Positions 1 to 64,000 of a DNA stretch of 64,000 nucleotides are shown here, in pieces; position 1 is the stretch's first letter; every line of letters begins with the position of its first letter. Below the pieces are notes generated by a model, which was not told the origin of the DNA, made no database searches, and saw only the letters and a list, made by a program, of their open reading frames with translations. Origin of the DNA: Actinoplanes subtropicus (GTDB lineage Bacteria > Actinomycetota > Actinomycetes > Mycobacteriales > Micromonosporaceae); NCBI RefSeq assembly GCF_000721705.1, contig NZ_JOJL01000040.1, positions 1-64,000 of the forward strand, given 5' to 3'. Made by a program: the position numbers and the translations under genes.

Positions 1-118
1 GTCGTATACCGAGCCGTACCGGAAGGACCCGACCCGACGCACCCTACGAAGCCCCGAATCGATCTTCAAGGCTCAACATCAAAGCTAAATGTCGTACCCC
101 GGTGGCAGGGTGGGTCCC

Positions 119-682
119 GTGCCGAAGACGCAGTACTACACCGCCACCACGATCGACGGCTTCATCGCCGACGATCACCACTCACTCGACTGGCTCTTCG
201 AGGTCGCCGACGACGGGTCGAACCCGTTCGCCGCGTTCTTCGCCGAGGTCGGCGCGTTCGCGATGGGCGCCACCACGTACCAGTGGGTGCTCGACCACGA
301 CGACCTGCTGAAACACCCGGAGAAGTGGACCGCCGAGTATGGCGACGTCCCCGCCTGGGTCTTCACCCACCGCGACCTGCCCGCCATCCCCGGCGTGCCG
401 CTCCACTTCGTCCGGGGCGACGTCCGCCCGGTCCACGCCGCCATGACAGCGGCCGCCGCCGGCAGGAACCTCTGGGTCGTCGGCGGGGGCGCCCTGGCCG
501 CCGACTTCGCCGACGCCGGCCTGCTCGACGAGCTGATCCTCGGCGTGGCGCCGGTGACGCTGGGTGCGGGCGCGCCGGTGCTCCCCCGCCGCCTCCCGTC
601 CACCCGCCTCTCCCTGTCGGCCGTGGAGCGCCGCGGCGAGTTCGCCTATCTGACGTACGCGGTGGCCCCGCCCGCCGTCTGA
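119..682 (+). CDS. Dihydrofolate reductase family protein (RibD C-terminal domain)
   Basis: A soluble protein of about 187 residues resembling the reductase half of RibD, a fold that binds NADPH and reduces a pteridine-like or pyrimidine substrate. Visible features are the N-terminal strand and loop TATTIDGFIA, the GATTYQ helix start, the nucleotide-binding run WVVGGGALAADF and the terminal LVPVTLG-like segment (here GVAPVTLGAGAPVL). The GTG at 119 is preferred over the ATG at 89 because homologues normally begin just before the KTQYYTATT strand. The real substrate cannot be told from sequence; many stand-alone members are uncharacterised. It is monocistronic, and the next gene has its own regulated leader. 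Confidence 0.8.
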   Translation: MPKTQYYTATTIDGFIADDHHSLDWLFEVADDGSNPFAAFFAEVGAFAMGATTYQWVLDHDDLLKHPEKWTAEYGDVPAWVFTHRDLPAIPGVPLHFVRGDVRPVHAAMTAAAAGRNLWVVGGGALAADFADAGLLDELILGVAPVTLGAGAPVLPRRLPSTRLSLSAVERRGEFAYLTYAVAPPAV

Positions 683-782
683 GGGCCGCGACGTAGGGGG
701 CCGTCCGTCCCATTCGAGACGCTCGGCCGGAGCGTCGCCCCGAACGACAGCAACGCCCGTACCGGTGACTGATACAAACCAA

Positions 783-815
783 TTGCGGTTTTATTTACCT
801 TTAGTGAGGTAAGCC
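783..815 (+). promoter_or_regulatory. AT-rich promoter candidate for the MFS leader transcript
   Basis: A conspicuously AT-rich patch in a GC-rich background precedes the leader ORF at 864. It contains TTGCGG at 783-788 followed by a T-run and TAGTGA at 802-807. No -10 hexamer at ideal 17-18 bp spacing is clear, so exact elements are uncertain. AT-rich DNA just next to a TTGC-type -35 is the known style of WhiB7-dependent resistance promoters in actinobacteria; that link is inference. Confidence 0.35.
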
Positions 816-863
816 GCTGGGTACCCCGCCCGGCGACCGACCTCGCGCGAAGGAGGGATCCCC

Positions 864-887
864 ATGCGTAGTCGTAGCTGGGTCTGA
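864..887 (+). CDS. Seven-residue leader peptide MRSRSWV upstream of the MFS efflux gene
   Basis: A short reading frame, ATG to TGA, encodes MRSRSWV. It has an excellent ribosome binding site (AGGAGGGA, 851-858) spaced 5 nt from the ATG. Its stop lies 22 nt before a long GC-rich hairpin (910-947), and the efflux gene begins at 978. Strong RBS, tiny ORF, hairpin and transporter gene is the classic layout of ribosome-mediated attenuation. A ribosome stalled by a translation inhibitor or by slow decoding at Arg or Trp codons would alter folding of the downstream hairpin. The architecture is seen directly; the mechanism and inducer are inferred. Confidence 0.6.
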   Translation: MRSRSWV

Positions 888-909
888 GGACCACCGAACA
901 GCACGTGTT

Positions 910-947
910 CGCGACGGCGGGCCGCCTCCGGGCGGGCCGCCGTCGCG
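910..947 (+). terminator. Attenuator hairpin between leader peptide and MFS gene
   Basis: The arms 910-920 and 937-947 pair perfectly over 11 bp. After one mismatch, a further 5 bp (922-926 with 931-935) close on a 4-nt loop. A pyrimidine-rich tract with few T residues follows, so termination would depend mainly on stem stability. A smaller stem (895-899 with 905-909) lies between the leader stop and this hairpin and could take part in alternative pairing. Confidence 0.6.
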
Positions 948-977
948 TGGTGTCCGCTCTCTCTGCAGGAGAATCGC

Positions 978-2249
978 ATGTCCGAGCCGCGGGCCACCTA
1001 CCGCGAGATCTTCGCGCTCCGCGAATACCGCCACCTCTTCGCCGCCAACCTCCTGTCCTTGATCGGCGACCAGTTGACGGCCGTGGCGCTGGCCTTCGCG
1101 GTCTATGCCCGGTCCGGGTCGCCGCTGCTGGCCGCGCTGACGTTCGCCTGCTCGTGCGCCACCTGGATCTTCGGCGGCCCGCTGCTGTCGGTCTTCGCCG
1201 ACCGGATGCCGCGCCGGCGCGTCCTGCTCAGCTGCGACCTGGCCCGCGCCGGGCTGGTGCTCATCATGCTCATCCCGGGCACACCGGTCCTGTTCACGGT
1301 GCTGGTCGCCTTCCTGGCGAACCTCTTCCGGCCGCCGTTCCAATCCGCGCGCGCCTCCCTCATGCCGGATCTGCTGGACGGCGACCGCTACACCCTCGCC
1401 AACGGCCTGGAGAACATCGTCGCCGAGACCACCCAGGTGGTCGGCTTCGCGCTCGGCGGCCTGCTGGTGGCCGCCGGCTCGACGCAGGCCGTGCTGGCCA
1501 TGGACGCGGCGACCTTCCTGGTGTCCGCCGCGCTGATCGCGACGGGCCTGCGCGGCTCCGCCCCGGCGACCCGGGCCACGGCCGCGGAGCCCGCCGGCTC
1601 CTGGTGGAGCGAGACCACCGCCGGCGTACGCGTGGTGTTCGGCGACCGTACGCTGCGCTCGTACCTTCTGCTGTTCTGGCTCTCCTGCCTGGTGTACGCC
1701 GCCGAGGGGGTGACCGCGCCGCTGGCCGCCGAGTACGGCGGCGGTGCGCGCACCGGGGGCCTCCTGCTCGCCGCGATGCCCGCCGGCGTCGCGATCGGCG
1801 GCGTGCTGCTGACCCGGGCGTGCCCGCCGGCGCTCCGGCAGCGCCTCATGGTGCCGCTCGCCGTGTCCTCCTGCGCGGTGCTGCTGCCCATCGCCGCTCG
1901 CCCGCCCCTGCCGGTGGTGGTCGCGCTGTTCTTCGTCAGCGGCCTGGCCGGCGCGTTCAGCATCCCGCTGAACGCGCTGTTCGGCCGGGCGGTTCCGGCG
2001 GCCTACCGGGCACGCGCCTTCGGGGTCGCGATGTCGGGGCTGTGGGCCGTCCAGGGTCTCGCCATGTTCGCCGGCGGGGCGGCGGCCGAGGTGCTGCCGC
2101 CGACCGTCGTGGTTGCCGGTGCGGCATTGGCGGGCACGCTCGGGGTGGGACTCGTGGCGGCGTCCTGGCGTCGCACCGCCCGACCGGCCGCCGAGACGGC
2201 GCCCGCCGAGGGCGACGAGACACATCCCGTCTCCGCGGTCGCGGTCTAG
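978..2249 (+). CDS. Major facilitator superfamily efflux transporter
   Basis: A 423-residue inner-membrane protein with about twelve hydrophobic segments. The start of MFS TM1 (NLLSLIGDQLTAVALAF) and the loop motif ADRMPRRRVLL after TM2 are clear, which places it with the drug-efflux MFS group that exports small lipophilic compounds by proton antiport. The ATG has a good RBS (CAGGAGA, 965-971). It lies 90 nt after a leader peptide and directly behind an attenuator hairpin, so expression is probably induced by ribosome stalling. That makes an antibiotic acting on translation a reasonable guess for inducer and perhaps substrate. The substrate is not readable from sequence. Confidence 0.85.
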   Translation: MSEPRATYREIFALREYRHLFAANLLSLIGDQLTAVALAFAVYARSGSPLLAALTFACSCATWIFGGPLLSVFADRMPRRRVLLSCDLARAGLVLIMLIPGTPVLFTVLVAFLANLFRPPFQSARASLMPDLLDGDRYTLANGLENIVAETTQVVGFALGGLLVAAGSTQAVLAMDAATFLVSAALIATGLRGSAPATRATAAEPAGSWWSETTAGVRVVFGDRTLRSYLLLFWLSCLVYAAEGVTAPLAAEYGGGARTGGLLLAAMPAGVAIGGVLLTRACPPALRQRLMVPLAVSSCAVLLPIAARPPLPVVVALFFVSGLAGAFSIPLNALFGRAVPAAYRARAFGVAMSGLWAVQGLAMFAGGAAAEVLPPTVVVAGAALAGTLGVGLVAASWRRTARPAAETAPAEGDETHPVSAVAV

Positions 2250-2258
2250 GTACGCAGG

Positions 2259-2609
2259 TCAGGATCCGGCGAGGGCTGCTCGGATCGGGGCGGCCTTGGC
2301 GGCGGCCTCCTCGACCTCGGCGGTCGGGTCGCTGTCCCAGGTGATGCCGCCGCCGGCCCAGGTGTGCGCGTGGGTGCCGTCGACGGCCACCGTGCGGATG
2401 CTCAGGCCCAGGTCGATGTGGTCCGGCCCGACCCAGCCGACCGCGCCCATGCTCACCCCACGCCCGACCGGCTCCAGGCGGGCGATCTCCTCGAGGGCGG
2501 CGGCCTCGGGCGCGCCGGTGACCGAGCCGCCCGGGCAGACCGCCCGCAACAGGTCGGCGAGGTCGATCTCCCTCCGGATCGGCGCGGACCACCCGGGCCG
2601 TTGGACCCC
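2259..2609 (-). pseudogene. C-terminal remnant of a chorismate-binding enzyme (PabB/TrpE type)
   Basis: An open stretch of about 116 codons preserves only the last quarter of an aminodeoxychorismate/anthranilate synthase component I. It includes LLRAVCPGGSVTGAP, LEPVGRG and the HTWAGGGITWDSDP end that completes the chorismate site. The N-terminal 300 or more residues are missing and an in-frame stop lies at 2610-2612. The conserved TGAPK lysine reads Glu here. No start codon or RBS makes sense. It sits tail-to-tail with the MFS gene, 9 bp away. I read it as a decayed gene that cannot make an active enzyme. Confidence 0.75.
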
Positions 2610-2612
2610 TCA

Positions 2613-3064
2613 CCATCGGGCCGTGAATGTTCGTAGATGACCGGGTAGACGTCTGGAATCGCCGGAACCGGAGTGGGCGTGGCAGCGGGGCCGCCGGCCA
2701 TTACGGAACCGGCTGCGGCGGATACATACAGTGCTGCGCCGCACCGGTGGCCAGCGCCGGTCGGACGAACTTGCTCATCCGTTCGGCCAATATTGCGCAC
2801 GTACAGTCCGTTACCGGCGAGGAAATCGGCGACAAGCTCGGCAGGGTCGCCACCGTCACAGCGAACCATTCGAAGGAAGCTAACGCACGGTGACGGCCCT
2901 GGCAGGACGCCGGAGCGCCCGGCGGCCGCACCCGTCCAGGTGTCGGGTAGTGGTCGGCGAGCACACTTCCGTGGACCATATGAACCGAGGATTCTGGCAA
3001 GGGGACGCCGTCACCCGCTCCGACCGAAGTCGTTCGGATTGAGGTAACGTCCGTCACCGTCGTT
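2613..3064. other. Gene-poor stretch of lower GC content
   Basis: About 450 bp without a supportable gene. G+C is lower than the neighbours and third-position GC bias is weak in every frame. A minus-strand frame from 2869 (beginning MVRCDGGDPAELV) is open but has no RBS and no family I recognise. The end of the stretch should carry the promoter of the DUF5999 gene. It may be debris continuous with the pabB remnant. Confidence 0.4.
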
Positions 3065-3103
3065 GTGAATCGTCACACACAGCCCCCCGACCGGAGACAC
3101 CCG

Positions 3104-3304
3104 ATGTGCCAGCACCAAACCCCCTGTCCCAGCTCCGAAGCCGTCGACCGGGAAGCCGCGCGGATCCTCGCGTCGTTCCCCGAGCAAGGCTGGAGCCTCC
3201 TCTGCAACGGCGTGATCGTCTTCGAGGACACCGGTGAGATCCTCCCCGACGGCACGATGATCGAGCCCCACCGCGGCCCCGCCCGGCACGCCCTCGCGGC
3301 CTGA
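3104..3304 (+). CDS. Small conserved DUF5999 family protein
   Basis: A 66-residue cytosolic protein that begins MCQHQTPCPS and carries EQGWSLLCNGVIVFEDTG and a Pro-rich end (IEPHRGP). This is the pattern of actinobacterial DUF5999 proteins, whose role is unknown. The ATG at 3104 is chosen over a GTG at 3065 because family members start at MCQHQ and the purine-rich CGGAGA lies just upstream. The paired Cys/His residues at the N-terminus could bind metal, which is speculative. It is a single gene, converging on gcvP across a small hairpin. Confidence 0.75.
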   Translation: MCQHQTPCPSSEAVDREAARILASFPEQGWSLLCNGVIVFEDTGEILPDGTMIEPHRGPARHALAA

Positions 3305-3353
3305 CCCGGCGAGCCCCTTCGTGACGGCATCGGCGCCGCCCCGACCGAGCCAC

Positions 3354-3376
3354 CGCCGCTACTGACAGTAACGGCG
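3354..3376. terminator. Inverted repeat between converging genes
   Basis: Two 11-nt arms (3354-3364 and 3366-3376, one mismatch) form a compact hairpin between the DUF5999 gene and the end of gcvP. No T-tract follows. A role as a bidirectional terminator is plausible from position only. Confidence 0.4.
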
Positions 3377-3579
3377 TGACCCCAGAGCTCAACGCCGAGC
3401 CTGCCACTCCCAGGACTCCCCGCCCGCCGCGAACAACGACGACTCGCGGCGGACGCGGATGCCGCGCGCCCTCGTCCGGCCCGACAGAGCGGCGCGGCAC
3501 CCTCAACCTCAGGTAGAGGGTGAGCGACCACCCTCGAGCATCCCTGGAGAGTGGTCGCTGAACTGCGCAAACCCGGACG

Positions 3580-6384
<2,805 letters not shown>

Positions 6385-6459
6385 GGCGGCTCCAAGCCAG
6401 AGGCGGAAGGTCGACAAGGCGGCCTCCCCCTCTGTCATACCCGCCCCGGGAATGGCGAG

Positions 6460-6590
6460 CACTTCAGAGTCGCTTGCCCACGCGGTCCGTTTGCCTGAGA
6501 GGTTCCGGGGAGGATTTGCCCCTTCGGCGCCACCCAGCCCCCGTCGGGGAACGGGGACCGGCGGACTCTCCCGCATGGCTGCCGAACAAG
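6460..6590 (-). promoter_or_regulatory. Glycine riboswitch upstream of gcvP
   Basis: Read on the minus strand, this 5' leader carries the conserved gcvT-type aptamer pieces in order: CGGGAGAGTCC, GCCGAAGGGGCAA, CCTCTCAGGCAAA, then GGACCGCG...GACTCTGAAG. These are the known core of a glycine-binding aptamer. One clear aptamer is present, with a short remaining arm rather than an obvious second full copy. It sits about 75 nt before the gcvP ATG. Glycine binding is expected to switch on gcvP, as in other bacteria. Confidence 0.88.
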
Positions 6591-6634
6591 CTACCAGTGA
6601 CAACGTTTCAAACGGAGGTCTCTAGGGTGAGGTT

Positions 6635-7630
6635 GTGACCTACACCCCCGCGGGCAACCGCTACGACTCGATGACCTACCGGCGGGCCGGCCGCTCCGGC
6701 CTGAAACTGCCCGCCATCTCGCTCGGCCTGTGGCACAACTTCGGCGACGGCCGCCCGCTCGACCGGCAGCGCGACATCGTCCGCCGCGCCTTCGACCTGG
6801 GCGTCACCCACTTCGACCTGGCCAACAACTACGGGCCGCCGCCGGGCAGCGCGGAGAGCAACTTCGGCCGGCTGCTCGCCACCGACCTCCAGGCGCACCG
6901 GGACGAACTGGTCATCTCCACCAAGGCCGGCTACTACATGTGGGAGGGCCCGTACGGCGAGTGGGGCTCCCGCAAGTACCTGGTCAGCTCCCTCGATCAG
7001 TCGCTCACCCGACTCGGGCTGGACTACGTCGACATCTTCTACCACCACCGGCCCGACCCGGACACGCCGCTCGAGGAGACCATGGCCGCGCTCGACGCCG
7101 TGGTCCGCGCCGGCAAGGCCCTCTACGTCGGGATCAGCAACTACACCGCCGAGCAGACCGCCCGCGCCGCCACGATCCTGCGCGAGCTGGGCACCCCGCT
7201 GCTGATCCACCAGCCCTCGTACTCGATCCTCAACCGCTGGATCGAACGCGACAACCTGCTCGACGCGCTCGAGTCGGCCGGCGCCGGCTGCATCGCCTTC
7301 AGCCCGCTGCAGCAGGGCCTGCTCACCGACCGCTACCTCGGCGGCATCCCCGACGACTCGCGGGTGCGCACCAGCGTCTTCCTCAACGAGGGCGATCTGG
7401 ACAACAAGACCATGGGCCGCATCCACGCGCTCGACGACATCGCCAAGCGCCGCGGCCAGTCGCTGGCCCAGATGGCCCTGGCCTGGGCCCTGCGCGACGA
7501 GCGGATGACCAGCCTGATCATCGGCGCGAGCAGCGTCGCCCAGCTGGAGAACAACGTCGCCGCCCTGGACAACCTGGCGCTCACCGCCGAGGAACTGGGC
7601 GAGATCGACGCCTCCGCCCTCGACCTGTGA
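6635..7630 (+). CDS. Aldo/keto reductase, YghZ/MgrA type
   Basis: A 331-residue NADPH-dependent oxidoreductase with a TIM-barrel fold. The N-terminal pattern ENRYDSM-YRR-GRSGLKLP (here GNRYDSMTYRRAGRSGLKLP) and LPAISLGLWHNFGD match the subfamily that includes the L-glyceraldehyde 3-phosphate/methylglyoxal reductase YghZ. The catalytic set is visible: Asp in THFDLANNYG, Tyr in that motif, Lys in ISTKAGY and His in FYHHRPDP. The GTG at 6635 is kept because homologues share the sequence from MTY onward. It is divergent from gcvP and probably detoxifies reactive aldehydes. Confidence 0.88.
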   Translation: MTYTPAGNRYDSMTYRRAGRSGLKLPAISLGLWHNFGDGRPLDRQRDIVRRAFDLGVTHFDLANNYGPPPGSAESNFGRLLATDLQAHRDELVISTKAGYYMWEGPYGEWGSRKYLVSSLDQSLTRLGLDYVDIFYHHRPDPDTPLEETMAALDAVVRAGKALYVGISNYTAEQTARAATILRELGTPLLIHQPSYSILNRWIERDNLLDALESAGAGCIAFSPLQQGLLTDRYLGGIPDDSRVRTSVFLNEGDLDNKTMGRIHALDDIAKRRGQSLAQMALAWALRDERMTSLIIGASSVAQLENNVAALDNLALTAEELGEIDASALDL

Positions 7631-7636
7631 CCTCCT

Positions 7637-7850
7637 TTGACCGATCTGATCGAACGGCACACGATCCTGGCGGTCGTGGCCGGTTCCCGCGCCTACGGTC
7701 TCGACGGGCCCGGTTCCGACCACGACCACCGGGGCGTGTTCGCCGCCCCGACCCGGCAGTTCTCGGGCCTGTCGAAGCCGCACACGCACCTCGACGGCCG
7801 CTCCCCGAGCAGTTCTCCCGGGAGCAAGCACGGCAGAATCGATCAACTGC
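7637..7850 (+). pseudogene. Fragment of an RlaP/YcgL-like nucleotidyltransferase
   Basis: The first 50 codons (from a TTG at 7637) read as the start of a DNA polymerase beta-fold nucleotidyltransferase: ILAVVAGSRAYGLDGPGSDHDHRG includes the GS...D-D signature. At about 7796 the expected continuation (LPEQFSRE) moves to another frame, and the sequence then runs straight into the next gene, so some 200 residues are gone. This is a frameshifted and truncated remnant. It lies 6 bp after the reductase gene. Confidence 0.65.
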
Positions 7851-7884
7851 TTCATTGCGTACGGGAACAGGGGTTGGCAACGAC

Positions 7885-8337
7885 ATGAGCGGGCTGCGCG
7901 TCGCCGAGCCGGCCGATCTCCCGGCGCTCCTCGCCCTGGCGGTCGACTTCTATGCCGAAGACGGCTTCACCACGCCGACCGCGAAGCTGGCCGAGCACCT
8001 CGCCCACCTCCTGGCGAGCCCGGCGGCCCACGCGGCCGTGATCGAGTCGTCCGGGACGGTCGTGGCGTTCGCGATCTCGACGTCCTCCTACGGCCTGGAG
8101 AGCGGCCTGATCGCCGAGCTCGAGGACCTCTACGTGGCTCCGGCCCACCGCCGCCGCGGCCTGGCCGGCGAGCTGATCGAGGACAGCGCCGCCTGGGCGA
8201 CCGGGATCGGCGCCGCCCACCTGGAGATCGTCATCGCCCCGAACGGCCAGGACGTCTCGCACCTGTTCGCCATCTACCGCCGCTTCGGCTTCGTCGACGA
8301 GGGCCGGCGGCTGCTCAGCCGAGCCACCACGCGCTGA
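7885..8337 (+). CDS. GNAT family N-acetyltransferase
   Basis: A 150-residue single-domain acetyltransferase. The acetyl-CoA binding motif A is visible as LEDLYVAPAHRRRGLAGELI (V-x-x-x-xRRRGLA type), with motif B-like FAIYRRFGFVDEGRR near the end. The ATG at 7885 gives the family-typical start MSGLRVAEPADLPAL. It follows the nucleotidyltransferase remnant and precedes a methyltransferase by 17 nt, so these two may be co-transcribed. The substrate is unknown; the aminoglycoside or small-amine acetyltransferase branch is possible but unproven. Confidence 0.8.
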   Translation: MSGLRVAEPADLPALLALAVDFYAEDGFTTPTAKLAEHLAHLLASPAAHAAVIESSGTVVAFAISTSSYGLESGLIAELEDLYVAPAHRRRGLAGELIEDSAAWATGIGAAHLEIVIAPNGQDVSHLFAIYRRFGFVDEGRRLLSRATTR

Positions 8338-8354
8338 CTGGCATGCTGGGGCCC

Positions 8355-9029
8355 ATGCCGGACACCGACCTGGAGGGCCTGCTGGCCGAGCAGATCGCCT
8401 ACTACCGCACCCGCGCCGCCGAGTACGACGCCACCTACCCGCTCGACGCCCGGGCCGACGCGGACGCCCGTGCCCAGCTCCGGACCGCCATGGAACGGTT
8501 CGCGCCCTACGGCCGGGTGCTGGAGCTGGCCTGCGGCACCGGGCAATGGACCGTCGAACTCGCCCGCCACGCCACCACGGTGACCGCCGTCGATGCCGCC
8601 CCGGAGGCCCTGGCGATCTGCCGCCGGCGCGTCGCCGATGCCGCGGTGCAGCTGGTCGAGGCCGACCTGTTCGCGTGGCGGCCGCGCGAACGCTACGACT
8701 TCGTCTTCTTCTCGGCCTGGTTGTCGCACGTCCCGCCGCAACGCTTCGACGCCTTCTGGGATCTGGTCGCCGACTGCCTGACGCCGGCCGGCCGGGTCTT
8801 CGTGATCGACGAATTGCCGGCGGTGGCCGCCGTGGACCGTGCGGCCCCCGGGCAGCCGGCCCCCGCAGTGCGCCGCGCGCTCACCACCGGCCAGGCCTTC
8901 CGGGCCGTCAAGGTGCTCTACGCCCCCGGCGAGTTGCGGGCCCGCCTCACCGCCCTCGGCTGGGACGTCGACATCGAAACGGTGGGCTGGCGCTTCTTCT
9001 GCGCCTCGCTACGACGCGGCGAGGCGTAG
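8355..9029 (+). CDS. Class I SAM-dependent methyltransferase
   Basis: About 224 residues with a Rossmann methyltransferase core. Motif I is VLELACGTGQWT, the acidic residue after strand 2 is in TAVDAAPEAL, and motif post-II/III are VEADLFAW and AGRVFVIDE. The N-terminal LLAEQIAYYRTRAAEYD is typical of a common actinobacterial family of unknown substrate. The ATG at 8355 is preferred over 8343 because homologues begin at MPDTDLEGLL. It is probably a small-molecule methylase. Confidence 0.82.
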   Translation: MPDTDLEGLLAEQIAYYRTRAAEYDATYPLDARADADARAQLRTAMERFAPYGRVLELACGTGQWTVELARHATTVTAVDAAPEALAICRRRVADAAVQLVEADLFAWRPRERYDFVFFSAWLSHVPPQRFDAFWDLVADCLTPAGRVFVIDELPAVAAVDRAAPGQPAPAVRRALTTGQAFRAVKVLYAPGELRARLTALGWDVDIETVGWRFFCASLRRGEA

Positions 9030-9128
9030 GCCGTCGAGGTCGTCCGCCTCATGCCCCGTGTGTCGCCGCGCACGACCCGTACAGCATCCTAGGAACCTAG
9101 GCGTTATGGTTCGGGCGGGTTGTCGGTT

Positions 9129-9134
9129 TACGCT
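9129..9134 (+). promoter_or_regulatory. -10-like hexamer TACGCT positioned for leaderless transcription
   Basis: TACGCT ends 7 nt before the A of the ATG at 9141, the spacing at which an actinobacterial -10 element places the transcription start on the start codon itself. No RBS precedes this ATG, which fits a leaderless mRNA. No convincing -35 is seen. Two CCTAGG hexamers (9088-9093 and 9096-9101) lie upstream and may be a binding site. Confidence 0.4.
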
Positions 9135-9140
9135 GATCAC

Positions 9141-9482
9141 ATGCCCGCCCCGACGCGTGACGCACCGGTCGTCCACCTTGCCCGGCCGCATCGGCCGGTG
9201 CTGGTGGCGGGGACGCTGGGCGAGCTGGCCGGGCCTACCACCGGGCTGGTGGAACTGCCGCTGCGGCTGTGGTGGGGGCCGCGCGGGACCTTCGATCTCG
9301 GCGAGCCGACGATGCTCGCCTGGATGTACGAGAACGTGCTCCGCGAGGCCATCCGGGTCGACGAACTGCGGGCCTATCTGGACGGGTCCACCCTCGTACG
9401 CGTGTGGCCGGTCTTGAATCTCCCCCGCGCCGTGCGGGCCGCCTGGGAGGCCCGGCACCCGCGCCTGCGACACGCGCGGTGA
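9141..9482 (+). CDS. Small conserved protein paired with an AbiEii-like nucleotidyltransferase
   Basis: A 113-residue cytosolic protein of unknown fold. The segments FDLGEPTMLAWMYENVLREA and LVRVWPVLNLPRAVRAAWE recur in actinobacterial proteins encoded just before AbiEii/AbiGii-type nucleotidyltransferases, so it is probably the partner of the gene at 9595. By analogy it could be an antitoxin or regulator, which is inference. It lacks the winged-helix look of classical AbiEi. Its TGA overlaps a GTG (GTGA) that opens a chain of repeated mini-ORFs instead of the partner gene itself. Confidence 0.65.
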   Translation: MPAPTRDAPVVHLARPHRPVLVAGTLGELAGPTTGLVELPLRLWWGPRGTFDLGEPTMLAWMYENVLREAIRVDELRAYLDGSTLVRVWPVLNLPRAVRAAWEARHPRLRHAR

Positions 9483-9597
9483 GCGTCGACGTCGCCGAGG
9501 GCGCGCGGTGAGCGTCGACGTCGCCGAGGTCGCGCGGTGAGCGTCGACGTCGCCGAGGGCGCGCGGTGAGCGTCGACGTCGCCAAGGTCGTGCGGTG
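9478..9597 (+). repeat. 29-bp tandem repeat that makes a relay of overlapping mini-ORFs
   Basis: Four 29-bp units start with GGTGAGCGTCGACGTCGCC at 9478, 9507, 9536 and 9565; a fifth, divergent start at 9594 is the beginning of the AbiEii-like gene. In each unit a GTG opens a 10-codon ORF (MSVDVAEGAR, MSVDVAEVAR, MSVDVAEGAR, MSVDVAKVVR) whose TGA overlaps the GTG of the next unit by the 4-nt GTGA. The true gene begins MSVETFYRDVAKVA, so the unit looks derived from its own start region. Ribosomes could pass down the chain by termination-reinitiation. Unit length and overlaps are seen; function is inferred. Confidence 0.85.
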
Positions 9598-10236
9598 AGC
9601 GTCGAAACGTTCTACCGCGACGTCGCCAAGGTCGCGCTCACGGTCGCCGCCGAGCACGGCTTCGTCCTCGGCGGCGGGGTCGCGTGGCTGGTCAACGGCC
9701 TGGTGGCGCGCCCGACCGAGGACGTCGACCTGTTCACCGACACGGCCGGCGGGGTCGCCGCGGCGGCCGGCGAGGTGACCGCCGCGCTCACCGCGGCCGG
9801 CTACCGGGTGGCCCGCGAGGAGGGCGACGAGCTCTTCGCGGGGATGGACGAGGACCTGCGCGAGTTCGTGGTCAGCCGGGGCGGGCAGGCGCTACGGCTG
9901 ACGCTGTGCCGCCTCGACCGGCAGCGGGCGCCCGTGGTGATGGACCTCGGGCCGGTCATGCACCTGGACGACCTGATCGCCACCAAGGTCGCCGCGCTGG
10001 TGAACCGGCGCGAGGTCCGCGACTACATCGACGTCGCCGCCGCGCTCGAGATCTATCCGCTCGCGCACATCCTCGAGCTGGCCTCGCGGGCCGATCCGGC
10101 GATCGACCCGGAGGACGTGGCGGACGCGGGGCGCTACCTGGATCGCCTGGACGATGCCCGGTTCGCCCTCTATGGGCTGGACGCGCCGCAGATAGCCGAG
10201 TTGCGGGGCAGGCTCGCCGCCTGGCCCCGGCGCTGA
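9595..10236 (+). CDS. AbiEii/AbiGii-like nucleotidyltransferase
   Basis: A 213-residue protein with the nucleotidyltransferase fold. GGGVAWLVNG, PTEDVDLFTD (the metal-binding DxD pair) and the later LDDLIATKVAALVNRREVRDYIDV match the AbiEii/AbiGii toxin-like family, which in type IV toxin-antitoxin systems modifies tRNA or other targets. The start is the GTG at 9595, the last of five repeated GTGAGCGTCGA starts. It follows its small partner gene and is bounded by repeats on both sides, suggesting an unstable locus. Toxicity is not proven; many chromosomal members have unknown roles. Confidence 0.8.
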   Translation: MSVETFYRDVAKVALTVAAEHGFVLGGGVAWLVNGLVARPTEDVDLFTDTAGGVAAAAGEVTAALTAAGYRVAREEGDELFAGMDEDLREFVVSRGGQALRLTLCRLDRQRAPVVMDLGPVMHLDDLIATKVAALVNRREVRDYIDVAAALEIYPLAHILELASRADPAIDPEDVADAGRYLDRLDDARFALYGLDAPQIAELRGRLAAWPRR

Positions 10237-10256
10237 CGCCCATCGCTACTCCTGAC

Positions 10257-10330
10257 TTTGCTCTGCGCACTCATACGCACCAATTTCGAACGGACGTTCA
10301 CTTTCGGTGCGCATATGTGCGCAGAGCAAA
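10257..10330. repeat. 25-bp imperfect inverted repeat between converging genes
   Basis: Arms 10257-10281 and 10306-10330 (TTTGCTCTGCGCAC...CGCACC) match at 22 of 25 positions around a 24-nt, lower-GC loop. It lies just after the AbiEii-like gene and before the end of the opposing methyltransferase. It could serve as a bidirectional terminator or be a remnant of a miniature element; no target-site duplication is evident. Confidence 0.6.
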
Positions 10331-10464
10331 GAGGCCGAGCTCAGACGCCAGCCCGGCACAGCCAGCAGCTGCGCAGGAGTGCGCAAAGCAAGCACCCGAA
10401 CTCAGACGCCAGCCCGGCACAGCCAGCAGCTGCGTAGGAGTGCGCAAAGCAAGCACGCCCGAAC
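10331..10464. repeat. Tandem copies of the methyltransferase 3' end
   Basis: Two extra copies of a 61-63 bp unit follow the stop of the minus-strand methyltransferase. The stop-region motif CTCAGACG recurs at 10340, 10401 and 10464 (the last being the real gene end), each with CAGCCAG(C/T)AG nearby. The extra units share AGTGCGCAAAGCAAGCAC and are nearly identical to each other, so they duplicated after diverging from the gene end. Confidence 0.75.
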
Positions 10465-11175
10465 TCAGACGTCGGCGCGGCGCAGCCAGTAGTTCAGCGT
10501 GAACGGACCATGACCGTACGTCTGAGCCCCGTCCAGCGCGTCGCCGACGCCGGTGGTCAGCTTCTCGATGCGCAGCTTCGCGTTGTCGAAGATCGGCTTG
10601 CAGGTCTTCTCGGTCAGCGACAGCGGGTGCATGTGGTCGGCCTTGTCGTGCATGTCGAAGGTCAGGAAGGCCAGCCCGTCCGGCTTGAGGTACTGCCGGA
10701 TGTTGTCGACGATCTGCGGGAAGTCGTAGCAGTGGTCCAGCACGTTGATGCTGATCACCAGGTCGGAGCGGCCGACCAGCGGCTCGACCAGTTGCTCGGC
10801 CGGAAGAGAGTAGACCTCGGCGGCGTTGTTCAGGTCGCAGCCGGGGATCTCGGCGATGAACCGGTCGGCGAGCGGCTCGACCACCACCAGGTGGGCGTCG
10901 GTGAAGAAGCGGGTGCGCAACATGCTCCCGGCCCCTACATCCACGACGACCTTGCCCGCGTACTGTTCCGGGGTGAAGCCGAAGTGGCGCAACAGCCGAT
11001 CGGTCTGGATCATGAAATCGGGGGTCTGGCGCCATTTGTTGGTCTTGTGGAAGGCGAACTCGCCCTCCTGCGCCTCCGAGGCCCATTTCTCGCGTGACTC
11101 GGTGGTCTTGGCGACCACCTTGCCGCGGCCGAGGAGCCGGTTCACCACCCGCTTGACGTCGATCATCGTGGACAT
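10465..11175 (-). CDS. Class I SAM-dependent methyltransferase
   Basis: A 236-residue protein whose core holds a degenerate motif I (VVVDVGAGSMLRTRFF), an acidic strand-2 end (LVVVEPLADRF) and a strand-4 motif (LVISINVLDHCYDFP). The N-terminal EKWASEAQEGEFAFHKTNKW extension resembles methyltransferases found in cell-surface glycan or secondary-metabolite loci, but the substrate is unknown. The start ATG at 11175 is chosen as the first of two close Met codons; the RBS is weak. The last 30 codons are the source of the downstream tandem copies. It is divergent from the DUF3516 helicase. Confidence 0.75.
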   Translation of the reverse strand: MSTMIDVKRVVNRLLGRGKVVAKTTESREKWASEAQEGEFAFHKTNKWRQTPDFMIQTDRLLRHFGFTPEQYAGKVVVDVGAGSMLRTRFFTDAHLVVVEPLADRFIAEIPGCDLNNAAEVYSLPAEQLVEPLVGRSDLVISINVLDHCYDFPQIVDNIRQYLKPDGLAFLTFDMHDKADHMHPLSLTEKTCKPIFDNAKLRIEKLTTGVGDALDGAQTYGHGPFTLNYWLRRADV

Positions 11176-11244
11176 GTGGCGCAGGCTACAGGGATCGACG
11201 CGAAAATGAAGAAAATCTTGAGAGAAAAGTAGGGACTGACCACC

Positions 11245-13734
11245 ATGACGCTGACGGATCGCCGGCCGGGAACGGCGGAGCCGGACGCGGTCTTCGACGC
11301 CTTCCAGAAGTGGGTCACCGAGCAGGGCCTCGCCCTCTACACCCACCAGGAGGAGGCGCTGATCGAGCTGGCCACCGGGGCGAACGTCATCCTCAACACG
11401 CCGACCGGCTCGGGCAAGAGCCTGGTCGCCACCGGCGCGCACTTCATCGCGCTGGCCGGCGGGCGGACGACGTTCTACACCGCGCCGATCAAGGCGCTGG
11501 TCAGCGAGAAGTTCTTCGCGCTCTGCGCCGCCTTCGGGGCGCACAACGTCGGCATGCTCACCGGCGACGCCAGCGTGAACCCGGACGCGCCGATCATCTG
11601 CTGCACCGCCGAGATCCTCGCCAACCTGGCACTGCGCGAGGGCGACGGCGCGGACGTCGGCCTGGTGGTGATGGACGAGTTCCACTTCTACGCCGAGCCC
11701 GACCGCGGCTGGGCCTGGCAGGTGCCGCTGATCGAGCTGCCGCAGGCCCAGTTCCTGCTGATGTCGGCCACGCTGGGCGACACCACCCGCTTCGTCGACG
11801 ACCTGAGCCGCCGCACCGGGCGGGAGACCGCCGTCGTGGCCAGCGCCGAGCGGCCGGTTCCGCTGATCTTCTCGTACGCGATGACGCCGCTGCACGAGAC
11901 GATCGAGGAGCTGCTGCAGACGCATCAGGCCCCGGTCTACATCGTGCACTTCACCCAGGCCGCCGCCCTGGAGCGCGCGCAGGCCCTGATGAGCGTCAAC
12001 ATGGCCACCCGCGCCGAGAAGGACGCGATCGCCGTGGCCATCGGCAACTTCCGGTTCACCGCGGGCTTCGGCCGCCAGCTGTCCCGGCTCGTCCGGCACG
12101 GGATCGGCGTGCACCACGCCGGCATGCTCCCCAAGTACCGGCGGCTGGTGGAGACGCTCGCCCAGGCCGGGCTGCTCAAGGTGATCTGCGGGACGGACAC
12201 GCTCGGCGTCGGCATCAACGTGCCGATCCGCACGGTGCTGTTCACCGGCCTGTCCAAGTACGACGGGGTGAAGACCCGGCTGCTCAAGGCCCGCGAGTTC
12301 CACCAGATCGCCGGGCGGGCCGGCCGGGCCGGGTTCGACACCCTCGGCACGGTCATCGTGCAGGCGCCCGAGCACGTCATCGACAACGAGCGCGCCCTGG
12401 CGAAGGCCGGCGACGACCCGAAGAAGCGGCGCAAGGTGGTCCGCAAGAAGCCGCCGGAGGGCACGATCGGCTGGGGCCAGCCCACCTTCGACCGGCTTGT
12501 GGCCGCCGACCCCGAGCCGCTGACCAGCTCGTTCCAGGTGTCGCACGCGATGCTGCTGAATGTGATCGCGCGCGGCGGGGACCCGTTCGCGGCGATGCGG
12601 CACCTGCTCACCGACAACCACGAGGAACCGGGCGCGCAGCGCCGGCACATCCGCCGGGCGATCGCGATCGCCCGGGCCCTCGTCGCCGGGGGCGTGATCG
12701 AACGTACCCAGGACGGGGTTTATCGGCTGGTCGAGGATCTGCAGCTCGACTTCGCGCTGAACCAGGCCCTCTCCCCCTTCGCCCTGGCCTGCCTGGAGCT
12801 GCTCGACCGGGAGGCGCCGGACTATCCGCTCGACGTGGTGTCGGTGATCGAGGCGACCCTCGAGGACCCGCGCCAGGTGCTGTCCGCGCAGCGCACCAAG
12901 GCGCGCGGCGAGGCGGTCGGCGCGATGAAGGCCGAGGGCATCGAGTACGAGCAGCGGATGGAGCTGCTGGAGGACGTCACCCACCCGCGCCCGCTGCTGG
13001 AGCTGCTCGAGGGCGCGTATGAGACGTACCGGCAAGGCCACCCGTGGGTCGCCGACTACGAGATCAAACCCAAGTCGGTCGTACGGGACATGTACGAGCG
13101 GGCGATGACCTTCACCGAGTACGTGTCGTTCTACGGGCTGTCCCGCTCGGAGGGCCTGGTGCTGCGGTATCTCGCAGACGCGTACCGGGCGTTGCGGCAG
13201 ACCGTGCCGGAGGACGCGCGGACCGAGGAGCTCACCGATCTGATCGAGTGGCTCGGCGAGCTGGTCCGGCAGGTCGACTCGTCGCTGCTGGACGAGTGGG
13301 AACGCCTGCGCAACCCGGGTGCCGCGCTCGAGGAGGTACGCCTCGACGACAAGCCGCCGGCGGTCACCCGCAACGCGCGGGCGTTCCGGGTGCTGGTCCG
13401 CAACGCGCTCTTCCGCCGGGTCGAGCTGGCCGCGCTGCGCCGCTGGGACGAGCTCGGCGAGCTGGACGCGGAGGCCGGCTGGGACCGGACGGCGTGGGCG
13501 GAGGCGATGGCGCCCTACTTCGAGGAGTACGACGAGGTCGGCACCGGGCCGGCGGCGCGCGGGCCGGCGTTCCTGCACATCGACGCGGGCCCGGCGGTGT
13601 GGACGGTCCGGCAGGTCTTCGAGGACCCGGACGGCGACCATGACTGGGGCATCTCGGCGACGGTCGACCTGGCGGCGTCGGACGAGGCGGGCGCGGCCGC
13701 GGTGACGGTCACGGCCGTCGGCCCGCACGGCTGA
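11245..13734 (+). CDS. DEAD/DEAH-box helicase with DUF3516 C-terminal domain
   Basis: An 829-residue superfamily 2 helicase of the Ski2-like actinobacterial group. Walker A is NTPTGSGKSLVATG near residue 55, Walker B is VVMDEFHFYAEPDRGW, motif III is LLMSATLGDTTRF and motif VI is QIAGRAGRAG. The last 350 residues, rich in charged helices, match the DUF3516 region that defines this family. It is predicted to unwind nucleic acid using ATP, probably RNA, though the physiological target is unknown. Its stop codon overlaps the ATG of the next gene by one base, so it may share an operon with the two-component system. Confidence 0.88.
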   Translation: MTLTDRRPGTAEPDAVFDAFQKWVTEQGLALYTHQEEALIELATGANVILNTPTGSGKSLVATGAHFIALAGGRTTFYTAPIKALVSEKFFALCAAFGAHNVGMLTGDASVNPDAPIICCTAEILANLALREGDGADVGLVVMDEFHFYAEPDRGWAWQVPLIELPQAQFLLMSATLGDTTRFVDDLSRRTGRETAVVASAERPVPLIFSYAMTPLHETIEELLQTHQAPVYIVHFTQAAALERAQALMSVNMATRAEKDAIAVAIGNFRFTAGFGRQLSRLVRHGIGVHHAGMLPKYRRLVETLAQAGLLKVICGTDTLGVGINVPIRTVLFTGLSKYDGVKTRLLKAREFHQIAGRAGRAGFDTLGTVIVQAPEHVIDNERALAKAGDDPKKRRKVVRKKPPEGTIGWGQPTFDRLVAADPEPLTSSFQVSHAMLLNVIARGGDPFAAMRHLLTDNHEEPGAQRRHIRRAIAIARALVAGGVIERTQDGVYRLVEDLQLDFALNQALSPFALACLELLDREAPDYPLDVVSVIEATLEDPRQVLSAQRTKARGEAVGAMKAEGIEYEQRMELLEDVTHPRPLLELLEGAYETYRQGHPWVADYEIKPKSVVRDMYERAMTFTEYVSFYGLSRSEGLVLRYLADAYRALRQTVPEDARTEELTDLIEWLGELVRQVDSSLLDEWERLRNPGAALEEVRLDDKPPAVTRNARAFRVLVRNALFRRVELAALRRWDELGELDAEAGWDRTAWAEAMAPYFEEYDEVGTGPAARGPAFLHIDAGPAVWTVRQVFEDPDGDHDWGISATVDLAASDEAGAAAVTVTAVGPHG

Positions 13735-15155
13735 TGTCCGCACCCGGAGGCCGCGGTTCCGGGGGCGCGGGCGGGCGGCTGTCCCGGCGACGCCAGCTGG
13801 TCGGGTCCGGGCTCGCGGTCGCCGGCTTTCCGCTGCTCGCGCTGGTCGCGCACGCCTCCGGGCTGGGGCTGACCGGGGACATCCCGCTCTTCCTGGCGGC
13901 GGTCGTCGGGGTCGCTCTGGTCGGCGGGCGGTGGCCGGCGCTGGTCGCGGCGGTCGGCGGGTTCCTGCTGCTCAACTACTTCTTCGTGCCGCCGCTGCAC
14001 ACGCTCGCCATCGCCACCCGGTCCAACCTGGTCGCGGTGACGGTGTTCGTGGTGGTGGCGCTGGCCGTGTCTTGGGTGGTCGACCTGGCCGCCCGGCGCA
14101 CCCGGCAGGCGGACCGGGCGGCGGCCGAGGCGCACACCCTGGCCACGATCGCCGGGGCGGTGCTGCGGGCGGCCGACCCGCTGGACGCGCTGTTGCGGCA
14201 GCTCCGGGACACTTACGGCCTGAGTTCGGTCACCCTGCTGGAACAAACGGCCGCCGGCTGGCAGCCGGCCGCGACCGTCGGCGATGGATCCGGCGACGAC
14301 GAACTGCGCGTGACCGCCGACCAGTCGGTCACCCTCGTTCTCCGAGGACCCAAGCTCAGCCCCGCCGACCAGCGGATCGTGCGGGCCTTCGCCGCCCAAT
14401 CCGCCGTCGCCCTGCGGCAACAACGGCTCATGGTGGCGGCCGAGGGCGACCGGGTACGGGCCGCACTGCTCGCCGCCGTCAGCCATGACCTGCGGACGCC
14501 GCTCGCGTCGGCCAAGGCCGCGGTGGCCGGGTTGCGCAGCCCCGAGGTCGAGTTCGGCCCCGAGGACCGGGACGAGCTGCTGGCCACCGCCGAGGAGTCG
14601 CTCGACCGGCTGACCGGGCTGGTGGCGAACCTGCTCGACATGAGCCGGCTGCAGGCGGGGGCGCTCGGGATGACCCCGGCCGACGTCGGCCTCGAAGAAG
14701 TGGTGCCGCGGGCGCTGGACGAACTGGGCGCGGCCGGGCGGACCGTCGCGGTGAAGCTGCCCGACGACCTGCCCGCGGTACGCGCCGACCCGGGGCTGCT
14801 CGACCGGGTGCTGGTCAATCTGCTCGGCAACGCGCTGCGCTACTCCCCGGCCGGGCGGCCGCCGGAGATCACCGGGGCGGCCGCCGGCCGGCGGGTCGAG
14901 CTGCGGGTGGTCGACCACGGGCCGGGCATCCCGGCCGACAAGTGGGAGCAGGTGTTCCTGCCGTTCCAGCGGCTCGGCGACCGGAACACCCACGACGGGG
15001 TCGGGCTCGGGCTCGCTCTCGCCCGCGGGCTCGCCGAGGCCATGGGCGGAACGCTGGAGCCGGCCGCGACGCCGGGCGGGGGGCTTACCATGATCTTGGC
15101 GCTTCCCGGGGCGGGGGCTTCGCCCGTACCCGCACATTGTTTCGAGGTTGAATGA
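13734..15155 (+). CDS. KdpD-like sensor histidine kinase lacking the N-terminal KdpD domain
   Basis: A 473-residue membrane kinase. Residues about 20-110 form a four-helix DUF4118 membrane domain (GDIPLFLAAVVGVALVGG, NYFFVPPLHTLAI). A GAF-like region follows, then HisKA with HDLRTPLASAKAAV and an ATPase domain (LLGNALRYSPAG, DHGPGIP, GVGLGLALARG). The usual KdpD N-terminal sensor and Usp regions (about 370 residues) are absent. It overlaps the helicase by 1 bp and the response regulator by 4 bp (ATGA). No kdpFABC genes are near, so the regulated target is open. Confidence 0.85.
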   Translation: MSAPGGRGSGGAGGRLSRRRQLVGSGLAVAGFPLLALVAHASGLGLTGDIPLFLAAVVGVALVGGRWPALVAAVGGFLLLNYFFVPPLHTLAIATRSNLVAVTVFVVVALAVSWVVDLAARRTRQADRAAAEAHTLATIAGAVLRAADPLDALLRQLRDTYGLSSVTLLEQTAAGWQPAATVGDGSGDDELRVTADQSVTLVLRGPKLSPADQRIVRAFAAQSAVALRQQRLMVAAEGDRVRAALLAAVSHDLRTPLASAKAAVAGLRSPEVEFGPEDRDELLATAEESLDRLTGLVANLLDMSRLQAGALGMTPADVGLEEVVPRALDELGAAGRTVAVKLPDDLPAVRADPGLLDRVLVNLLGNALRYSPAGRPPEITGAAAGRRVELRVVDHGPGIPADKWEQVFLPFQRLGDRNTHDGVGLGLALARGLAEAMGGTLEPAATPGGGLTMILALPGAGASPVPAHCFEVE

Positions 15156-15817
15156 CCCGGATTCTCGTGGTGGACGACGATCCGCAGATCCTGCGCGCGC
15201 TGCGGATCAATCTGCGTGCCCGCAAGTACGACGTGGACGTCGCCGCCGACGGCGCCGGCGCGCTGCACACCGCCGCCGCGCATCCGCCCGATCTGATCGT
15301 GCTCGATCTCGGGCTGCCGGACATGGACGGCGCCGAGGTGATCCGCGGGCTGCGCGGCTGGAGCACCGTGCCGATCATCGTGCTGTCCGGGCGGGCCGAG
15401 GGGACCGACAAGGTCGCGGCGCTGGACGCGGGCGCCGACGACTACGTGACCAAACCGTTCGGGGTGGACGAGTTGGTGGCCCGGATCCGGGCGGTCACCC
15501 GGCGGGCGCAGCCGCCGGAGGCGATCGCGACCGCTCAGGTCGGCCGGTACACGATCGACCTGAGCGATCACACGATCACCCCCGATCAGAGACTGACGCC
15601 GACCGAGTGGCAGCTGCTCGAACAGCTGCTGCGCAACCCCGGCAAACTGATCACCCAGCGGCAGCTGCTGCACGAGGTGTGGGGGCCGCAGTACGGCACC
15701 GAGTCCAACTACCTGCGGCAATACATGGCGCGGCTGCGGCGCAAGCTCGAGGACGACCCGACCCGGCCGCGGCACCTGCTGACCGAGCCCGGGATGGGGT
15801 ACCGCTACCAACCGTGA
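15152..15817 (+). CDS. KdpE-like OmpR-family response regulator
   Basis: A 221-residue regulator with an N-terminal receiver domain (VVDDDPQILRAL; phosphoacceptor Asp in LIVLDLGLPDMDG; Lys in YVTKPFG) and a C-terminal winged-helix domain (LTPTEWQLLEQLLRNPGKLIT, ESNYLRQYMARLRRKLEDDP), the layout of KdpE. It is translationally coupled to the sensor kinase by an ATGA overlap, so the pair is surely cognate. In other bacteria KdpDE respond to potassium or turgor stress; here no potassium transporter is adjacent. Confidence 0.88.
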   Translation: MTRILVVDDDPQILRALRINLRARKYDVDVAADGAGALHTAAAHPPDLIVLDLGLPDMDGAEVIRGLRGWSTVPIIVLSGRAEGTDKVAALDAGADDYVTKPFGVDELVARIRAVTRRAQPPEAIATAQVGRYTIDLSDHTITPDQRLTPTEWQLLEQLLRNPGKLITQRQLLHEVWGPQYGTESNYLRQYMARLRRKLEDDPTRPRHLLTEPGMGYRYQP

Positions 15818-15945
15818 CGCTCACCCGGTCGGGTGTTCGTCATTCGCGACACCGGGCTGGAGTGTGACGCCGATACTGGTGATGCGATCGGCGGGTCAGT
15901 AGCCTGTCTCGTGGCTGTGCCTACCACCTGGGCGGGGAGATTCGA

Positions 15946-16872
15946 GTGACGCAGACGTACTCGGACGTGAAGACGGCCGACGGCCGCCTTCTCCGCTACG
16001 AGGTGACCGGGGCGCCCGACGGCGCACCCGTCTTCCTCCTGCATGGCACGCCCGGCTCCCGCATCGGGCCGAAGCCGCGCGCCGGCGTCCTCTATCGATT
16101 AGGCGTACGTCTGATCAGTTATGACCGTCCCGGCTACGGCGGATCGGATCGTGACCCCGGCCGTTCGGTCGCGTCGTGCGCCTCGGACATTTCTGACATT
16201 TCCGATTCTTTGGATATTCCGCGATTTGCCGTGGTCGGGCGCTCCGGCGGCGGGCCGCACGCGATGGCCGCCGCCGCGCTGCTGCCCGAGCGGGTGACCC
16301 GGGCGGCGGTGCTGGTCAGCCTGGCGCCCAACGACGCCGACGACATCGACTGGTACGCGGGGATGAACGACGCCAACGTGCGCGAGTTCGCCGCCGCCCG
16401 CAGCGACGAGCAGAAACTGATCGAGAGTCTGCGGCTGCAGGCCGATCGGACCCGGCGCAGTCCGCTCAGCCTGCTCGATTCGCTGCGCGATCAGATCACC
16501 GCGCCCGACCGCCGGGTGGTCCGGGACGTCACGATCGAACGGCTGCTGCTCGAGACGTACGCGGAGGCCATGCGCCCCGGCCCGTACGGCTGGATCGACG
16601 ACACCCTCGCCCTGCGACGCGACTGGGGTTTCCGGCTCGGCGACATCCGCCAGCGGGTGCGCCTGTGGCACGGCGCCGACGACAACGTGGTCCCGGTGAG
16701 CCACACCCGCTGGCTGGCCGAGCGCATCCCGCGCGCCGAGATCGAGGTCCAGACCGGCGCCGCCCACTTCGGCGCCATGGAGATCCTGACCGACATCCTG
16801 TCCTGGCTGGCCGCCCCCGAGGAGCCGGCCCTGGTCGGCGCACGCGCTCAGGCTCTCAGGGCGCGTACGTGA
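15946..16872 (+). CDS. Alpha/beta hydrolase
   Basis: A 308-residue cytosolic hydrolase. The oxyanion region is FLLHGTPGSRIG, the nucleophile elbow is VVGRSGGGPHAMA (Ser in G-x-S-x-G), the acid lies near LWHGADDNVVPV and the catalytic His in GAAHFGAM. It is typical of the broad hydrolase/epoxide-hydrolase-like fold with a variable cap. The GTG at 15946 has GGGGAGA 8 nt upstream. It is monocistronic; its 3' end overlaps the converging minus-strand gene by 17 bp. The substrate is unknown. Confidence 0.85.
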   Translation: MTQTYSDVKTADGRLLRYEVTGAPDGAPVFLLHGTPGSRIGPKPRAGVLYRLGVRLISYDRPGYGGSDRDPGRSVASCASDISDISDSLDIPRFAVVGRSGGGPHAMAAAALLPERVTRAAVLVSLAPNDADDIDWYAGMNDANVREFAAARSDEQKLIESLRLQADRTRRSPLSLLDSLRDQITAPDRRVVRDVTIERLLLETYAEAMRPGPYGWIDDTLALRRDWGFRLGDIRQRVRLWHGADDNVVPVSHTRWLAERIPRAEIEVQTGAAHFGAMEILTDILSWLAAPEEPALVGARAQALRART

Positions 16873-17611
16873 AGGTGTAGCTCTCGGCGGGAAACTTGCA
16901 GGCGCCCGCCGTGGTCTTCGAACTGACCACGATCGGGTAGGTACCCGGCTTGGCGTAGGTGTGCCGGACCGGCGTGGCAGCGTCGCCCTTGAGCGTCAGG
17001 CTGGTCTTCTTCGAGCCGTCGCCCCAACTGACCGTCTCGGTGAAGTGGCAACTCGGCGCCCCGATCGGCGACCGCACGGTCACCTGGTGGTCATCGCTTT
17101 TGCAGCTCTTGTCCAGACTCGCGCTGAAGGCGCAGGCAGAAGCCGACGCCGGCGAGAACGGGCCATAGCCGAAAGAGCACAGGCCGAGGCACGCGAAAAT
17201 CACCACCAACAACGCGCCGAGCCCGATCCGGACGCCCGTCGGCGCCCCAGCCGCAGCCGCCGGCGCCCGGTATCCGCAGTCGCGGCAGACGACCTTCGGC
17301 CCACCGTGCCGGCCGATCGGCCGCCGGACCACCAGGACGACCAGGAGCACGGCCAGGGAGAAGACCAGGATGACGCGGGCGACGGTGGTGACGCTGGTCC
17401 CGTATGTGACCATCCAATGCCACAGGTCGAACCCGGCCAGCGACCCCAGCCACACGGCGCCGGGAAGCACGACCGCCAGGCCGGCGAGAAGCAGGACGGT
17501 GAGGAGGCAGCCACCGGGGTCCGTGACCGTGGTGCGCGGCCGCCCGGCCGAGGCGTCCGCCGCCGCCTCCTCGCCCCCCCACTCGAGACCGCATTGCGGG
17601 CACTTGGCCAT
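16856..17611 (-). CDS. Zinc-ribbon membrane protein with an extracytoplasmic PKD-like domain
   Basis: A 251-residue protein. It starts with a CxxC zinc-ribbon half (MAKCPQCGLEW), then two hydrophobic helices (about 40-65 and 75-105), a second CxxC (VVCRDCGYRA), a third helix (about 140-165) and a C-terminal domain with SWGDGSKK...HTYAKPGTYPIVV, the hallmark of PKD/Ig-like folds. The ATG at 17611 is chosen because the zinc ribbon begins immediately. The role is unknown; the layout suggests a membrane protein with a small surface-exposed domain. The gene tail overlaps the hydrolase on the other strand. Confidence 0.7.
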   Translation of the reverse strand: MAKCPQCGLEWGGEEAAADASAGRPRTTVTDPGGCLLTVLLLAGLAVVLPGAVWLGSLAGFDLWHWMVTYGTSVTTVARVILVFSLAVLLVVLVVRRPIGRHGGPKVVCRDCGYRAPAAAAGAPTGVRIGLGALLVVIFACLGLCSFGYGPFSPASASACAFSASLDKSCKSDDHQVTVRSPIGAPSCHFTETVSWGDGSKKTSLTLKGDAATPVRHTYAKPGTYPIVVSSKTTAGACKFPAESYTFTYAP

Positions 17612-17768
17612 GGCTTCCCTTCGGCGGTGGATGACCAGACCGTACGGATCCGCCTGGGCCGGGCGGTACCGGCGAGCGGCCGACTCCCGTACCCCCGGAC
17701 GGATGATCAATTACGGCGCCCGGTCGAGTAGGCGATGAGTTCCGCACTCCGTCGCGGTCAGGACTGAC

Positions 17769-18167
17769 ATGACCTACTCACGGCACGCCGGCGTCGACGC
17801 CTACCTGGCCACTCTCCCGGGCTGGCAGGCGCGCCTCGCCCAGGACCTGCGCGACCTGATCCATGCCGCCGTCCCGGACGTCACCGAGACCATCAAGCGC
17901 ACGGTCCGGCCGTACTTCGTCCACCACGGCAACATCTGCGCGTTCCTGGCCGCCAGAGACCACTTCAACCTCTTCCTGTACGACGGCGCCATCGTCCCCG
18001 ACCCCAGCGGCATCATCACCGGCGGCCACGACAACACGACCGCTCGCACCGTGGCGTTCCGGGAACAGGACGAGATTCCCCGCGAGGCGCTGACCGCGAT
18101 GCTGCGCCGGATCGCGGCCGACAACGAGGCGGGCGGCTGGCGCAAGCTCAAGCGGCAACAGTCTTAG
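17769..18167 (+). CDS. DUF1801 domain protein
   Basis: A 132-residue cytosolic protein with the DUF1801 (YdhG-like) pattern: an N-terminal VDAYLATLPGWQARLAQDLRDLI helix, ETIKRTVRPYF, and ICAFLAARDHFNLFLYDGA. Proteins of this fold are small alpha/beta domains of unknown function, sometimes tied to iron or metal handling. The stop codon overlaps the end of the converging hydrolase gene by 4 bp. Confidence 0.78.
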   Translation: MTYSRHAGVDAYLATLPGWQARLAQDLRDLIHAAVPDVTETIKRTVRPYFVHHGNICAFLAARDHFNLFLYDGAIVPDPSGIITGGHDNTTARTVAFREQDEIPREALTAMLRRIAADNEAGGWRKLKRQQS

Positions 18168-19276
18168 GGCAGGGTGTCGACCGCGGTGTCCACTCCGGGG
18201 ATCCGCCGGGCGCCGGTCAGGACGGGCAGGCCGGCCCGGTCGCCCTTGAGCGCCAGACCGTAGAACGCCCGCAGGTAGGTCACGGCGAAGCTCTGCTGCT
18301 GGGCGGGGGTGGGGCGGTCCGGCGTGCCGGGGCAGTTCGTGTCGTCCCCGCCGCTCTGCCCCGGCCCGGTGGTCCAGGCCGTGTTGAAGTAGTTGTGGTT
18401 GGCGCGGGCGATCCGCACCAGGAACGCGGGCTGCCGGGTCCTGCCCCGGGCGTCCTCGAAGTAGTGATGGTCGCCGGAGCCCCAGCAATCCGGGGAGAGC
18501 ACGGCGAACGGCATCCTGGTCACCAGCGTCGGGTAGAAGCCGCTGCTGCCCGGGGAAGCCACGCTGACCACACCCCGGATCCGTACGCCGGGCGGCACCG
18601 CACCCTGGTAGCCGTCGGCGGCCGCGACCATGACACCCTCGCCGGCGACCGAGTGGCCCATCAGGCCGACCCGGGCGAGGTCGACGTGCCCGCGGAGATC
18701 GACGGCGACCTTCCGGCCCGTCGCCGGATCGGTGAACCGCCCGGCCAGCGGGCCGCCGCCGGAGGTCAGCAGCCGCCGCCACAGGCCGAGGTGGTCGTAG
18801 ATCACCTTGGCGCGTTGCGGTGCGACCCCCATGAAGTTGTTGATGCCGTTCGCGCTGAGCGAGAGGACCAGATATCCGTCGCGGGCCAGCGCGTCGCCCA
18901 GGTAGTCGTAGCCGCGATAGCTCGGGTACGGCCTTACCCCCGCGGGGCAGGGCCAGTCCCAGTCCTGTTCGCGCGCCGAGTAGCACGGGTACTGCTGGCC
19001 GTGCAGGAGCACGACGACCGGCATCTTTCCGGCCGGCAGGCGGCGGGGATAGTGGACGACGGCCCGCATCTCCGAGAAGCCCTGCGGCCAGTCGGGCTTG
19101 TCGGTGAAAACCTTGTCGCCCAGGTCGTATTCGGCGACCACCACGGCGTCCGCCGCGGGCGTCGTCCGGGCCTCGGCGGTCTGATGGATCGCCAGGCCGG
19201 CCGCGGCCACGACGGCAAGGCACAGCGTGGCCGCGGCGAGCCGGGCACGGCGGGAACGGATGACCAGTCGATGCAT
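18164..19276 (-). CDS. Secreted alpha/beta hydrolase
   Basis: A 370-residue exported protein. A signal peptide is evident (RSRRARLAAATLCLAVVAAAG, residues about 6-27, cleavage near AEA-R). The mature part has VVVLLHGQQYPC (oxyanion strand), a nucleophile elbow VGLMGHSVAGEGVM (G-H-S-V-A-G) and a late His in RIARANHNYF, like chlorophyllase/PET-hydrolase-type enzymes with an extracellular role. The ATG at 19276 follows a possible GTG at 19282; either is acceptable. It is tail-to-tail with the DUF1801 gene. The substrate is unknown. Confidence 0.8.
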   Translation of the reverse strand: MHRLVIRSRRARLAAATLCLAVVAAAGLAIHQTAEARTTPAADAVVVAEYDLGDKVFTDKPDWPQGFSEMRAVVHYPRRLPAGKMPVVVLLHGQQYPCYSAREQDWDWPCPAGVRPYPSYRGYDYLGDALARDGYLVLSLSANGINNFMGVAPQRAKVIYDHLGLWRRLLTSGGGPLAGRFTDPATGRKVAVDLRGHVDLARVGLMGHSVAGEGVMVAAADGYQGAVPPGVRIRGVVSVASPGSSGFYPTLVTRMPFAVLSPDCWGSGDHHYFEDARGRTRQPAFLVRIARANHNYFNTAWTTGPGQSGGDDTNCPGTPDRPTPAQQQSFAVTYLRAFYGLALKGDRAGLPVLTGARRIPGVDTAVDTLP

Positions 19277-19410
19277 GGCCACAAGATCGCATCGAGCCGT
19301 GCGGATCCCGCTGTCCTCCTGTCAGGATCCTGTTCGAACTCGATATGCGGTCGTGAGGCCCGCCGCGCCGGGCGATCGAGCGGCTGGATGGGACGTGTCA
19401 GGCTGGTGCG

Positions 19411-20097
19411 ATGGAGTTCTGGGGTGACGCGGCGCGCTGGAATCCCGAGATCGCCGGGATCGACGAAACACATCGAGCGTGGCAGGACGAATTCGATCGG
19501 CTCGGCCTGCCGTTGGTGGCGCACGCGCGGGACGTGGCGAACCCGCATCGCTCGGCGACCGTCGCGAACGGCGACCGGACCGCGGACCTGTTGCTCGGCA
19601 TGCGCGGGCGAAGCTTCTACCTGGTCCTGCGCCGACAGCAGAACACATCGCTGCAGGGCTTCGCCCCGAGCCTGACGGCGGCGGCGCACGCTGCCCAGTT
19701 GTGGCTGTCCGGGGCGCGGCCGGGCGAGGTCGCCGCGGAATGGCCTTTCCTGGGATCGGTGGCGCTGGCCGAGGCCCGTGAGCGCGGCGACCAACGCAAA
19801 GCGAAGTGGCTCTGGATGTACGAGAACCATTGCGCGGACCTGATAGCCGTACGGCTGAGTTCCTTTGTCAGCCTGGCATTCCACGAGCCGCCCGTGCGCG
19901 TGCTGTGGCCGCAGACCAGCCATTTCGTCCTGCACCTCAGCGCGACTCCGGGTTGGCCGGGCACCGGCGACACGCCGGTCATCGATCCCGTGGGGGAAAC
20001 CGGCCGGTACCTGGTACGGACGCACACCGGCGAGGTCCACCCCGATGTCGACGCCGCCCGTGTCCTCCGCCTCGTGCTGGCGGCACTGCCGGCTTAG
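19411..20097 (+). CDS. DUF6193-like protein of unknown function
   Basis: A 228-residue cytosolic protein. The central run GDRTADLLLGMRGRSFYLVLRR followed by AAAHAAQLWLSGARPGEVAAEWPFL resembles the DUF6193 family, which is named for its presence in natural-product loci. It has no signal peptide or membrane segment. It converges on fxsT with a 4-bp overlap, so it may border or belong to the FxS region, although it runs on the opposite strand. The family match is by eye and not certain. Confidence 0.55.
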   Translation: MEFWGDAARWNPEIAGIDETHRAWQDEFDRLGLPLVAHARDVANPHRSATVANGDRTADLLLGMRGRSFYLVLRRQQNTSLQGFAPSLTAAAHAAQLWLSGARPGEVAAEWPFLGSVALAEARERGDQRKAKWLWMYENHCADLIAVRLSSFVSLAFHEPPVRVLWPQTSHFVLHLSATPGWPGTGDTPVIDPVGETGRYLVRTHTGEVHPDVDAARVLRLVLAALPA

Positions 20098-23000
20098 AAG
20101 GGGTTCGGGTCGAGCGTCCGGTGCAGATACCGCCGCTCGCGCAGCGCCTCCACCGCCGGGTGGGTCGGGCCCAGCGCCGCGGTGAGGCGGCGCAGCGCCT
20201 CCTGCTGCTCCTCCGGCGCCGCGCCGTACAGCGAGCGCCGCATCAGGACCAGGTTGGCCACGCAGCGGGCCGTGTCCGGGTGCTCGTCGCCCAGCACCCG
20301 CGCCGTGCGCTCGGACAGCGGCTCCAGCAGGTCGTAGCCGGCCGCGACCGCCCCGGCCTCGGCCATGAAGATCGCCTGGTTCATCCGGGCGGCCAGCGTG
20401 TAGGGGTGACCGGATCCGAGCGTTCGATCGAAAGCGGTCGCGGATTGCTCCGCCAGCTCCCGTGCCTCCGCCGCGTCGCCCATCGCGCGGGCGACCGCCG
20501 CCCGATTGCTCACACAGGTGACCGTGTACGGGTGGTCCTCGCCGAACCGGGCCCGGTAATGGCGCTCGATCTCGATCAGTTCGGCGCCCGCGCTGCGCGG
20601 CTCGCCGATCGCGAGCAGGTTGACCGCGCGGCTCATCCGGCAGAAGAGCGTCTCCGGCGCCTCCGGTCCCAGGAGCTGATTGAGATTCTCGTACGCGATC
20701 TCCAGGCGCTCCGCCGCCTCGCCCGATCGGCCCGCGCTGCGCTCGGAGACGGCCAGATTCGTCATGGCGCCGTAGGTCCGCGGCGCGGAATCGCCCAGCA
20801 CCGCCCGGTGGCGGGCGAGGATGTCGCGCAACAGGGTGATCGACTCGTCGTACTCGCCGGCCTCGCGCAGGTCACGACCGAAGTTGACGCCGGCGGTCAG
20901 GGTGAGCGTGTGGGTGCGCCCGACGATCAGCATCGCCCGGTCGTAGACCTGCCGTGAGCGATCGCGAGCGGCCCGGATCTCGCCGGCCATCCGCAGCGAG
21001 GTGGCGAGGTTGTTCTGCGCGTTGAGCGTGCGGGGGTAGTCCTCGCCGAAGTACTCGACCCACGCCGCGACGGTCTGCTCGTCGAGCTTGCGGGCGTCCG
21101 CGTAGCGGCCGAGCGCCCGCAGGTCGCGCCCGAGGCCGGCCGCGGTGATCAGGGTGTGCGGGTGGTGCTCGCCCAGCAGGTCACGCTGCGCGGCGACCAC
21201 CTCCTCGTCGGTCCGCAGCGCCTGCTCGAACTCGGCCCGGTCGCAGAGGATGTTCGCCAGGTTGTACCGCAACTGCAGGGTCTGCCGGTCGAGCACGAGC
21301 CGCTCGGCCGGGTCGGTGATCGATTCGCGCAGCAGCGCCCACCGGCGTACGGACTCCTCCCCGGCCCGCTGGCCCTCGGCGAGGTCGCCCGAGGTCCACA
21401 GGAAGCGCAGCCGGTCGATGACCAGCCGGCGCACCGCCTCCTCGTGCGACTGCCAGGCCCGGGAGACCTCCAGGTGCGGCCAGATCTGCTGGAATCGCGG
21501 CCAGTTCGCCGGATCGTCCACCTCGCCGGACGGGCGGGCGGCGGCCAGCACGAGGTGCGCCTCCCGGCGGGCGAGGTCGCGCTCATCGGCGGTCATCCGC
21601 TGCCGCACCACGCTCTGGATGATCCGGTGCACCCGGATCGTGCCGGTGCCCACGTCGAGCTTGAGCAGGGCGAGCCGGTTGATGTCCTGCACCAGCCGGC
21701 CGCGGTACATCGCCTCGCCCACCAGCGGGTCGAGCGGCTCCAGCAGCGACGCCATCCGATCGCCGTAGACCAGGTCGAGCGCCACCTCGGGGGCCAGCAC
21801 CGAACACAACTGCAGCAGCCGGTACGCCGCGGGCGAGCGCTCGGCGAGCCGGCGCAGCGACAGATCCCACACCGGCTCGAGGTTGTCCGGCACGAACTGC
21901 TCGAGATGGGTCAGGTATTCGCCCACCGAGGTGCCGGTGTCGGCCAGCCACGCGCCCGCGGCGGCGACCGCGATCGGCAGGTCGCCGAGCGCCTCGCCGA
22001 GCCGGGCCGCCTCGTCCGGCCGCATCGTCGGGACGCGGCGGCGCAGGTGCGCGATGCTCTCCCGGCGATCGAAGACGTCCACCTGGATCGTCTCGGCGCG
22101 GTCGCTCCACTGCGCGTCCCGCGAGGTGATCACGACGTGGCCGCCCGGCCCGGTCGGCAGGAACCGGGTGACCGCGTCGATGTCCTCGGCGTTGTCGAAG
22201 ATCATCAGCCAGCGGGGCAGGGCGGTGCCCCGGTTGAGCGCGGAGAGCGCCGCGCGGGCCTGGTCGGCGATCGTGCCGCCGCCGGTCAGGCCCAGCTCCC
22301 GGCCGAGCTCGGCGAGCTGGGTGTCGATGAAGGTGACCGGGTCCGCGTTGATCCACCAGACGAAGTCGTACGCGTTGCGGAACCGGTGCGCGTACTCCAT
22401 CGCGACCTGGGTCTTGCCGATCCCGCCCATGCCCTGCAACGCGACCGGGGAGGCGCCGGAGAGCACCACCGGGCTGGCGCTGGTCTGCAGCCGGGTGCGC
22501 AGGTCGTCGAGGTCGTCCTCGCGGCCGGTGAACTGGACGTTGCGGATCGGCGCGTTGAACAGCAGCGTGGCCCGGCCGGGGAAGCGCAGGCCGATCCGCT
22601 CCCGATCGAAGGTGCTCATCTGGTGGCCGAGCAGCTGCAGCAGGCGGCTGGCGGCGACCTCCTCGGTCTGCCCGACCAGGAACGCCGAATCGGCCTCGGT
22701 CTGGCCGCGCAGCGGGCGCACGTCGGCCACGTAGACGACCAGCGGGGTGCGGGCGTCGCCACGATCGCGCGGCACCCGGGCCTCCTCGGCGTCCACATTG
22801 GCCGGCGACACGATGGTGAGCGGCCGGCCGTCGGGCATCGGCGCGCTGTCCGCGTCCAGCCCGGTCGGCGCCGGGTTGACGGTGACCCCGACCGATCGCA
22901 GCACCCGCGAGATCCATTCCGCCCAGAGCCGGTCGTCGGGCGCGAAGCGCAGCGCGACGGCGGTCTCGGGCAGCACGGTCGGGCGGACGAACCGGGCCGC

Positions 23001-23963
23001 GGTGCTCTCCCGCAGCGACTCGTCCATCGGCGGCAGCGACGTCACCTCGCCGTCGGTCAGGTAGCCGGCGAGCGTCTCGTAGGCGGCCAGCATCGAGGTG
23101 CGCGATCCGGGGCGGTCGCCGAAGGTGGCAAGCGTTTCCTCGTACGCGTAGAAGGGTTGGTAGGGAACCTCGACGGTGGACCAGTACGCCTCGCGCTCGG
23201 CCGGCGTCATCCCGCTCGGCAGGCCGGTGAACCGCTGGCGGGCGGCGAGCCGGCCGGCGTCCGCGCGCTTCTTCTCGGCCAGGTCGACACGCATCGGGAC
23301 CGGAAGGATCCGGATCGGCCGCCGGCCCTTCTGCCGTGCCACCCCGGCCGCGATCGTGGCGGCGCCGTCGATGCCCTGCTCACTGAAGGTGAAGCAGTCC
23401 ACCAGGACGTCCGGCATGTGGACCGTGCAGATGCCGGCCACGTCGCTCCACCCGGTGCGGCTGTCCAGCAGCGCGTAGTCGTACTTGTTCTTCATGTCCT
23501 CGCGCAGGGCGTCGAACAGCTGGCCGCCGCCGTAGCGGGTGTAGAACTCGTCCCAGTCCCGCTCGTAGACGCTGCGCGCGTAGTCCTGGTTCTGGTTGCC
23601 GGCCGGCAGGAAGTCGAGCCGCCCGCCGGTCGGGAAGTGCCGCCACGACAGGGTGAACGCGTGCCGGTCGGCGCTCGCGAAGTCCCGGTGCCAGTCCTCG
23701 GGCCGCGGCGTGTCGACCATCGTGGCCTGTTCGTAGCGGCGGACCAGCTCGATGATGCCGCCGGCGCTGTCGTACGCGACCGGGTCGATGAACGGCCGGA
23801 AGAACCGGTGCAGCCCCGGCGACTCGAGATCCCAGTCGGCGGCCAGCACCCGCTTGCCGTTGGCCGCCAGGATCCAGGCCACGTTGGCCAGCGCCATGGT
23901 GCGGCCGGTCCCACCCTTGTACGAGTAGAACGTGACCACCTTGCCGGCGTGGTCCTCAGTCAT
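20094..23963 (-). CDS. fxsT: FxS-system STAND protein: ParA-like, TIR-like, NB-ARC and TPR domains
   Basis: A 1289-residue protein. Residues 8-60 form a MinD/ParA-like ATPase start (KGGTGRT at 16-22, then AADWDLESPGL). Residues about 335-450 look like a degenerate TIR-type domain. An NB-ARC core follows (FTGREDDL at 478, P-loop GMGGIGKT at 511-518, WLMIFDNAED as Walker B). From about 880 to the end are tetratricopeptide repeats with the RLGEDHPYT-like spacing. This matches the tetratricopeptide protein that accompanies FxSxx-COOH peptides. Its molecular job is unknown; STAND proteins usually sense a ligand and oligomerise. It lies 54 bp after fxsB in the same operon. Confidence 0.85.
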   Translation of the reverse strand: MTEDHAGKVVTFYSYKGGTGRTMALANVAWILAANGKRVLAADWDLESPGLHRFFRPFIDPVAYDSAGGIIELVRRYEQATMVDTPRPEDWHRDFASADRHAFTLSWRHFPTGGRLDFLPAGNQNQDYARSVYERDWDEFYTRYGGGQLFDALREDMKNKYDYALLDSRTGWSDVAGICTVHMPDVLVDCFTFSEQGIDGAATIAAGVARQKGRRPIRILPVPMRVDLAEKKRADAGRLAARQRFTGLPSGMTPAEREAYWSTVEVPYQPFYAYEETLATFGDRPGSRTSMLAAYETLAGYLTDGEVTSLPPMDESLRESTAARFVRPTVLPETAVALRFAPDDRLWAEWISRVLRSVGVTVNPAPTGLDADSAPMPDGRPLTIVSPANVDAEEARVPRDRGDARTPLVVYVADVRPLRGQTEADSAFLVGQTEEVAASRLLQLLGHQMSTFDRERIGLRFPGRATLLFNAPIRNVQFTGREDDLDDLRTRLQTSASPVVLSGASPVALQGMGGIGKTQVAMEYAHRFRNAYDFVWWINADPVTFIDTQLAELGRELGLTGGGTIADQARAALSALNRGTALPRWLMIFDNAEDIDAVTRFLPTGPGGHVVITSRDAQWSDRAETIQVDVFDRRESIAHLRRRVPTMRPDEAARLGEALGDLPIAVAAAGAWLADTGTSVGEYLTHLEQFVPDNLEPVWDLSLRRLAERSPAAYRLLQLCSVLAPEVALDLVYGDRMASLLEPLDPLVGEAMYRGRLVQDINRLALLKLDVGTGTIRVHRIIQSVVRQRMTADERDLARREAHLVLAAARPSGEVDDPANWPRFQQIWPHLEVSRAWQSHEEAVRRLVIDRLRFLWTSGDLAEGQRAGEESVRRWALLRESITDPAERLVLDRQTLQLRYNLANILCDRAEFEQALRTDEEVVAAQRDLLGEHHPHTLITAAGLGRDLRALGRYADARKLDEQTVAAWVEYFGEDYPRTLNAQNNLATSLRMAGEIRAARDRSRQVYDRAMLIVGRTHTLTLTAGVNFGRDLREAGEYDESITLLRDILARHRAVLGDSAPRTYGAMTNLAVSERSAGRSGEAAERLEIAYENLNQLLGPEAPETLFCRMSRAVNLLAIGEPRSAGAELIEIERHYRARFGEDHPYTVTCVSNRAAVARAMGDAAEARELAEQSATAFDRTLGSGHPYTLAARMNQAIFMAEAGAVAAGYDLLEPLSERTARVLGDEHPDTARCVANLVLMRRSLYGAAPEEQQEALRRLTAALGPTHPAVEALRERRYLHRTLDPNPF

Positions 23964-24017
23964 CCCGTTGCCCTCTCACCGAGCGTGCCCCGGCGGACCA
24001 CCCTATCGCCGCGTCGA

Positions 24018-26072
24018 TCAGTGCCAGCCGTCAACCGTCGCCGCCATCCGCGTGGTGAGGTGCCGGCCGGCCGGGGTGAGCCCGTCCCCCGCTCGCAATG
24101 CGGCGATCGCCTCCGCCGTCCAGTCCCGGTACATCGTGTACCGCGCCCTGAGCCCGGGCTCACGCTCGCTGCGCCGCCGCCACATGTCGGCGATGGCCAG
24201 ATGCGCGTAGGCCCCCTGCAAGGCCGCCTCGACCGGCCGCGGATCCGGCCGCCACCCCACGCTCAGGTGTTCCGGAGTGTTCGGATCCACCAGATCGATC
24301 AGATCCAGCACGGCCCCCAGTTTGGTGTGCTGAAACTCGTGCACCAGCAGAACGGCCAGGTCTTCGGCCTTCGGGGTGAAGGCGATCCCCACCGCTCCGA
24401 AGGCGTCACGAGAGGTGGCGCTCCGCTGAGTCCCGTCACCCGGCGGTGCCAGCGGGGTGATCACCTTGATCCCGCGGCGCAGCCCCTCGGCACCGGACGG
24501 CGCATCGGTGAGAATCACCTCCCACGCTTCCGCCAGCACCGCCTCCCACGGCGAGTCGTCGGCCTCGGCCACCGGAAAACCAAAGACGTCACGGTAGGGA
24601 TCGGCATCGTCGATCACGATCGTGGATCCGCCGAACGATACGAACCGATCCGGAGATTCGCCCAGCGAGTCCATCCGATCGAGATCGGGCGACGACTCCT
24701 CCAGGCACCTCACCGCCCACGCCCGCACGTAGGGCCGCCCGATCGCCGCGTTGAAGGCCACCGGGTCGGAACGCTCCAGCTCCGGCAACCCGCGCCCGCC
24801 GAAGCGCGCGATCACCTCACCCACCAGCGCCCGATTGATCGCCAACTCCTCGGCGGCGAGCGCCTCGACCGCCCGCGCGTCGCCGAAGCCGTAGGCGATC
24901 TGATCGAACACGTCCGACGGCAGCGACCCGATCGACGGCGGCGCGGGTTGCGAGTTGAGAGTGATGATGAGCTCCTTGAGGTCGTCGCAGTAGACGGACG
25001 GGTTCTCGAAACCGTCGCCACCGCTGTCCGGCCGGTACCGGTGCGCCCGCAGCCCGCCTCCGCACTGCCGTACCACCTCGCACGCCCGGCAGGTCGAAGA
25101 CAGCGCCGCCATCCCCGCCCGCCGGCGCCGCATCGCCGGCTGGGCGGTCACCTCGTCCGCGCTGTGCTCGAAGATGGTCAGCCCGGTCGCACCCGCACCG
25201 TCCCACGTGGTCTTCATCGAGTCGGGCTCCTCCCAGGCACCGTCCGTCTCGATCACCACGAGGTCCCCGGCGTCGATCCCGACCGCTTCGGTGCCGCTGG
25301 GCCCACCGACCGCCAGCGCTCCCAACGAGTCGAAGAGCCGGATCGGCACCGGCCGCCCGTCCGCCACCCACCGCTCGTGAACCGCCAACAGCCATCGCGC
25401 GTAGGGCCGCCCGTCCCGGCCCCGCTCCGCCAACCCGACCGGCGGATGCGCCCAGGTCCCATGCGGCAACAGCAGGTCGATCCGCGGCGGGTCCTGCTCG
25501 ATCAACGACGCATAGACGGCCACCGGATCGTTGGCGATGTCGACCGTGCACAGCAGCCCGGCGTAAACCGATCGGAATCGATCACTCCGGAGCACCCCGA
25601 TCCCCCGCAGCGTCCGCTCATAACTGCTCGCGCCGCGCCGGAACACCCGATGCCGATCGTTCGCCGACCGATCGCCGTCGAGCGACACCCCGACGCGCAC
25701 CCCGGCCTCGAGCAGCACCTCGGCGTGCGCGGCGTCCAGTCGTACGCCATTGGTCTGCATCCGGAGATCGAGCCGGCACACCGCACCGATCGTGCCGCGC
25801 AACTCGGTGAGCAACGCGCGCAGACGAGCCGGCCCGAGCAGAAGCGGCTCACCACCGTGCAGAATCACGCTGACCTGGGCCAAGTCGTGCGCCGCGGCAT
25901 GCTCGGCGATCCGCCGGGCCGCGACCGAAGCGGTCGCGAGCGACATCAACGGCGGCCGGCCACGCCAGGACTGATCGGCGTGCTCATAGACGTAACAGTG
26001 ATCGCAGGCCAGATCGCACCGGCTCGCCACCTTGAGCACGTAGTGGCGCAGCGGCCGCCACGGAGCGCTCAC
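24018..26072 (-). CDS. fxsB: Radical SAM/SPASM peptide maturase fused to a HEXXH domain
   Basis: A 684-residue enzyme. The [4Fe-4S]-SAM motif CDLACDHC (Cys19, Cys23, Cys26) opens the radical SAM barrel. A SPASM cysteine set follows near 340-385 (CRACEVVRQCGGG ... YCDDL). The last third contains VHEFQHTK (HEFQH at 578-582), a HEXXH domain often fused to peptide-modification enzymes. The FxsB family is known to form a three-residue cyclophane in FxS precursors. It starts with GTG 17 bp after the fxsA stop, so it is probably translated from the same mRNA. The HEXXH part could be a peptidase or second modifying domain (inference). Confidence 0.9.
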   Translation of the reverse strand: MSAPWRPLRHYVLKVASRCDLACDHCYVYEHADQSWRGRPPLMSLATASVAARRIAEHAAAHDLAQVSVILHGGEPLLLGPARLRALLTELRGTIGAVCRLDLRMQTNGVRLDAAHAEVLLEAGVRVGVSLDGDRSANDRHRVFRRGASSYERTLRGIGVLRSDRFRSVYAGLLCTVDIANDPVAVYASLIEQDPPRIDLLLPHGTWAHPPVGLAERGRDGRPYARWLLAVHERWVADGRPVPIRLFDSLGALAVGGPSGTEAVGIDAGDLVVIETDGAWEEPDSMKTTWDGAGATGLTIFEHSADEVTAQPAMRRRRAGMAALSSTCRACEVVRQCGGGLRAHRYRPDSGGDGFENPSVYCDDLKELIITLNSQPAPPSIGSLPSDVFDQIAYGFGDARAVEALAAEELAINRALVGEVIARFGGRGLPELERSDPVAFNAAIGRPYVRAWAVRCLEESSPDLDRMDSLGESPDRFVSFGGSTIVIDDADPYRDVFGFPVAEADDSPWEAVLAEAWEVILTDAPSGAEGLRRGIKVITPLAPPGDGTQRSATSRDAFGAVGIAFTPKAEDLAVLLVHEFQHTKLGAVLDLIDLVDPNTPEHLSVGWRPDPRPVEAALQGAYAHLAIADMWRRRSEREPGLRARYTMYRDWTAEAIAALRAGDGLTPAGRHLTTRMAATVDGWH

Positions 26073-26089
26073 CCCGCGGCGATCGGCGG

Positions 26090-26245
26090 TCAGATCCCGG
26101 AGGAGAACGGCGTCACCACGCCCCGGTCCCGCCGCACGATCCGCCGCACGACCTGAGCGGACGCTTTGCGATCGATCTGATCGATCGGGCTCGTGCGGGC
26201 CTCGTCAAGTGGCGTTTTCTGAACGTTTTCCACCTGTGCGAGCAT
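26090..26245 (-). CDS. fxsA: FxSxx-COOH precursor peptide
   Basis: A 51-residue peptide too short for most gene callers. It begins MLAQVENVQKTPLDEAR, has a charged middle (VVRRIVRRDRG) and ends exactly PFSSGI, so the final five residues are F-S-S-G-I and fit the defining C-terminal FxSxx rule. The gene is immediately upstream of the radical SAM maturase and on the same strand. The C-terminal F-S-S is the expected cyclophane site and the N-terminal part the leader. The ATG has no strong RBS, so the start is less certain than the end. A nearby GTG four codons on is the alternative start. Confidence 0.85.
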   Translation of the reverse strand: MLAQVENVQKTPLDEARTSPIDQIDRKASAQVVRRIVRRDRGVVTPFSSGI

Positions 26246-26343
26246 AGACAACACTCGAGGTCATGTCACGGCCACCACGAGTGACAGGAACGGTCGCCAC
26301 AAACCCGGCGCCGGGTGTCCGACCGGCACACTAGGGTGAGTCC

Positions 26344-26979
26344 ATGGCCGAACCGGAGATCACGGTCCTGGAGGCGCTGCACTCCACGCCCGCCCGCCGC
26401 TACCTGTCGCCCGAGCCGATCGGCGACGACATCATCCGCAAGCTGCTCGACGCGGCGATCCGCGGCCCCAACGGCGGCAACACGCAGCGCTGGGCCTGGA
26501 TCGTCCTGCGCGACCCGGCGGTCAAGGCGCAGATCGCCGCCTTCTACCGGGAGGGCTGGGAAAAGCTCTACGGCGTCCACCGCGACTTCATGCTCGCCCA
26601 GCCGGAGTCCACCGGCGGCCAGGGCCCCGCCAACTTCCGCGCCGGCGACCACCTCGCCGCCCACATCGAGGAGGCCCCGGTCTGGATCTTCCCGGTCCTC
26701 CTGGGCGCCGCCGCCTCGACCAACCCCCGCCTGGGCGCCTCGATCTACGGCGCCGTCCAGCAACTGATGCTCGCCGCCCGCGCCTACGGCATCGGCTCCA
26801 CGCTCACCACCCTCTACTCCGGCCACGAGGCCGAGACCCGCACCCTGCTCGGCCTCCCCGACGACGCCCTCACCATGGCCCTGGTCCCCCTCGGCTACCC
26901 GAGCCGAGGCCGCTGGACCGAGCCGAAACGCCGCCCCCTCGAAGAGGTGGTCTTCAACGACAAATACCAAACCACTTGA
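26344..26979 (+). CDS. Nitroreductase family FMN oxidoreductase
   Basis: A 211-residue flavoprotein. The N-terminal STPARRYLSPEPI segment, the FMN-binding GGNTQRWAWIV stretch and the later AARAYGIGSTLTT are hallmarks of the nitroreductase fold, which reduces nitro compounds, quinones or flavins with NAD(P)H. The ATG at 26344 is preceded by AGGGTGAG. It is divergent from fxsA with a 98-bp shared control region, so a link to the FxS locus is possible but not shown. A dispersed repeat begins directly after its stop. Confidence 0.85.
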   Translation: MAEPEITVLEALHSTPARRYLSPEPIGDDIIRKLLDAAIRGPNGGNTQRWAWIVLRDPAVKAQIAAFYREGWEKLYGVHRDFMLAQPESTGGQGPANFRAGDHLAAHIEEAPVWIFPVLLGAAASTNPRLGASIYGAVQQLMLAARAYGIGSTLTTLYSGHEAETRTLLGLPDDALTMALVPLGYPSRGRWTEPKRRPLEEVVFNDKYQTT

Positions 26980-26980
26980 C

Positions 26981-27066
26981 CGTACGGGCGGCCACCAGCC
27001 CCCGCCCCACAACGCGATCGCCGTCGCTGCTCACGCCCTTGCCGCGACCGCCGGGCTGAGCTGCCT
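26981..27066 (-). repeat. Dispersed 86-bp repeat, copy 1
   Basis: Copy 1 of a five-member family, defined on the strand that reads GGCAGCTCAGCCCGGCGGTC and ends in CGTACG. It begins 2 bp after the nitroreductase stop. The core hairpin (GGTCGCGG, short loop, CGxGxCC) and the GCGATCGC palindrome are present, though some bases differ from the other copies. Confidence 0.75.
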
Positions 27067-27087
27067 GGCCGAGCACCCCACCGCCCA

Positions 27088-27620
27088 CCCGACGCCGGCG
27101 GCATCACCCGCGCGCCCGACGCCGGCGGCACCACCCGCGCGCCCGACGCAGGCGGCACCACCCGCGCACCCGGCGAGGCGAAGGCCGGGCGGCCGCGGGC
27201 GCGCGCGACTCGGTGCCGCTCGGCGCAGGCGTGTCGGTGCAGGTGGTCCGGTGCCGGCGGCTCGACGCGACAGGCTCGCGCGACGCCGGCGGATTCGCCG
27301 GCCGCGAGAGGGATCCGCGCGATGCCGGGCGGACTCACCCGACGTGGACGAATTCGCCCGCCGCGAGAGGGATCCGCGCGATGCCGGGCGGACTCACCCG
27401 ACGTGGACGAATTCGCCCGCCGCGTGACGGACCCGCGCGCCGCCGGCAGACTCGCGCGACGCGGCCGGCGCGGTGTGGGCGGGGCAGAGCGGCCCCCAGC
27501 CGGGCCCGACAGGACGCCCCTCAGCGAACCCCGGCGGGTCGGCCCCTCAGCGGGACCCGGCGGGACCCGGCGGGACCCGGCGAGACCCGGCGAGACCCGG
27601 CGAGACCCGGCGAGACCCGG
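27088..27620. repeat. Island of three unrelated tandem repeats
   Basis: No gene is supportable here. Three arrays follow one another: a 27-bp unit (CCCGACGCCGGCGGCA...) three times from 27088; a 59-bp unit with the GGATCC and GAATTC sites at 27301, 27360 and partially at 27419; and seven 10-bp units (CGGGACCCGG or CGAGACCCGG) from 27551 to 27620. The arrays differ in sequence and length, so each arose by its own slippage. They lie between converging genes and between two copies of the 86-bp element. Confidence 0.8.
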
Positions 27621-27632
27621 CGGGGCGGGCCC

Positions 27633-27718
27633 GGCAGCTCAGCCCGGCGGTCGCGGCACGGGCGCGACCAGCGACGGCGATCGCGGGGAGCGGCGGGGGC
27701 CCGGCTCATCCTCGTACG
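27633..27718 (+). repeat. Dispersed 86-bp repeat, copy 2
   Basis: This copy runs from GGCAGCTCAGCC to CCTCGTACG and ends 5 bp before the stop codon of the minus-strand gene at 27724. Seen from that gene it is directly downstream, in the same relative orientation as copies 1, 3 and 5. Confidence 0.8.
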
Positions 27719-27723
27719 TCCGC

Positions 27724-28368
27724 CTATTTCTTCTTCTTTTTGCCCTTTTTGTCCGAGAACTCGGCGGGGGCGGGCGGGTACTTCTCGTTGAAGTCCTTGA
27801 GCACCGGGAGGCCGACGCGGACCATGTCGCGGGTGCGGTGTTCGACGTCGGCGGGGGTGAGGTGGTGCTTGGGGTGCGGGAGCTGGGCGGCGATCGTGCC
27901 GGTGAAGTGGAGCAGGTCGTCGACCGAGCCGGGGAAGGCGGCGCACATGTCGGCGGCCGCGCGCAGCTGGGACTCGGGGACGTAGGCGACGTGCTCGGCC
28001 ATGCCGGCCGACCAGGCACCGGGGTGCACCAGGTAGCCGGCGGGCAGGCGACCGGGGCCGCCGATCGGGGCCAGGGCGCGGGCGCGCTCGACCGGGACCG
28101 GCTGGGCCTTGGAGATCATGTAGAGGGCGGCGGCGACGAACAGGGCCGCCGGGATCAGGATGGCGAACGTGGCCGACCGGCCCGTCATCAGCAGCACGAC
28201 CGCCAGGACCACGAGGACCATCGCGCCGGCCATGTACTCGCGGACGCCGTCGCGGGACGCACCGGCCTCGGCGTCGGCCGCACAGCGCTTGATGACGGCT
28301 TCGAGGACCGGGTCGGTGGGGCGCCAGCGGTCCGACCGGACCGGCAGGTCCCGGGTGGTCTGCGCCAT
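27724..28368 (-). CDS. Two-helix membrane protein of unknown function
   Basis: A 214-residue protein with two adjacent hydrophobic helices at about 46-64 and 67-85 (AGAMVLVVLAVVLLMTG, FAILIPAALFVAAALYMI), an amphipathic domain and a striking lysine tail (DKKGKKKKK) at the very end. The T-rich coding of the tail stands out in this GC-rich DNA. I do not recognise the family. It lies 73 bp downstream of the ABC exporter gene on the same strand and may be co-transcribed with it. Confidence 0.7.
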   Translation of the reverse strand: MAQTTRDLPVRSDRWRPTDPVLEAVIKRCAADAEAGASRDGVREYMAGAMVLVVLAVVLLMTGRSATFAILIPAALFVAAALYMISKAQPVPVERARALAPIGGPGRLPAGYLVHPGAWSAGMAEHVAYVPESQLRAAADMCAAFPGSVDDLLHFTGTIAAQLPHPKHHLTPADVEHRTRDMVRVGLPVLKDFNEKYPPAPAEFSDKKGKKKKK

Positions 28369-28441
28369 GGCGAATCCTTTCGCACTGGGGGAAGGCGGGC
28401 TCGCCCAGCGGTATCGGCAAACGGCGCGGCCGGATGAGGGA

Positions 28442-30202
28442 TCAGGCGGCCAGGGCCGCGTAGCGACCGCCGGCGCCGACCAGCACCTCGTGGGTGCCGG
28501 ACTCGGTGACGCGCCCGTGGTCGACCACCACGATCTGGTCGGCGTCGCGGATCGTGGACAGGCGGTGCGCGATGGTGACCGTGGTACGGCCGCGGGACAG
28601 CTCGTCGAACGCGCGCTGCACGGCCCGCTCGGTCTCGTTGTCCAGCGCGCTGGTCGCCTCGTCGAGCACCAGGATGCGCGGGTCGCGCAGCAGGGTGCGG
28701 GCGATCGCGATGCGCTGTTTCTCGCCGCCGGAGAAGCGGTGGCCGCGGGAGCCGACCATGGTGTCGTAGCCGTCGGGCAGGGCGGCGATCACGTCGTGGA
28801 TCCTGGCCGCGCGGGCGGCGGCCTCGATCTGCTCGTCGGTGGCGTCGGGCCGGGCGTAGCGCAGGTTTTCCCGGACCGTGGTGTGCAGCAGGTACGTCTC
28901 CTGGCTGACCACGCCGACGATCGACGCGACGTCGGCCAGGGCCAGGTCGCGCAGGTCGACGCCGTCGATGGTGACCCGGCCGGCGGTCGGGTCGTAGAGC
29001 CGGGCGATCAGCGCGGCGATCGTGCTCTTGCCGGAGCCGGTCTCGCCGACCAGGGCCAGGGAAGAGCCGGCCGGCACGTCGAGCGTCACGCCCGCCACGG
29101 CCGCGGTCTCACTGCCCGGGTACGCGAAGGTCACGTCCTCGAAGCGCAGGTGACCCCTCGGCTCGGCCAGCACCACGGGCCTCTCCGGCTCGTCGATCTC
29201 CACCGGCAGGTCGAGATACTCGAAGATGCGGGCGAACAGGGCGAGCGAGCTGGTCAGCTGGACGCCGACGCTCATCAGGCCCAGCAGCGGCCGGAACAGC
29301 CCGGCCTGCAGCGCGGTGAACGCGACCAGCGTGCCGATCGAGAGGTGGCTGAACGGCAGGCCGGCCGCCAGGTAGATGACCGCCGGGATGGCCGCGAAGA
29401 CGATGCTCATCGACGCCATCCGCCAGCGGCCGGCCAGCTCGGAGCGCAGCTCGAGGTCGATCAGGCGGCGGGAGGAGGCGGTGAACCGCTCGATCAGGGC
29501 CGGCGCGGTGCCCATGGTCTTGGCCAGCTGGACGCCGCTGATCGACAGGCCCTCCTCGATCGTGACGTTGAGGTCGGCGAGCTCGCGCTGGCGCTGCGCG
29601 GTGATCTCGCGGCGCATCCGGGCGACCCGTTTCGACAGCCAGACCGCGGGCGGCAGCACGGCCAGCGAGACCAGCGAGAGCTGCCAGGACAGGGCGGCCA
29701 TGGCGACCAGCGTGGCGATCGCGGTGGTGAGATTCGCCGCGATCGAGGTGGCGGTGGAGGTGACCACCGACTCCATGCCGCCGATGTCGTTGGTGATGCG
29801 CGACTGCACCTCGCCGGTGCGGGTGCGGGTGAAGAACCCGATCGACTGGCGCTGCAGGTGGGTGAAGACGTCGGCGCGCAGCCGGTGCATCACCCGCTGG
29901 CCGACGGACGTGGAGATCCAGGTCTGGACGACGCCGAGCGCGGCGGTCACGGCGGCGACGGCGACCATGCCGAGCACCAGCCAGACCAGCAACGCCAGAT
30001 CGGCCTGCGGGAGGGCTCGGTCGATCACCTCGCGCAGCAGGAACGGGGAGGCCATGCCGATGATCGACGAGGCCACGATGATCAGGACGACGACGGACAG
30101 GGACCAGCGGTGGGTGGTGAACAGGCCGCCGATGCGGCGCAGCGAGACCTCGCGCGCCTGTTTCCGCTCGGCGGCGGTGAGCTTGGGATCGGGCCTTGGC
30201 AA
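28442..30202 (-). CDS. ABC exporter, fused permease and ATPase
   Basis: A 586-residue half-transporter. The N-terminal 300 residues hold six transmembrane helices of the exporter type I fold. The C-terminal ATPase has Walker A GETGSGKSTIA, a Q-loop at VSQETYLLH, signature FSGGEKQRIAIARTLL, Walker B ILVLDEATSAL and the switch His in IAHRLSTI. It probably works as a homodimer exporting lipids or drugs. The start is TTG at 30202, placed 5 nt after GAGAAGG. It is divergent from a MarR regulator, with a perfect palindrome between them. Confidence 0.88.
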   Translation of the reverse strand: MPRPDPKLTAAERKQAREVSLRRIGGLFTTHRWSLSVVVLIIVASSIIGMASPFLLREVIDRALPQADLALLVWLVLGMVAVAAVTAALGVVQTWISTSVGQRVMHRLRADVFTHLQRQSIGFFTRTRTGEVQSRITNDIGGMESVVTSTATSIAANLTTAIATLVAMAALSWQLSLVSLAVLPPAVWLSKRVARMRREITAQRQRELADLNVTIEEGLSISGVQLAKTMGTAPALIERFTASSRRLIDLELRSELAGRWRMASMSIVFAAIPAVIYLAAGLPFSHLSIGTLVAFTALQAGLFRPLLGLMSVGVQLTSSLALFARIFEYLDLPVEIDEPERPVVLAEPRGHLRFEDVTFAYPGSETAAVAGVTLDVPAGSSLALVGETGSGKSTIAALIARLYDPTAGRVTIDGVDLRDLALADVASIVGVVSQETYLLHTTVRENLRYARPDATDEQIEAAARAARIHDVIAALPDGYDTMVGSRGHRFSGGEKQRIAIARTLLRDPRILVLDEATSALDNETERAVQRAFDELSRGRTTVTIAHRLSTIRDADQIVVVDHGRVTESGTHEVLVGAGGRYAALAA

Positions 30203-30231
30203 GGGCGCCTTCTCTCGTCGGGGACTTTTAC

Positions 30232-30244
30232 TGAGGTTACCTCA
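30232..30244. promoter_or_regulatory. Palindromic operator candidate TGAGGTTACCTCA
   Basis: A perfect 13-bp palindrome (TGAGGT-T-ACCTCA) lies in the 82-bp gap between the ABC exporter and the divergent MarR gene. MarR proteins bind such short palindromes as dimers and typically repress their own gene and a neighbouring exporter. An additional CATCATGAGG half-site overlaps it. Confidence 0.6.
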
Positions 30245-30284
30245 TCATGAGGGAACAACAGCACCCCCTGCTACCGTATTCCGC

Positions 30285-30680
30285 GTGGACATCTCGGATG
30301 CCTTCTGGTCGGTGGCGCACCGCCTGCGGCACCAGACCCGGGTCGCGCTCGAGCCGTGGGAGCTGTCCCCCTCGCTCGCCCGCGCGCTGAACGTGTTGTC
30401 CAGGCACGGCGACATGCGGCTGAGCGCCCTCGCCGATCACCTGCGGATAGCGGCCCGGTCGGCGACCGAGGTGGCTGATGATCTTGCAGTAAGAGGCCTG
30501 GTCGTACGGCATCCCGACCCCGACGACCGCCGGGCGACCCTGCTGGTGTTGACGGACAAAGGACGCGAAACGGCTGATTCGATCAAGGCCGCGCGCCACC
30601 GCGAGAGCGAAGAGTTCTTCGCCGGGCTCAGCGATCCGGAACGGGAAGAATTAGGGCGCCTGCTCCGCAAACTGCAGTAG
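30285..30680 (+). CDS. MarR family transcriptional regulator
   Basis: A 131-residue winged-helix regulator. The helix-turn-helix is LSALADHLRIAARSATEVADDL, followed by the beta-wing LVVRHPDPDDRRATLLVLTDKG, the canonical MarR signature. The GTG at 30285 gives the natural start MDISDAFWSVAHRLR. Its position divergent from the ABC exporter, with a palindrome in between, suggests it represses both genes until an effector binds. The effector is unknown. Confidence 0.87.
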   Translation: MDISDAFWSVAHRLRHQTRVALEPWELSPSLARALNVLSRHGDMRLSALADHLRIAARSATEVADDLAVRGLVVRHPDPDDRRATLLVLTDKGRETADSIKAARHRESEEFFAGLSDPEREELGRLLRKLQ

Positions 30681-30682
30681 AG

Positions 30683-30712
30683 CGGCGCGCCGGGCCGCCA
30701 CCCGGCACGCCG
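30683..30712. terminator. Bidirectional terminator hairpin
   Basis: Arms 30683-30694 and 30701-30712 (CGGCGCGCCGGG and CCCGGCACGCCG) pair with one mismatch around a 6-nt loop. It begins 2 bp after the MarR stop and ends 26 bp before the stop of the converging secreted-protein gene. Confidence 0.65.
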
Positions 30713-30738
30713 CCGTCCATCCCTACTGGTGGGCTTCC

Positions 30739-31467
30739 TCAGAGCCGGGCCGACACGGTCGTGGGCGGCGAGGCGCCGGCGCTGTTGGTGACGTTCACGG
30801 TCACCGTGCAGGTCGTGGTGCGGGTGGGCGGGTTCCGGAACCAGACGCTCCGGTACGTGATGGTGTCCGTCGTGCCGCAGCCGCTGCTGGTGACCGTCGC
30901 ACCGGTGGCTTCCGGATTGCCGGCCGCGGGCTCACCCCAGTCGACGACCAGGATCCCCAGGCCACCGGCCACGTCGCGGTGGAAGGTGAAGGCCGACGGG
31001 GCCGGGGCGGCCGGCGGCGCGGTCACCGAGGCGATCGTGTGGTAGTTCACGCCCATCGCGACCAACTGGTCCTGCAGGTCGACCAGGGCGAACTCGTTGG
31101 CCGGCAGGAAACTGAGGTCCATGTGGTAGTCGAGCGCCTTGCCCGCGGGCAGCGTGATGTCGGCGCGGTACTGCGTGTTGGTGGCGGTGCCGCCGACCTG
31201 CACGAGATGCCCGCTCGGGTAGTAGCCGTGAACCGGGCCGTGCGCGATGACGTCGCCGCTGCCGACGCCGGTGGCGTCCGGGTCGCTGACCGTCATGAGC
31301 ACCGTGATCTGCGCGGGCCCGTAGGTGACGTCGACCGCCGACGCGGACAGCGAGAACGCGGTGAGCTGCGGCACCGCGTCGGCGCGGGCCGGCCCCGCGG
31401 TCATGGCCAGCACGGCGGCAACGGCCGAGCCGATCGCCGCCGATCGGAGCATGGTGATTCTGCGCAT
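30739..31467 (-). CDS. Secreted protein of unknown function
   Basis: A 242-residue exported protein. The signal peptide is RRITMLRSAAIGSAVAAVLA followed by MTAGPARADA, with cleavage after ARA or ADA. The mature chain is rich in Thr, Val and Gly and looks beta-sheet-rich. The tail (CGTTDTITYRSV...TCTVTVNVTNSAGASPP) resembles a bacterial Ig/fibronectin-like repeat with a likely Cys pair. No catalytic motif is seen. A cell-surface or extracellular role is inferred. Confidence 0.65.
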   Translation of the reverse strand: MRRITMLRSAAIGSAVAAVLAMTAGPARADAVPQLTAFSLSASAVDVTYGPAQITVLMTVSDPDATGVGSGDVIAHGPVHGYYPSGHLVQVGGTATNTQYRADITLPAGKALDYHMDLSFLPANEFALVDLQDQLVAMGVNYHTIASVTAPPAAPAPSAFTFHRDVAGGLGILVVDWGEPAAGNPEATGATVTSSGCGTTDTITYRSVWFRNPPTRTTTCTVTVNVTNSAGASPPTTVSARL

Positions 31468-31566
31468 GCGCGTGTTTCCCCCCTCGCGGCACGGCGGTGT
31501 GCCGCACCGTCGCGGGCAAGCATGACCAAGGGGGCTGGAACGATGCTGGAACGATCCTGGAACCGC

Positions 31567-32409
31567 TCAAGAAAAGCGGGTGAGCGCGGTCGCGCAGGCC
31601 GCCGAGCCGGCCAGGCAGAGCACCGCGACGATCAGCGTGCCCGGGACGTCGACCGGGGTCAACCGGTCGAGGACCGCGAGGACCAGCAGCGCGGTCAGGC
31701 AGACCGCGAAGGCGACGGTGGCCAGGTGGGCGAGGGCACCGCGGCCGTCCGGGGCGGGGCGGTGGCCGCCGGCCGGGACGCGCAGCGACTCGGCGAACTC
31801 GTCGGCCACGGCGACCAGGGTCGCGGCGTCGACGATCCGCCGCTCGCCGTGCGACAGCCGGCGCAGCTCCGCCGCGGCCCGCGGGTGACCGGGCTCGAGA
31901 TCCAGGGCGTGGCCGTACGCTTCCCGCGCGCTGATCGGACGGCCGACGGCGAACAAGGCCATCCCGTACGCGACCCGCAGCCCCGCGTCGTAGTGCGCGA
32001 CCTCGGCCCCGGCGGCGAGCACCCGCTCGGCCTCGGCGAGCCGGCCGGCCGCGAGCAGGGCCCGGCCGTGCCGCTCGATCAGCCGCGGGTTGCCCGGGTC
32101 CTCGGCGCAGGCCCGGCCCGCCGCCGCGATGGCCAGGTCGTGCCGGCCGGTCGCGGTGTAGGCGGCGCTCACCCAGTACAGCGTCTCCAGGCCGTGCGGG
32201 TCGAGCCGCAGCGCGGCCCGGGCCGAGTCCAGCGCGGCGGCCGGCCGGCGCAGCGCCAGCTGGGCGCGGGCCAGCAGCAGCCAGGCGTCGACGTTGCCGG
32301 GCTCCTCGCCGACGACCGGCGCGAGCAGCGTGGCGGCCCGCCCGGCCCGCCCGCGGTGCAGCAGGTCGCCGGCCCGGCCGAGGAGCAGATCGGTATGCAC
32401 CCCCGCCAT
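31567..32409 (-). CDS. Tetratricopeptide repeat protein with C-terminal membrane helices
   Basis: A 280-residue protein. The first 190 residues are tandem TPR-type helical pairs (LLARAQLALRRPAAALDSARAAL, LIERHGRALLAAGRLAEAERVL). The final 60 residues hold two hydrophobic helices (ATVAFAVCLTALLVLAVL, PGTLIVAVLCLAGSAACA), so it is anchored to the membrane with the TPR domain probably cytoplasmic. It likely mediates protein interactions. It stands alone between the secreted protein and the ABC permease gene. Confidence 0.7.
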   Translation of the reverse strand: MAGVHTDLLLGRAGDLLHRGRAGRAATLLAPVVGEEPGNVDAWLLLARAQLALRRPAAALDSARAALRLDPHGLETLYWVSAAYTATGRHDLAIAAAGRACAEDPGNPRLIERHGRALLAAGRLAEAERVLAAGAEVAHYDAGLRVAYGMALFAVGRPISAREAYGHALDLEPGHPRAAAELRRLSHGERRIVDAATLVAVADEFAESLRVPAGGHRPAPDGRGALAHLATVAFAVCLTALLVLAVLDRLTPVDVPGTLIVAVLCLAGSAACATALTRFS

Positions 32410-32450
32410 ATCGGCCGCGGACCCGGCGACTTGTCCAAGCCGCCGGGTGC

Positions 32451-34643
32451 TTAATCGTTGCGGACCTCCGCGGGCCCGGTGACCCGGCGCAGCAGCGGCA
32501 TGGTGGAGGCGATCAGCGCGAGCGACACCGTCACGCCGAGAGCGACCAGCACGTAGTACGACGCGCCCGGCGCCTTCAGGTCATATTGCAGCTCGGACCG
32601 CAGGAAGAAGGCGGCCGCGGTGAACCCGGCGGCGATCGCCACCGCGGAGACGGCCAACAGCGGCACCGCGCTCTCGATCGTGATCACCCGGCGCAGCTCG
32701 GCGAGCCGCGCCCCGGTGAGCCGCAGCAGGGCGAACGGCCGTTTCCGCTCGTTGATCCCGCCGGCCAGGCTGACCGCGAGGCTGCACCCGGCGATCACCA
32801 GGCTGGCCACGATCACCACGTCGGCCAGCCGCTGGTACTGCACCAGCGTGCGGGCGAAGTCGCTGCGCCACTCGTTCTCGGTGGCCGGGAACACGCCCTG
32901 CGGGAAGGCGTTCTCCAGCAGCGTCCGGGATCGCTCGAGCGCTGCGGCCGACCCGTCGGTGAGCACCACGAACGAGTGCACCGGCAGGCTGGGCAACTGA
33001 CCGAGCGGCACCGGCGAGGCCAGGAGCTCCGGCCCGCCGTCCCACAGCGACAGGTCCGCGCTGACCGACGCGACCTGTGCCCCCGGCGGGCAGTGGCCCA
33101 GGTCGGGGTGGCCGGCCAGGTCGGCGCAGGCGATCACGCCGGACCAGTACGGCCCGGTCGGCTCCACGTAGCGGACGGTCAGCACCTGCCGCACCCCGGG
33201 TATGCCGGTCAGACCGGCCGGGACCTGCGCATTCCTCAGCAGCTTCCCGCCGTGGTCCGGATACCAGGCCACCGAGATGTCGTTGTGCGACGCCGTGCCG
33301 GCCGGCGTCTCCCCCCGGTACGCCACGATCGACGTGATCACGCCGGTCGCCACGGTGGTCACGAACAGCGCGAGCATCAGCCCGCTGACCGCCCGGAACC
33401 CGCCCCGCGGGTCGTCGGCCAGCCGCCGCCCGGCGATCAGCGTGGCGGGCCGCCGGGCGAGCCGGGCCAGCACCCGGGAGCCGGCCATCGTCAGGTACGG
33501 CCCGGCCACCACCAGCCCGATCATGGTGAGGAAGATCCCGCCCAGGTACGCCTCGGTCTGCCCGTTCGTGGTGTGCGGCTTACGGCCGATGAACCAGGCC
33601 AGCTCGCCCAGCCCGGCCACCACCGGGACCAGCCGCCAGGCGCGCGGCGGCCGCGGGGTGACCCGCCGGGCGACCCCGAGCGGGGTGATCCGCACCCGGC
33701 GCAGCGCGGCCCGGGCGGCCACCGCCGCGCCCAGCGGCACCCCGAGGCCGACCAGCAGCACGTTCGCCCAGGTCAGCGCGATGTCGCCGAGGAAGAACCG
33801 CTCCCCGGTGAAGGTGACCCGGTCCAGCCCGAGCCGCAGCAGCGGAAACACCGCGAAGCCGAGCAGCGTGCCGGCCACCGCCGCGACCGTCGACTCCACC
33901 GTGGCGATCATCGAGATCTGCCGCGGCGTCGCGCCGACCAGGCGCATGGCGGCGAACCGCTGCTCGCGCCGGGCGGCGGCCAGCCGGGTGGCGGTGCCGA
34001 TGAACATCAGCAGCGGGAACAGCAGGGCGGCCGCGACCACGGACAGGATCAGGGTCATCCCGTCGCCGCCGACCCCCACGTAACAGCCCTCGCAGTTCTG
34101 CGGCGAGACGCTGACCATCCGGGTGACCTTCGTGGCGCCGATCAGGCCGGCGACCTCCGGCGGGGTCCGCCCGACCACGGCGACCAGCGAGTCCGGCGAG
34201 GCCAGCCCGGCGTCGCCGATCAGCCCCGCCTGCCGCCCGGGCAACCGGTCGCCCAGTTCGTCGGCGGGCGTGGCGGCGAGGAGCCTCGACAGGGCCGGCG
34301 AGACGTAGTACTCCCCCGGCGCGGGCAGCCGGGTCATGCCGGGCGGCACCGGCGAGTCGGGGCCGGTGACCGCGACGTCGACCCGGGCCATCCGCTTGCC
34401 GTCGAAGTAGTCCTCGCGCAGCGCCCAGCCGGCCGCGTCGCGGGCTTCCGGCCCGGTGGCCGCCGACGTGACGGCGCTGTTCAGCCAGGCGTACCGGAGG
34501 TTCTGGGCCTGCACCGCGTCGATCCCGGCCAGCGTGGCCAGCAGCAGGGCGACCCCGACCGCCACCGCGCCGCCGACCAGCGCGAGCCGGGCGATCGCCA
34601 CCCGCCCGCCGGTCAGCGCGAGCCGCACCCCGAGCCGGATCAC
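32451..34643 (-). CDS. FtsX-type ABC transporter permease
   Basis: A 730-residue membrane protein with two FtsX/MacB permease cores. A first helix (LVGGAVAVGVALLLATLAG), a large extracytoplasmic part, helices near LILSVVAAALLFPLLMFIG and later LADVVIVASLVIAGCSLAVSL, and a terminal trio ending SYYVLVALGVTVSLALIAST are seen. This two-core form pairs with a separate ATPase and usually works in lipoprotein transport, mechanotransmission or peptide efflux. The GTG at 34643 overlaps the ATPase stop by 4 bp (GTGA). It is third in the padR operon. Confidence 0.83.
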   Translation of the reverse strand: MIRLGVRLALTGGRVAIARLALVGGAVAVGVALLLATLAGIDAVQAQNLRYAWLNSAVTSAATGPEARDAAGWALREDYFDGKRMARVDVAVTGPDSPVPPGMTRLPAPGEYYVSPALSRLLAATPADELGDRLPGRQAGLIGDAGLASPDSLVAVVGRTPPEVAGLIGATKVTRMVSVSPQNCEGCYVGVGGDGMTLILSVVAAALLFPLLMFIGTATRLAAARREQRFAAMRLVGATPRQISMIATVESTVAAVAGTLLGFAVFPLLRLGLDRVTFTGERFFLGDIALTWANVLLVGLGVPLGAAVAARAALRRVRITPLGVARRVTPRPPRAWRLVPVVAGLGELAWFIGRKPHTTNGQTEAYLGGIFLTMIGLVVAGPYLTMAGSRVLARLARRPATLIAGRRLADDPRGGFRAVSGLMLALFVTTVATGVITSIVAYRGETPAGTASHNDISVAWYPDHGGKLLRNAQVPAGLTGIPGVRQVLTVRYVEPTGPYWSGVIACADLAGHPDLGHCPPGAQVASVSADLSLWDGGPELLASPVPLGQLPSLPVHSFVVLTDGSAAALERSRTLLENAFPQGVFPATENEWRSDFARTLVQYQRLADVVIVASLVIAGCSLAVSLAGGINERKRPFALLRLTGARLAELRRVITIESAVPLLAVSAVAIAAGFTAAAFFLRSELQYDLKAPGASYYVLVALGVTVSLALIASTMPLLRRVTGPAEVRND

Positions 34644-35317
34644 GTCGCCACCGCGGGCGTGGTGACCCGCCCGTCGCGGACCATGATCTCCCGGTCCGTG
34701 TACGCGGCGACCCGGGCGTCGTGGGTGACCAGCACGACCGTGGCGCCCTGCGTGCGGGCGGAGTCGACCAGCAGCTCCATCACCTGCTCGCCGGTGAGCG
34801 AGTCGAGCGCGCCGGTCGGCTCGTCGGCGAACAGCACCGCCGGGTCGCCGACCAGGCCCCGGGCGAGCGCGACCCGCTGGGCCTGGCCGCCGGAGAGCTC
34901 GCCCGAGCGGCGCCTCTCCAGCCCGTCCAGGCCGAGCCGGCCGAACCACTCCCTCGCCCGGCGGAGCGCCGGCTCGCGACGTACGCCCGAAAGCAGGAGG
35001 GGAAGCGCGACGTTCTCCTCGGCCGTGAGTTCCGGCACCAGCTGGCCGAACTGGAAGACGAAACCGAACCGGTCGCGGCGCAGCTCGCTGCGCCGGGCCT
35101 CGCTCAGCCGGTCGATCCGCTCCCCCAGCACCCGGATCTCGCCGGCGTCCGGCACCAGGATGCCGGCCAGGCAGTGCAGCAGCGTCGACTTGCCGGAGCC
35201 GCTCGGCCCCATCACCGCCACGATCTCGCCGGCCGCCACCGTCAGATCGGCGCCGCGCAGCGCCGGCGTCTCGCCGAACGACAGGGCCACCCCGTGGGCC
35301 TCCAGCGCGGCGGTCAC
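34640..35317 (-). CDS. ABC transporter ATP-binding protein (LolD/MacB type)
   Basis: A 225-residue ATPase. Walker A is GPSGSGKSTLLHC, the Q-loop is FQFGQLVPELTAEEN, the signature is LSGGQAQRVALARGL, Walker B is VLFADEPTGALD and the H-loop His is in VLVTHDARVA. ADEPTGALD is typical of the MacB/LolD group that energises FtsX-like permeases. It overlaps padR upstream and the permease downstream by 4 bp each, so all three are translationally coupled and form one system. Confidence 0.88.
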   Translation of the reverse strand: MTAALEAHGVALSFGETPALRGADLTVAAGEIVAVMGPSGSGKSTLLHCLAGILVPDAGEIRVLGERIDRLSEARRSELRRDRFGFVFQFGQLVPELTAEENVALPLLLSGVRREPALRRAREWFGRLGLDGLERRRSGELSGGQAQRVALARGLVGDPAVLFADEPTGALDSLTGEQVMELLVDSARTQGATVVLVTHDARVAAYTDREIMVRDGRVTTPAVAT

Positions 35318-35838
35318 GGCTTCACCTGCGCCCGCAGCTGGTCGAGGCGCGCCGAGGTGGTGTCGATCCAGCGCAGGTCGGCCTCGAGGTGGAACAGCCC
35401 GTGGTCGGCGAGCAGCCCGTCGACCAGCCCGCCGCCGCGCTTGACCTCGGTCAGCTCCCGCATCCGGGCCAGGTGGGCGCGGCGCTGGGTGTCCAGGTAC
35501 TCCTCGGCCGGCCGGTCCAGCATCAGCGCCAGCACCACCTTCGCGAACAGGACCGTCTGCTGGTGCGGCTCCGGCGCCACCGGCTCGGTCAGCCAGGTGT
35601 CCACCTCGGTCGCGCCGACCTCGGTGATCACGTACCGCTTGCGCTCCGGCCCCTCCCCCGGCGTGACCTCGTCCATCACCACCTTGCCGTCCCGGGCGAG
35701 GCGGGCGAGCGTCGAGTAGACCTGCCCGAACGGCAGCGCCCGGCCGTGGCCGAACCAGAGGTCGTAGTCGCGCTTGAGGTCGTAGCCGTGGCTGGGCTGC
35801 CGCTCGAGCAGGCCGAGCAGGGTCAGGGGAACGCTCAT
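35314..35838 (-). CDS. PadR family transcriptional regulator
   Basis: A 174-residue regulator. The winged helix is LLGLLERQPSHGYDLKRDY...LPFGQVYSTLARLARDG, followed by the wing and RKRYVITEVG. The C-terminal helical domain (PHQQTVLFAKVVLALML...) mediates dimerisation. It is first in an operon with the ATPase and permease genes and most likely represses them, being released by a substrate of the transporter. The ATG at 35838 lies 20 bp from an AT-rich inverted repeat that is the probable operator. Confidence 0.87.
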   Translation of the reverse strand: MSVPLTLLGLLERQPSHGYDLKRDYDLWFGHGRALPFGQVYSTLARLARDGKVVMDEVTPGEGPERKRYVITEVGATEVDTWLTEPVAPEPHQQTVLFAKVVLALMLDRPAEEYLDTQRRAHLARMRELTEVKRGGGLVDGLLADHGLFHLEADLRWIDTTSARLDQLRAQVKP

Positions 35839-35858
35839 GCCGCCACCATACGCCCGGG

Positions 35859-35877
35859 GTATACACCGCGTATATAC
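35859..35877 (-). promoter_or_regulatory. Probable PadR operator and -10 region
   Basis: GTATACACCGCGTATATAC is the only AT-rich block in front of padR and contains an inverted repeat GTATA/TATAC. Its distance from the ATG suits a promoter, so bound PadR would block RNA polymerase. The exact -10 is not assigned. Confidence 0.5.
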
Positions 35878-35981
35878 ATCCGGCTCAGTGACCCGGACCA
35901 CACGCCGACTCCTCAACCGGCCGGTCCCGCGGCCGATCGAGGGCGGTTGCAAGTCAGGAGTGAAAGTTAGGAGAAGGTCTG

Positions 35982-36191
35982 ATGAGCATGCGGATCGGCG
36001 GCGCCAACGGCGCCCAGTGGGGAAACCACATCGCCGGCGTACACCTGCACACCGACTACCAGCGCCTCAGCGTCGACCTGCAGGCCGGCGCCGACTCCCG
36101 GGTGATCTCCGCCGACAAGGCCGCGATCGTCGAGAGCCGCCGCGACATCGCCGCCGGCAGCCGCCAGCACCTGGTCGACGTCACGGTCTGA
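35982..36191 (+). CDS. Small hypothetical protein
   Basis: A 69-residue soluble protein (MSMRIGGANGAQWGNHIAG..., ending VDVTV). The ATG has an excellent RBS (AGGAGAAGG, 7 nt away), which is the main reason to accept the gene. I do not recognise the family. The N-terminal Gly/Asn-rich part and the absence of Cys or membrane helices give no clue to function. It is divergent from padR, and an 86-bp repeat copy begins 17 bp after its stop. Confidence 0.6.
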   Translation: MSMRIGGANGAQWGNHIAGVHLHTDYQRLSVDLQAGADSRVISADKAAIVESRRDIAAGSRQHLVDVTV

Positions 36192-36208
36192 GAACAAAAC
36201 GACGCGAT

Positions 36209-36293
36209 CGTACGAGGCGCGGCAAGCCCCCGCCGCGCCTCGCGATCGCCGTCGCTGGTCGCGCCTTTGCCGCGACCGCCGGGCTGAGCTGCC
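36209..36293 (-). repeat. Dispersed 86-bp repeat, copy 3
   Basis: Read on the minus strand it is the GGCAGCTCAGCC...CGTACG element, with CGCGACCAGCGACGGCGATCGC intact apart from small changes. It fills most of the gap between the small hypothetical gene and the converging phosphotransferase gene. Confidence 0.8.
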
Positions 36294-36314
36294 CACTTGC
36301 GCTCCACCCCCGGA

Positions 36315-37061
36315 TCACATCCGGGCCCGCAGCACGTCGAACTCCCAGCCGGGCCGGGACGGGTCGAAGCCGTGCCCGACCAGCCAGCGGGCGGCCACCA
36401 GGCTGCGCCACGACCACCACCCGCGGATCACCTCCAGGTCCACCTCGGCGCCGTAGCCGGCGACCACGTCGCCGAGGTGCTCCTGGTGCCCGAGCGTCAG
36501 CACGGCGAGGTCGTAGAGGGCGTCGCCCCGGGCCGCCTCGGACCAGTCGAGCACCCCGGTGACCTCGTCGTCGTCGACGAACACGTGGCTGACCTGCAGG
36601 TCACCGTGGATGAACACCGGCTGCCACGGCCGCAGCGCCGCCTCGGCAACCTCGCGGTTACGGGTGACCAGGTCAGCGGGAAGGACACCGTGCGCGACGA
36701 GCCACTCGCACTCGCCGTCGAGGCGCGAGACGAGCTCGTCGAGGCGCCGCCCGGGCCACGGCGGCAGCGGCGCGTCATGCAGCCTCCGCACGGCCGCACC
36801 GGCCGCCGCCCAGGCCGCCGGCGACGCGGGCGACGGCTCGCCCAGCCGGCCCAGCGCCCTCCCGGGCAGCGCGGCGAGCGCGAGCACGGGCGGCTCGCGC
36901 CACCGGACCCGCGGAGTCGGGATCGGCGCCAGGGCCATCGCCTCGACCTCGACCTCGAGGCGCGTCCGATCGGCGTCGACCTTCAGGAACACGTCCCCGA
37001 CACGCAGGGTCGCCCGCTCGTCATGAGCGACGACAACCTCAACCCCATCCACGCCGGCCAT
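36315..37061 (-). CDS. Aminoglycoside phosphotransferase-like kinase
   Basis: A 248-residue protein of the choline/aminoglycoside kinase fold. The catalytic loop is FIHGDLQVSHVFVDDD (Brenner motif HxDxxxxN with His in place of Asn) and the metal-binding Asp is in VTGVLDWSEA. The N-terminal lobe (VGDVFLKVDADRTRLEVE) gives the ATP-binding Lys. Chromosomal members of this group often have no resistance role, so the substrate is open. The ATG at 37061 has GCAGGA 5 nt upstream. Confidence 0.8.
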   Translation of the reverse strand: MAGVDGVEVVVAHDERATLRVGDVFLKVDADRTRLEVEVEAMALAPIPTPRVRWREPPVLALAALPGRALGRLGEPSPASPAAWAAAGAAVRRLHDAPLPPWPGRRLDELVSRLDGECEWLVAHGVLPADLVTRNREVAEAALRPWQPVFIHGDLQVSHVFVDDDEVTGVLDWSEAARGDALYDLAVLTLGHQEHLGDVVAGYGAEVDLEVIRGWWSWRSLVAARWLVGHGFDPSRPGWEFDVLRARM

Positions 37062-37323
37062 TATCCTGCGATGAGCTGACCGCCCCGCCGGTCTTTGCAT
37101 GAGCCCGCTGCAGCAGGCCGGCCAGCTTGTAGAGCACCAGGGACCCGGCCACCGCGCCGTCGAGCAGGCGGACCGACCGGATCTCCGCGGGGGCCCGGAC
37201 CCGGATCGCGGGGCTCACCACACGGGAGCGGAGACGCTCCGGCAGTCAGAAGTCATGAGAGGCGTGCTTCTCGGCGCACGCGAGCCATCGACGAAACGAC
37301 GTGGTGCCGCTCGACAGCGTACC

Positions 37324-39345
37324 TCAGGCGGCCAGGACCGAGGCGAGGGCGGCGGTCAGTTCCGCGCTGGAGAAGGGCTTGGCCAGGATCGTGCGGCCCG
37401 GTTCCAGGGAGCGGCCGTCGTCGTCGATCAGGGCCTCGGCGTACCCGGAGATGAACACGACCTTCGTCTCCGGGCGGTCGGACAGGAAGCGGTGAGCCAG
37501 TTGCCGGCCGTCCATGCCGGGCATCATCACGTCGGTGACCAGGCAGTGGATGGGTTCCGGGTGGTGTTCGGCGACCTTCAGGGCCTCGTGGCCGTCGGCG
37601 GCGGTGAGGACGTGGTAGCCCGCCCGCGCGATGAAGCGGGCCGTCACCTCGCGCAGGTCCCGCTCGTCGTCGACCAGCAGCACCGTCCGCGGGCCGCGGC
37701 CGGGCGGGGCGGCCGGGGCGGGGACGTCGCCGGTCCCGGCCGGGGCGCCGGTGACGGAGCCGGCGGCCGCCGGCAGGCTGATCAGGACCGTGGTGCCGAC
37801 GCCGGGCGAGGAGGTCAGGGTCAGTTCGCCGCCGGCCTGGGTGACCACGCCGTGGGCGGTGGCCAGGCCGAGGCCCGCGGTGCGGCTGCCCACCTTGGTG
37901 GAGAAGAACGGCTCGAACGCCCGGGCCTGGACCTCGGCCGGCATGCCGCGGCCGTCGTCGGCGACGCTGATCGTGGTGGCGTCGCCGGCGCGTGCGGTGG
38001 TCACGGTGATCGTGCCGCCGTCGGGCATGGCGTCGCGGGCGTTGTGGACCAGGTTGTGCAGCAGGCGCTCCAGCAGGCGCGGGTCGATCAGCACCGGCGG
38101 TGCGTCGCCGGGGCGCAGGTCGAGCTTGATGCCGGGGCCGGCGGCGGTGGCCAGGGCGCCGGCCGCGTCGGCCAGGAACGTGTCGACGTCGACCAGGACC
38201 GGCTTGCTGATCTCGCGGCGGCCGAAGGCCAGCAACTGCTCGGTCAGCTTGGTCGCCCGCTCGCCGCCCTTGGTGACCTGGCCCAGGTCCTCGAGCAGGG
38301 TCGAGCCGGCGGCGGGGGCCAGGCGGCCGGCCTCGACCTCCTCGGTGATCTGCTCGATCGCCAGGGTGACGAAGCCGAGCATCGCGCCGAGCAGGTTGTT
38401 GAAGTCGTGGGCCATGCCGCCGGCCATCCGGCGCAGGCTGTCCAGGCGTTCGGCGTCGCGGCGGCGGGCCTCCTCCTGCCGCTGGCGCATCTCGCGGGCG
38501 GCCCACTCCTCGGCGGTCACCAGGTCGGTCACGTCGTCGACCATCACCACCGCGCCGGCCAGGTCGGCCTCGGCGTCGCGGATCGGGCGCAGGTGCACGC
38601 GCAGCCAGCGGGCGTCGCCGTCGTCGCGGACGAAGCGGTTGCGGTACCGGTGCTCGACCGCGTCGGCGGCGCCGGCCCGGACCGCCTCGACCGCCTCGGC
38701 GTGGGTGACCGGTTCGAGGCAGGCGAGCCAGCCCCGCTCCAGCAGCCGGTCGGCGGTCATCGCGGTGATCTCCGAAAGGCGGGGATTGACGTACGTCGCA
38801 TAGCCGCCGGCGTCGAGCAGCACGATGCCGACCGGCGAGCTCGCGGCCATCGCCTCGAACCGTCGCTCGGTGTGCCGCAACGCCCGGACCTTCTCCACCA
38901 GTTTCGCGTTGATCGCCCGGGCGTGCACCGTGGCGAACTCGTCGGCCGGCCGGGGCGTGATCTCGACCGGGCCGTTGCGCAGGGCCACGTCGACGGCGTC
39001 GAGCAGCTCGCGCGGGTCGGCACTGCGCAGCACCACCTGGGAGACGCCGCACGCCTCGGCGATCGGCCGAGTCTCCGGCTCCAGGTAGTTGGCCGTGTAG
39101 AAGATGACCGGGGCGTGCGCGGCCCGCTCGTCGGGGGCCGAGCGCAGCCGGTGGACCATCTCCAGGCCGTCGATGCCGGGCATGAGCACGTCCGAGACGA
39201 CCACGTCGGGGTGCCGGCTCTGGGCGAGGGCCAGCGCGTCGGCGCCGTCGCTCGCCTCGATCACCTCGTGCCCGCGATAGCCGAGCAGCATCGACATCAG
39301 TTCACGGTTGGCCGCCACGTCGTCCACGACCAGCACCGTCGCCAC
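37324..39345 (-). CDS. Hybrid histidine kinase with receiver domains at both ends
   Basis: A 673-residue cytosolic kinase. Domain order: receiver (VLVVDDVAANREL; Asp in VVVSDVLMPGIDG), a linker, PAS (about 175-300; MAASSPVGIVLLDAGGY), HisKA with MAHDFNNLLGAMLGF, HATPase (NLVHNARDAMPDGG, DDGRGMP, GLGLATAHGVV), and a C-terminal receiver (VLLVDDERDLREV; Asp in CLVTDVMMPGMDG). The HisKA motif HDFNN is the form found in PAS-linked soluble kinases. The GTG at 39345 is chosen because it follows AAGGGGGA and the receiver starts at once. It is divergent from the next hybrid kinase. Confidence 0.87.
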   Translation of the reverse strand: MATVLVVDDVAANRELMSMLLGYRGHEVIEASDGADALALAQSRHPDVVVSDVLMPGIDGLEMVHRLRSAPDERAAHAPVIFYTANYLEPETRPIAEACGVSQVVLRSADPRELLDAVDVALRNGPVEITPRPADEFATVHARAINAKLVEKVRALRHTERRFEAMAASSPVGIVLLDAGGYATYVNPRLSEITAMTADRLLERGWLACLEPVTHAEAVEAVRAGAADAVEHRYRNRFVRDDGDARWLRVHLRPIRDAEADLAGAVVMVDDVTDLVTAEEWAAREMRQRQEEARRRDAERLDSLRRMAGGMAHDFNNLLGAMLGFVTLAIEQITEEVEAGRLAPAAGSTLLEDLGQVTKGGERATKLTEQLLAFGRREISKPVLVDVDTFLADAAGALATAAGPGIKLDLRPGDAPPVLIDPRLLERLLHNLVHNARDAMPDGGTITVTTARAGDATTISVADDGRGMPAEVQARAFEPFFSTKVGSRTAGLGLATAHGVVTQAGGELTLTSSPGVGTTVLISLPAAAGSVTGAPAGTGDVPAPAAPPGRGPRTVLLVDDERDLREVTARFIARAGYHVLTAADGHEALKVAEHHPEPIHCLVTDVMMPGMDGRQLAHRFLSDRPETKVVFISGYAEALIDDDGRSLEPGRTILAKPFSSAELTAALASVLAA

Positions 39346-39420
39346 CCCATCCCCCTTCGGCTCGTGCTTCCCTGTGAAATTATCGTCACAAATCACGTAG
39401 GAAAGTGATATTTCGGATAG

Positions 39421-42400
39421 ATGTCCTCAGTACCGACCGGCGAGCGGGTGGCGTCCCGGCTGTTCACCCGGGCGATGGGCTCGCTGGCCGTCCTGCTGGG
39501 TGTCCTGCTGCTGGCGTTCGCGCTGGTCGCACCGGGCCTGTCGCTGATCCTGCTGGGCGCGGGCGCGGCCGGGCCGGACGGCCGCGACCGCCGCTACGCC
39601 GCGCTGCCCCCGCTGGCGGCCGTGGTGGTCGTCCTGGCGATGGGCGACGAGCTGATCCTGCCCCTGGCCGGCCGCGGCGGCGCGGTCGCCGCGTTCCTGC
39701 TGCTGGCCGCCGCGCTGCTGCTCGCCCCGGGCGGGCGGCGCTGGGCGGTACTCGGCCGGGCGGCGGCGGTCGGCGGCGGCGCGATCGGCCAGCTCGCGAT
39801 CTACGGCGTGGCCGTCGGGGCGCCCGCGCTGGCCGGGGAGCCAGCGCACCGGGCGCTCTCCCTCGCGACCGCAGCCGGAATCGTCGCGGTCGCCGCCGCC
39901 GTGCTGCCCGTCCCGGCCGTGCCGCCAGCGGCGCCCGATCCCGTGGACGGCGCGAAGAGCCCGGCGCAGGCCGAGTCCGACGCGCAACTGGCCGGCATCG
40001 TGCTGGCCTCCAGCGACGCGATCGTCAGCAAGACCCTCGACGGCACGATCCTCACCTGGAACCCGGGCGCGCAGCGGCTCTACGGCTACACCGCCGAGGA
40101 GATGATCGGCCGGGACGTCACGGTGATCCTGCCGCCGGACCGGCCGGACGAGGAGAAGAGCCTGCTCGCCCGGGTCCGGGCCGGGGAGCTGATCAAACAC
40201 CACGAGACCCGGCGGGTACGCCAGGACGGCACCACCATCTACGTCTCGCTGAGCATGGCCCCGATCCGGGACCCGGACGACACCATCGTCGGGGCCTCGA
40301 CCATCTCGCACGACATCACCGCCGAGGTCGAGGCCGAGCGGCGGCTGCGCTTCGAGCGCGAGCAGTTCCAGACCATCATGACGGCGGCCAGCGACCCGTT
40401 CGTCAGCATGGACTACCGCGGGCTGATCACCGAGTGGAACCGGCAGGCCGAGCAGGTCTTCGGCTGGGGCCGCGAGCAGGTGCTCGGCCGCCACGTGGTG
40501 GACACCATCCTGCCCCGCCGGTTCGCGACCGCGCTGGACCGGGTGCTCGAGGGCCGCTGGGCCTGGCTCCTCGACCGGCCCACCGAGATGTGCGCCGTCC
40601 GCGCCGACGGCACCGAGCTGCCGATCGAGCTGACCATGTGGCGGATCCGCCGGGACGGCCCGTCGACGTTCCACGCGTTCGCCCGCGACATCAGCGCCCG
40701 CCGGCAGACCGAGCAGGCCCTGGCACAGGCCCGGGACCAGGCGGTGGAGACGGCGCGGCTGAAGTCGCAGTTCCTCGCCGCGATGAGCCACGAGATCCGG
40801 ACGCCGATGAACGGGGTGATCGGCCTGTCCGGGTTGCTGCTGGGCACCGAGCTCAGCGAGGCCCAGCGGCGGTACGCGCGGGGCATCAACAGCGCCGGCG
40901 TCGCGCTGCTCGGGGTGATCAACGACGTGCTCGACTTCTCGAAGCTGGAGGCCGGCAAGGTCGTCCTGGAGCGGGCCGACTTCGCGATCTGGCGGCTGCT
41001 CGACGAGGTGGTCGGCCTGGTCGCCGACGCGTCCGGGGCCAAGGAGCTGACCGTGTCGGCGCGCTGCCACCCGGACCTGGCCGGCCCGGTCAGCGGCGAC
41101 GCCGGCAAGCTCCGGCAGGTGCTGCTCAACCTGGCCGGCAACGCGGTCAAGTTCACCGCCGGCGGTGCCGTGACGCTCACCGCCGGGCCGGCCGAGGGCG
41201 ACTTCCCGCCCGGCAGCGTCCCGGTCCGGTTCGAGGTGTCGGACACCGGCATCGGCATCGACCCGGACCAGCAGGCCGGCCTGTTCGAGCCGTTCATCCA
41301 GGCCGACGCCGGCACCACCCGGCGGTTCGGCGGCACGGGGCTGGGGCTGGCGATCAGCCGGGAACTGGTCGGGGTGCTCGGCGGGGAGATCGGCCTGACC
41401 AGCGAGGCGGGCAAGGGCAGCACGTTCTGGTTCACGGTGGCGCTGTGGCCGGCCGTCGGGGCCGCCGAGCCGCCGGGACACGCGCTGGACGGGCTGCGGG
41501 TGCTGCTGATGGCCGGCGCGGAGACGGCGGCCATCGCCGAGCAGCTGGTCACCTGGGTGGCCGCGACCGTGGACGTGCCGGACGAGGCCGCCGCGGTGGG
41601 CGCGCTGACCGCCGCCGCCGAGGCCGGCCGGCCGTACGACGTGGTGATCCTGGACGGGCCCGCGCTGCTGCCGCTGATCGCCGCCGACCCGGGCCTGCCC
41701 GCGCCGAAGCTGGTGCTGGTCGGCGGCGGGCCGGGCCGGGCGGCCGGCTTCCAGGCGGTGCTGTCCCGGCCGGTGCGCCAGTCCGAGCTGTACGACGCGC
41801 TGGTCGGCCTGTTCGCGGCGCCGGCCGAGGAGCGGGCCCCGCGGGTGGCCACCGGGTCGCCGGCCGGGCCCGGGCAGGTGCTGCTGGTCGAGGACAACGA
41901 GATCAACCAGACGGTGGCGCTGGGCATCCTGGCGAACCTGGGCTACCGGGCCGACGTCGCCGCCAACGGCCGGGAGGCGGCCGAGATGGCGGCCGCCCGG
42001 GACTACCGGGTGATCTTCATGGACTGCCTGATGCCGGAGATGGACGGCTACGAGGCGACCGCCGCGATCCGCCGGGCCGAGGGGCCGCACCGGCACGTGC
42101 CGATCATCGCGATGACCGCGGGCGCGCTGCCCGAGGACCGGGCGCGCTGCCTGGCCGCCGGGATGGACGAGCACCTGGCCAAGCCGCTGATGCCGGCGAC
42201 GGTCGGGGCGGCGCTGGAGCGGTGGGCGCCGGGCCCGGAGGGGCCGCCCGCCGGACCGGGCGCGGTCCCGGACGTGCGGCGGCAGATCCAGGGGCGGCTC
42301 GACCTGCTGCGCGGGGCGGGCGCGGCGCTCGGGCCGGCCGCGCTCGCCGGGTTGCTGCGCAAGCTGAGTGCGCACGCGCCGGGGCACGTCGAGGAGATCC

Positions 42401-42729
42401 ATCAGGCGGTCGCGATGGACGACGCGACCCGGCTGCGGGACCAGGCGCACCAGCTCAAGGGAGTGGCCGCGAACCTGGGAGCCGAGGTGCTCGCGGCGGT
42501 CTGCGAGCGCCTGGAGCGGGCCGGCCGGGACGGGGACCTGGACGCGGCGATCGAGCCGCTCGCCGAGCTGCGGCCGCGGACCCGGGAGATGCTGGCGGCG
42601 GTCGACGAGATCCTGAACAGCATGGACCCGGCCCGGACGGCTTCGAGCGGCCTGGCAGCTCAGCCCGGCGGTCGCGGCAAAGGCGCGACCGGCGACGGCG
42701 ATCGCGCTGTGCGGCGGGGGCCCGGCTGA
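39421..42729 (+). CDS. Membrane hybrid histidine kinase with PAS, receiver and HPt domains
   Basis: A 1102-residue phosphorelay protein. About 160 N-terminal residues hold several membrane helices. Two PAS domains follow (NPGAQRLYGYTAEEMIGR; NRQAEQVFGWGREQV), then HisKA (AMSHEIRTPMNGVIG, about 455) and HATPase (LNLAGNAVKFTAGG, GTGLGLAISREL). A receiver-like domain at about 690-800 lacks the DD pair and looks degenerate. The true receiver (LLVEDNEINQT, Asp in VIFMDCLMPEMDG, about 818-935) follows, then an HPt domain (AHQLKGVAANLGA, about 1009). The last 25 residues come from an 86-bp repeat. The ATG lies 75 bp from the divergent kinase start. Confidence 0.88.
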   Translation: MSSVPTGERVASRLFTRAMGSLAVLLGVLLLAFALVAPGLSLILLGAGAAGPDGRDRRYAALPPLAAVVVVLAMGDELILPLAGRGGAVAAFLLLAAALLLAPGGRRWAVLGRAAAVGGGAIGQLAIYGVAVGAPALAGEPAHRALSLATAAGIVAVAAAVLPVPAVPPAAPDPVDGAKSPAQAESDAQLAGIVLASSDAIVSKTLDGTILTWNPGAQRLYGYTAEEMIGRDVTVILPPDRPDEEKSLLARVRAGELIKHHETRRVRQDGTTIYVSLSMAPIRDPDDTIVGASTISHDITAEVEAERRLRFEREQFQTIMTAASDPFVSMDYRGLITEWNRQAEQVFGWGREQVLGRHVVDTILPRRFATALDRVLEGRWAWLLDRPTEMCAVRADGTELPIELTMWRIRRDGPSTFHAFARDISARRQTEQALAQARDQAVETARLKSQFLAAMSHEIRTPMNGVIGLSGLLLGTELSEAQRRYARGINSAGVALLGVINDVLDFSKLEAGKVVLERADFAIWRLLDEVVGLVADASGAKELTVSARCHPDLAGPVSGDAGKLRQVLLNLAGNAVKFTAGGAVTLTAGPAEGDFPPGSVPVRFEVSDTGIGIDPDQQAGLFEPFIQADAGTTRRFGGTGLGLAISRELVGVLGGEIGLTSEAGKGSTFWFTVALWPAVGAAEPPGHALDGLRVLLMAGAETAAIAEQLVTWVAATVDVPDEAAAVGALTAAAEAGRPYDVVILDGPALLPLIAADPGLPAPKLVLVGGGPGRAAGFQAVLSRPVRQSELYDALVGLFAAPAEERAPRVATGSPAGPGQVLLVEDNEINQTVALGILANLGYRADVAANGREAAEMAAARDYRVIFMDCLMPEMDGYEATAAIRRAEGPHRHVPIIAMTAGALPEDRARCLAAGMDEHLAKPLMPATVGAALERWAPGPEGPPAGPGAVPDVRRQIQGRLDLLRGAGAALGPAALAGLLRKLSAHAPGHVEEIHQAVAMDDATRLRDQAHQLKGVAANLGAEVLAAVCERLERAGRDGDLDAAIEPLAELRPRTREMLAAVDEILNSMDPARTASSGLAAQPGGRGKGATGDGDRAVRRGPG

Positions 42730-42739
42730 TCCTCGTACG
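42654..42739 (+). repeat. Dispersed 86-bp repeat, copy 4, inside a kinase 3' end
   Basis: The only copy that overlaps a coding sequence: it supplies the final 25 residues (AAQPGGRGKGATGDGDRAVR and the rest) and the stop codon of the hybrid kinase. It points the opposite way relative to its upstream gene compared with copies 1, 2, 3 and 5. Confidence 0.8.
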
Positions 42740-42786
42740 GTATGGGCTTGGTCTTGATCTTCGGTGGCTCTCCTATTGTGGTCGCC

Positions 42787-44448
42787 ATGACAGACGAGCC
42801 GGTCGAGGGTTTCGCGGGGCTGGGGTTGCGGGCGGAGCTGCTCAGCGCGCTGAGCACGCTGGGCTACGAGGAGCCGACGCCGATCCAGCGGGAGGCGATC
42901 CCGCCGCTGGTCGAGGGGCACGACCTGGTCGGGCAGGCGGCGACCGGCACCGGGAAGACGGCCGCGTTCGCGCTGCCGGTGCTGCAGGGGCTGACCCCCG
43001 GCGCCGCCGACGACGCCGGGCCGCAGGCGCTGGTCCTCGTGCCGACCCGGGAACTCGCCGAGCAGGTCTCCCAAGCCGTCCATCGGTACGGGCGCGAGCT
43101 GGGCGTGCGGGTGCTGCCGGTCTACGGCGGGCAGCCGATCGGGCGGCAGCTGCAGGCGTTGCGGCGCGGCGTGGACGTGGTCGTGGGTACGCCCGGGCGG
43201 GTGCTCGACCACATCGAGCGGGAGACGCTGCGGCTCGGCGACGTGCGCACGGTCGTGCTGGACGAGGCCGACGAGATGCTGGACATGGGCTTCGCCGAGG
43301 ACATCGAGGCGATCCTGGCCGAGACGCCGGCGACCCGGCAGACCGTGTTGTTCTCGGCGACCATGCCGCCCCGGATCGACAGCATCGCCCGCCGGCACCT
43401 GAACGATCCGGTGCGGATCACGATGGGCCGCAAGGCGGTCTCGCCGGACGAGCTGCCGCTGATCCGGCAGAGCGCCTATCTGGTCGCCCGGCCGCATCGG
43501 ACGGCCGCGCTGGGGCGGATCCTGGACGTCGAGGCGCCGGCGGCGGCGATCGTCTTCTGCCGTACGCGCGAGGAGGTCGACCAGGTGACCGAGGCGCTGA
43601 ACGGCCGCGGCTACCGGGCCGAGGCGCTGCACGGCGGGATGAGCCAGGACCAGCGCGACCGGGTGATGGGGCGGCTGCGCGGCGGCAGCACGGAACTGCT
43701 GGTCGCCACCGACGTGGCGGCCCGCGGGCTGGACGTGGAGCAGCTGACCCACGTCATCAACTACAACGTGCCGGCGGCGCCCGAGGCGTACGTGCACCGG
43801 ATCGGCCGGGTGGGGCGGGCCGGCCGGGAGGGCTGCGCGATCACCCTGGCCGAGCCGCGCGAACAGCGGATGCTCAAGGCGATCGAGCGGCTCACCGGGC
43901 AGCGCATCACGCTGGAGAAGCTGCCGACCGTCACCGACCTGCGGGCCCGGCGGCTGGAGCTGACCCGGGCGGCGCTGCAGAGCAGCCTGGAGACCGACGA
44001 CCTGGAGCGGTACCGGGTGGTGCTGGACTCGCTGACCGGCGAGTTCGACGTGGAGGACATCGCCCTGGCGGCCGTGCGGCTGCTGCACGAGGCGGCCGGC
44101 GGGGACGCGGACGAGAAGGAGATCCCCTCGCCGGAGCCGCCGGCCGAGCGCCCCGGTCGGGCCGGTCGCGCCGCTCCCGGAAAGGCGCGAGGATCGCAGT
44201 CGGGGGTGACGCGGCTGTTCTTCGGGATCGGGCGGCAGGCGGGGCTGCGGCCGCAGGACCTGGTGGGTGCGATCGCCGGGGAGTCGGGGCTGAGCGCCCG
44301 GGAGATCGGCGCCATCCAGATCACGGACCGGTTCTCGCTGGTCGAGGTCCCGGAGTCGGCGGCCGACACGGTCATCATGGCGATGCGCCGCAGCACGATC
44401 CGCGGCCGGCGGCCCACGGTGCGGCGGGAACGCTTCACGCCCCGCTGA
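42787..44448 (+). CDS. DEAD-box RNA helicase with DbpA-type RNA-binding domain
   Basis: A 553-residue ATP-dependent RNA helicase. Q-motif GYEEPTPIQREAIP, Walker A QAATGTGKTAAF, motif II VLDEADEML, motif III SATMPP and motif VI HRIGRVGRAGREG are in order. The final 80 residues (TRLFFGIGRQAGLRPQDLVG...RFSLVEVPE) are a DbpA-like RNA-binding domain as in DeaD/CsdA proteins, used in ribosome assembly and RNA decay. The ATG at 42787 starts MTDEPVEGFAGLGL; an upstream in-frame ATG at 42742 lies within repeat-flanking DNA and is less likely. Confidence 0.9.
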   Translation: MTDEPVEGFAGLGLRAELLSALSTLGYEEPTPIQREAIPPLVEGHDLVGQAATGTGKTAAFALPVLQGLTPGAADDAGPQALVLVPTRELAEQVSQAVHRYGRELGVRVLPVYGGQPIGRQLQALRRGVDVVVGTPGRVLDHIERETLRLGDVRTVVLDEADEMLDMGFAEDIEAILAETPATRQTVLFSATMPPRIDSIARRHLNDPVRITMGRKAVSPDELPLIRQSAYLVARPHRTAALGRILDVEAPAAAIVFCRTREEVDQVTEALNGRGYRAEALHGGMSQDQRDRVMGRLRGGSTELLVATDVAARGLDVEQLTHVINYNVPAAPEAYVHRIGRVGRAGREGCAITLAEPREQRMLKAIERLTGQRITLEKLPTVTDLRARRLELTRAALQSSLETDDLERYRVVLDSLTGEFDVEDIALAAVRLLHEAAGGDADEKEIPSPEPPAERPGRAGRAAPGKARGSQSGVTRLFFGIGRQAGLRPQDLVGAIAGESGLSAREIGAIQITDRFSLVEVPESAADTVIMAMRRSTIRGRRPTVRRERFTPR

Positions 44449-44533
44449 CCGCCGGATCAGGTGGGCCGGGATCACCTTGCGGTTCGCGCGCGGCCTTACC
44501 CTCGGAGGATCCTTACCCGAAGGAGGTCCGGCG

Positions 44534-45043
44534 ATGGTGAGCCGCGTCAATCGAGAGACCGTCGACCTGTCGTCCTATCCCGACCTGGTGGTGGTCTATC
44601 TGGGTATGCGCGTCAACCGGCTCTACGGCCTGCGCACCCTGATCGCCCGCGGCCCCCGGATCGACCGCTCGGACCAGCCGGCGGGGCTGCTCGCGCACGA
44701 ACCGTTCCTCTGGTCGCTGTTCCCCATGCACCTGGGCATCCGCCAGTACTGGCGGGACCTGCCCACGCTGCTGGCCTGGGCCCGCTCCGAGCCGCACCGC
44801 CTGTGGTGGCGCGACTTCCTGCGCGGCAGCGGCGGCACCGGCTTCTGGCACGAGACCTACCTGCTGCGCGGCGGCATGGAGGCGGTCTACGACGACATCC
44901 CGCAGCGCCGCGGCCTCGCCTCCTTCGCGCCGGTCCACCCGGCCCGCGGCGCGATGTTCGGCGCGGCCGCGCGGGTCGGCCGCCCCGAGGACGACCTCGC
45001 CCCGGTCGTCACCGAGGACGACCTCTACACCCCCGGGCACTAG
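44534..45043 (+). CDS. DUF4188 domain protein (monooxygenase-like family)
   Basis: A 169-residue soluble protein. DLVVVYLGMRVNRLYGLRTL near the start and WWRDFLRGSGGTGFWHETYLLRGGMEAVYDD with a central Trp/His-rich loop match the DUF4188 family, described as monooxygenase-like but without an established reaction. The ATG has a textbook RBS (AAGGAGG, 8 nt). It is followed at 6 bp by a small Ntn-hydrolase-like gene, so the two may be co-transcribed. Confidence 0.65.
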   Translation: MVSRVNRETVDLSSYPDLVVVYLGMRVNRLYGLRTLIARGPRIDRSDQPAGLLAHEPFLWSLFPMHLGIRQYWRDLPTLLAWARSEPHRLWWRDFLRGSGGTGFWHETYLLRGGMEAVYDDIPQRRGLASFAPVHPARGAMFGAAARVGRPEDDLAPVVTEDDLYTPGH

Positions 45044-45048
45044 GCTCC

Positions 45049-45588
45049 ATGACGTGCATCGTCGGGATCACGGACGGGCGGATCGTCACGATCGGCGGGG
45101 ACTCCGCGGGGAGCGACGGGTGGCACGTCGCGGTGCGGTCGGATGCCAAGGTGTTTCAGGTGGGGCCGTACGTGATGGGCTTCACGACCAGTTATCGGAT
45201 GGGTCAGCTGCTGCGCTACTCGCTGACCGTGGGTGAGCCGGACACCTGGGACGTCGACCGGTTCATGGTGACCACGTTCATCGAGGCCGTACGGCAGTGC
45301 CTGTCCACGGGTGGCTACGCGAGGACCGAGAACGGCCAGGAGCAAGGTGGACGGTTTCTGGTCGGGATTCACGGCCGCCTCTACGTCGTCGGTGAGGACT
45401 ACCAGATCGGGCACACGATCTCCGGTTATGCCGCGGTGGGCTCCGGCTACCTGGTCGCCCTGGGGTCGCTGCACTCCACGGCCCGGTCGCCGGTCAGCAG
45501 CCGGCAACGGGCGGAGATGGCGCTCGAGGCGGCGGCCGAGCTGACCGAGGGCGTGCGGCCGCCCTTCACCGTGGTGCAGTCGGGGTGA
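45049..45588 (+). CDS. Small Ntn-hydrolase (proteasome beta-like) protein
   Basis: A 179-residue protein. The start MTCIVGITDGRIVTIGGDSAG places a Thr at position 2, so loss of the initiator Met would expose Thr1 as in Ntn hydrolases; GGDSAG and the later GGRFLVGIHGRLYVVGED repeat the proteasome beta-fold pattern. It is far from any 20S proteasome operon, and its length matches orphan family members of unknown substrate. Autoproteolysis is not required because Thr follows the Met directly. The call rests on the N-terminal pattern. Confidence 0.65.
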   Translation: MTCIVGITDGRIVTIGGDSAGSDGWHVAVRSDAKVFQVGPYVMGFTTSYRMGQLLRYSLTVGEPDTWDVDRFMVTTFIEAVRQCLSTGGYARTENGQEQGGRFLVGIHGRLYVVGEDYQIGHTISGYAAVGSGYLVALGSLHSTARSPVSSRQRAEMALEAAAELTEGVRPPFTVVQSG

Positions 45589-45594
45589 GTCACG

Positions 45595-45744
45595 ATGGTG
45601 ACCGACCAGCAGGAGTTCACGCTCGTGGCGACGGAGGCGGGGCGGCCGCTGTACGAGTCGCTGGGGTTCGCCGCGGTCGCCACGGCGACCTGGCACACCC
45701 GGCCGCCGCTGGCCGGAGCCGACCGGCGCCGCGATCGGGTCTGA
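45595..45744 (+). pseudogene. C-terminal fragment of a GNAT acetyltransferase
   Basis: A 49-codon frame (MVTDQQEFTLVATEAG...) reads as the last strand and helix of a GNAT fold: LVATEAGRPLYESLGFAAVATATWH is the common motif B end. The acetyl-CoA-binding core is missing, and only 6 bp separate it from the Ntn gene. It is a remnant; expression is unlikely to give an enzyme. Confidence 0.6.
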
Positions 45745-45753
45745 GCGGAAGTG

Positions 45754-45839
45754 GGCAGCTCAGCCCGGCGGTCGCGGCAAAGGCGCGACCAGCGACGGCG
45801 ATCGCGCGGCGCGGCGGGGGCCTGGCTCCGCCTCGTAGG
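45754..45839 (+). repeat. Dispersed 86-bp repeat, copy 5
   Basis: GGCAGCTCAGCC...CCTCGTAGGG, with CGCGACCAGCGACGGCGATCGC unchanged from copy 3. It lies between the GNAT remnant and the stop of the LysE gene, i.e. directly downstream of LysE on the minus strand. Confidence 0.8.
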
Positions 45840-45868
45840 GTATCGGGATTTTGCTCGGATTTTTGCGG

Positions 45869-46486
45869 TCAGAGCCAGTGCTCGGCCAGCAGGGCGATGC
45901 CCAGGACGACCATCGCGGCGCCGGAGAGGCGGGTGGTCAGGCGGGCGGCGGCCGGGCGGGATCGCAGCACCGAGCGCGCCAGCACGCCGACGCCCAGGTA
46001 GCCGGCGCCGCAGTTCGCCGTGTGCAGGACGCCGAGCAGGGCGATCTGCGCCGCCAGCGGCCAGCTTCCGCGCGGGGTGGTGAACTGCGGCAGCAAGGCG
46101 AGGAACAGCAGCAGGCCCTTGGGGTTGAGGCCGCTGACGCCGAACCCACGCGCGACCGCCGCGCCGGGCCGGACGAGGACCTGGCGGTCCGCCGGGAGGG
46201 AGATCGTCGGTGGGCGGGCGAGGATGCCGGCGCCCAGCCAGATCAGGTAGGCGGCGCCGGCGAACGTGAGGGCGGTCAGGACGGCCGGCGTGCGGGCCAC
46301 CAGCGCGGCCACGCCGGCGGCGACCACGGCCGTCAGGGCGAGATAGCCGAGGAGCAGGCCGCCGACCGCAGGCCACAGCGCGCGGTCGCGGAGGCCGGCG
46401 GCGATCACGTACGCCCAGTCCGCGCCGGGCACGAGCACCAGCAGCGCCGACATGGCCCAGAATCCGAACGCCGCCCCGAACGCCAT
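45869..46486 (-). CDS. LysE/RhtB family amino acid exporter
   Basis: A 205-residue membrane protein with about six helices. The start MAFGAAFGFWAMSALLVLVPGADWAYVIAAG with P-G-A-D, GAAYLIWLGAGIL and GVSGLNPKGLLLFLALLPQF are signatures of LysE/RhtB exporters, which remove excess amino acids. The ATG at 46486 gives the family start; longer frames upstream cover the regulator promoter. It is divergent from an Lrp/AsnC regulator, the usual controller of such exporters. Confidence 0.87.
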   Translation of the reverse strand: MAFGAAFGFWAMSALLVLVPGADWAYVIAAGLRDRALWPAVGGLLLGYLALTAVVAAGVAALVARTPAVLTALTFAGAAYLIWLGAGILARPPTISLPADRQVLVRPGAAVARGFGVSGLNPKGLLLFLALLPQFTTPRGSWPLAAQIALLGVLHTANCGAGYLGVGVLARSVLRSRPAAARLTTRLSGAAMVVLGIALLAEHWL

Positions 46487-46499
46487 ACCGGGAAGATTA

Positions 46500-46535
46500 G
46501 GCAATTTCCGGCGGAAGGTGCTTCCAAGTATTGCC
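46500..46535. promoter_or_regulatory. Candidate Lrp-type binding site
   Basis: GGCAAT (46500-46505) and its inverse ATTGCC (46530-46535) flank a spacer of 24 bp in the region between lysE and its divergent regulator. Lrp proteins bind such dyads, and the position overlaps both promoters. Identity as the operator is inferred. Confidence 0.4.
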
Positions 46536-46568
46536 ACTGCGGCGAGCATCTGGGGGAGAATCTGCCCC

Positions 46569-47018
46569 GTGGACGAAGTGGACCGGAAGATTCTTGCGGA
46601 GCTGCAGCAGGACGGGCGACTGACCGTCACCGAGCTGGCCGCCCGGGTGCGGCTCAGCCTCTCCCCGTGCCATCGCCGGCTGCGGGATCTGGAGCGATCG
46701 GGGGCGATCCGGGGCTACCGGGCGATCGTCGACCCGGAGGCGCTCGGGCTGGGCTTCGAGGCGGTCGTGTTCGCGTCGATGTTGCAGGGCGACCGGGACA
46801 CCGTCGCGGCGTTCGAGGCGGCCGTGGAGGCGATCCCGCATGTCGTCCAGGCGCAGCGGCTCTTCGGCGACCCCGACTACCTGCTGCGCGTGGTGAGTGC
46901 CGACCTGGCCGCGTTCCAGCAGCTCTACGACGAGCGGTTGGCAACCCTTCCGGGCGTACGGCGATTGACGTCCACGCTGGTCATGAAGCAGGTGGTCCGC
47001 GATCGACCACTGCCCTGA
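46569..47018 (+). CDS. Lrp/AsnC family transcriptional regulator
   Basis: A 149-residue regulator with an N-terminal helix-turn-helix (DEVDRKILAELQQDGRLTVTELAARVRLSLSPCHRRLRDLE) and a C-terminal ligand-binding RAM domain (GDPDYLLRVVSADLAAFQ). It begins with GTG. Divergent placement next to lysE strongly suggests it activates or represses amino acid export in response to an amino acid. Its 3' end overlaps the converging TetR gene by 38 bp. Confidence 0.88.
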   Translation: MDEVDRKILAELQQDGRLTVTELAARVRLSLSPCHRRLRDLERSGAIRGYRAIVDPEALGLGFEAVVFASMLQGDRDTVAAFEAAVEAIPHVVQAQRLFGDPDYLLRVVSADLAAFQQLYDERLATLPGVRRLTSTLVMKQVVRDRPLP

Positions 47019-47568
47019 GCACGGCGGCGACCGTCGACACGTACGCCTCGTTGTCGAGATTCTCGTCCCACGTGGTCTGCAGGGCCAGGCCCTGATACAC
47101 GGCGATGAGCACCCGGGCGAGGGCGTCGGGGGTGACGCCGGGGGCAAGCGGCACCTCGGCCAGGGCCGCCGCGACCGCCGCCCGGGGATCGTCGACGTTG
47201 CGCCGGGACAGGTCGCGGATCCGCGGGTTGCGCATCGCCTCCGCCCAGATCTGCACGCCGAGCCGCAGGGTGGGCCCGGCGGCCGGGGTGCCGACCGCGC
47301 GCAGGTAGTCGAGATACGCCGCGGCGCGGGCGTCGATCGGGCCGCCGGCGAAGACCTGCCGCTGGTCGTGCCACTCGGTGACGATCGCGGCGATCACGTC
47401 GTCCTTGCCCGCGAAGTACCGGTAGACCAGGCCGGCGCTGATCCCGGACTCGCGCACGATGTCCTGCATGCTGGTGCGGTGGAAGCCGGCCCGGGCGAAG
47501 CAGGCCGCCGCCGCGTCCAGGATCTGCCGGCGGCGGGCGGCCAGGTGGGCGTCGCTGACCTTGGGCAC
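46981..47568 (-). CDS. TetR/AcrR family transcriptional regulator
   Basis: A 195-residue regulator. The helix-turn-helix is RRRQILDAAAACFARAGFHRTSMQDIVRESGISAGLVYRYFAGKDDV, the standard TetR N-terminus; the rest is the helical ligand domain. The GTG at 47568 overlaps the TAG of the upstream methyltransferase by 1 bp, so both are in one operon. It probably represses that operon through the palindrome at 48449-48468. Confidence 0.87.
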   Translation of the reverse strand: MPKVSDAHLAARRRQILDAAAACFARAGFHRTSMQDIVRESGISAGLVYRYFAGKDDVIAAIVTEWHDQRQVFAGGPIDARAAAYLDYLRAVGTPAAGPTLRLGVQIWAEAMRNPRIRDLSRRNVDDPRAAVAAALAEVPLAPGVTPDALARVLIAVYQGLALQTTWDENLDNEAYVSTVAAVLRAVVDRGPPAS

Positions 47569-48437
47569 TACTGGATCTCCGCCTGGGCGACCCGGTAGAA
47601 CGTCGCGGCGTTCTCGTCCCGGCCGAGCGGTTCGAGGTAGCGCACGGCCGCGTCCCGGGTGGACATGTCGAGCGCCAGGCGCAGCCCGCGTGCGGCCACA
47701 TAGCCGGGCAGGGTGGCCGGGTCGAAGCCGAACGTCCACGGCTCCCCCGCGCGGCGCACCGCCTCCGGCCAGTTCCCGGCGTCGAGGGAGCCGTCGAGGA
47801 CCCGGCTGTCCACGTACGTGAAGATCAAGGAACTGCCGGTGGCGGTCAGCGCGGCGATCCGGCGCAGCGTGGCGTCGACGGCGGGCTCGTCGAGGTAGTT
47901 GGTGACGCCCTCCCACACCACGACGGTCGGCTCGAGCGCCGCGAAACCGGCCGCCAGCAGGGCGTCGCCGAGGTCCTGGCGCAGCAGGTCGACCGGGACG
48001 TAGTGGACGTGCCGGCGCCGCTCGGGGCGGACCGCGCCGCGCACCAGCCGCCGCTTGACCGCCTGGGTGGCCGGATGGTCGGCCTCGAAGACGGGCACCC
48101 GGTCGATGCCGGGCAGGCGGTACGCGCGGCTGTCGTAGCCGGCGCCGAGCAGCAGCACCTGGCGGGCGCCGTGGGCGAGCGCGGCCACCACCAGGTCGTC
48201 GATCAGCCGGGTGCGGGCCACGGCGGACGGGCGCGGCCCGGGCCAGCGCCGGTCGATGAGCCGGGACAGCCGCAGGCCGACCGGGCGGAGGCGGGCGGCG
48301 CGGGCCAGCAGCCGGTAACCCCCGCGCAGGAACCGCACGGCCAGGGGGTCGTCGAAGACCCGGTCGCGGCCGCGCGCCGTCTCGAGCGCGCGGAACAACG
48401 CCACCTGCTCGGCCGTACGGCTCGCCCTGTCGCGCAT
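47568..48437 (-). CDS. SAM-dependent methyltransferase, leucine carboxyl methyltransferase-like family
   Basis: A 289-residue protein. The N-terminal SRTAEQVALFRALETARGRDRVFDDPLA and RTRLIDDLV lead to motif I QVLLLGAGYDSRAYR, then FEADHPATQAVKRR and VVWEGVTNYLDE. This is the LCM-like family of actinobacterial O-methyltransferases, often seen in polyketide settings, whose substrates are mostly unknown. It is the first gene of the operon with the TetR regulator, which follows it, and a TetR-style palindrome lies just upstream. Confidence 0.83.
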   Translation of the reverse strand: MRDRASRTAEQVALFRALETARGRDRVFDDPLAVRFLRGGYRLLARAARLRPVGLRLSRLIDRRWPGPRPSAVARTRLIDDLVVAALAHGARQVLLLGAGYDSRAYRLPGIDRVPVFEADHPATQAVKRRLVRGAVRPERRRHVHYVPVDLLRQDLGDALLAAGFAALEPTVVVWEGVTNYLDEPAVDATLRRIAALTATGSSLIFTYVDSRVLDGSLDAGNWPEAVRRAGEPWTFGFDPATLPGYVAARGLRLALDMSTRDAAVRYLEPLGRDENAATFYRVAQAEIQ

Positions 48438-48448
48438 GCGCCGACTCT

Positions 48449-48468
48449 AAATGAACGAGCGTCCATTT
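48449..48468 (-). promoter_or_regulatory. TetR operator palindrome
   Basis: AAATGAACGAGCGTCCATTT is a 20-bp near-palindrome (8 of 10 arm pairs match) starting 12 bp before the methyltransferase ATG. An AT-rich -10-like block overlaps it. GAACG...CGTTC-type half-sites (here GAACG/CGTCC) are the usual TetR family targets. Confidence 0.6.
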
Positions 48469-48570
48469 TTCTAGGGGCGGCCCGTCAAATCGGGGTTGCC
48501 AACCGCCGCCGCGGCGAGCAAACCTGGGGCTGTGCCCGCATGCGTCACGTAGCTGGCGAGGAGGCGGCCC

Positions 48571-49353
48571 ATGCTCAAGGCGCGAATAGTGGTCGGCGCC
48601 GACGGTTCCCCCGGATCGGCGCTCGCGGTCCGCTGGGCCGCGGCCGAGGCGCGGCTCCGCGAGGCGGAGCTGCGGGTGTTCACCGCCTACCATCGCCGAG
48701 ATCCGCGCCAGCAGCACGACGACGACGCGTCCGCCGTGGTGCACGAGGCGGTGACCCAGGCCCGGACGATCGCTCCCGGCATCGAGGTACGCGGGCTGGC
48801 GATGCCCGGGTACGCCGCTCCGATCCTGCTGCACGCCGCGGAGGAGGCGGCGCTGCTGGTGGTCGGCGACCGCCGCCGGGGCAGCCTGCCCGGCCAGCCG
48901 CTGGGCTCGGTCGGCAGCCAGGTCGCCACGCACGCCCGCGCCTCGGTGGTGGTCGTCCGCGGGCGGCCGTCCTGCGACGACGGCCCGGTGGTGGTCGGGG
49001 TCGACGACGGGCCGGCCACGTCCACGATCATCGGCCGCGCCTTCGAGGAGGCGGCGCTGCGCAAGACGCCGCTGCTGGCGGTGACGGCCAACGGCCGGTC
49101 GTCGCCGGCCGCACAGGCGCTGGGGACGGAGGTGGACCCGCAGCTCGACCCCTGGCGGGAGAAGTACCCGTCGGTGGAGGTGCTGCGGGAGTACGCGGCG
49201 GGCCGGCCGGACAAGGTGCTGGTGCAGCGCTGCCAGGAGGCGCAGCTGGTGGTGGTCGGGCCGCGCCGGCACGGGTACCAGGGAGTGATGCTGGGGGCGG
49301 TCGGGAGCGAGTTGCTGCGGCGGGCGGCCTGCCCGGTGCTGATCGCCCGATAG
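48571..49353 (+). CDS. Universal stress protein with two Usp domains
   Basis: A 260-residue cytosolic protein of two tandem UspA domains. The first begins IVVGADGSPGSALAVRWAAAEA and contains LLVVGDRRRGSLPGQPLGSVGSQV, the nucleotide-binding G-2x-G-9x-G(S/T) loop. The second, starting VVVGVDDGP, ends with GPRRHGYQGVMLGAVGSELLRRAACPVLIA. Tandem forms are common in actinobacteria and respond to hypoxia or general stress. ATG with GGAGGCGGC upstream. No obvious partner gene. Confidence 0.87.
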   Translation: MLKARIVVGADGSPGSALAVRWAAAEARLREAELRVFTAYHRRDPRQQHDDDASAVVHEAVTQARTIAPGIEVRGLAMPGYAAPILLHAAEEAALLVVGDRRRGSLPGQPLGSVGSQVATHARASVVVVRGRPSCDDGPVVVGVDDGPATSTIIGRAFEEAALRKTPLLAVTANGRSSPAAQALGTEVDPQLDPWREKYPSVEVLREYAAGRPDKVLVQRCQEAQLVVVGPRRHGYQGVMLGAVGSELLRRAACPVLIAR

Positions 49354-49405
49354 TCTCCGGGAAATCGGTGGATCGCCCGGGCCGCCGCGGACAGAATGCT
49401 GGGCC

Positions 49406-50335
49406 ATGCAGGACAGGCCCGCGGGCGTCACCGAGGCGATGCTGGTCACGGCCCTGCGCGACGGCTGGGGTATCGACGCCGGCTCGCTGACCTACTTGCC
49501 GGTGGGTGCGGGCGGGTACCACTGGCGGGCCGGCGACCGCTGGTTCCTCACGGTCACCGCGGCCGAGCCGGGGCCGCTCGAACGTGCCCTGCGCACGGCT
49601 CAAGCGCTCCGTCACGACGCGGGCCTGACGTTCGTCCTGGCCGCGGAGGGCGCCCCGCTCCGGCCGGTCGGGCCGGCCCACACGTTGTCGGTGTTCCGGC
49701 TGGTCGAGGGGGTGGCGGGCGATTTCGGGCCGCACTCGGCGGACCGGGCCGAGGTCGTCGACCTGCTCGCGGCACTGCACGGCGCGACGCCGTACGTTCG
49801 GGATCTGGCGCCGCCGGACGATCTGCGGCTGCGCGGCCGCGCCGGTTTGGCGGCCGCCTCGGACCGGGACTCCTGGGAGGCCACGGGGCCGTATGCCGAG
49901 CCCGCGCGTGACCTCCTGGCCGCACACGCCGCGAAGATCGGGCGCTGGCTGTCCGAGCTGGACCGGCTGGCCGCCGAGATTCCCCCGGCCCGGGTGGTCA
50001 CGCACGGCGAGCCGCACCCGGCCAACATCCTGACCACCCCCACCGGCAAGCTGCTGATCGACTGGGACACCGTCCGGATGGCGCCGCCCGAGCGCGACCT
50101 GTGGCACCTCACCGACGACCCGTTCGCCGGCGCCGACCCGGCGCAGGACAAGGCCCTGACCCGCTACGCCGAGGCCACCGGTCACCCGATCTCGGCCGCG
50201 GCCCTCGGCTTCTACCGCCTGACCTGGATCCTCGCCGACATCGCGATCTTCGCGGCCGATCTGCGGGCCCCGCACACCGAGGGCGGCGACGCCGAGGAGG
50301 CCCTCAACGCGCTGCACGGTTACCTCGACGACTGA
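49406..50335 (+). CDS. Phosphotransferase-family kinase (APH-like)
   Basis: A 309-residue protein of the aminoglycoside phosphotransferase fold. The catalytic loop reads VVTHGEPHPANIL, with Glu where the classical enzyme has Asp (HGDxHxxN), a substitution usual in this actinobacterial subgroup. The metal site is LLIDWDTVRMAP. It resembles spectinomycin phosphotransferase-like proteins, but resistance cannot be claimed. The ATG at 49406 starts MQDRPAGVTEAML, 52 bp after the stress protein gene. Possible substrates include antibiotics or small alcohols. Confidence 0.8.
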   Translation: MQDRPAGVTEAMLVTALRDGWGIDAGSLTYLPVGAGGYHWRAGDRWFLTVTAAEPGPLERALRTAQALRHDAGLTFVLAAEGAPLRPVGPAHTLSVFRLVEGVAGDFGPHSADRAEVVDLLAALHGATPYVRDLAPPDDLRLRGRAGLAAASDRDSWEATGPYAEPARDLLAAHAAKIGRWLSELDRLAAEIPPARVVTHGEPHPANILTTPTGKLLIDWDTVRMAPPERDLWHLTDDPFAGADPAQDKALTRYAEATGHPISAAALGFYRLTWILADIAIFAADLRAPHTEGGDAEEALNALHGYLDD

Positions 50336-50378
50336 TAACGTGTCCGGGTCCGTGACTTCACGCGAGGAGGTGAGACCC

Positions 50379-50438
50379 ATGAAGGCACCACGCACGTGGG
50401 TGCTCCCCACCGGCGTCACGGTCGGGCGACAGGCATAG
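50379..50438 (+). CDS. Leader peptide MKAPRTWVLPTGVTVGRQA upstream of an alpha/beta hydrolase
   Basis: A 19-codon frame with an excellent RBS (GAGGAGGTGA, 7 nt away) ends 50 nt before the hydrolase ATG. A stem-loop (50446-50473) lies between them. The frame contains RTWV, very like RSWV of the leader at 864. Strong RBS, short ORF and hairpin in front of a real gene argue for attenuation. The peptide has no homology I know. Confidence 0.55.
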   Translation: MKAPRTWVLPTGVTVGRQA

Positions 50439-50445
50439 GGGTCGC

Positions 50446-50473
50446 CGGGAGCGCCACCTTCGCGGCTCTCCCG
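50446..50473 (+). terminator. Hairpin between leader and alpha/beta hydrolase
   Basis: Arms CGGGAG (50446-50451) and CTCCCG (50468-50473) pair, extended by three more G-C pairs inside (50453-50455 with 50464-50466) after one mismatch. It sits 15 bp before the hydrolase ATG, so it could act as an attenuator or mask the RBS. Confidence 0.5.
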
Positions 50474-50488
50474 AAAGGCACTGAATCC

Positions 50489-51262
50489 ATGCATTGCGTA
50501 CGTTTCATGGCCGAGTCCTCGTCCGCCGGCGTGCTCGAGCGCGACTTCCTGGTCGGCGAGGTCCCCGGGGTCCTGTGGTCGCCCGCGTCCGCCCTCGGTG
50601 GCGCACCGCTGGTGTTGATGGGCCACGGCGGCGGCCTGCACAAGAAGACCCCGGCCCAGGCCGCCCGGGCTCGTGACATGGTCACGAGCTGGGGATTCCA
50701 CGTGGCCGCGATCGACGCGCCGGGGCACGGCGAGCGACCGCGCACGGCGGCCGACGACCGGGCCCGCACCGACATGCGCTCGGCGATGGCCGCCGGCGAT
50801 CACGAGCGCTTCAAGGCGGTCAGCATCGGCTACACCAGGTCGCTGGCCGCCCGGGCCGTCCCCGAGTGGCGGGCGACCCTGGACGCCCTGCAGCGGTTGC
50901 CGTCGATCGGCCCGGATGCCCCGATCGGTTACGGCGGCGGCGTCTCGATGGGCACCGCGATCGGCATCCCGCTGACCGCGGTCGAACCGCGCATCTCCGC
51001 GGCCATCTTCGGCGCCGGCTTCTTCGTGTACGAGGACCTGCTGGCGGCCGCCCGGCGGATCACGGTCCCGATCCAGTATCTGGTGCCCTGGGACGACGAG
51101 TTCGTGACCCGTGAGTCGGCGTTCGAGTTGTTCGACGCCTTCGCTGCTCGGGAGAAGACGTTGCACGCCAACCCGGGCGATCACCGCCGCATCCGCTGGA
51201 TCGGGCTCGACAACGAGTTCCTCCCCCGCCACCTGGGCCGGGCGACCGCCCCGACGGCCTGA
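50489..51262 (+). CDS. Alpha/beta hydrolase (dienelactone-hydrolase-like)
   Basis: A 257-residue cytosolic hydrolase. LVLMGHGGGLHK is the oxyanion strand and loop, IGYGGGVSMGTAIG is the nucleophile elbow (G-x-S with G-G-V-S-M-G), PWDDEFV carries the acid and NPGDHRRI the His. The ATG at 50489 follows GAAAGG and a hairpin controlled by a leader ORF. Leader control suggests the enzyme responds to an inhibitor of translation, perhaps by hydrolysing it; this is inference. Confidence 0.82.
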   Translation: MHCVRFMAESSSAGVLERDFLVGEVPGVLWSPASALGGAPLVLMGHGGGLHKKTPAQAARARDMVTSWGFHVAAIDAPGHGERPRTAADDRARTDMRSAMAAGDHERFKAVSIGYTRSLAARAVPEWRATLDALQRLPSIGPDAPIGYGGGVSMGTAIGIPLTAVEPRISAAIFGAGFFVYEDLLAAARRITVPIQYLVPWDDEFVTRESAFELFDAFAAREKTLHANPGDHRRIRWIGLDNEFLPRHLGRATAPTA

Positions 51263-51270
51263 TCGGATCT

Positions 51271-51490
51271 GATCGGTGTCGGCGTCCGGCCGCGCGCCGG
51301 ACGGATCGCCCCGGTGAACAGACCTGATCGGGGTCGGCGTGCGGCCGCGCGCCGGACGGATCACCCCGGTGAACAGACCTGATCGGGGTCGGCGTGCGGC
51401 CGCGCGCCGGACGGATCGCCCCGGTGAACAGACCAGATCGGGGTCGGCGGCCGGCCGCGCGCCGGATGCCGGCCCCGGTGATCGCTTGCG
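51271..51490. repeat. 55-bp tandem repeat, four units
   Basis: GATCGG(G/T)GTCGGCG starts at 51271, 51326, 51381 and 51436, exactly 55 bp apart. Units share GCGGCCGCGCGCCGGACGGA and CCCCGGTGAACAGACC with few changes; the fourth degrades near GATGCCGG. No gene fits 51263-51577. The array lies between converging genes, has no spacers and 55 is not a multiple of three, so it is not a CRISPR array or a coding repeat. Confidence 0.85.
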
Positions 51491-51577
51491 ATCAGCGTTG
51501 CGACATCGCCGCGATCGAGCGGGTGGCGATTGCGGCGCGGGTTCAGCAGCCGATCCCGATCGGTTCGGGTCAGCGCT

Positions 51578-52455
51578 TCAGCGCTGCGACCGGGCGCGCT
51601 CCAGCAGGTGACGACGACAGGCGCGGGCCGCCGGGGAGAGCGGGCGATCGCGCCGGTGCATCAGGGCGATCGGCGGGTGCGGGATCGCCGGGCGCGGCTG
51701 TGCGTCACGATCGGCGGGCCGGGGCGGGTCGCGGCCGATCGCGCCAGCAGCGCCACGCCGACGCCGGCGGCGACCAGGTCGCGGATCGCCATGGCGCTGG
51801 ACGCCTCGAACGGGATCCGCGGAATGAACCCGGCCGCCGACGCCGCCGTCCGCAGGATCTGATGCAGGCCGCTGCCCGCGGGCAAGCAGACGAACAGCTC
51901 GTCGCGCAGGTCGGCCAGCGACGTCACCGGCCGGTGGCCGGGCGGCAACGCCAGCACCAGATGCTCATCGGCGATCCGGCGCGCGCCGAACCGATCGGGC
52001 AGGTCCGCATGCCGCGGGCCGATCACCAGGTCGGTCTCGCCGGCGTCCAGGGCGGCCAGCAACCCCGCGATCAGATCCGATCGCAGCGACAGGTCCACGC
52101 CCGGATGCCGGTCGTGGAAGCCGGCCAGCGCCGCCGCCAGCGGGAAGTCGCCGAGAACGGCCGTCGCCCCGAGCGTCACCCGGCCGCGCAGGACCGCCGT
52201 CAACTCGGTCAGGTCCGATCGGGCGCCGGCCAGTTCCGACTGGATGCGATCGTATCGGGCCAGCAGCATCTCCCCGGCCTGGGTGAGCGTCACCCGGCGG
52301 GTGGTGCGGGCGAACAGCGGCACCCCGAGCTCCGCCTCGAGGGAGCGGACCTGAGCGGAAACGGCCGATTGCGCCAGCCGCAGGTGTTCCGCCGCCCGGG
52401 TGAAGCCGCCCTGCCGCGCGACCGCGGCGAACGTGTCCAGCTGCCGGAATTCCAT
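51578..52455 (-). pseudogene. LysR family regulator with a C-terminal frameshift
   Basis: The first 250 codons give a normal LysR protein (MEFRQLDTFAAVARQGGFTRAAEHLRLAQSAVSAQVRSLEAELG, then an effector domain). Near 51697 one base appears to be missing: the annotated frame runs out to a basic tail and stops at 51661, while in the next frame the expected end (PPIALMHRRDRPLSPAARAC..., stop 51578) is intact. A missing C in AGCC CGCGCC would restore it. It is either a recent mutation or a sequence error. If the shift is real, only the last 30 or so residues change and DNA binding may survive. It is divergent from the aldo/keto reductase it likely controls. Confidence 0.75.
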
Positions 52456-52534
52456 GGATTCATCGTGCACCGCGCTGAATGCGTACGCGAAACGGACTTG
52501 GACCTTGCCGGTCGCGGCGACGAGGCTGGACCGT

Positions 52535-53512
52535 ATGGAACAACGGAAACTCGGTGGTTTGACCTGCTCGGCGGTCGGGTTCGGGTGCATGGGCCTGTCT
52601 CAGGCCTACGGCCCGGCGGACGAGGACGCGTCGGTGCTGGCGATCCGGACCGCGCTGGACGCCGGCGTGACCCTGCTCGACACGGCGATGAGCTACGGCG
52701 CGGGGCACAACGAGCGGCTGGTCGGCCGCGCGATCGCGGGGCGCCGGGAGGAGGTGGTGCTGGCGACGAAGTTCGGCATCGTGCGCACCGATCAGGGCGT
52801 CGGCCTGGACGCGCACCCGGACCGCGTCGCCGGCTACTGCGACGCCTCGCTGCAGCGGCTGGGCGTGGCGGTGATCGATCTGTACTACCTGCACCGGGTC
52901 GATCCGGACGTGCCCCTGGCCGAAACGATCGGCGCGATGGCGTCTCTGGTCGAGGCCGGGAAGGTTCGCCACCTCGGGCTGTCCGAGGTGAGCCCGGCCC
53001 AGATCGAGGAGGCGAAAGCGGTCCATCCGATCGCCGCGATCGAATTCGAGTGGTCGCTGTCCTGGCGGGAACCGGAGGACGACGTGGTGCCGGCGGCGCG
53101 GGCGGCGGGCGCGGGCCTGGTGCCCTACAGCCCCCTCGGCCGGGGCCTGCTGACCGGGAAGCTGCCGACCGGGCCGTTCGCGCCCGGCGACTTCCGCGCC
53201 ACCGACGGCCGGTTCGCCGGCGACGCGCTCGACCGGAATCTGACCCTGGTGGGCGAGCTGACCCGGATCGCCGAGAAGCGCGGCGTCACCACCGGTCAGC
53301 TGGCGCTGGCGTGGTTGCTGGCCCGCGGCCGGGACGTGGTGCCGATCCCGGGCACCCGCAACCACGCCCGGGTCGCCGAGAACGCGGCCGCCGCCGACAT
53401 CACGCTGTCCGCGGACGACCTGGCGACGCTGGAGGCCGCCGCCCCGCGCGGGGCGTGGACCGGCGATCGCCGTTCCTTCGCGGCCCACGGCACGACCCGG
53501 ACGACCGCCTAG
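52535..53512 (+). CDS. Aldo/keto reductase, general stress type
   Basis: A 325-residue NADPH-dependent reductase. KLGGLTCSAVGFGCMGLSQAYG is typical of the YajO/IolS-like group. The tetrad is present: Asp and Tyr in LLDTAMSYGAG, Lys in VLATKFGIV and His in LYYLHRVDP. SPLGRGLLTGKLP and the late PIPGTRN complete the family. The ATG at 52535 matches the usual start. It is divergent from a LysR gene with 79 bp between, the normal layout for a regulator and its target. Confidence 0.88.
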   Translation: MEQRKLGGLTCSAVGFGCMGLSQAYGPADEDASVLAIRTALDAGVTLLDTAMSYGAGHNERLVGRAIAGRREEVVLATKFGIVRTDQGVGLDAHPDRVAGYCDASLQRLGVAVIDLYYLHRVDPDVPLAETIGAMASLVEAGKVRHLGLSEVSPAQIEEAKAVHPIAAIEFEWSLSWREPEDDVVPAARAAGAGLVPYSPLGRGLLTGKLPTGPFAPGDFRATDGRFAGDALDRNLTLVGELTRIAEKRGVTTGQLALAWLLARGRDVVPIPGTRNHARVAENAAAADITLSADDLATLEAAAPRGAWTGDRRSFAAHGTTRTTA

Positions 53513-53602
53513 ATCCGACCGTCCGGAATGACGCCTTCTGTTCGTCAAGATGTCGAAGCCGGGGCGGCAGCTTCGACGTCCCGGCGAGGAAGGGAGTCAG
53601 CC

Positions 53603-54367
53603 ATGACCACGAACGAACTCTCCGGGCGGCCGCCGATCGTCGGCCTGGACACCTGGCAGGCCGCCCGGGACGAGTTGCTGATCCGGGAGAAGGCGCACAC
53701 CCGCGAGGGCGACGCGATCGCCGCGGCGCGTCGCCGGCTGCCCATGGCCGAGATCGACGGCGGCGTCGAGGTCGTCGGCCCGGACGGCCCGGTGCCGTTC
53801 CGGGACCTGTTCCAGGGCCGCGACGAACTGCTGGTCTATCAGCACATGTGGCACGACGGCGCGCCGCACCAGGGGCAGTGCGAGGGCTGCACGGTGGCGG
53901 CCTGGCATCTGCGGGACGCCACCTACCTGAACGCGCGCGGGGTGTCCTTCGCCGTGCTCACCCCTGGCCGGTGGGACGAGGTGGCCCCGTTCGTCGCGTT
54001 CATGGGGTACACCCAGCCGTGGTATTCGGTACGCGACGCGCCGGCGCCGGTCGGCGGCGACATGGGCTATTTCAGTTGCTTCCTGCGCGACGGCGAGCGC
54101 GTGTTCCTCACCTACCGCACGACCGGCCGGGGCACCGAGCCGGCCAGCGGGTCGTTCGCCCTGCTCGACATGACGCCGTACGGCCGGCGCGAGGCGTGGC
54201 AGGTCAGCCCGGAAGGCTGGCCCAAGGGTGAGGCACCCTGCTGGTACTGGCGTGCCGACGCGGACGGCACGCCCACCTGGGGCCCGACCAGCCGCCCGGC
54301 ACCCCAGTGGACTCGTCCGGGAGCAACCCCGGAGACAACCCTCGGCCGGACCGGCACACACCGCTGA
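53603..54367 (+). CDS. DUF899 family thioredoxin-like protein
   Basis: A 254-residue cytosolic protein. RDELLIREKAHTREGDAIAAARRRLPM, LLVYQHMWHDGAPHQGQCEGCT with Cys-x-x-Cys and GYFSCFLRDGERVFLTYRT are hallmarks of DUF899 proteins, which have a thioredoxin-like fold. The CEGC pair may be redox active. The ATG has GGAAGGGA upstream. It converges on the secreted-protein gene across a strong hairpin. Confidence 0.83.
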   Translation: MTTNELSGRPPIVGLDTWQAARDELLIREKAHTREGDAIAAARRRLPMAEIDGGVEVVGPDGPVPFRDLFQGRDELLVYQHMWHDGAPHQGQCEGCTVAAWHLRDATYLNARGVSFAVLTPGRWDEVAPFVAFMGYTQPWYSVRDAPAPVGGDMGYFSCFLRDGERVFLTYRTTGRGTEPASGSFALLDMTPYGRREAWQVSPEGWPKGEAPCWYWRADADGTPTWGPTSRPAPQWTRPGATPETTLGRTGTHR

Positions 54368-54399
54368 CCCGGACACGTCCACCGACGACGTCCCCGGCG

Positions 54400-54438
54400 C
54401 CGGCGTCCCGACCCGGGCCTGCCGGGTCGGGACGCCGG
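54400..54438. terminator. Perfect 17-bp bidirectional terminator stem
   Basis: Arms 54400-54416 and 54422-54438 (CCGGCGTCCCGACCCGG) are perfectly complementary with a 5-nt loop. The stem lies between the stops of two converging genes (54367 and 54450). Confidence 0.75.
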
Positions 54439-54449
54439 CCGGTCGTCGG

Positions 54450-54902
54450 TTACTTGCCGCAGTTCGGTGCGGGCGGCACGTTCACGAACGCGTCGATGGT
54501 CTCGCCGGTCGACTGGCTGACCGCGTGGACCGTCATGTGCTGGGTGCCGGGCTGGTTCGGCGCGGCGTGCACCTCGCGAACGCCGATTTTCGGCGGGGTC
54601 CCGTGGGGCCCGGAGACCGAGGGCTGGTCGAAGAAGACTGTCCCGTTGTCGGCGAACGTCACTTGCCACACCTGACCGGCCGGCACATTGATCTCGAATT
54701 CCTCACCCTCCACCAACGAGCCGCCCGGCCCGTCGTCGTCGTGCTTGGATTTCAAGGTGTAGGAACTGCCGAGGGTTCCCACTCCGCTGGTGGAAACCTC
54801 GGGTCCGCACGGCCGCCCGCCGGCCGACGCCGGCCCGGCGAAGGCCAGTGCGCCGCCGATCACACCCGCCGCCAGCATTCCCGCCACGAACGCTCTCCGC
54901 AT
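54450..54902 (-). CDS. Secreted small protein of unknown function
   Basis: A 150-residue exported protein. A signal peptide (RAFVAGMLAAGVIGGALAFA, cleavage after ASA near residue 26) leads to a mature beta-rich domain with one Cys at each end (GGRPCGPEV and PPAPNCGK), which could form a disulphide. The pattern VWQVTFADNGTVFFDQPS and HMTVHAVSQSTGETID hints at an Ig or chagasin-like fold (inference). The ATG at 54902 has an excellent RBS (AAGGAGGAG). Confidence 0.7.
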   Translation of the reverse strand: MRRAFVAGMLAAGVIGGALAFAGPASAGGRPCGPEVSTSGVGTLGSSYTLKSKHDDDGPGGSLVEGEEFEINVPAGQVWQVTFADNGTVFFDQPSVSGPHGTPPKIGVREVHAAPNQPGTQHMTVHAVSQSTGETIDAFVNVPPAPNCGK

Positions 54903-54988
54903 CCGTCTCCTCCTTGGTCCGCATGTTTCGAACTGTCTCCAGGAGGTACGCCGCGGGTTACACCAGTCCGACGAAATGAGATGGCCGG

Positions 54989-55390
54989 CTAGGCCCGGCC
55001 CGCGGAGAAGCGGACGTGCTCGAACGGGATCGATTTGTAGGCCAGGGTGGCCCCGGCGGCGGCCAGCGCGAGTGGCCCGCCGACCCACAGCCACAGCGGC
55101 TCGTCCACGCCGTCGACCGCGAGCACGATCACCGCCTGGACCGTCAAGATCAAGAACCCCACCGAGGCGTACGTGTAGACCCGCGCCCGGAACCGGCGCG
55201 CCGCCGGCCGCCGCTTGATCGCCTGCACGCCCGGGTTCTGCGCCATCCACTCCTCGGCGAGCGACACCGGCACGCCGCGCAGGTAGACGCCGCCGCCCCG
55301 CACCGGCGCGGTCGTGCCCACCGCACCGTCCGTCATGGACAGCCGCGGCACGACCTCGGCCGGCACCAGCAGGTTGACCCGCTCCGACAT
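54989..55390 (-). CDS. Small two-helix membrane protein
   Basis: A 133-residue protein. An N-terminal soluble part (LLVPAEVVPRLSM...SLAEEWMAQNPGVQAIKRR) precedes two membrane helices (ASVGFLILTVQAVIVLAVDG and PLWLWVGGPLALAAAGATLAY). I recognise no family. ATG at 55390 is used; an upstream GTG at 55402 would add four residues. It lies on the same strand as the secreted-protein gene, 86 bp away. Confidence 0.65.
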   Translation of the reverse strand: MSERVNLLVPAEVVPRLSMTDGAVGTTAPVRGGGVYLRGVPVSLAEEWMAQNPGVQAIKRRPAARRFRARVYTYASVGFLILTVQAVIVLAVDGVDEPLWLWVGGPLALAAAGATLAYKSIPFEHVRFSAGRA

Positions 55391-55453
55391 CCCCGCCCCC
55401 AAAAGATCACCGGCCGAGCGGAGACTACTGCCTAGATCAACGTACGTCCATAG

Positions 55454-55981
55454 TCACGAGGGCGATACTCCGCGTCGACTGAGCACCTCGAGGCGGTCCG
55501 AGGCGTACCCGACCATCCAATGCGGGCGCAACCGGTACATCCGGACGTCCTCCCCCCAGCTCAGCGGCGAACTGTCGTAGTACGCCGTCCAGTGCTCGAG
55601 GGTCTCCTTCCAGCCGTCGTCATCGGGCTGGATCCGCTCCGCCCGCCCGTGGCTGAACACGGCGAACTCCTCGCCGTCGATGTGCGCCACGCTGACCGCC
55701 GGCCGGCGTTCCAGGTGCCGGGCCTTGGCGGCCGCCCCCGCGGTGCTGAAGGTCCAGGTGGCGTGGAGGAAGTGCCCGTCCAGCGCGCTGATCCGCGGCT
55801 CGCCGCGGGCCGTCACGGTGGCGACGCTGAGCACCTTCATGCCGGTGAGCAGCCCGGTCAGATCCTCGGCGGTGAGGGTCCGGCCGGCGTGCACGATGTT
55901 GCGCAGGTGGCTGGTCGCACCCGCGTGCGACCGGTCGAGGAGGAGCTGCAGCGCGGCGATCTCTTCGGCGTTCTCCAGCAT
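55454..55981 (-). CDS. Pyridoxamine 5'-phosphate oxidase-fold protein
   Basis: A 175-residue flavin- or F420-binding split-barrel protein. LSVATVTARGEPRISALDGHFLHATWTFSTAG is the typical FMN-binding strand set, followed by ARHLERRPAVSVAHIDGEEFAVFSHGRAERI. The family includes oxidases, F420-dependent reductases and haem-binding members; which applies is unclear. It is 64 bp from the membrane-protein gene and in the same direction. Confidence 0.78.
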   Translation of the reverse strand: MLENAEEIAALQLLLDRSHAGATSHLRNIVHAGRTLTAEDLTGLLTGMKVLSVATVTARGEPRISALDGHFLHATWTFSTAGAAAKARHLERRPAVSVAHIDGEEFAVFSHGRAERIQPDDDGWKETLEHWTAYYDSSPLSWGEDVRMYRLRPHWMVGYASDRLEVLSRRGVSPS

Positions 55982-56068
55982 GACCTCAACGTAGTCCCGC
56001 GGCGGCGGCCAGTCACCGGCTGTCGACCGCCGGAGCGCCCGGCGCGCGCCCCGGTGAGCCGGCCGGTC

Positions 56069-58426
56069 CTAGGACGGCAACACCCAGTCCCGGACCTCCG
56101 GCATGTCCTCCAGATGCTCGACGACGTACTCCTCGTGCCGGGCGAGCTGCGACTCGCACCACGCCTTGAGGTCGGCGGCGCCGCGGGGCAGCCGTTTCGC
56201 GTTGTTGATCGCGTCCATCACCAGGTGGTAGCGGGACGCCTTGTTACGGACGGTCATGTCGAACGGGGTGGTGGTCGTGCCCTGCTCGATGAAGCCGCGT
56301 ACCCGGAACCGGTCGGCGTCGGGCCGGCCGTGCACCAGCTGGTGGATCGCGCCCGGGTAGCCGTGGAAGGCGAAGACCACGTCGACCGTGTCGGTGAACA
56401 GCTCGGTGAACAGGGTGTCGCTCATGCCGTGCGGGTGGTCCTTGGGCCGGATCAGCGTCATCAGATCGACCACGTTGACCATCCGGACCCGGAAACCCGG
56501 CAGCCGGTCCTTGAGGATCTGCGCGGCCGCGACCGTCTCCATGGTCACGATGTCGCCGGCCGCGGCCAGCACGATGTCGGGGTCGGCCGAGCCGTCGTCG
56601 GAGCCGGCCCACTCCCAGATGCCGGCGCCGCGCGCGCAGTGCTCGATCGCCTCGTCCATCGTCAGGTACTGCAGCTGCGGCTGCTTGTCCTGGACGATCA
56701 GATTGACGTACGACCGGGACCGCAGGCAGTGGTCGGCCACCGACAGCAGGCAGTTCGCGTCCGGCGGCAGGTAGACCCGGGCCACCGTGCCGCGCTGGTT
56801 GAGCACCACCTGGATCAGGCCCGGCCCCTGGTGCGAGAAGCCGTTGTGGTCGTTGCGCCAGGCGGTGGAGGTCAGCAGGATGTTCAGGCTGGGCACCTTG
56901 GCCCGCCAGGGCAGGTTCGCCGCCTCCTGCAGCCACTTGCCGTGCTGGACCGTCTGCGACGCGCTGACCATCGCGAACGCCTCGTACGTGGCGAACAGCC
57001 CGTGCCGGCCGGTCAGCGTGTACCCCTCCAGCCAGCCGTGGCAGTTGTGCTCGCTCAGCACCTCCATCACCCGGCCGTCCGGCCCGAGCTTGACGTCGCC
57101 GGGGACGACCCGCTCCATGAACGCGCGGTCGGAGACCTCGAAGACCGCGCCGAGCCGGTTGCTGTTGGTCTCGTCCGGGCAGAACAGCCGGAACCGGTCG
57201 GGGCTGGACCGGTAGATGTCGCGCATCAGCTCGCCCAGCTTGCGGGTCGACTCGGCCCGCTCGGCGCCCGGCGTCTTGACCTCGATCTGGTAGTCGCGGA
57301 AATCCGGCATGTCCAGGTCGTTGATCAGCAGGCCGCCGTTAGCGTGCGGGGACGCGCTCATCCGCAGGTCGCCGGCCGGCGCCTGGGACCGGATCAGCTC
57401 GACCGGCGCGCCGCCGGAGTCGAAGAGCTCCTCCGGCCGGTACGACTTGAGCCAGCCCTCCAGCATCGCCAGATGCTCGGGGTTGTCCCGCACGCCGGAC
57501 AGCGGCACCTGGTGCGACCGCCAGGTGCCCTCCACCGGCACGCCGTCCACCTCGTGCGGCCCGGTCCAGCCCTTCGGCGAGCGCAGCACGATCATCGGCC
57601 ACGGCTCGTCGCTGCCGGCCCTCTTGTTCTGGATCCGCTGGTACGCATCGGCCAGCGCGGCGGCGAACCGGACGTGCATGCCGGGCAGGTCGTGCCCCTC
57701 GACCTCGATCACGTGGTAGCCGTGGCCGCGCAGGATCGAGCGGACCAGTTCCGGGTCTTTGCGGCCGAGCACCGTCGGGCCGGAGATCTTCGCGTCGTTG
57801 AGGTGCAGGATCGGCAGCACCGCGCCGTCGCGGGCCGGGTTGAGGAACGAGATGCCCTTCCACGAGCCCTCGAGCGGGCCGGTCTCGGCCTCGCCGTCGC
57901 CGACCACGGCGACGGTCAGCAGGCCGGGGTTGTCCATCACCGAGCCGAACGCGTGCACCAGCACGTACCCCAGCTCGCCGCCCTCGTGGATCGAGCCGGG
58001 CGTGGTCACCGAGACGTGGCTGGGGATGCCGCCGGGGCTGGAGAACTGGCGGAACAACCGGTTCATCCCCGCCTCGTCCTGGGTGACCCGCGGGTAGACC
58101 TCGGTGTAGGTGCCCTCCAGGTAGCCGGCGGCGACCAGCGCGGGACCGCCGTGGCCGGGGCCGGCCAGGTAGATGGCCTCCTGCCCGGTGAGCCGGATCA
58201 GCCGGGACACGTGCGCGTAGATGAACGACAGGCCGGGGCTCGTGCCCCAGTGCCCGAGCAGGCGGGGCTTGATGTGCCCGGCGGCGAGCGGCTCGCGCAG
58301 CAGCGGGTTGGCCTGCAGGTAGATCTGGCCGATGGTGAGGTAATTCGCGGCCCGCCACCAGGCGTCCAACTGGTCGAGCTCGGCCTGGTCGGGCTCCGCC
58401 AGGGTGCGGGCGAGATCGAGACTCAC
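56069..58426 (-). CDS. xfp: Xylulose-5-phosphate/fructose-6-phosphate phosphoketolase
   Basis: A 785-residue thiamine diphosphate enzyme that splits xylulose 5-phosphate (and fructose 6-phosphate) with phosphate to acetyl phosphate plus a sugar phosphate. Family blocks include NYLTIGQIYLQANPLLREPL, GHWGTSPGLSFIYAHVSRLI, GPGHGGPALVAAGYLEGTY and the ThDP site VVGDGEAETGPLEGSWKG. The full expected length is present. It starts with GTG at 58426. It probably links pentose breakdown to acetyl units; acetate kinase is not in the window. Confidence 0.92.
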   Translation of the reverse strand: MSLDLARTLAEPDQAELDQLDAWWRAANYLTIGQIYLQANPLLREPLAAGHIKPRLLGHWGTSPGLSFIYAHVSRLIRLTGQEAIYLAGPGHGGPALVAAGYLEGTYTEVYPRVTQDEAGMNRLFRQFSSPGGIPSHVSVTTPGSIHEGGELGYVLVHAFGSVMDNPGLLTVAVVGDGEAETGPLEGSWKGISFLNPARDGAVLPILHLNDAKISGPTVLGRKDPELVRSILRGHGYHVIEVEGHDLPGMHVRFAAALADAYQRIQNKRAGSDEPWPMIVLRSPKGWTGPHEVDGVPVEGTWRSHQVPLSGVRDNPEHLAMLEGWLKSYRPEELFDSGGAPVELIRSQAPAGDLRMSASPHANGGLLINDLDMPDFRDYQIEVKTPGAERAESTRKLGELMRDIYRSSPDRFRLFCPDETNSNRLGAVFEVSDRAFMERVVPGDVKLGPDGRVMEVLSEHNCHGWLEGYTLTGRHGLFATYEAFAMVSASQTVQHGKWLQEAANLPWRAKVPSLNILLTSTAWRNDHNGFSHQGPGLIQVVLNQRGTVARVYLPPDANCLLSVADHCLRSRSYVNLIVQDKQPQLQYLTMDEAIEHCARGAGIWEWAGSDDGSADPDIVLAAAGDIVTMETVAAAQILKDRLPGFRVRMVNVVDLMTLIRPKDHPHGMSDTLFTELFTDTVDVVFAFHGYPGAIHQLVHGRPDADRFRVRGFIEQGTTTTPFDMTVRNKASRYHLVMDAINNAKRLPRGAADLKAWCESQLARHEEYVVEHLEDMPEVRDWVLPS

Positions 58427-58505
58427 GGCGATGTCCTTTCGCGGTCGTCGGCTGCTCCCAACCTAGGCTTCCCCCGTACCGCCGGAGTAAGAGTCTTTTG
58501 ACCCT

Positions 58506-60206
58506 GTGGATAACTTGAACCGTCGCGCTGTCGTTTCCGTGTCACCCTTCGTGCAGCTCCACCTCGCCCAAGTAAAAGCCCGCCTCGGCAAGGCCAAAGC
58601 CCACCCCACGGTCACCGTTCTTGCCGGTCTCGTCGTCTTCGCCGCCCTGATCTTCCCGAATGTGCTGGACCGGCTCACCCCACTGGGCTTCCTGCGCATC
58701 CCGGTCGAGGGCGCGTTCCTCATCGCGCTCCTGCTCGTCCCGCCGAAGCCACGCCGGGTCGCCGGCATCGTGATCGGCGTCCTGCTCGGCCTGCTGGTCA
58801 TCGAGAAGTGCCTGGACATGGGCTTCTTCGCCGAGCTCAACCGGCCGTTCGACCCGGTGCTGGACTGGGTGCTCTTCGACGACGCGTACCACTTCGTGGT
58901 CGACTCGTACGGCAAAGGCGCCGCCATCGGCGCGATAGCGGCGATCCTGGCCCTCGTCGCGGTGATCCTGAGCCTGACCACCTGGGCGGTGCTGCGGATC
59001 GGCGGGCTGATCGGCCGCAACCAGCGCCGCTCGCTGATCGCCGCCGGTGGCATCGCGGTGGCCTGGGCGGCGAGCTTCGCGCTCGGTCTGGGGATCGGCG
59101 CGGTCCCGATCGCGGCGCGCAGCACGGCCACGTACGCCTGGGACCGCGTGCACCAGGCGCAGGACGGCCTGAAGGACCGGTCCGAGTTCGCCAAGGAGGT
59201 CAAGCAGGACGCCTTCGCGAAGGTCCCGCCGAGCGACATGCTCACCGCGCTGAAGGGCAAGGACGTCATCTTCACCTTCGTGGAGAGCTACGGCCGCAGC
59301 GCGATCGAGCACCCGCAGCTGGCCCCGATGGTCGACCCGGTCCTCGACCGGCTGACCACCCAGCTGACCACGGCCGGCTTCCAGTCCCGCAGCGGCTGGC
59401 TGACCTCGCCGACCTTCGGGGGCGGCAGCTGGCTCGCGCACTCGACCCTCGAGTCCGGCCTCTGGATCGACAACCAGCAGCGCTACCGCGACCTGGTCTC
59501 CAGCAACCGGCTGACCCTGACCCGGGCGTTCCACAACGAGGACTACCGTACGGTGAGCGTGATGCCCGGGGCGACCAGCGCCTGGCCGGAGGGCGCCTTC
59601 TACGGCTACGACCAGGTGTGGGACTCGCGGAACCTGGGCTACCGGGGGCCGAAGTTCAGCTGGGCGCCGATGCCCGACCAGTACACGCTCAAGCAGCTGA
59701 ACACCATCGAGTACCAGAAGCCGAACCGCAAGAACCTGATGATCGAGATGCCGCTGGTCTCCAGCCACACGCCGTGGGCGCCGATCCCGAGCTACCTCGA
59801 CGACTGGGACTCGATCGGCGACGGCTCGATCTACGCGCCGATGGCCGCCGACGGCAAGAAGCCGAAGGCACTGTGGGCCGACCCCAAGCAGGTCCGTCCG
59901 GAGTATGGGAAATCGATCGTCTACTCGGTGACCTCCCTGGTCAACTGGATCACCAAGTACGGCGACGACAACCTGGTGATGGTGTTCCTGGGCGACCACC
60001 AGCCCTCGCCGATCGCCTCGGGCGCCGGCGCGAGCCACGATGTCCCGATCTCGATCGTGACGAAGGACAAGGCTGTCATGGAGCGGATCACCGACTGGAA
60101 GTGGGCGGAGGGGCTGCGGCCCCAGGGAGATTCGCCGGAGTGGCCGATGAACGCGTTCCGCGATCGGTTCTTCACGGCGTTCGGCACGAAGGCGGCGGCG
60201 TCCTGA
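58506..60206 (+). CDS. Membrane sulfatase/phosphatase-superfamily protein
   Basis: A 566-residue membrane protein. Four to five N-terminal helices (about 40-200) are followed by an extracytoplasmic alkaline-phosphatase-superfamily domain: VIFTFVESYGRSAIEHP is the strand and catalytic-Ser/Thr region, HSTLESGLWI the next loop, and LVMVFLGDHQPSPI the metal-binding Asp-His pair. This topology resembles lipoteichoic acid synthase-like and phosphoglycerol transferase enzymes acting on envelope polymers. The substrate is unknown. The GTG start is at 58506, divergent from xfp. Confidence 0.8.
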   Translation: MDNLNRRAVVSVSPFVQLHLAQVKARLGKAKAHPTVTVLAGLVVFAALIFPNVLDRLTPLGFLRIPVEGAFLIALLLVPPKPRRVAGIVIGVLLGLLVIEKCLDMGFFAELNRPFDPVLDWVLFDDAYHFVVDSYGKGAAIGAIAAILALVAVILSLTTWAVLRIGGLIGRNQRRSLIAAGGIAVAWAASFALGLGIGAVPIAARSTATYAWDRVHQAQDGLKDRSEFAKEVKQDAFAKVPPSDMLTALKGKDVIFTFVESYGRSAIEHPQLAPMVDPVLDRLTTQLTTAGFQSRSGWLTSPTFGGGSWLAHSTLESGLWIDNQQRYRDLVSSNRLTLTRAFHNEDYRTVSVMPGATSAWPEGAFYGYDQVWDSRNLGYRGPKFSWAPMPDQYTLKQLNTIEYQKPNRKNLMIEMPLVSSHTPWAPIPSYLDDWDSIGDGSIYAPMAADGKKPKALWADPKQVRPEYGKSIVYSVTSLVNWITKYGDDNLVMVFLGDHQPSPIASGAGASHDVPISIVTKDKAVMERITDWKWAEGLRPQGDSPEWPMNAFRDRFFTAFGTKAAAS

Positions 60207-61093
60207 GGCTCTATCTCGACTGCGACACCGGGGTGGACGACGCCCTGGCGATCGCGTATCTGCTCGCCTCTCCGCAGGTGGAGCTCCTCGGCATCGGCAC
60301 GTGCAACGGGAACACCTCGGCGGTCCAGGCCGCCCGCAATACCCTCGGTTTGCTCAATTTATCCGATATTTCGGACATTCCCGTCGCGATCGGCGAAGGA
60401 GCCCACCGCCCCGGCGCCGAGGTGGTGCACGGCGACAACGGCGTCGGCGGCGTGACGCTTCCCGACGGCGGCGAGCCTGATCCCAGGACCGCGACGGAGC
60501 TAATCAAAGGCCTCGCCCGGGACAATCCGGGCGAGCTGCACATCCTGGCGACCGGCCCCTGCACCAACCTCGGCCAGGTCCTGAGCGAGATGCCGGAGAT
60601 AACGGATCTGATCGCGAGCGTGACGGTGATGGGCGGCGCCGTCCGCAGCCCCGGCAACGTCACGCCGCACGCCGAGGCCAACATCGCCGGCGACCCGGCC
60701 GCCGCGGCCGCCGTCCTCGCCGCGAACTGGCCGGTCACCCTGGTCCCCCTCGACGTGACGATGAACCACCGCTGGACCGAGGCCGACCGGGCCGCGCTCC
60801 GGGCCGGCGGCACCGCGCTGCACGAGGCACTCGCCGACATGGTCCCGGTCTACTTCGACTGGTACGAGCCCGAACTCGGCGTACGGGAAATTCCCCTGCA
60901 CGATCCGCTGGCGGCCGCGATCGCGATCGGCGACCTCTCCCCATCCGACGCCCCGCGGCTCCCGCTGCGCGTCGACCCCGGGGGCGCGGTGCGCGAGGAC
61001 CCTTCCGCTCCCTCGGCCGTCCGCGTCGTCTTCGCCCTGGCCGAGCCCGGCGGCCCCGCCATCCTCCGCCGCATCCTGCAACCCCGTCAGTAG
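60203..61093 (+). CDS. Nucleoside hydrolase (IunH family)
   Basis: A 296-residue enzyme that hydrolyses the N-glycosidic bond of ribonucleosides. The calcium site is LDCDTGVDDALAI at the very start; ILATGPCTNLGQ, VTVMGGAVRSPGNVTPHAEANIAGDP and PLDVTMNHRW are later hallmarks. No ATG, GTG or TTG lies at a sensible distance; the only candidate is CTG at 60203, which overlaps the sulfatase TGA by 4 bp (CTGA), so it is probably translated by reinitiation. It may salvage bases and supply ribose to phosphoketolase metabolism. Confidence 0.85.
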   Translation: MRLYLDCDTGVDDALAIAYLLASPQVELLGIGTCNGNTSAVQAARNTLGLLNLSDISDIPVAIGEGAHRPGAEVVHGDNGVGGVTLPDGGEPDPRTATELIKGLARDNPGELHILATGPCTNLGQVLSEMPEITDLIASVTVMGGAVRSPGNVTPHAEANIAGDPAAAAAVLAANWPVTLVPLDVTMNHRWTEADRAALRAGGTALHEALADMVPVYFDWYEPELGVREIPLHDPLAAAIAIGDLSPSDAPRLPLRVDPGGAVREDPSAPSAVRVVFALAEPGGPAILRRILQPRQ

Positions 61094-61272
61094 TCCGGGC
61101 GGCGACCAGCGGCGGAGTTCGCCCCGCGCGCCCGCGCGCCTGCCCCCGCCCGATCTAGGAGGCGTTCCGTTCGGAGCTGACGGAAAGTCATCATCGATGC
61201 GGGCGGCCCCACCGAGGGTGGAGATTTCCTGTTCACGGCGGACGCGAAGCCTCCAAGGTCGGGGACCGGCTC

Positions 61273-63156
61273 TCACCTCGGGTCCAGCAGGACGGGGCGC
61301 AACTGGTCGAGCACCGCCGGATCGTCGATCGTGGACGGCGGTGGCTCCTCGGCGCCGTCGGCGATGCCGCGCATGGTGCGGCGCAGGATCTTCCCGGAGC
61401 GGGTCTTCGGCAGGGCCGCCACCACGTCCACCCGGCGCAGCGCCGCCACCGGCCCGATCTGCGCCCGCACCAGCGCGATCAGCTCCTCCTCGAGACGGGC
61501 CGGGTCCGCGTCGACGCCGCTCTTCAGGACCACGAAGCCGCGCGGCAGCTGGCCCTTGAGCGGGTCCGCCACGCCGATCACCGCGCACTCGGCGACGGCC
61601 GGGTGGCCCGCGAGGACCTCCTCCATCGCGCCGGTGGACAGGCGGTGGCCGGCCACGTTGATGACGTCGTCGGTGCGGCCCATGACGTACAGGTAGCCGT
61701 CCTCGTCGAACCGGCCGCCGTCGCCGGTCAGGTAGTTCCCCGGGTACGCCGACAGGTACGACCGCACGTACCGGTCGTCGTCGCCCCACAGGGTCGGCAG
61801 GCAGCCGGGCGGCAGCGGCAACTCCAGCAGGATCGACCCGTCCTCGCCCGGCGGCAGGTCCGCGCCGGCCGGGTCCACGACCCGCACGCGGTAGCCCGGG
61901 ACCGGGAACGACGGCGTCCCGGGCCGGGTCGGCAGCCGCTCCAGGCCGCGGGGGCTCGCCGCGATCGGCCAGCCGGTCTCGGTCTGCCACCAGTTGTCGA
62001 TCACCGGGATGCGCAGCAGGTCGCCGGCCCACTCGTACGTCTGCGGGTCCAGCCTCTCCCCCGCCAGAAAGAGCAGTCGCAGCGAGCTCAGGTCGCGCCC
62101 GCGCAGCGCGGCGCCCGACGGGTCCTCCTTCTTGATCGCCCGGATCGCGGTCGGCGCGGTGAACATCGTGCGCACCCGATGCTGCGAAGCGACCCGCCAG
62201 AACGCGCCCGCGTCCGGCGTGCCGACCGGCTTGCCCTCGTAGAGGATCGTGGTCGCTCCGGTGAGCAGCGGCGCGTACACGATGTACGAGTGACCTACCA
62301 CCCAGCCGACGTCGGAGGCCGCCCAGAAGACGTCGCCCGGCCCGGTGTCGAAGATCGCCCGCATCGACCAGCGCAGGGCGACCGCGTGCCCGCCGTTGTC
62401 GCGCACCACGCCCTTCGGCTTCCCGGTGGTGCCGCTGGTGTACAGGATGTAGAGCGGATCGGTCGCCGCCACCGGCACACACTCGGCCGGTGAGGCGCCG
62501 TCCACCGCCTCGGCCCAGCTCACGTCCCGCCCGGGCCGCAGCGAGCCGGGGTGTTGCGGGCGCTGGAAGACGACGACCTCGGCGGGCTCGTGCGACGCCA
62601 GCGACAGCGCGGCCTCGAGCATCGGCAGGTAGGGCACCACCCGCCCGGCCTCCACCCCGCAGGAGGCGGCCACCACCACCGTCGGCCGGGCGTCGTCGAT
62701 GCGCGCCGCCAGCTCCTTGGCGCCGAAGCCGCCGAACACGACCGAGTGCACCGCGCCGAGCCGGGCGCAGGCGAGCATCGCCACGACCGTCTCCGGGATC
62801 ATCGCCATGTAGATCACCACCCGGTCGCCCCGGCCGACCCCGAGCCGCCGGAGCGCGCCGGCGAAGACCGCGACCTCGTCGCGCAGGCCCTCGTACGTGT
62901 ACGAGGCGAGCACACCGGTCACCGGGCTGTCGTGCACCAGCGCCACCCGGGCGCCGAAGCCCGCCTCGACGTGCCGGTCCAGCGCGTTGTGGCAGGTGTT
63001 CAGCCGCGCGCCGGGGAACCAGCGGTAGAACGGCGGCCGGTCGTCGTCGAGGATCCGGCCGGGCGGCGTGACCCAGTCGATCAGCTCGGCGGCGTCCCGC
63101 CAGAAGCCCTCGGGGTCGGCCATGCTCCGCTCGTACGCCTGCCGGTATTCGCCCAT
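61273..63156 (-). CDS. prpE: Propionate-CoA ligase (PrpE-like acyl-CoA synthetase)
   Basis: A 627-residue AMP-forming enzyme. It joins propionate (or another short acid) to CoA through an adenylate. The P-loop YILYTSGTTGKPKGVV, NWWQTETGWP, GRTDDVINVAGHRLSTG and the catalytic-Lys motif LPKTRSGKILRR are all present. The start MGEYRQAYERSMADPEGFWRDAA is the PrpE pattern; ATG at 63156 is preferred to GTG at 63171. Acetyl-CoA synthetase is the nearest alternative, but the length and N-terminus favour PrpE. Isolated gene. Confidence 0.87.
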   Translation of the reverse strand: MGEYRQAYERSMADPEGFWRDAAELIDWVTPPGRILDDDRPPFYRWFPGARLNTCHNALDRHVEAGFGARVALVHDSPVTGVLASYTYEGLRDEVAVFAGALRRLGVGRGDRVVIYMAMIPETVVAMLACARLGAVHSVVFGGFGAKELAARIDDARPTVVVAASCGVEAGRVVPYLPMLEAALSLASHEPAEVVVFQRPQHPGSLRPGRDVSWAEAVDGASPAECVPVAATDPLYILYTSGTTGKPKGVVRDNGGHAVALRWSMRAIFDTGPGDVFWAASDVGWVVGHSYIVYAPLLTGATTILYEGKPVGTPDAGAFWRVASQHRVRTMFTAPTAIRAIKKEDPSGAALRGRDLSSLRLLFLAGERLDPQTYEWAGDLLRIPVIDNWWQTETGWPIAASPRGLERLPTRPGTPSFPVPGYRVRVVDPAGADLPPGEDGSILLELPLPPGCLPTLWGDDDRYVRSYLSAYPGNYLTGDGGRFDEDGYLYVMGRTDDVINVAGHRLSTGAMEEVLAGHPAVAECAVIGVADPLKGQLPRGFVVLKSGVDADPARLEEELIALVRAQIGPVAALRRVDVVAALPKTRSGKILRRTMRGIADGAEEPPPSTIDDPAVLDQLRPVLLDPR

Positions 63157-63277
63157 GTGATCAGTCAGCACCCTGCGAGTCCCGCCGTCCAGGTGCTTGC
63201 ACGGAAAAGCCTCCCCCGCGCGCCGCGCATCCAGAGATTACCGAAAAAACCGGCTTTTCACTCCGTAGCCTGATTTC

Positions 63278-63753
63278 ATGGGTCTGTTCGCCAGCCGGTC
63301 CGACGAGCGCCCCGCGCCGCCGCGATCCGGGCCGGCGCGAAGGCCGGGATCGCCATGACGATCGCCCGGGGCGGCGCGGTCACCGCCGTCCTCGAGCTCT
63401 ACGGCCGGCACGAACTGGCCGTCGACGGCGCGCTGACCAGCAAGTGGGGCGCGATCATGCGGGTCGCCGAGCAGGCCCGGCAGGGCGCGCTCGCCGCGTT
63501 CGTCACCCGGCAGCTCGCCGACGACCGGCTCGCGGTCACCACCGTCGTCGACGCGCTCGGGCACACCGAGGAGACCGCCGAGGCGACCGAGCGGGTCTCC
63601 GAGCAGATCGCCGCGCTGCGGGCCACCGCCGAGTCGGTGGCGGCCGGCATCCGCACCACCAGCGACACGATCGGCCAGATGGACGCGGTCCAGGCCCGCA
63701 TCGGCGAGGTCCTCGAAGAACAGGCGACCATGGCCCACGCCTTCGAGAGGTGA
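63278..63753 (+). pseudogene. Remnant of a GAF-type methyl-accepting chemotaxis protein
   Basis: The first 26 codons (MGLFASRSDERPAP...) are a common start of soluble chemoreceptors in this group, but a stop comes at 63356-63358. A second frame from about 63317 reads AAIRAGAKAGIAMTIARGGAV...LELYGRHELAVDG, the end of a GAF domain, then a helical linker (VSEQIAALRATAESVAAGIRT) and ends at 63753, before the signalling tip. So the middle has been lost and the frame shifted. An independent small gene starting at 63355 cannot be fully excluded. Confidence 0.6.
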
Positions 63754-64000
63754 ACCCCCTTCAAAAGCCTTGGCCGTACGCGTGGACACCGGTCCCCGGT
63801 GAGCCGGCCACGCGCCGTCGTCGGTCACCCTCCGCGCGCGGCCGCCGGGCTGTCCTGCATGGCAAACCCCGGGCGTGTGGTCCTGGTCTTGGGCCGGGCC
63901 CGCCCGGCGGCCGGGGCCGGAGCCGGTGTTGCAGCTCGCGGCCCTGGCACGCCGGGGACTCGAATGGGGCTCGTACGGTAAAGGTGCGCAAGGGAAACGC

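What the first reader, a model, noticed from the sequence alone, without database searches (positions are those of the whole stretch)
20094..26245. Complete FxS ribosomal-peptide locus with a missed precursor gene
A 51-codon ORF at 26090-26245 (minus) ends in F-S-S-G-I at the C-terminus and sits 17 bp before a radical SAM/SPASM maturase and an FxsT-type protein. FxSxx-COOH precursors, FxsB and FxsT are an established trio, and FxsB members form strained three-residue cyclophanes. The sequence of this peptide, its final structure and its purpose are unknown. No separate FxsC-type protein, exporter or protease is adjacent, so how the product leaves the cell or acts is open.
Basis: partly seen in the sequence, partly recalled or inferred. 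Interest (0 to 1): 0.85.

Follow-up and report, generated by a model that had tools for sequence, protein, structure and literature searches.

The report
Peptide-maturing Fxs operon lacking TIR genes
This soil actinobacterium carries a small, real and conserved peptide gene with the enzyme that should cross-link and oxidise its tail and a large sensor-like ATPase; the kind of system is already described, but this copy has lost the TIR-protein genes that almost all its examined relatives keep beside it.

Summary
A short minus-strand ORF ends in F-S-S-G-I, 17 bp before a radical SAM/SPASM maturase (FxsB model 527 bits, cut-off 370) and an FxsT protein (892 bits, cut-off 300). Comparison overrules that: 77 of 86 homologous loci carry an exact FxSxx-COOH end upstream of the maturase, the other 9 a variant; random places give 81 of 15808. 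The ATG at 26245 lies inside a -10 box conserved in 12 of 12 clade loci, so GTG 26233 (47 codons) is the likelier start. "Complete" is wrong relative to its kin: 77 of 78 relatives with fxsT downstream keep FxsC/TIR genes in between; here the gap is 54 bp and no FxsC was found in the genome. fxsT shows no sign of relaxed selection. System and close chemistry are known. Verdict: a new member of a known kind, with a useful natural loss of FxsC.

The parts
26241..26269 (-). Promoter of the operon: GTGACA (26269-26264), 17-nt spacer, TATGCT (26246-26241)
   Evidence: Identical GTGACATGAC-N7-GTTGTCTATGCT in 12 of 12 Actinoplanes-clade loci, window included, and in none of the other 75 loci; only match in the 11.26-Mb genome at up to 3 mismatches; only promoter-like site in 19700-26500, 0.2 expected
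   Evidence: not matched by TIGR04268
26099..26107 (-). F-S-S, predicted three-residue cyclophane (Phe ring to third-residue Ser Cbeta)
   Evidence: Position; chemistry by analogy to MscB (PMC11002830, passages); not shown here
24018..26072 (-). fxsBH: radical SAM/SPASM cyclophane maturase fused to aKG-HExxH peptide hydroxylase, 684 aa
24957..26051 (-). FxsB radical SAM/SPASM domain, with CxxxCxxC at residues 19-26
   Evidence: TIGR04269, 529.5 bits at this place; the three cysteines invariant in the 28 sequences aligned
24045..24536 (-). aKG-HExxH domain (residues 513-676; HEFQH at 578-582, nt 24341-24327)
   Evidence: TIGR04267, 157 bits, cut-off 40; H578, E579 and H582 invariant in the 28 sequences aligned, none of which is among the 13 of 94 rows that lack the motif
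23964..24017 (-). 54-bp gap where relatives carry FxsC/TIR genes (two in L008, L009 and L012, the three close loci whose ORFs I listed)
   Evidence: 77 of 78 relatives have FxsC/TIR here; ORFs; none found in this genome (with control)
20094..23963 (-). fxsT, 1289 aa: KGGTGR MinD/ParA-like ATPase (8-205), possibly a worn TIR-like segment (about 330-465), NB-ARC and TPR repeats (472-1288)

Best explanation
One promoter drives an operon fxsA-fxsBH-fxsT. The leader of FxsA is bound by the radical SAM half of FxsBH, which joins the Phe ring to the Cbeta of the second Ser in the C-terminal F-S-S (loss of 2 Da). The aKG-HExxH half then adds oxygen at or next to that ring. The modified peptide stays inside the cell and its free carboxyl end is read by FxsT, a STAND-type NTPase with TPR repeats, as a conflict/immunity or signalling ligand. 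In most relatives FxsC TIR proteins probably act downstream; here they are gone, so FxsT works alone or through another partner. Shown: genes, domains, conserved precursor, conserved promoter-like element, FxsC absence, intact fxsT. Inferred from known homologs: cyclophane, hydroxylation, order of steps. Inferred only: one transcript, retention in the cell, recognition by FxsT, conflict role.
Against: No product, transcript or phenotype is known. The FxsA models miss the peptide. ChlBH acts on Asp and His; this core has neither, so the hydroxylation site is unknown. Core residues only hint that the segment before Phe is involved, the sample has 3 losses, and L033/L074 go against it. No tested link between FxsT and the peptide exists. 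C11 of this genome has FxsB with no FxsT found beside it, and C24 FxsT with no FxsB. pS values are high, so mild relaxation of fxsT cannot be excluded.
Confidence: 0.62

Rival explanations
1. The HExxH half is a metalloprotease, or an oxidative backbone-cleaving enzyme, that frees the C-terminal peptide from the leader.
For: A 2020 analysis read the HExxH protein of these systems as a peptidase that releases the C-terminal peptide (PMC7159879, section 24). PflC/PosC of the same family cut the backbone oxidatively, favoured at small residues (PMC12636437, passages). I saw no other protease next to fxsA; of 76 exact cores beside an intact HExxH, 74 have A, S or T two residues before Phe.
Against: Sequence and fold match aKG-dependent hydroxylases; the fused relative ChlBH hydroxylates.
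Confidence: 0.2
2. The product is exported as an antibiotic or intercellular signal, like many other RiPPs.
For: An ABC transporter lies at 28442-30202, and L008 and L009 keep a close copy (87-88% identity) within the fetched 20 kb.
Against: Close copies occur in 2 of 80 FxsBH loci within the fetched flanks (10 more have hits that are short or 22-34% identical); the usual neighbour is a predicted intracellular NTPase (FxsT hits in 75 of 80).
Confidence: 0.15
3. The locus is decaying: FxsC went first and the rest will follow.
For: FxsC is absent here and, separately, in Actinoplanes solisilvae L038 (2 changes on the tree); fxsT of L038 has higher dN (0.279 to L008 against 0.206 for L012).
Against: All three remaining window genes are intact ORFs, the promoter element is identical in 12 of 12, and fxsT shows no excess of amino-acid change in the window line.
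Confidence: 0.15
4. The missing fxsC is an assembly artefact of this draft genome (215 contigs).
For: Not checkable against reads here; no second strain with this form of the locus could be fetched.
Against: The junction is a clean 54-bp gap within one contig, and FxsC is not found genome-wide while the same search rings in 5 of 7 genomes.
Confidence: 0.07

Closest known systems
FxSxx-COOH system (FxsA TIGR04268/NF040585, FxsB TIGR04269, FxsC NF040588/TIGR04276, FxsT NF040586)
   Same: Precursor end, maturase, FxsT, order and strand
   Different: FxsC absent; precursor matched by neither FxsA model
ChlBH (radical SAM fused to aKG-HExxH) and SjiH (solved aKG-HExxH domain)
   Same: Predicted fold of both halves, intact HEFQH
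   Different: Single FxSxx core without Asp or His
MscB triceptide (Phe C4 to Ser Cbeta)
   Same: Phe i and Ser i+2, radical SAM/SPASM maturase
   Different: Product of this locus not determined
Standalone peptide-processing conflict systems (Kaur et al. eLife 2020, PMC7159879)
   Same: FxSxx peptide, radical SAM, zincin-like protein, NB-ARC/TPR protein with MinD/ParA-like domain
   Different: Zincin-like domain is fused and now read as a hydroxylase

Membership tests
FxSxx-COOH RiPP system | Precursor ending F-x-S-x-x at the carboxyl terminus | tested here: met
   77 of 86 relatives exact
FxSxx-COOH RiPP system | Match to the FxsA models TIGR04268 / NF040585 | tested here: not met
   4 of 6 related peptides also match nothing and 2 stay under the cut-offs, so the models are narrow. 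A model score is a means of recognition, not the defining trait
FxSxx-COOH RiPP system | FxsB maturase above cut-off | tested here: met
   527 bits, cut-off 370
FxSxx-COOH RiPP system | FxsT above cut-off | tested here: met
   892 bits, cut-off 300
FxSxx-COOH RiPP system | FxsC TIR-like protein (usual partner, not obligatory) | tested here: not met
   54-bp gap; none found genome-wide, with the same search ringing in 5 of 7 genomes
Fused radical SAM/aKG-HExxH enzymes (FxsBH, ChlBH) | Both domains in one chain, HExxH intact | tested here: met
Triceptides | Three-residue cyclophane in the product | not testable with these tools
   Needs mass spectrometry or NMR
VMAP ternary conflict system | vWA and MoxR genes adjacent | tested here: inconclusive
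   None among the neighbouring ORFs scanned between 13.7 and 34.9 kb; several had no Pfam match and not every ORF was scanned

The most novel reading that the evidence does not exclude
The modified FxsA tail is an internal ligand that switches FxsT, a MinD-NB-ARC-TPR protein, and the TIR proteins are an optional effector layer that two Actinoplanes lineages have dropped; this operon would then be a minimal natural peptide-sensor pair built on a cyclophane.
Probability: 0.25. Interest if true: 0.65.

Novelty: new member of a known kind. Interest (0 to 1): 0.36.

Why it matters
What FxSxx peptides do is open as far as my searches went. A locus that keeps peptide, maturase and FxsT but has lost FxsC separates the parts by evolution: it suggests that FxsC is dispensable for whatever keeps the other three intact, and gives a three-gene set small enough to rebuild in a laboratory strain. 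It also shows that the curated FxsA models miss precursors of an Actinoplanes clade.

Tried and rejected
Chance ORF: rejected by conservation. A first control (66 of 4350 random stretches) asked for 40 open codons, which the real count did not; the matched control replaces it. Other maturase family: rejected. FxsC elsewhere in the genome: not found (which had no ringing control); the repeat with other genomes rang in 5 of 7, not in G000 or G049. TIR fold of the FxsT segment 330-465: Pfam TIR_2 only at E 0.14; the structure searches were filled by the ATPase domain, so this rests on the look of the alignment and is unproven. Site of hydroxylation from covariation: HExxH changes 3 times on the tree; V or I three before Phe in 68 of 81 rows with HExxH and 3 of 13 without; T, S or I just before Phe in 5 of 81 and 11 of 13. 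Only 2 independent pairs rest on supported branches, so no test is possible, and L033/L074 are counterexamples. PDB hit 8fje for the peptide: weak matches to a repetitive chain, no single stretch significant. PADLOC: matches only to the generic radical SAM part and the KGG ATPase part. Papers: none on Fxs proteins by title among the 20 of 107 listed for FxsA/FxsB/FxsC/FxsT; of the 3 papers with FxSxx I opened one and set two aside by title; the broad cyclophane search listed only synthetic chemistry in its 30 of 1,006. SjiH gave nothing useful in the 10 of 1,056 listed. The two ChlB papers are not held. Passages of PMC12360287 and PMC13060819 were read and added nothing decisive.

Full report
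Observation. The minus-strand ORF 26245-26090 ends in VVTPFSSGI-stop; the maturase follows after 17 bp, and FxsT begins 54 bp after the maturase. NCBIfam gives FxsB 527 bits (cut-off 370), aKG-HExxH hydroxylase 157 bits (cut-off 40) and FxsT 892 bits (cut-off 300); the next maturase family (YhhB, 327 bits) stays below its cut-off of 445. The peptide itself matches no NCBIfam or Pfam model, and TIGR04268 does not ring at its place in a genome-wide search that does find another FxsA over the cut-off at contig C3.

Is the peptide real? A scan of the species-genome collection with the maturase gave 350 candidate loci, of which the best 80 were kept; 6 more came from the genus search. By a bare rule (an in-frame FxSxx-stop from 60 bp inside to 300 bp upstream of the maturase) 78 of these 86 qualify, against 81 of 15808 random places on the same strand. 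One of the 78, L022, is a wrong-frame hit, so 77 are exact. I read the other 9 by eye: L022 and L030 end FQASI, L086 ends FNNSL, L051, L057 and L074 carry one extra residue, L033 carries a two-residue extension, and L062 and L063 have FNSEI followed by a 13-residue tail. A protein search finds peptides 80-98% identical in metagenomes and one 81% identical in Paractinoplanes globisporus, which UniRef calls FXSXX-COOH protein.

Start and promoter. Upstream DNA of 12 Actinoplanes-clade loci (window and 11 others) shares GTGACATGAC-N7-GTTGTCTATGCT, which fits -35 GTGACA, spacer 17, -10 TATGCT. None of the other 75 loci examined has the exact element. It is the only promoter-like site in 19700-26500 and the only match in the genome at up to three mismatches. 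GTG 26233 follows 7 nt after the box, so the message is probably leaderless or nearly so (inference). P0014 reads Y-A across the box with GTG 6 nt later, so the ATG frame is not kept there (nucleotides inferred from the protein). Nine of the 11 other clade members show a purine-rich stretch such as CTGGGGGAC or GGGGGAA before a GTG of their own (that this acts as a ribosome site is inference).

FxsC is missing. Of 86 relatives, 78 have FxsT downstream on the same strand, and 77 of those have FxsC/TIR hits in between; the smallest gap among the 78 is 994 bp. The exception, L038 (Actinoplanes solisilvae), has instead a reverse-strand gene of the FxsT family (NF040586 328 bits, cut-off 300; NB-ARC and TPR). 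Of the eight without FxsT downstream one is cut by the contig end, and two, L064 and L081, have FxsT hits upstream. In the window the gap is 54 bp. L008 keeps two genes there: a 222-residue TIR-like protein over the FxsC N-terminal cut-off and a 395-residue FxsC. NF040588 rings in 5 of 7 Actinoplanes genomes and not in the window's or that of L038. On the maturase tree (quick method, 94 rows, 36 of 91 inner branches starred) presence of FxsC changes twice among 79 rows counted. fxsT has pN/pS 0.49 (window-L008), 0.45 (L008-L009) and 0.55 (L008-L012), and dN to L012 is equal for window and L008 (0.207, 0.206), so no relaxation is seen. fxsBH of the window is somewhat faster (dN to L012 0.276 against 0.219), with higher dS too (0.82 against 0.51).

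Other loci in the same genome. C3 has an FxSxx precursor (TIGR04268 38.8 bits), a separate HExxH protein and FxsT, with no FxsB-like ORF seen in the 12 kb read. C19 has FxsB, a separate HExxH protein and two FxsT. C2 has an HExxH protein and a 1428-residue protein with FxsT (889 bits) behind a SAV_2336-type N-terminus. C24 has FxsT, and C11 FxsB with no FxsT match. So FxsT lies at five of these six places counting the window, FxsB at three, and FxsC at none.

How it probably works. Shown: genes, conservation, promoter-like element, absence of FxsC. By analogy: Phe-Ser cyclophane and oxygenation. Inferred: the carboxyl-terminal tail, fixed in sequence at the very end, is read by FxsT inside the cell. 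The site of oxygenation is open. Of 76 exact cores beside an intact HExxH, 64 have V three before Phe and 46 have A just before it; of 9 beside a lost HExxH, 2 have V and 7 have T in these places. Three losses are too few for a test, and L033/L074 break the rule.

Verdict.

Noticed in passing
L171 3453-5090 and 7691-10129 (contig C3 of the same genome): An FxSxx precursor (ends IAGFNSAL) followed by a separate aKG-HExxH gene and, on the other strand, an FxsT gene, with no FxsB seen in the 12 kb: the hydroxylase may act on a precursor without a local cyclophane maker.
   Followed up: partly
L043, L047, L051, L052, L054, L057, L062, L063, L065, L141, L142, L143, L145: HExxH motif lost in the fused enzyme, three separate changes on the tree, with T, S or I just before the core Phe in 11 of these 13.
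   Followed up: partly
L022, L030, L086: Precursors with Ala or Asn in place of the cross-linked Ser (FQASI, FNNSL) beside FxsBH with intact HExxH: possible substrate variation at the third residue.
   Followed up: no
L154: A precursor-like ORF with two copies of the core (GNFNSFI twice) upstream of a stand-alone FxsB.
   Followed up: no
L038 11258-13735: A reverse-strand gene of the FxsT family (NF040586 328 bits; NB-ARC and TPR) sits where relatives have FxsC.
   Followed up: partly
window 26344-26979 (+): Nitroreductase-family gene divergent from fxsA; a relative found in 2 of 80 FxsBH loci (L008, L009), so probably unrelated.
   Followed up: partly
window 19411-20097 (+): DUF6193 gene overlapping the end of fxsT tail to tail; no relative found in the 80 related loci within the fetched flanks.
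   Followed up: no
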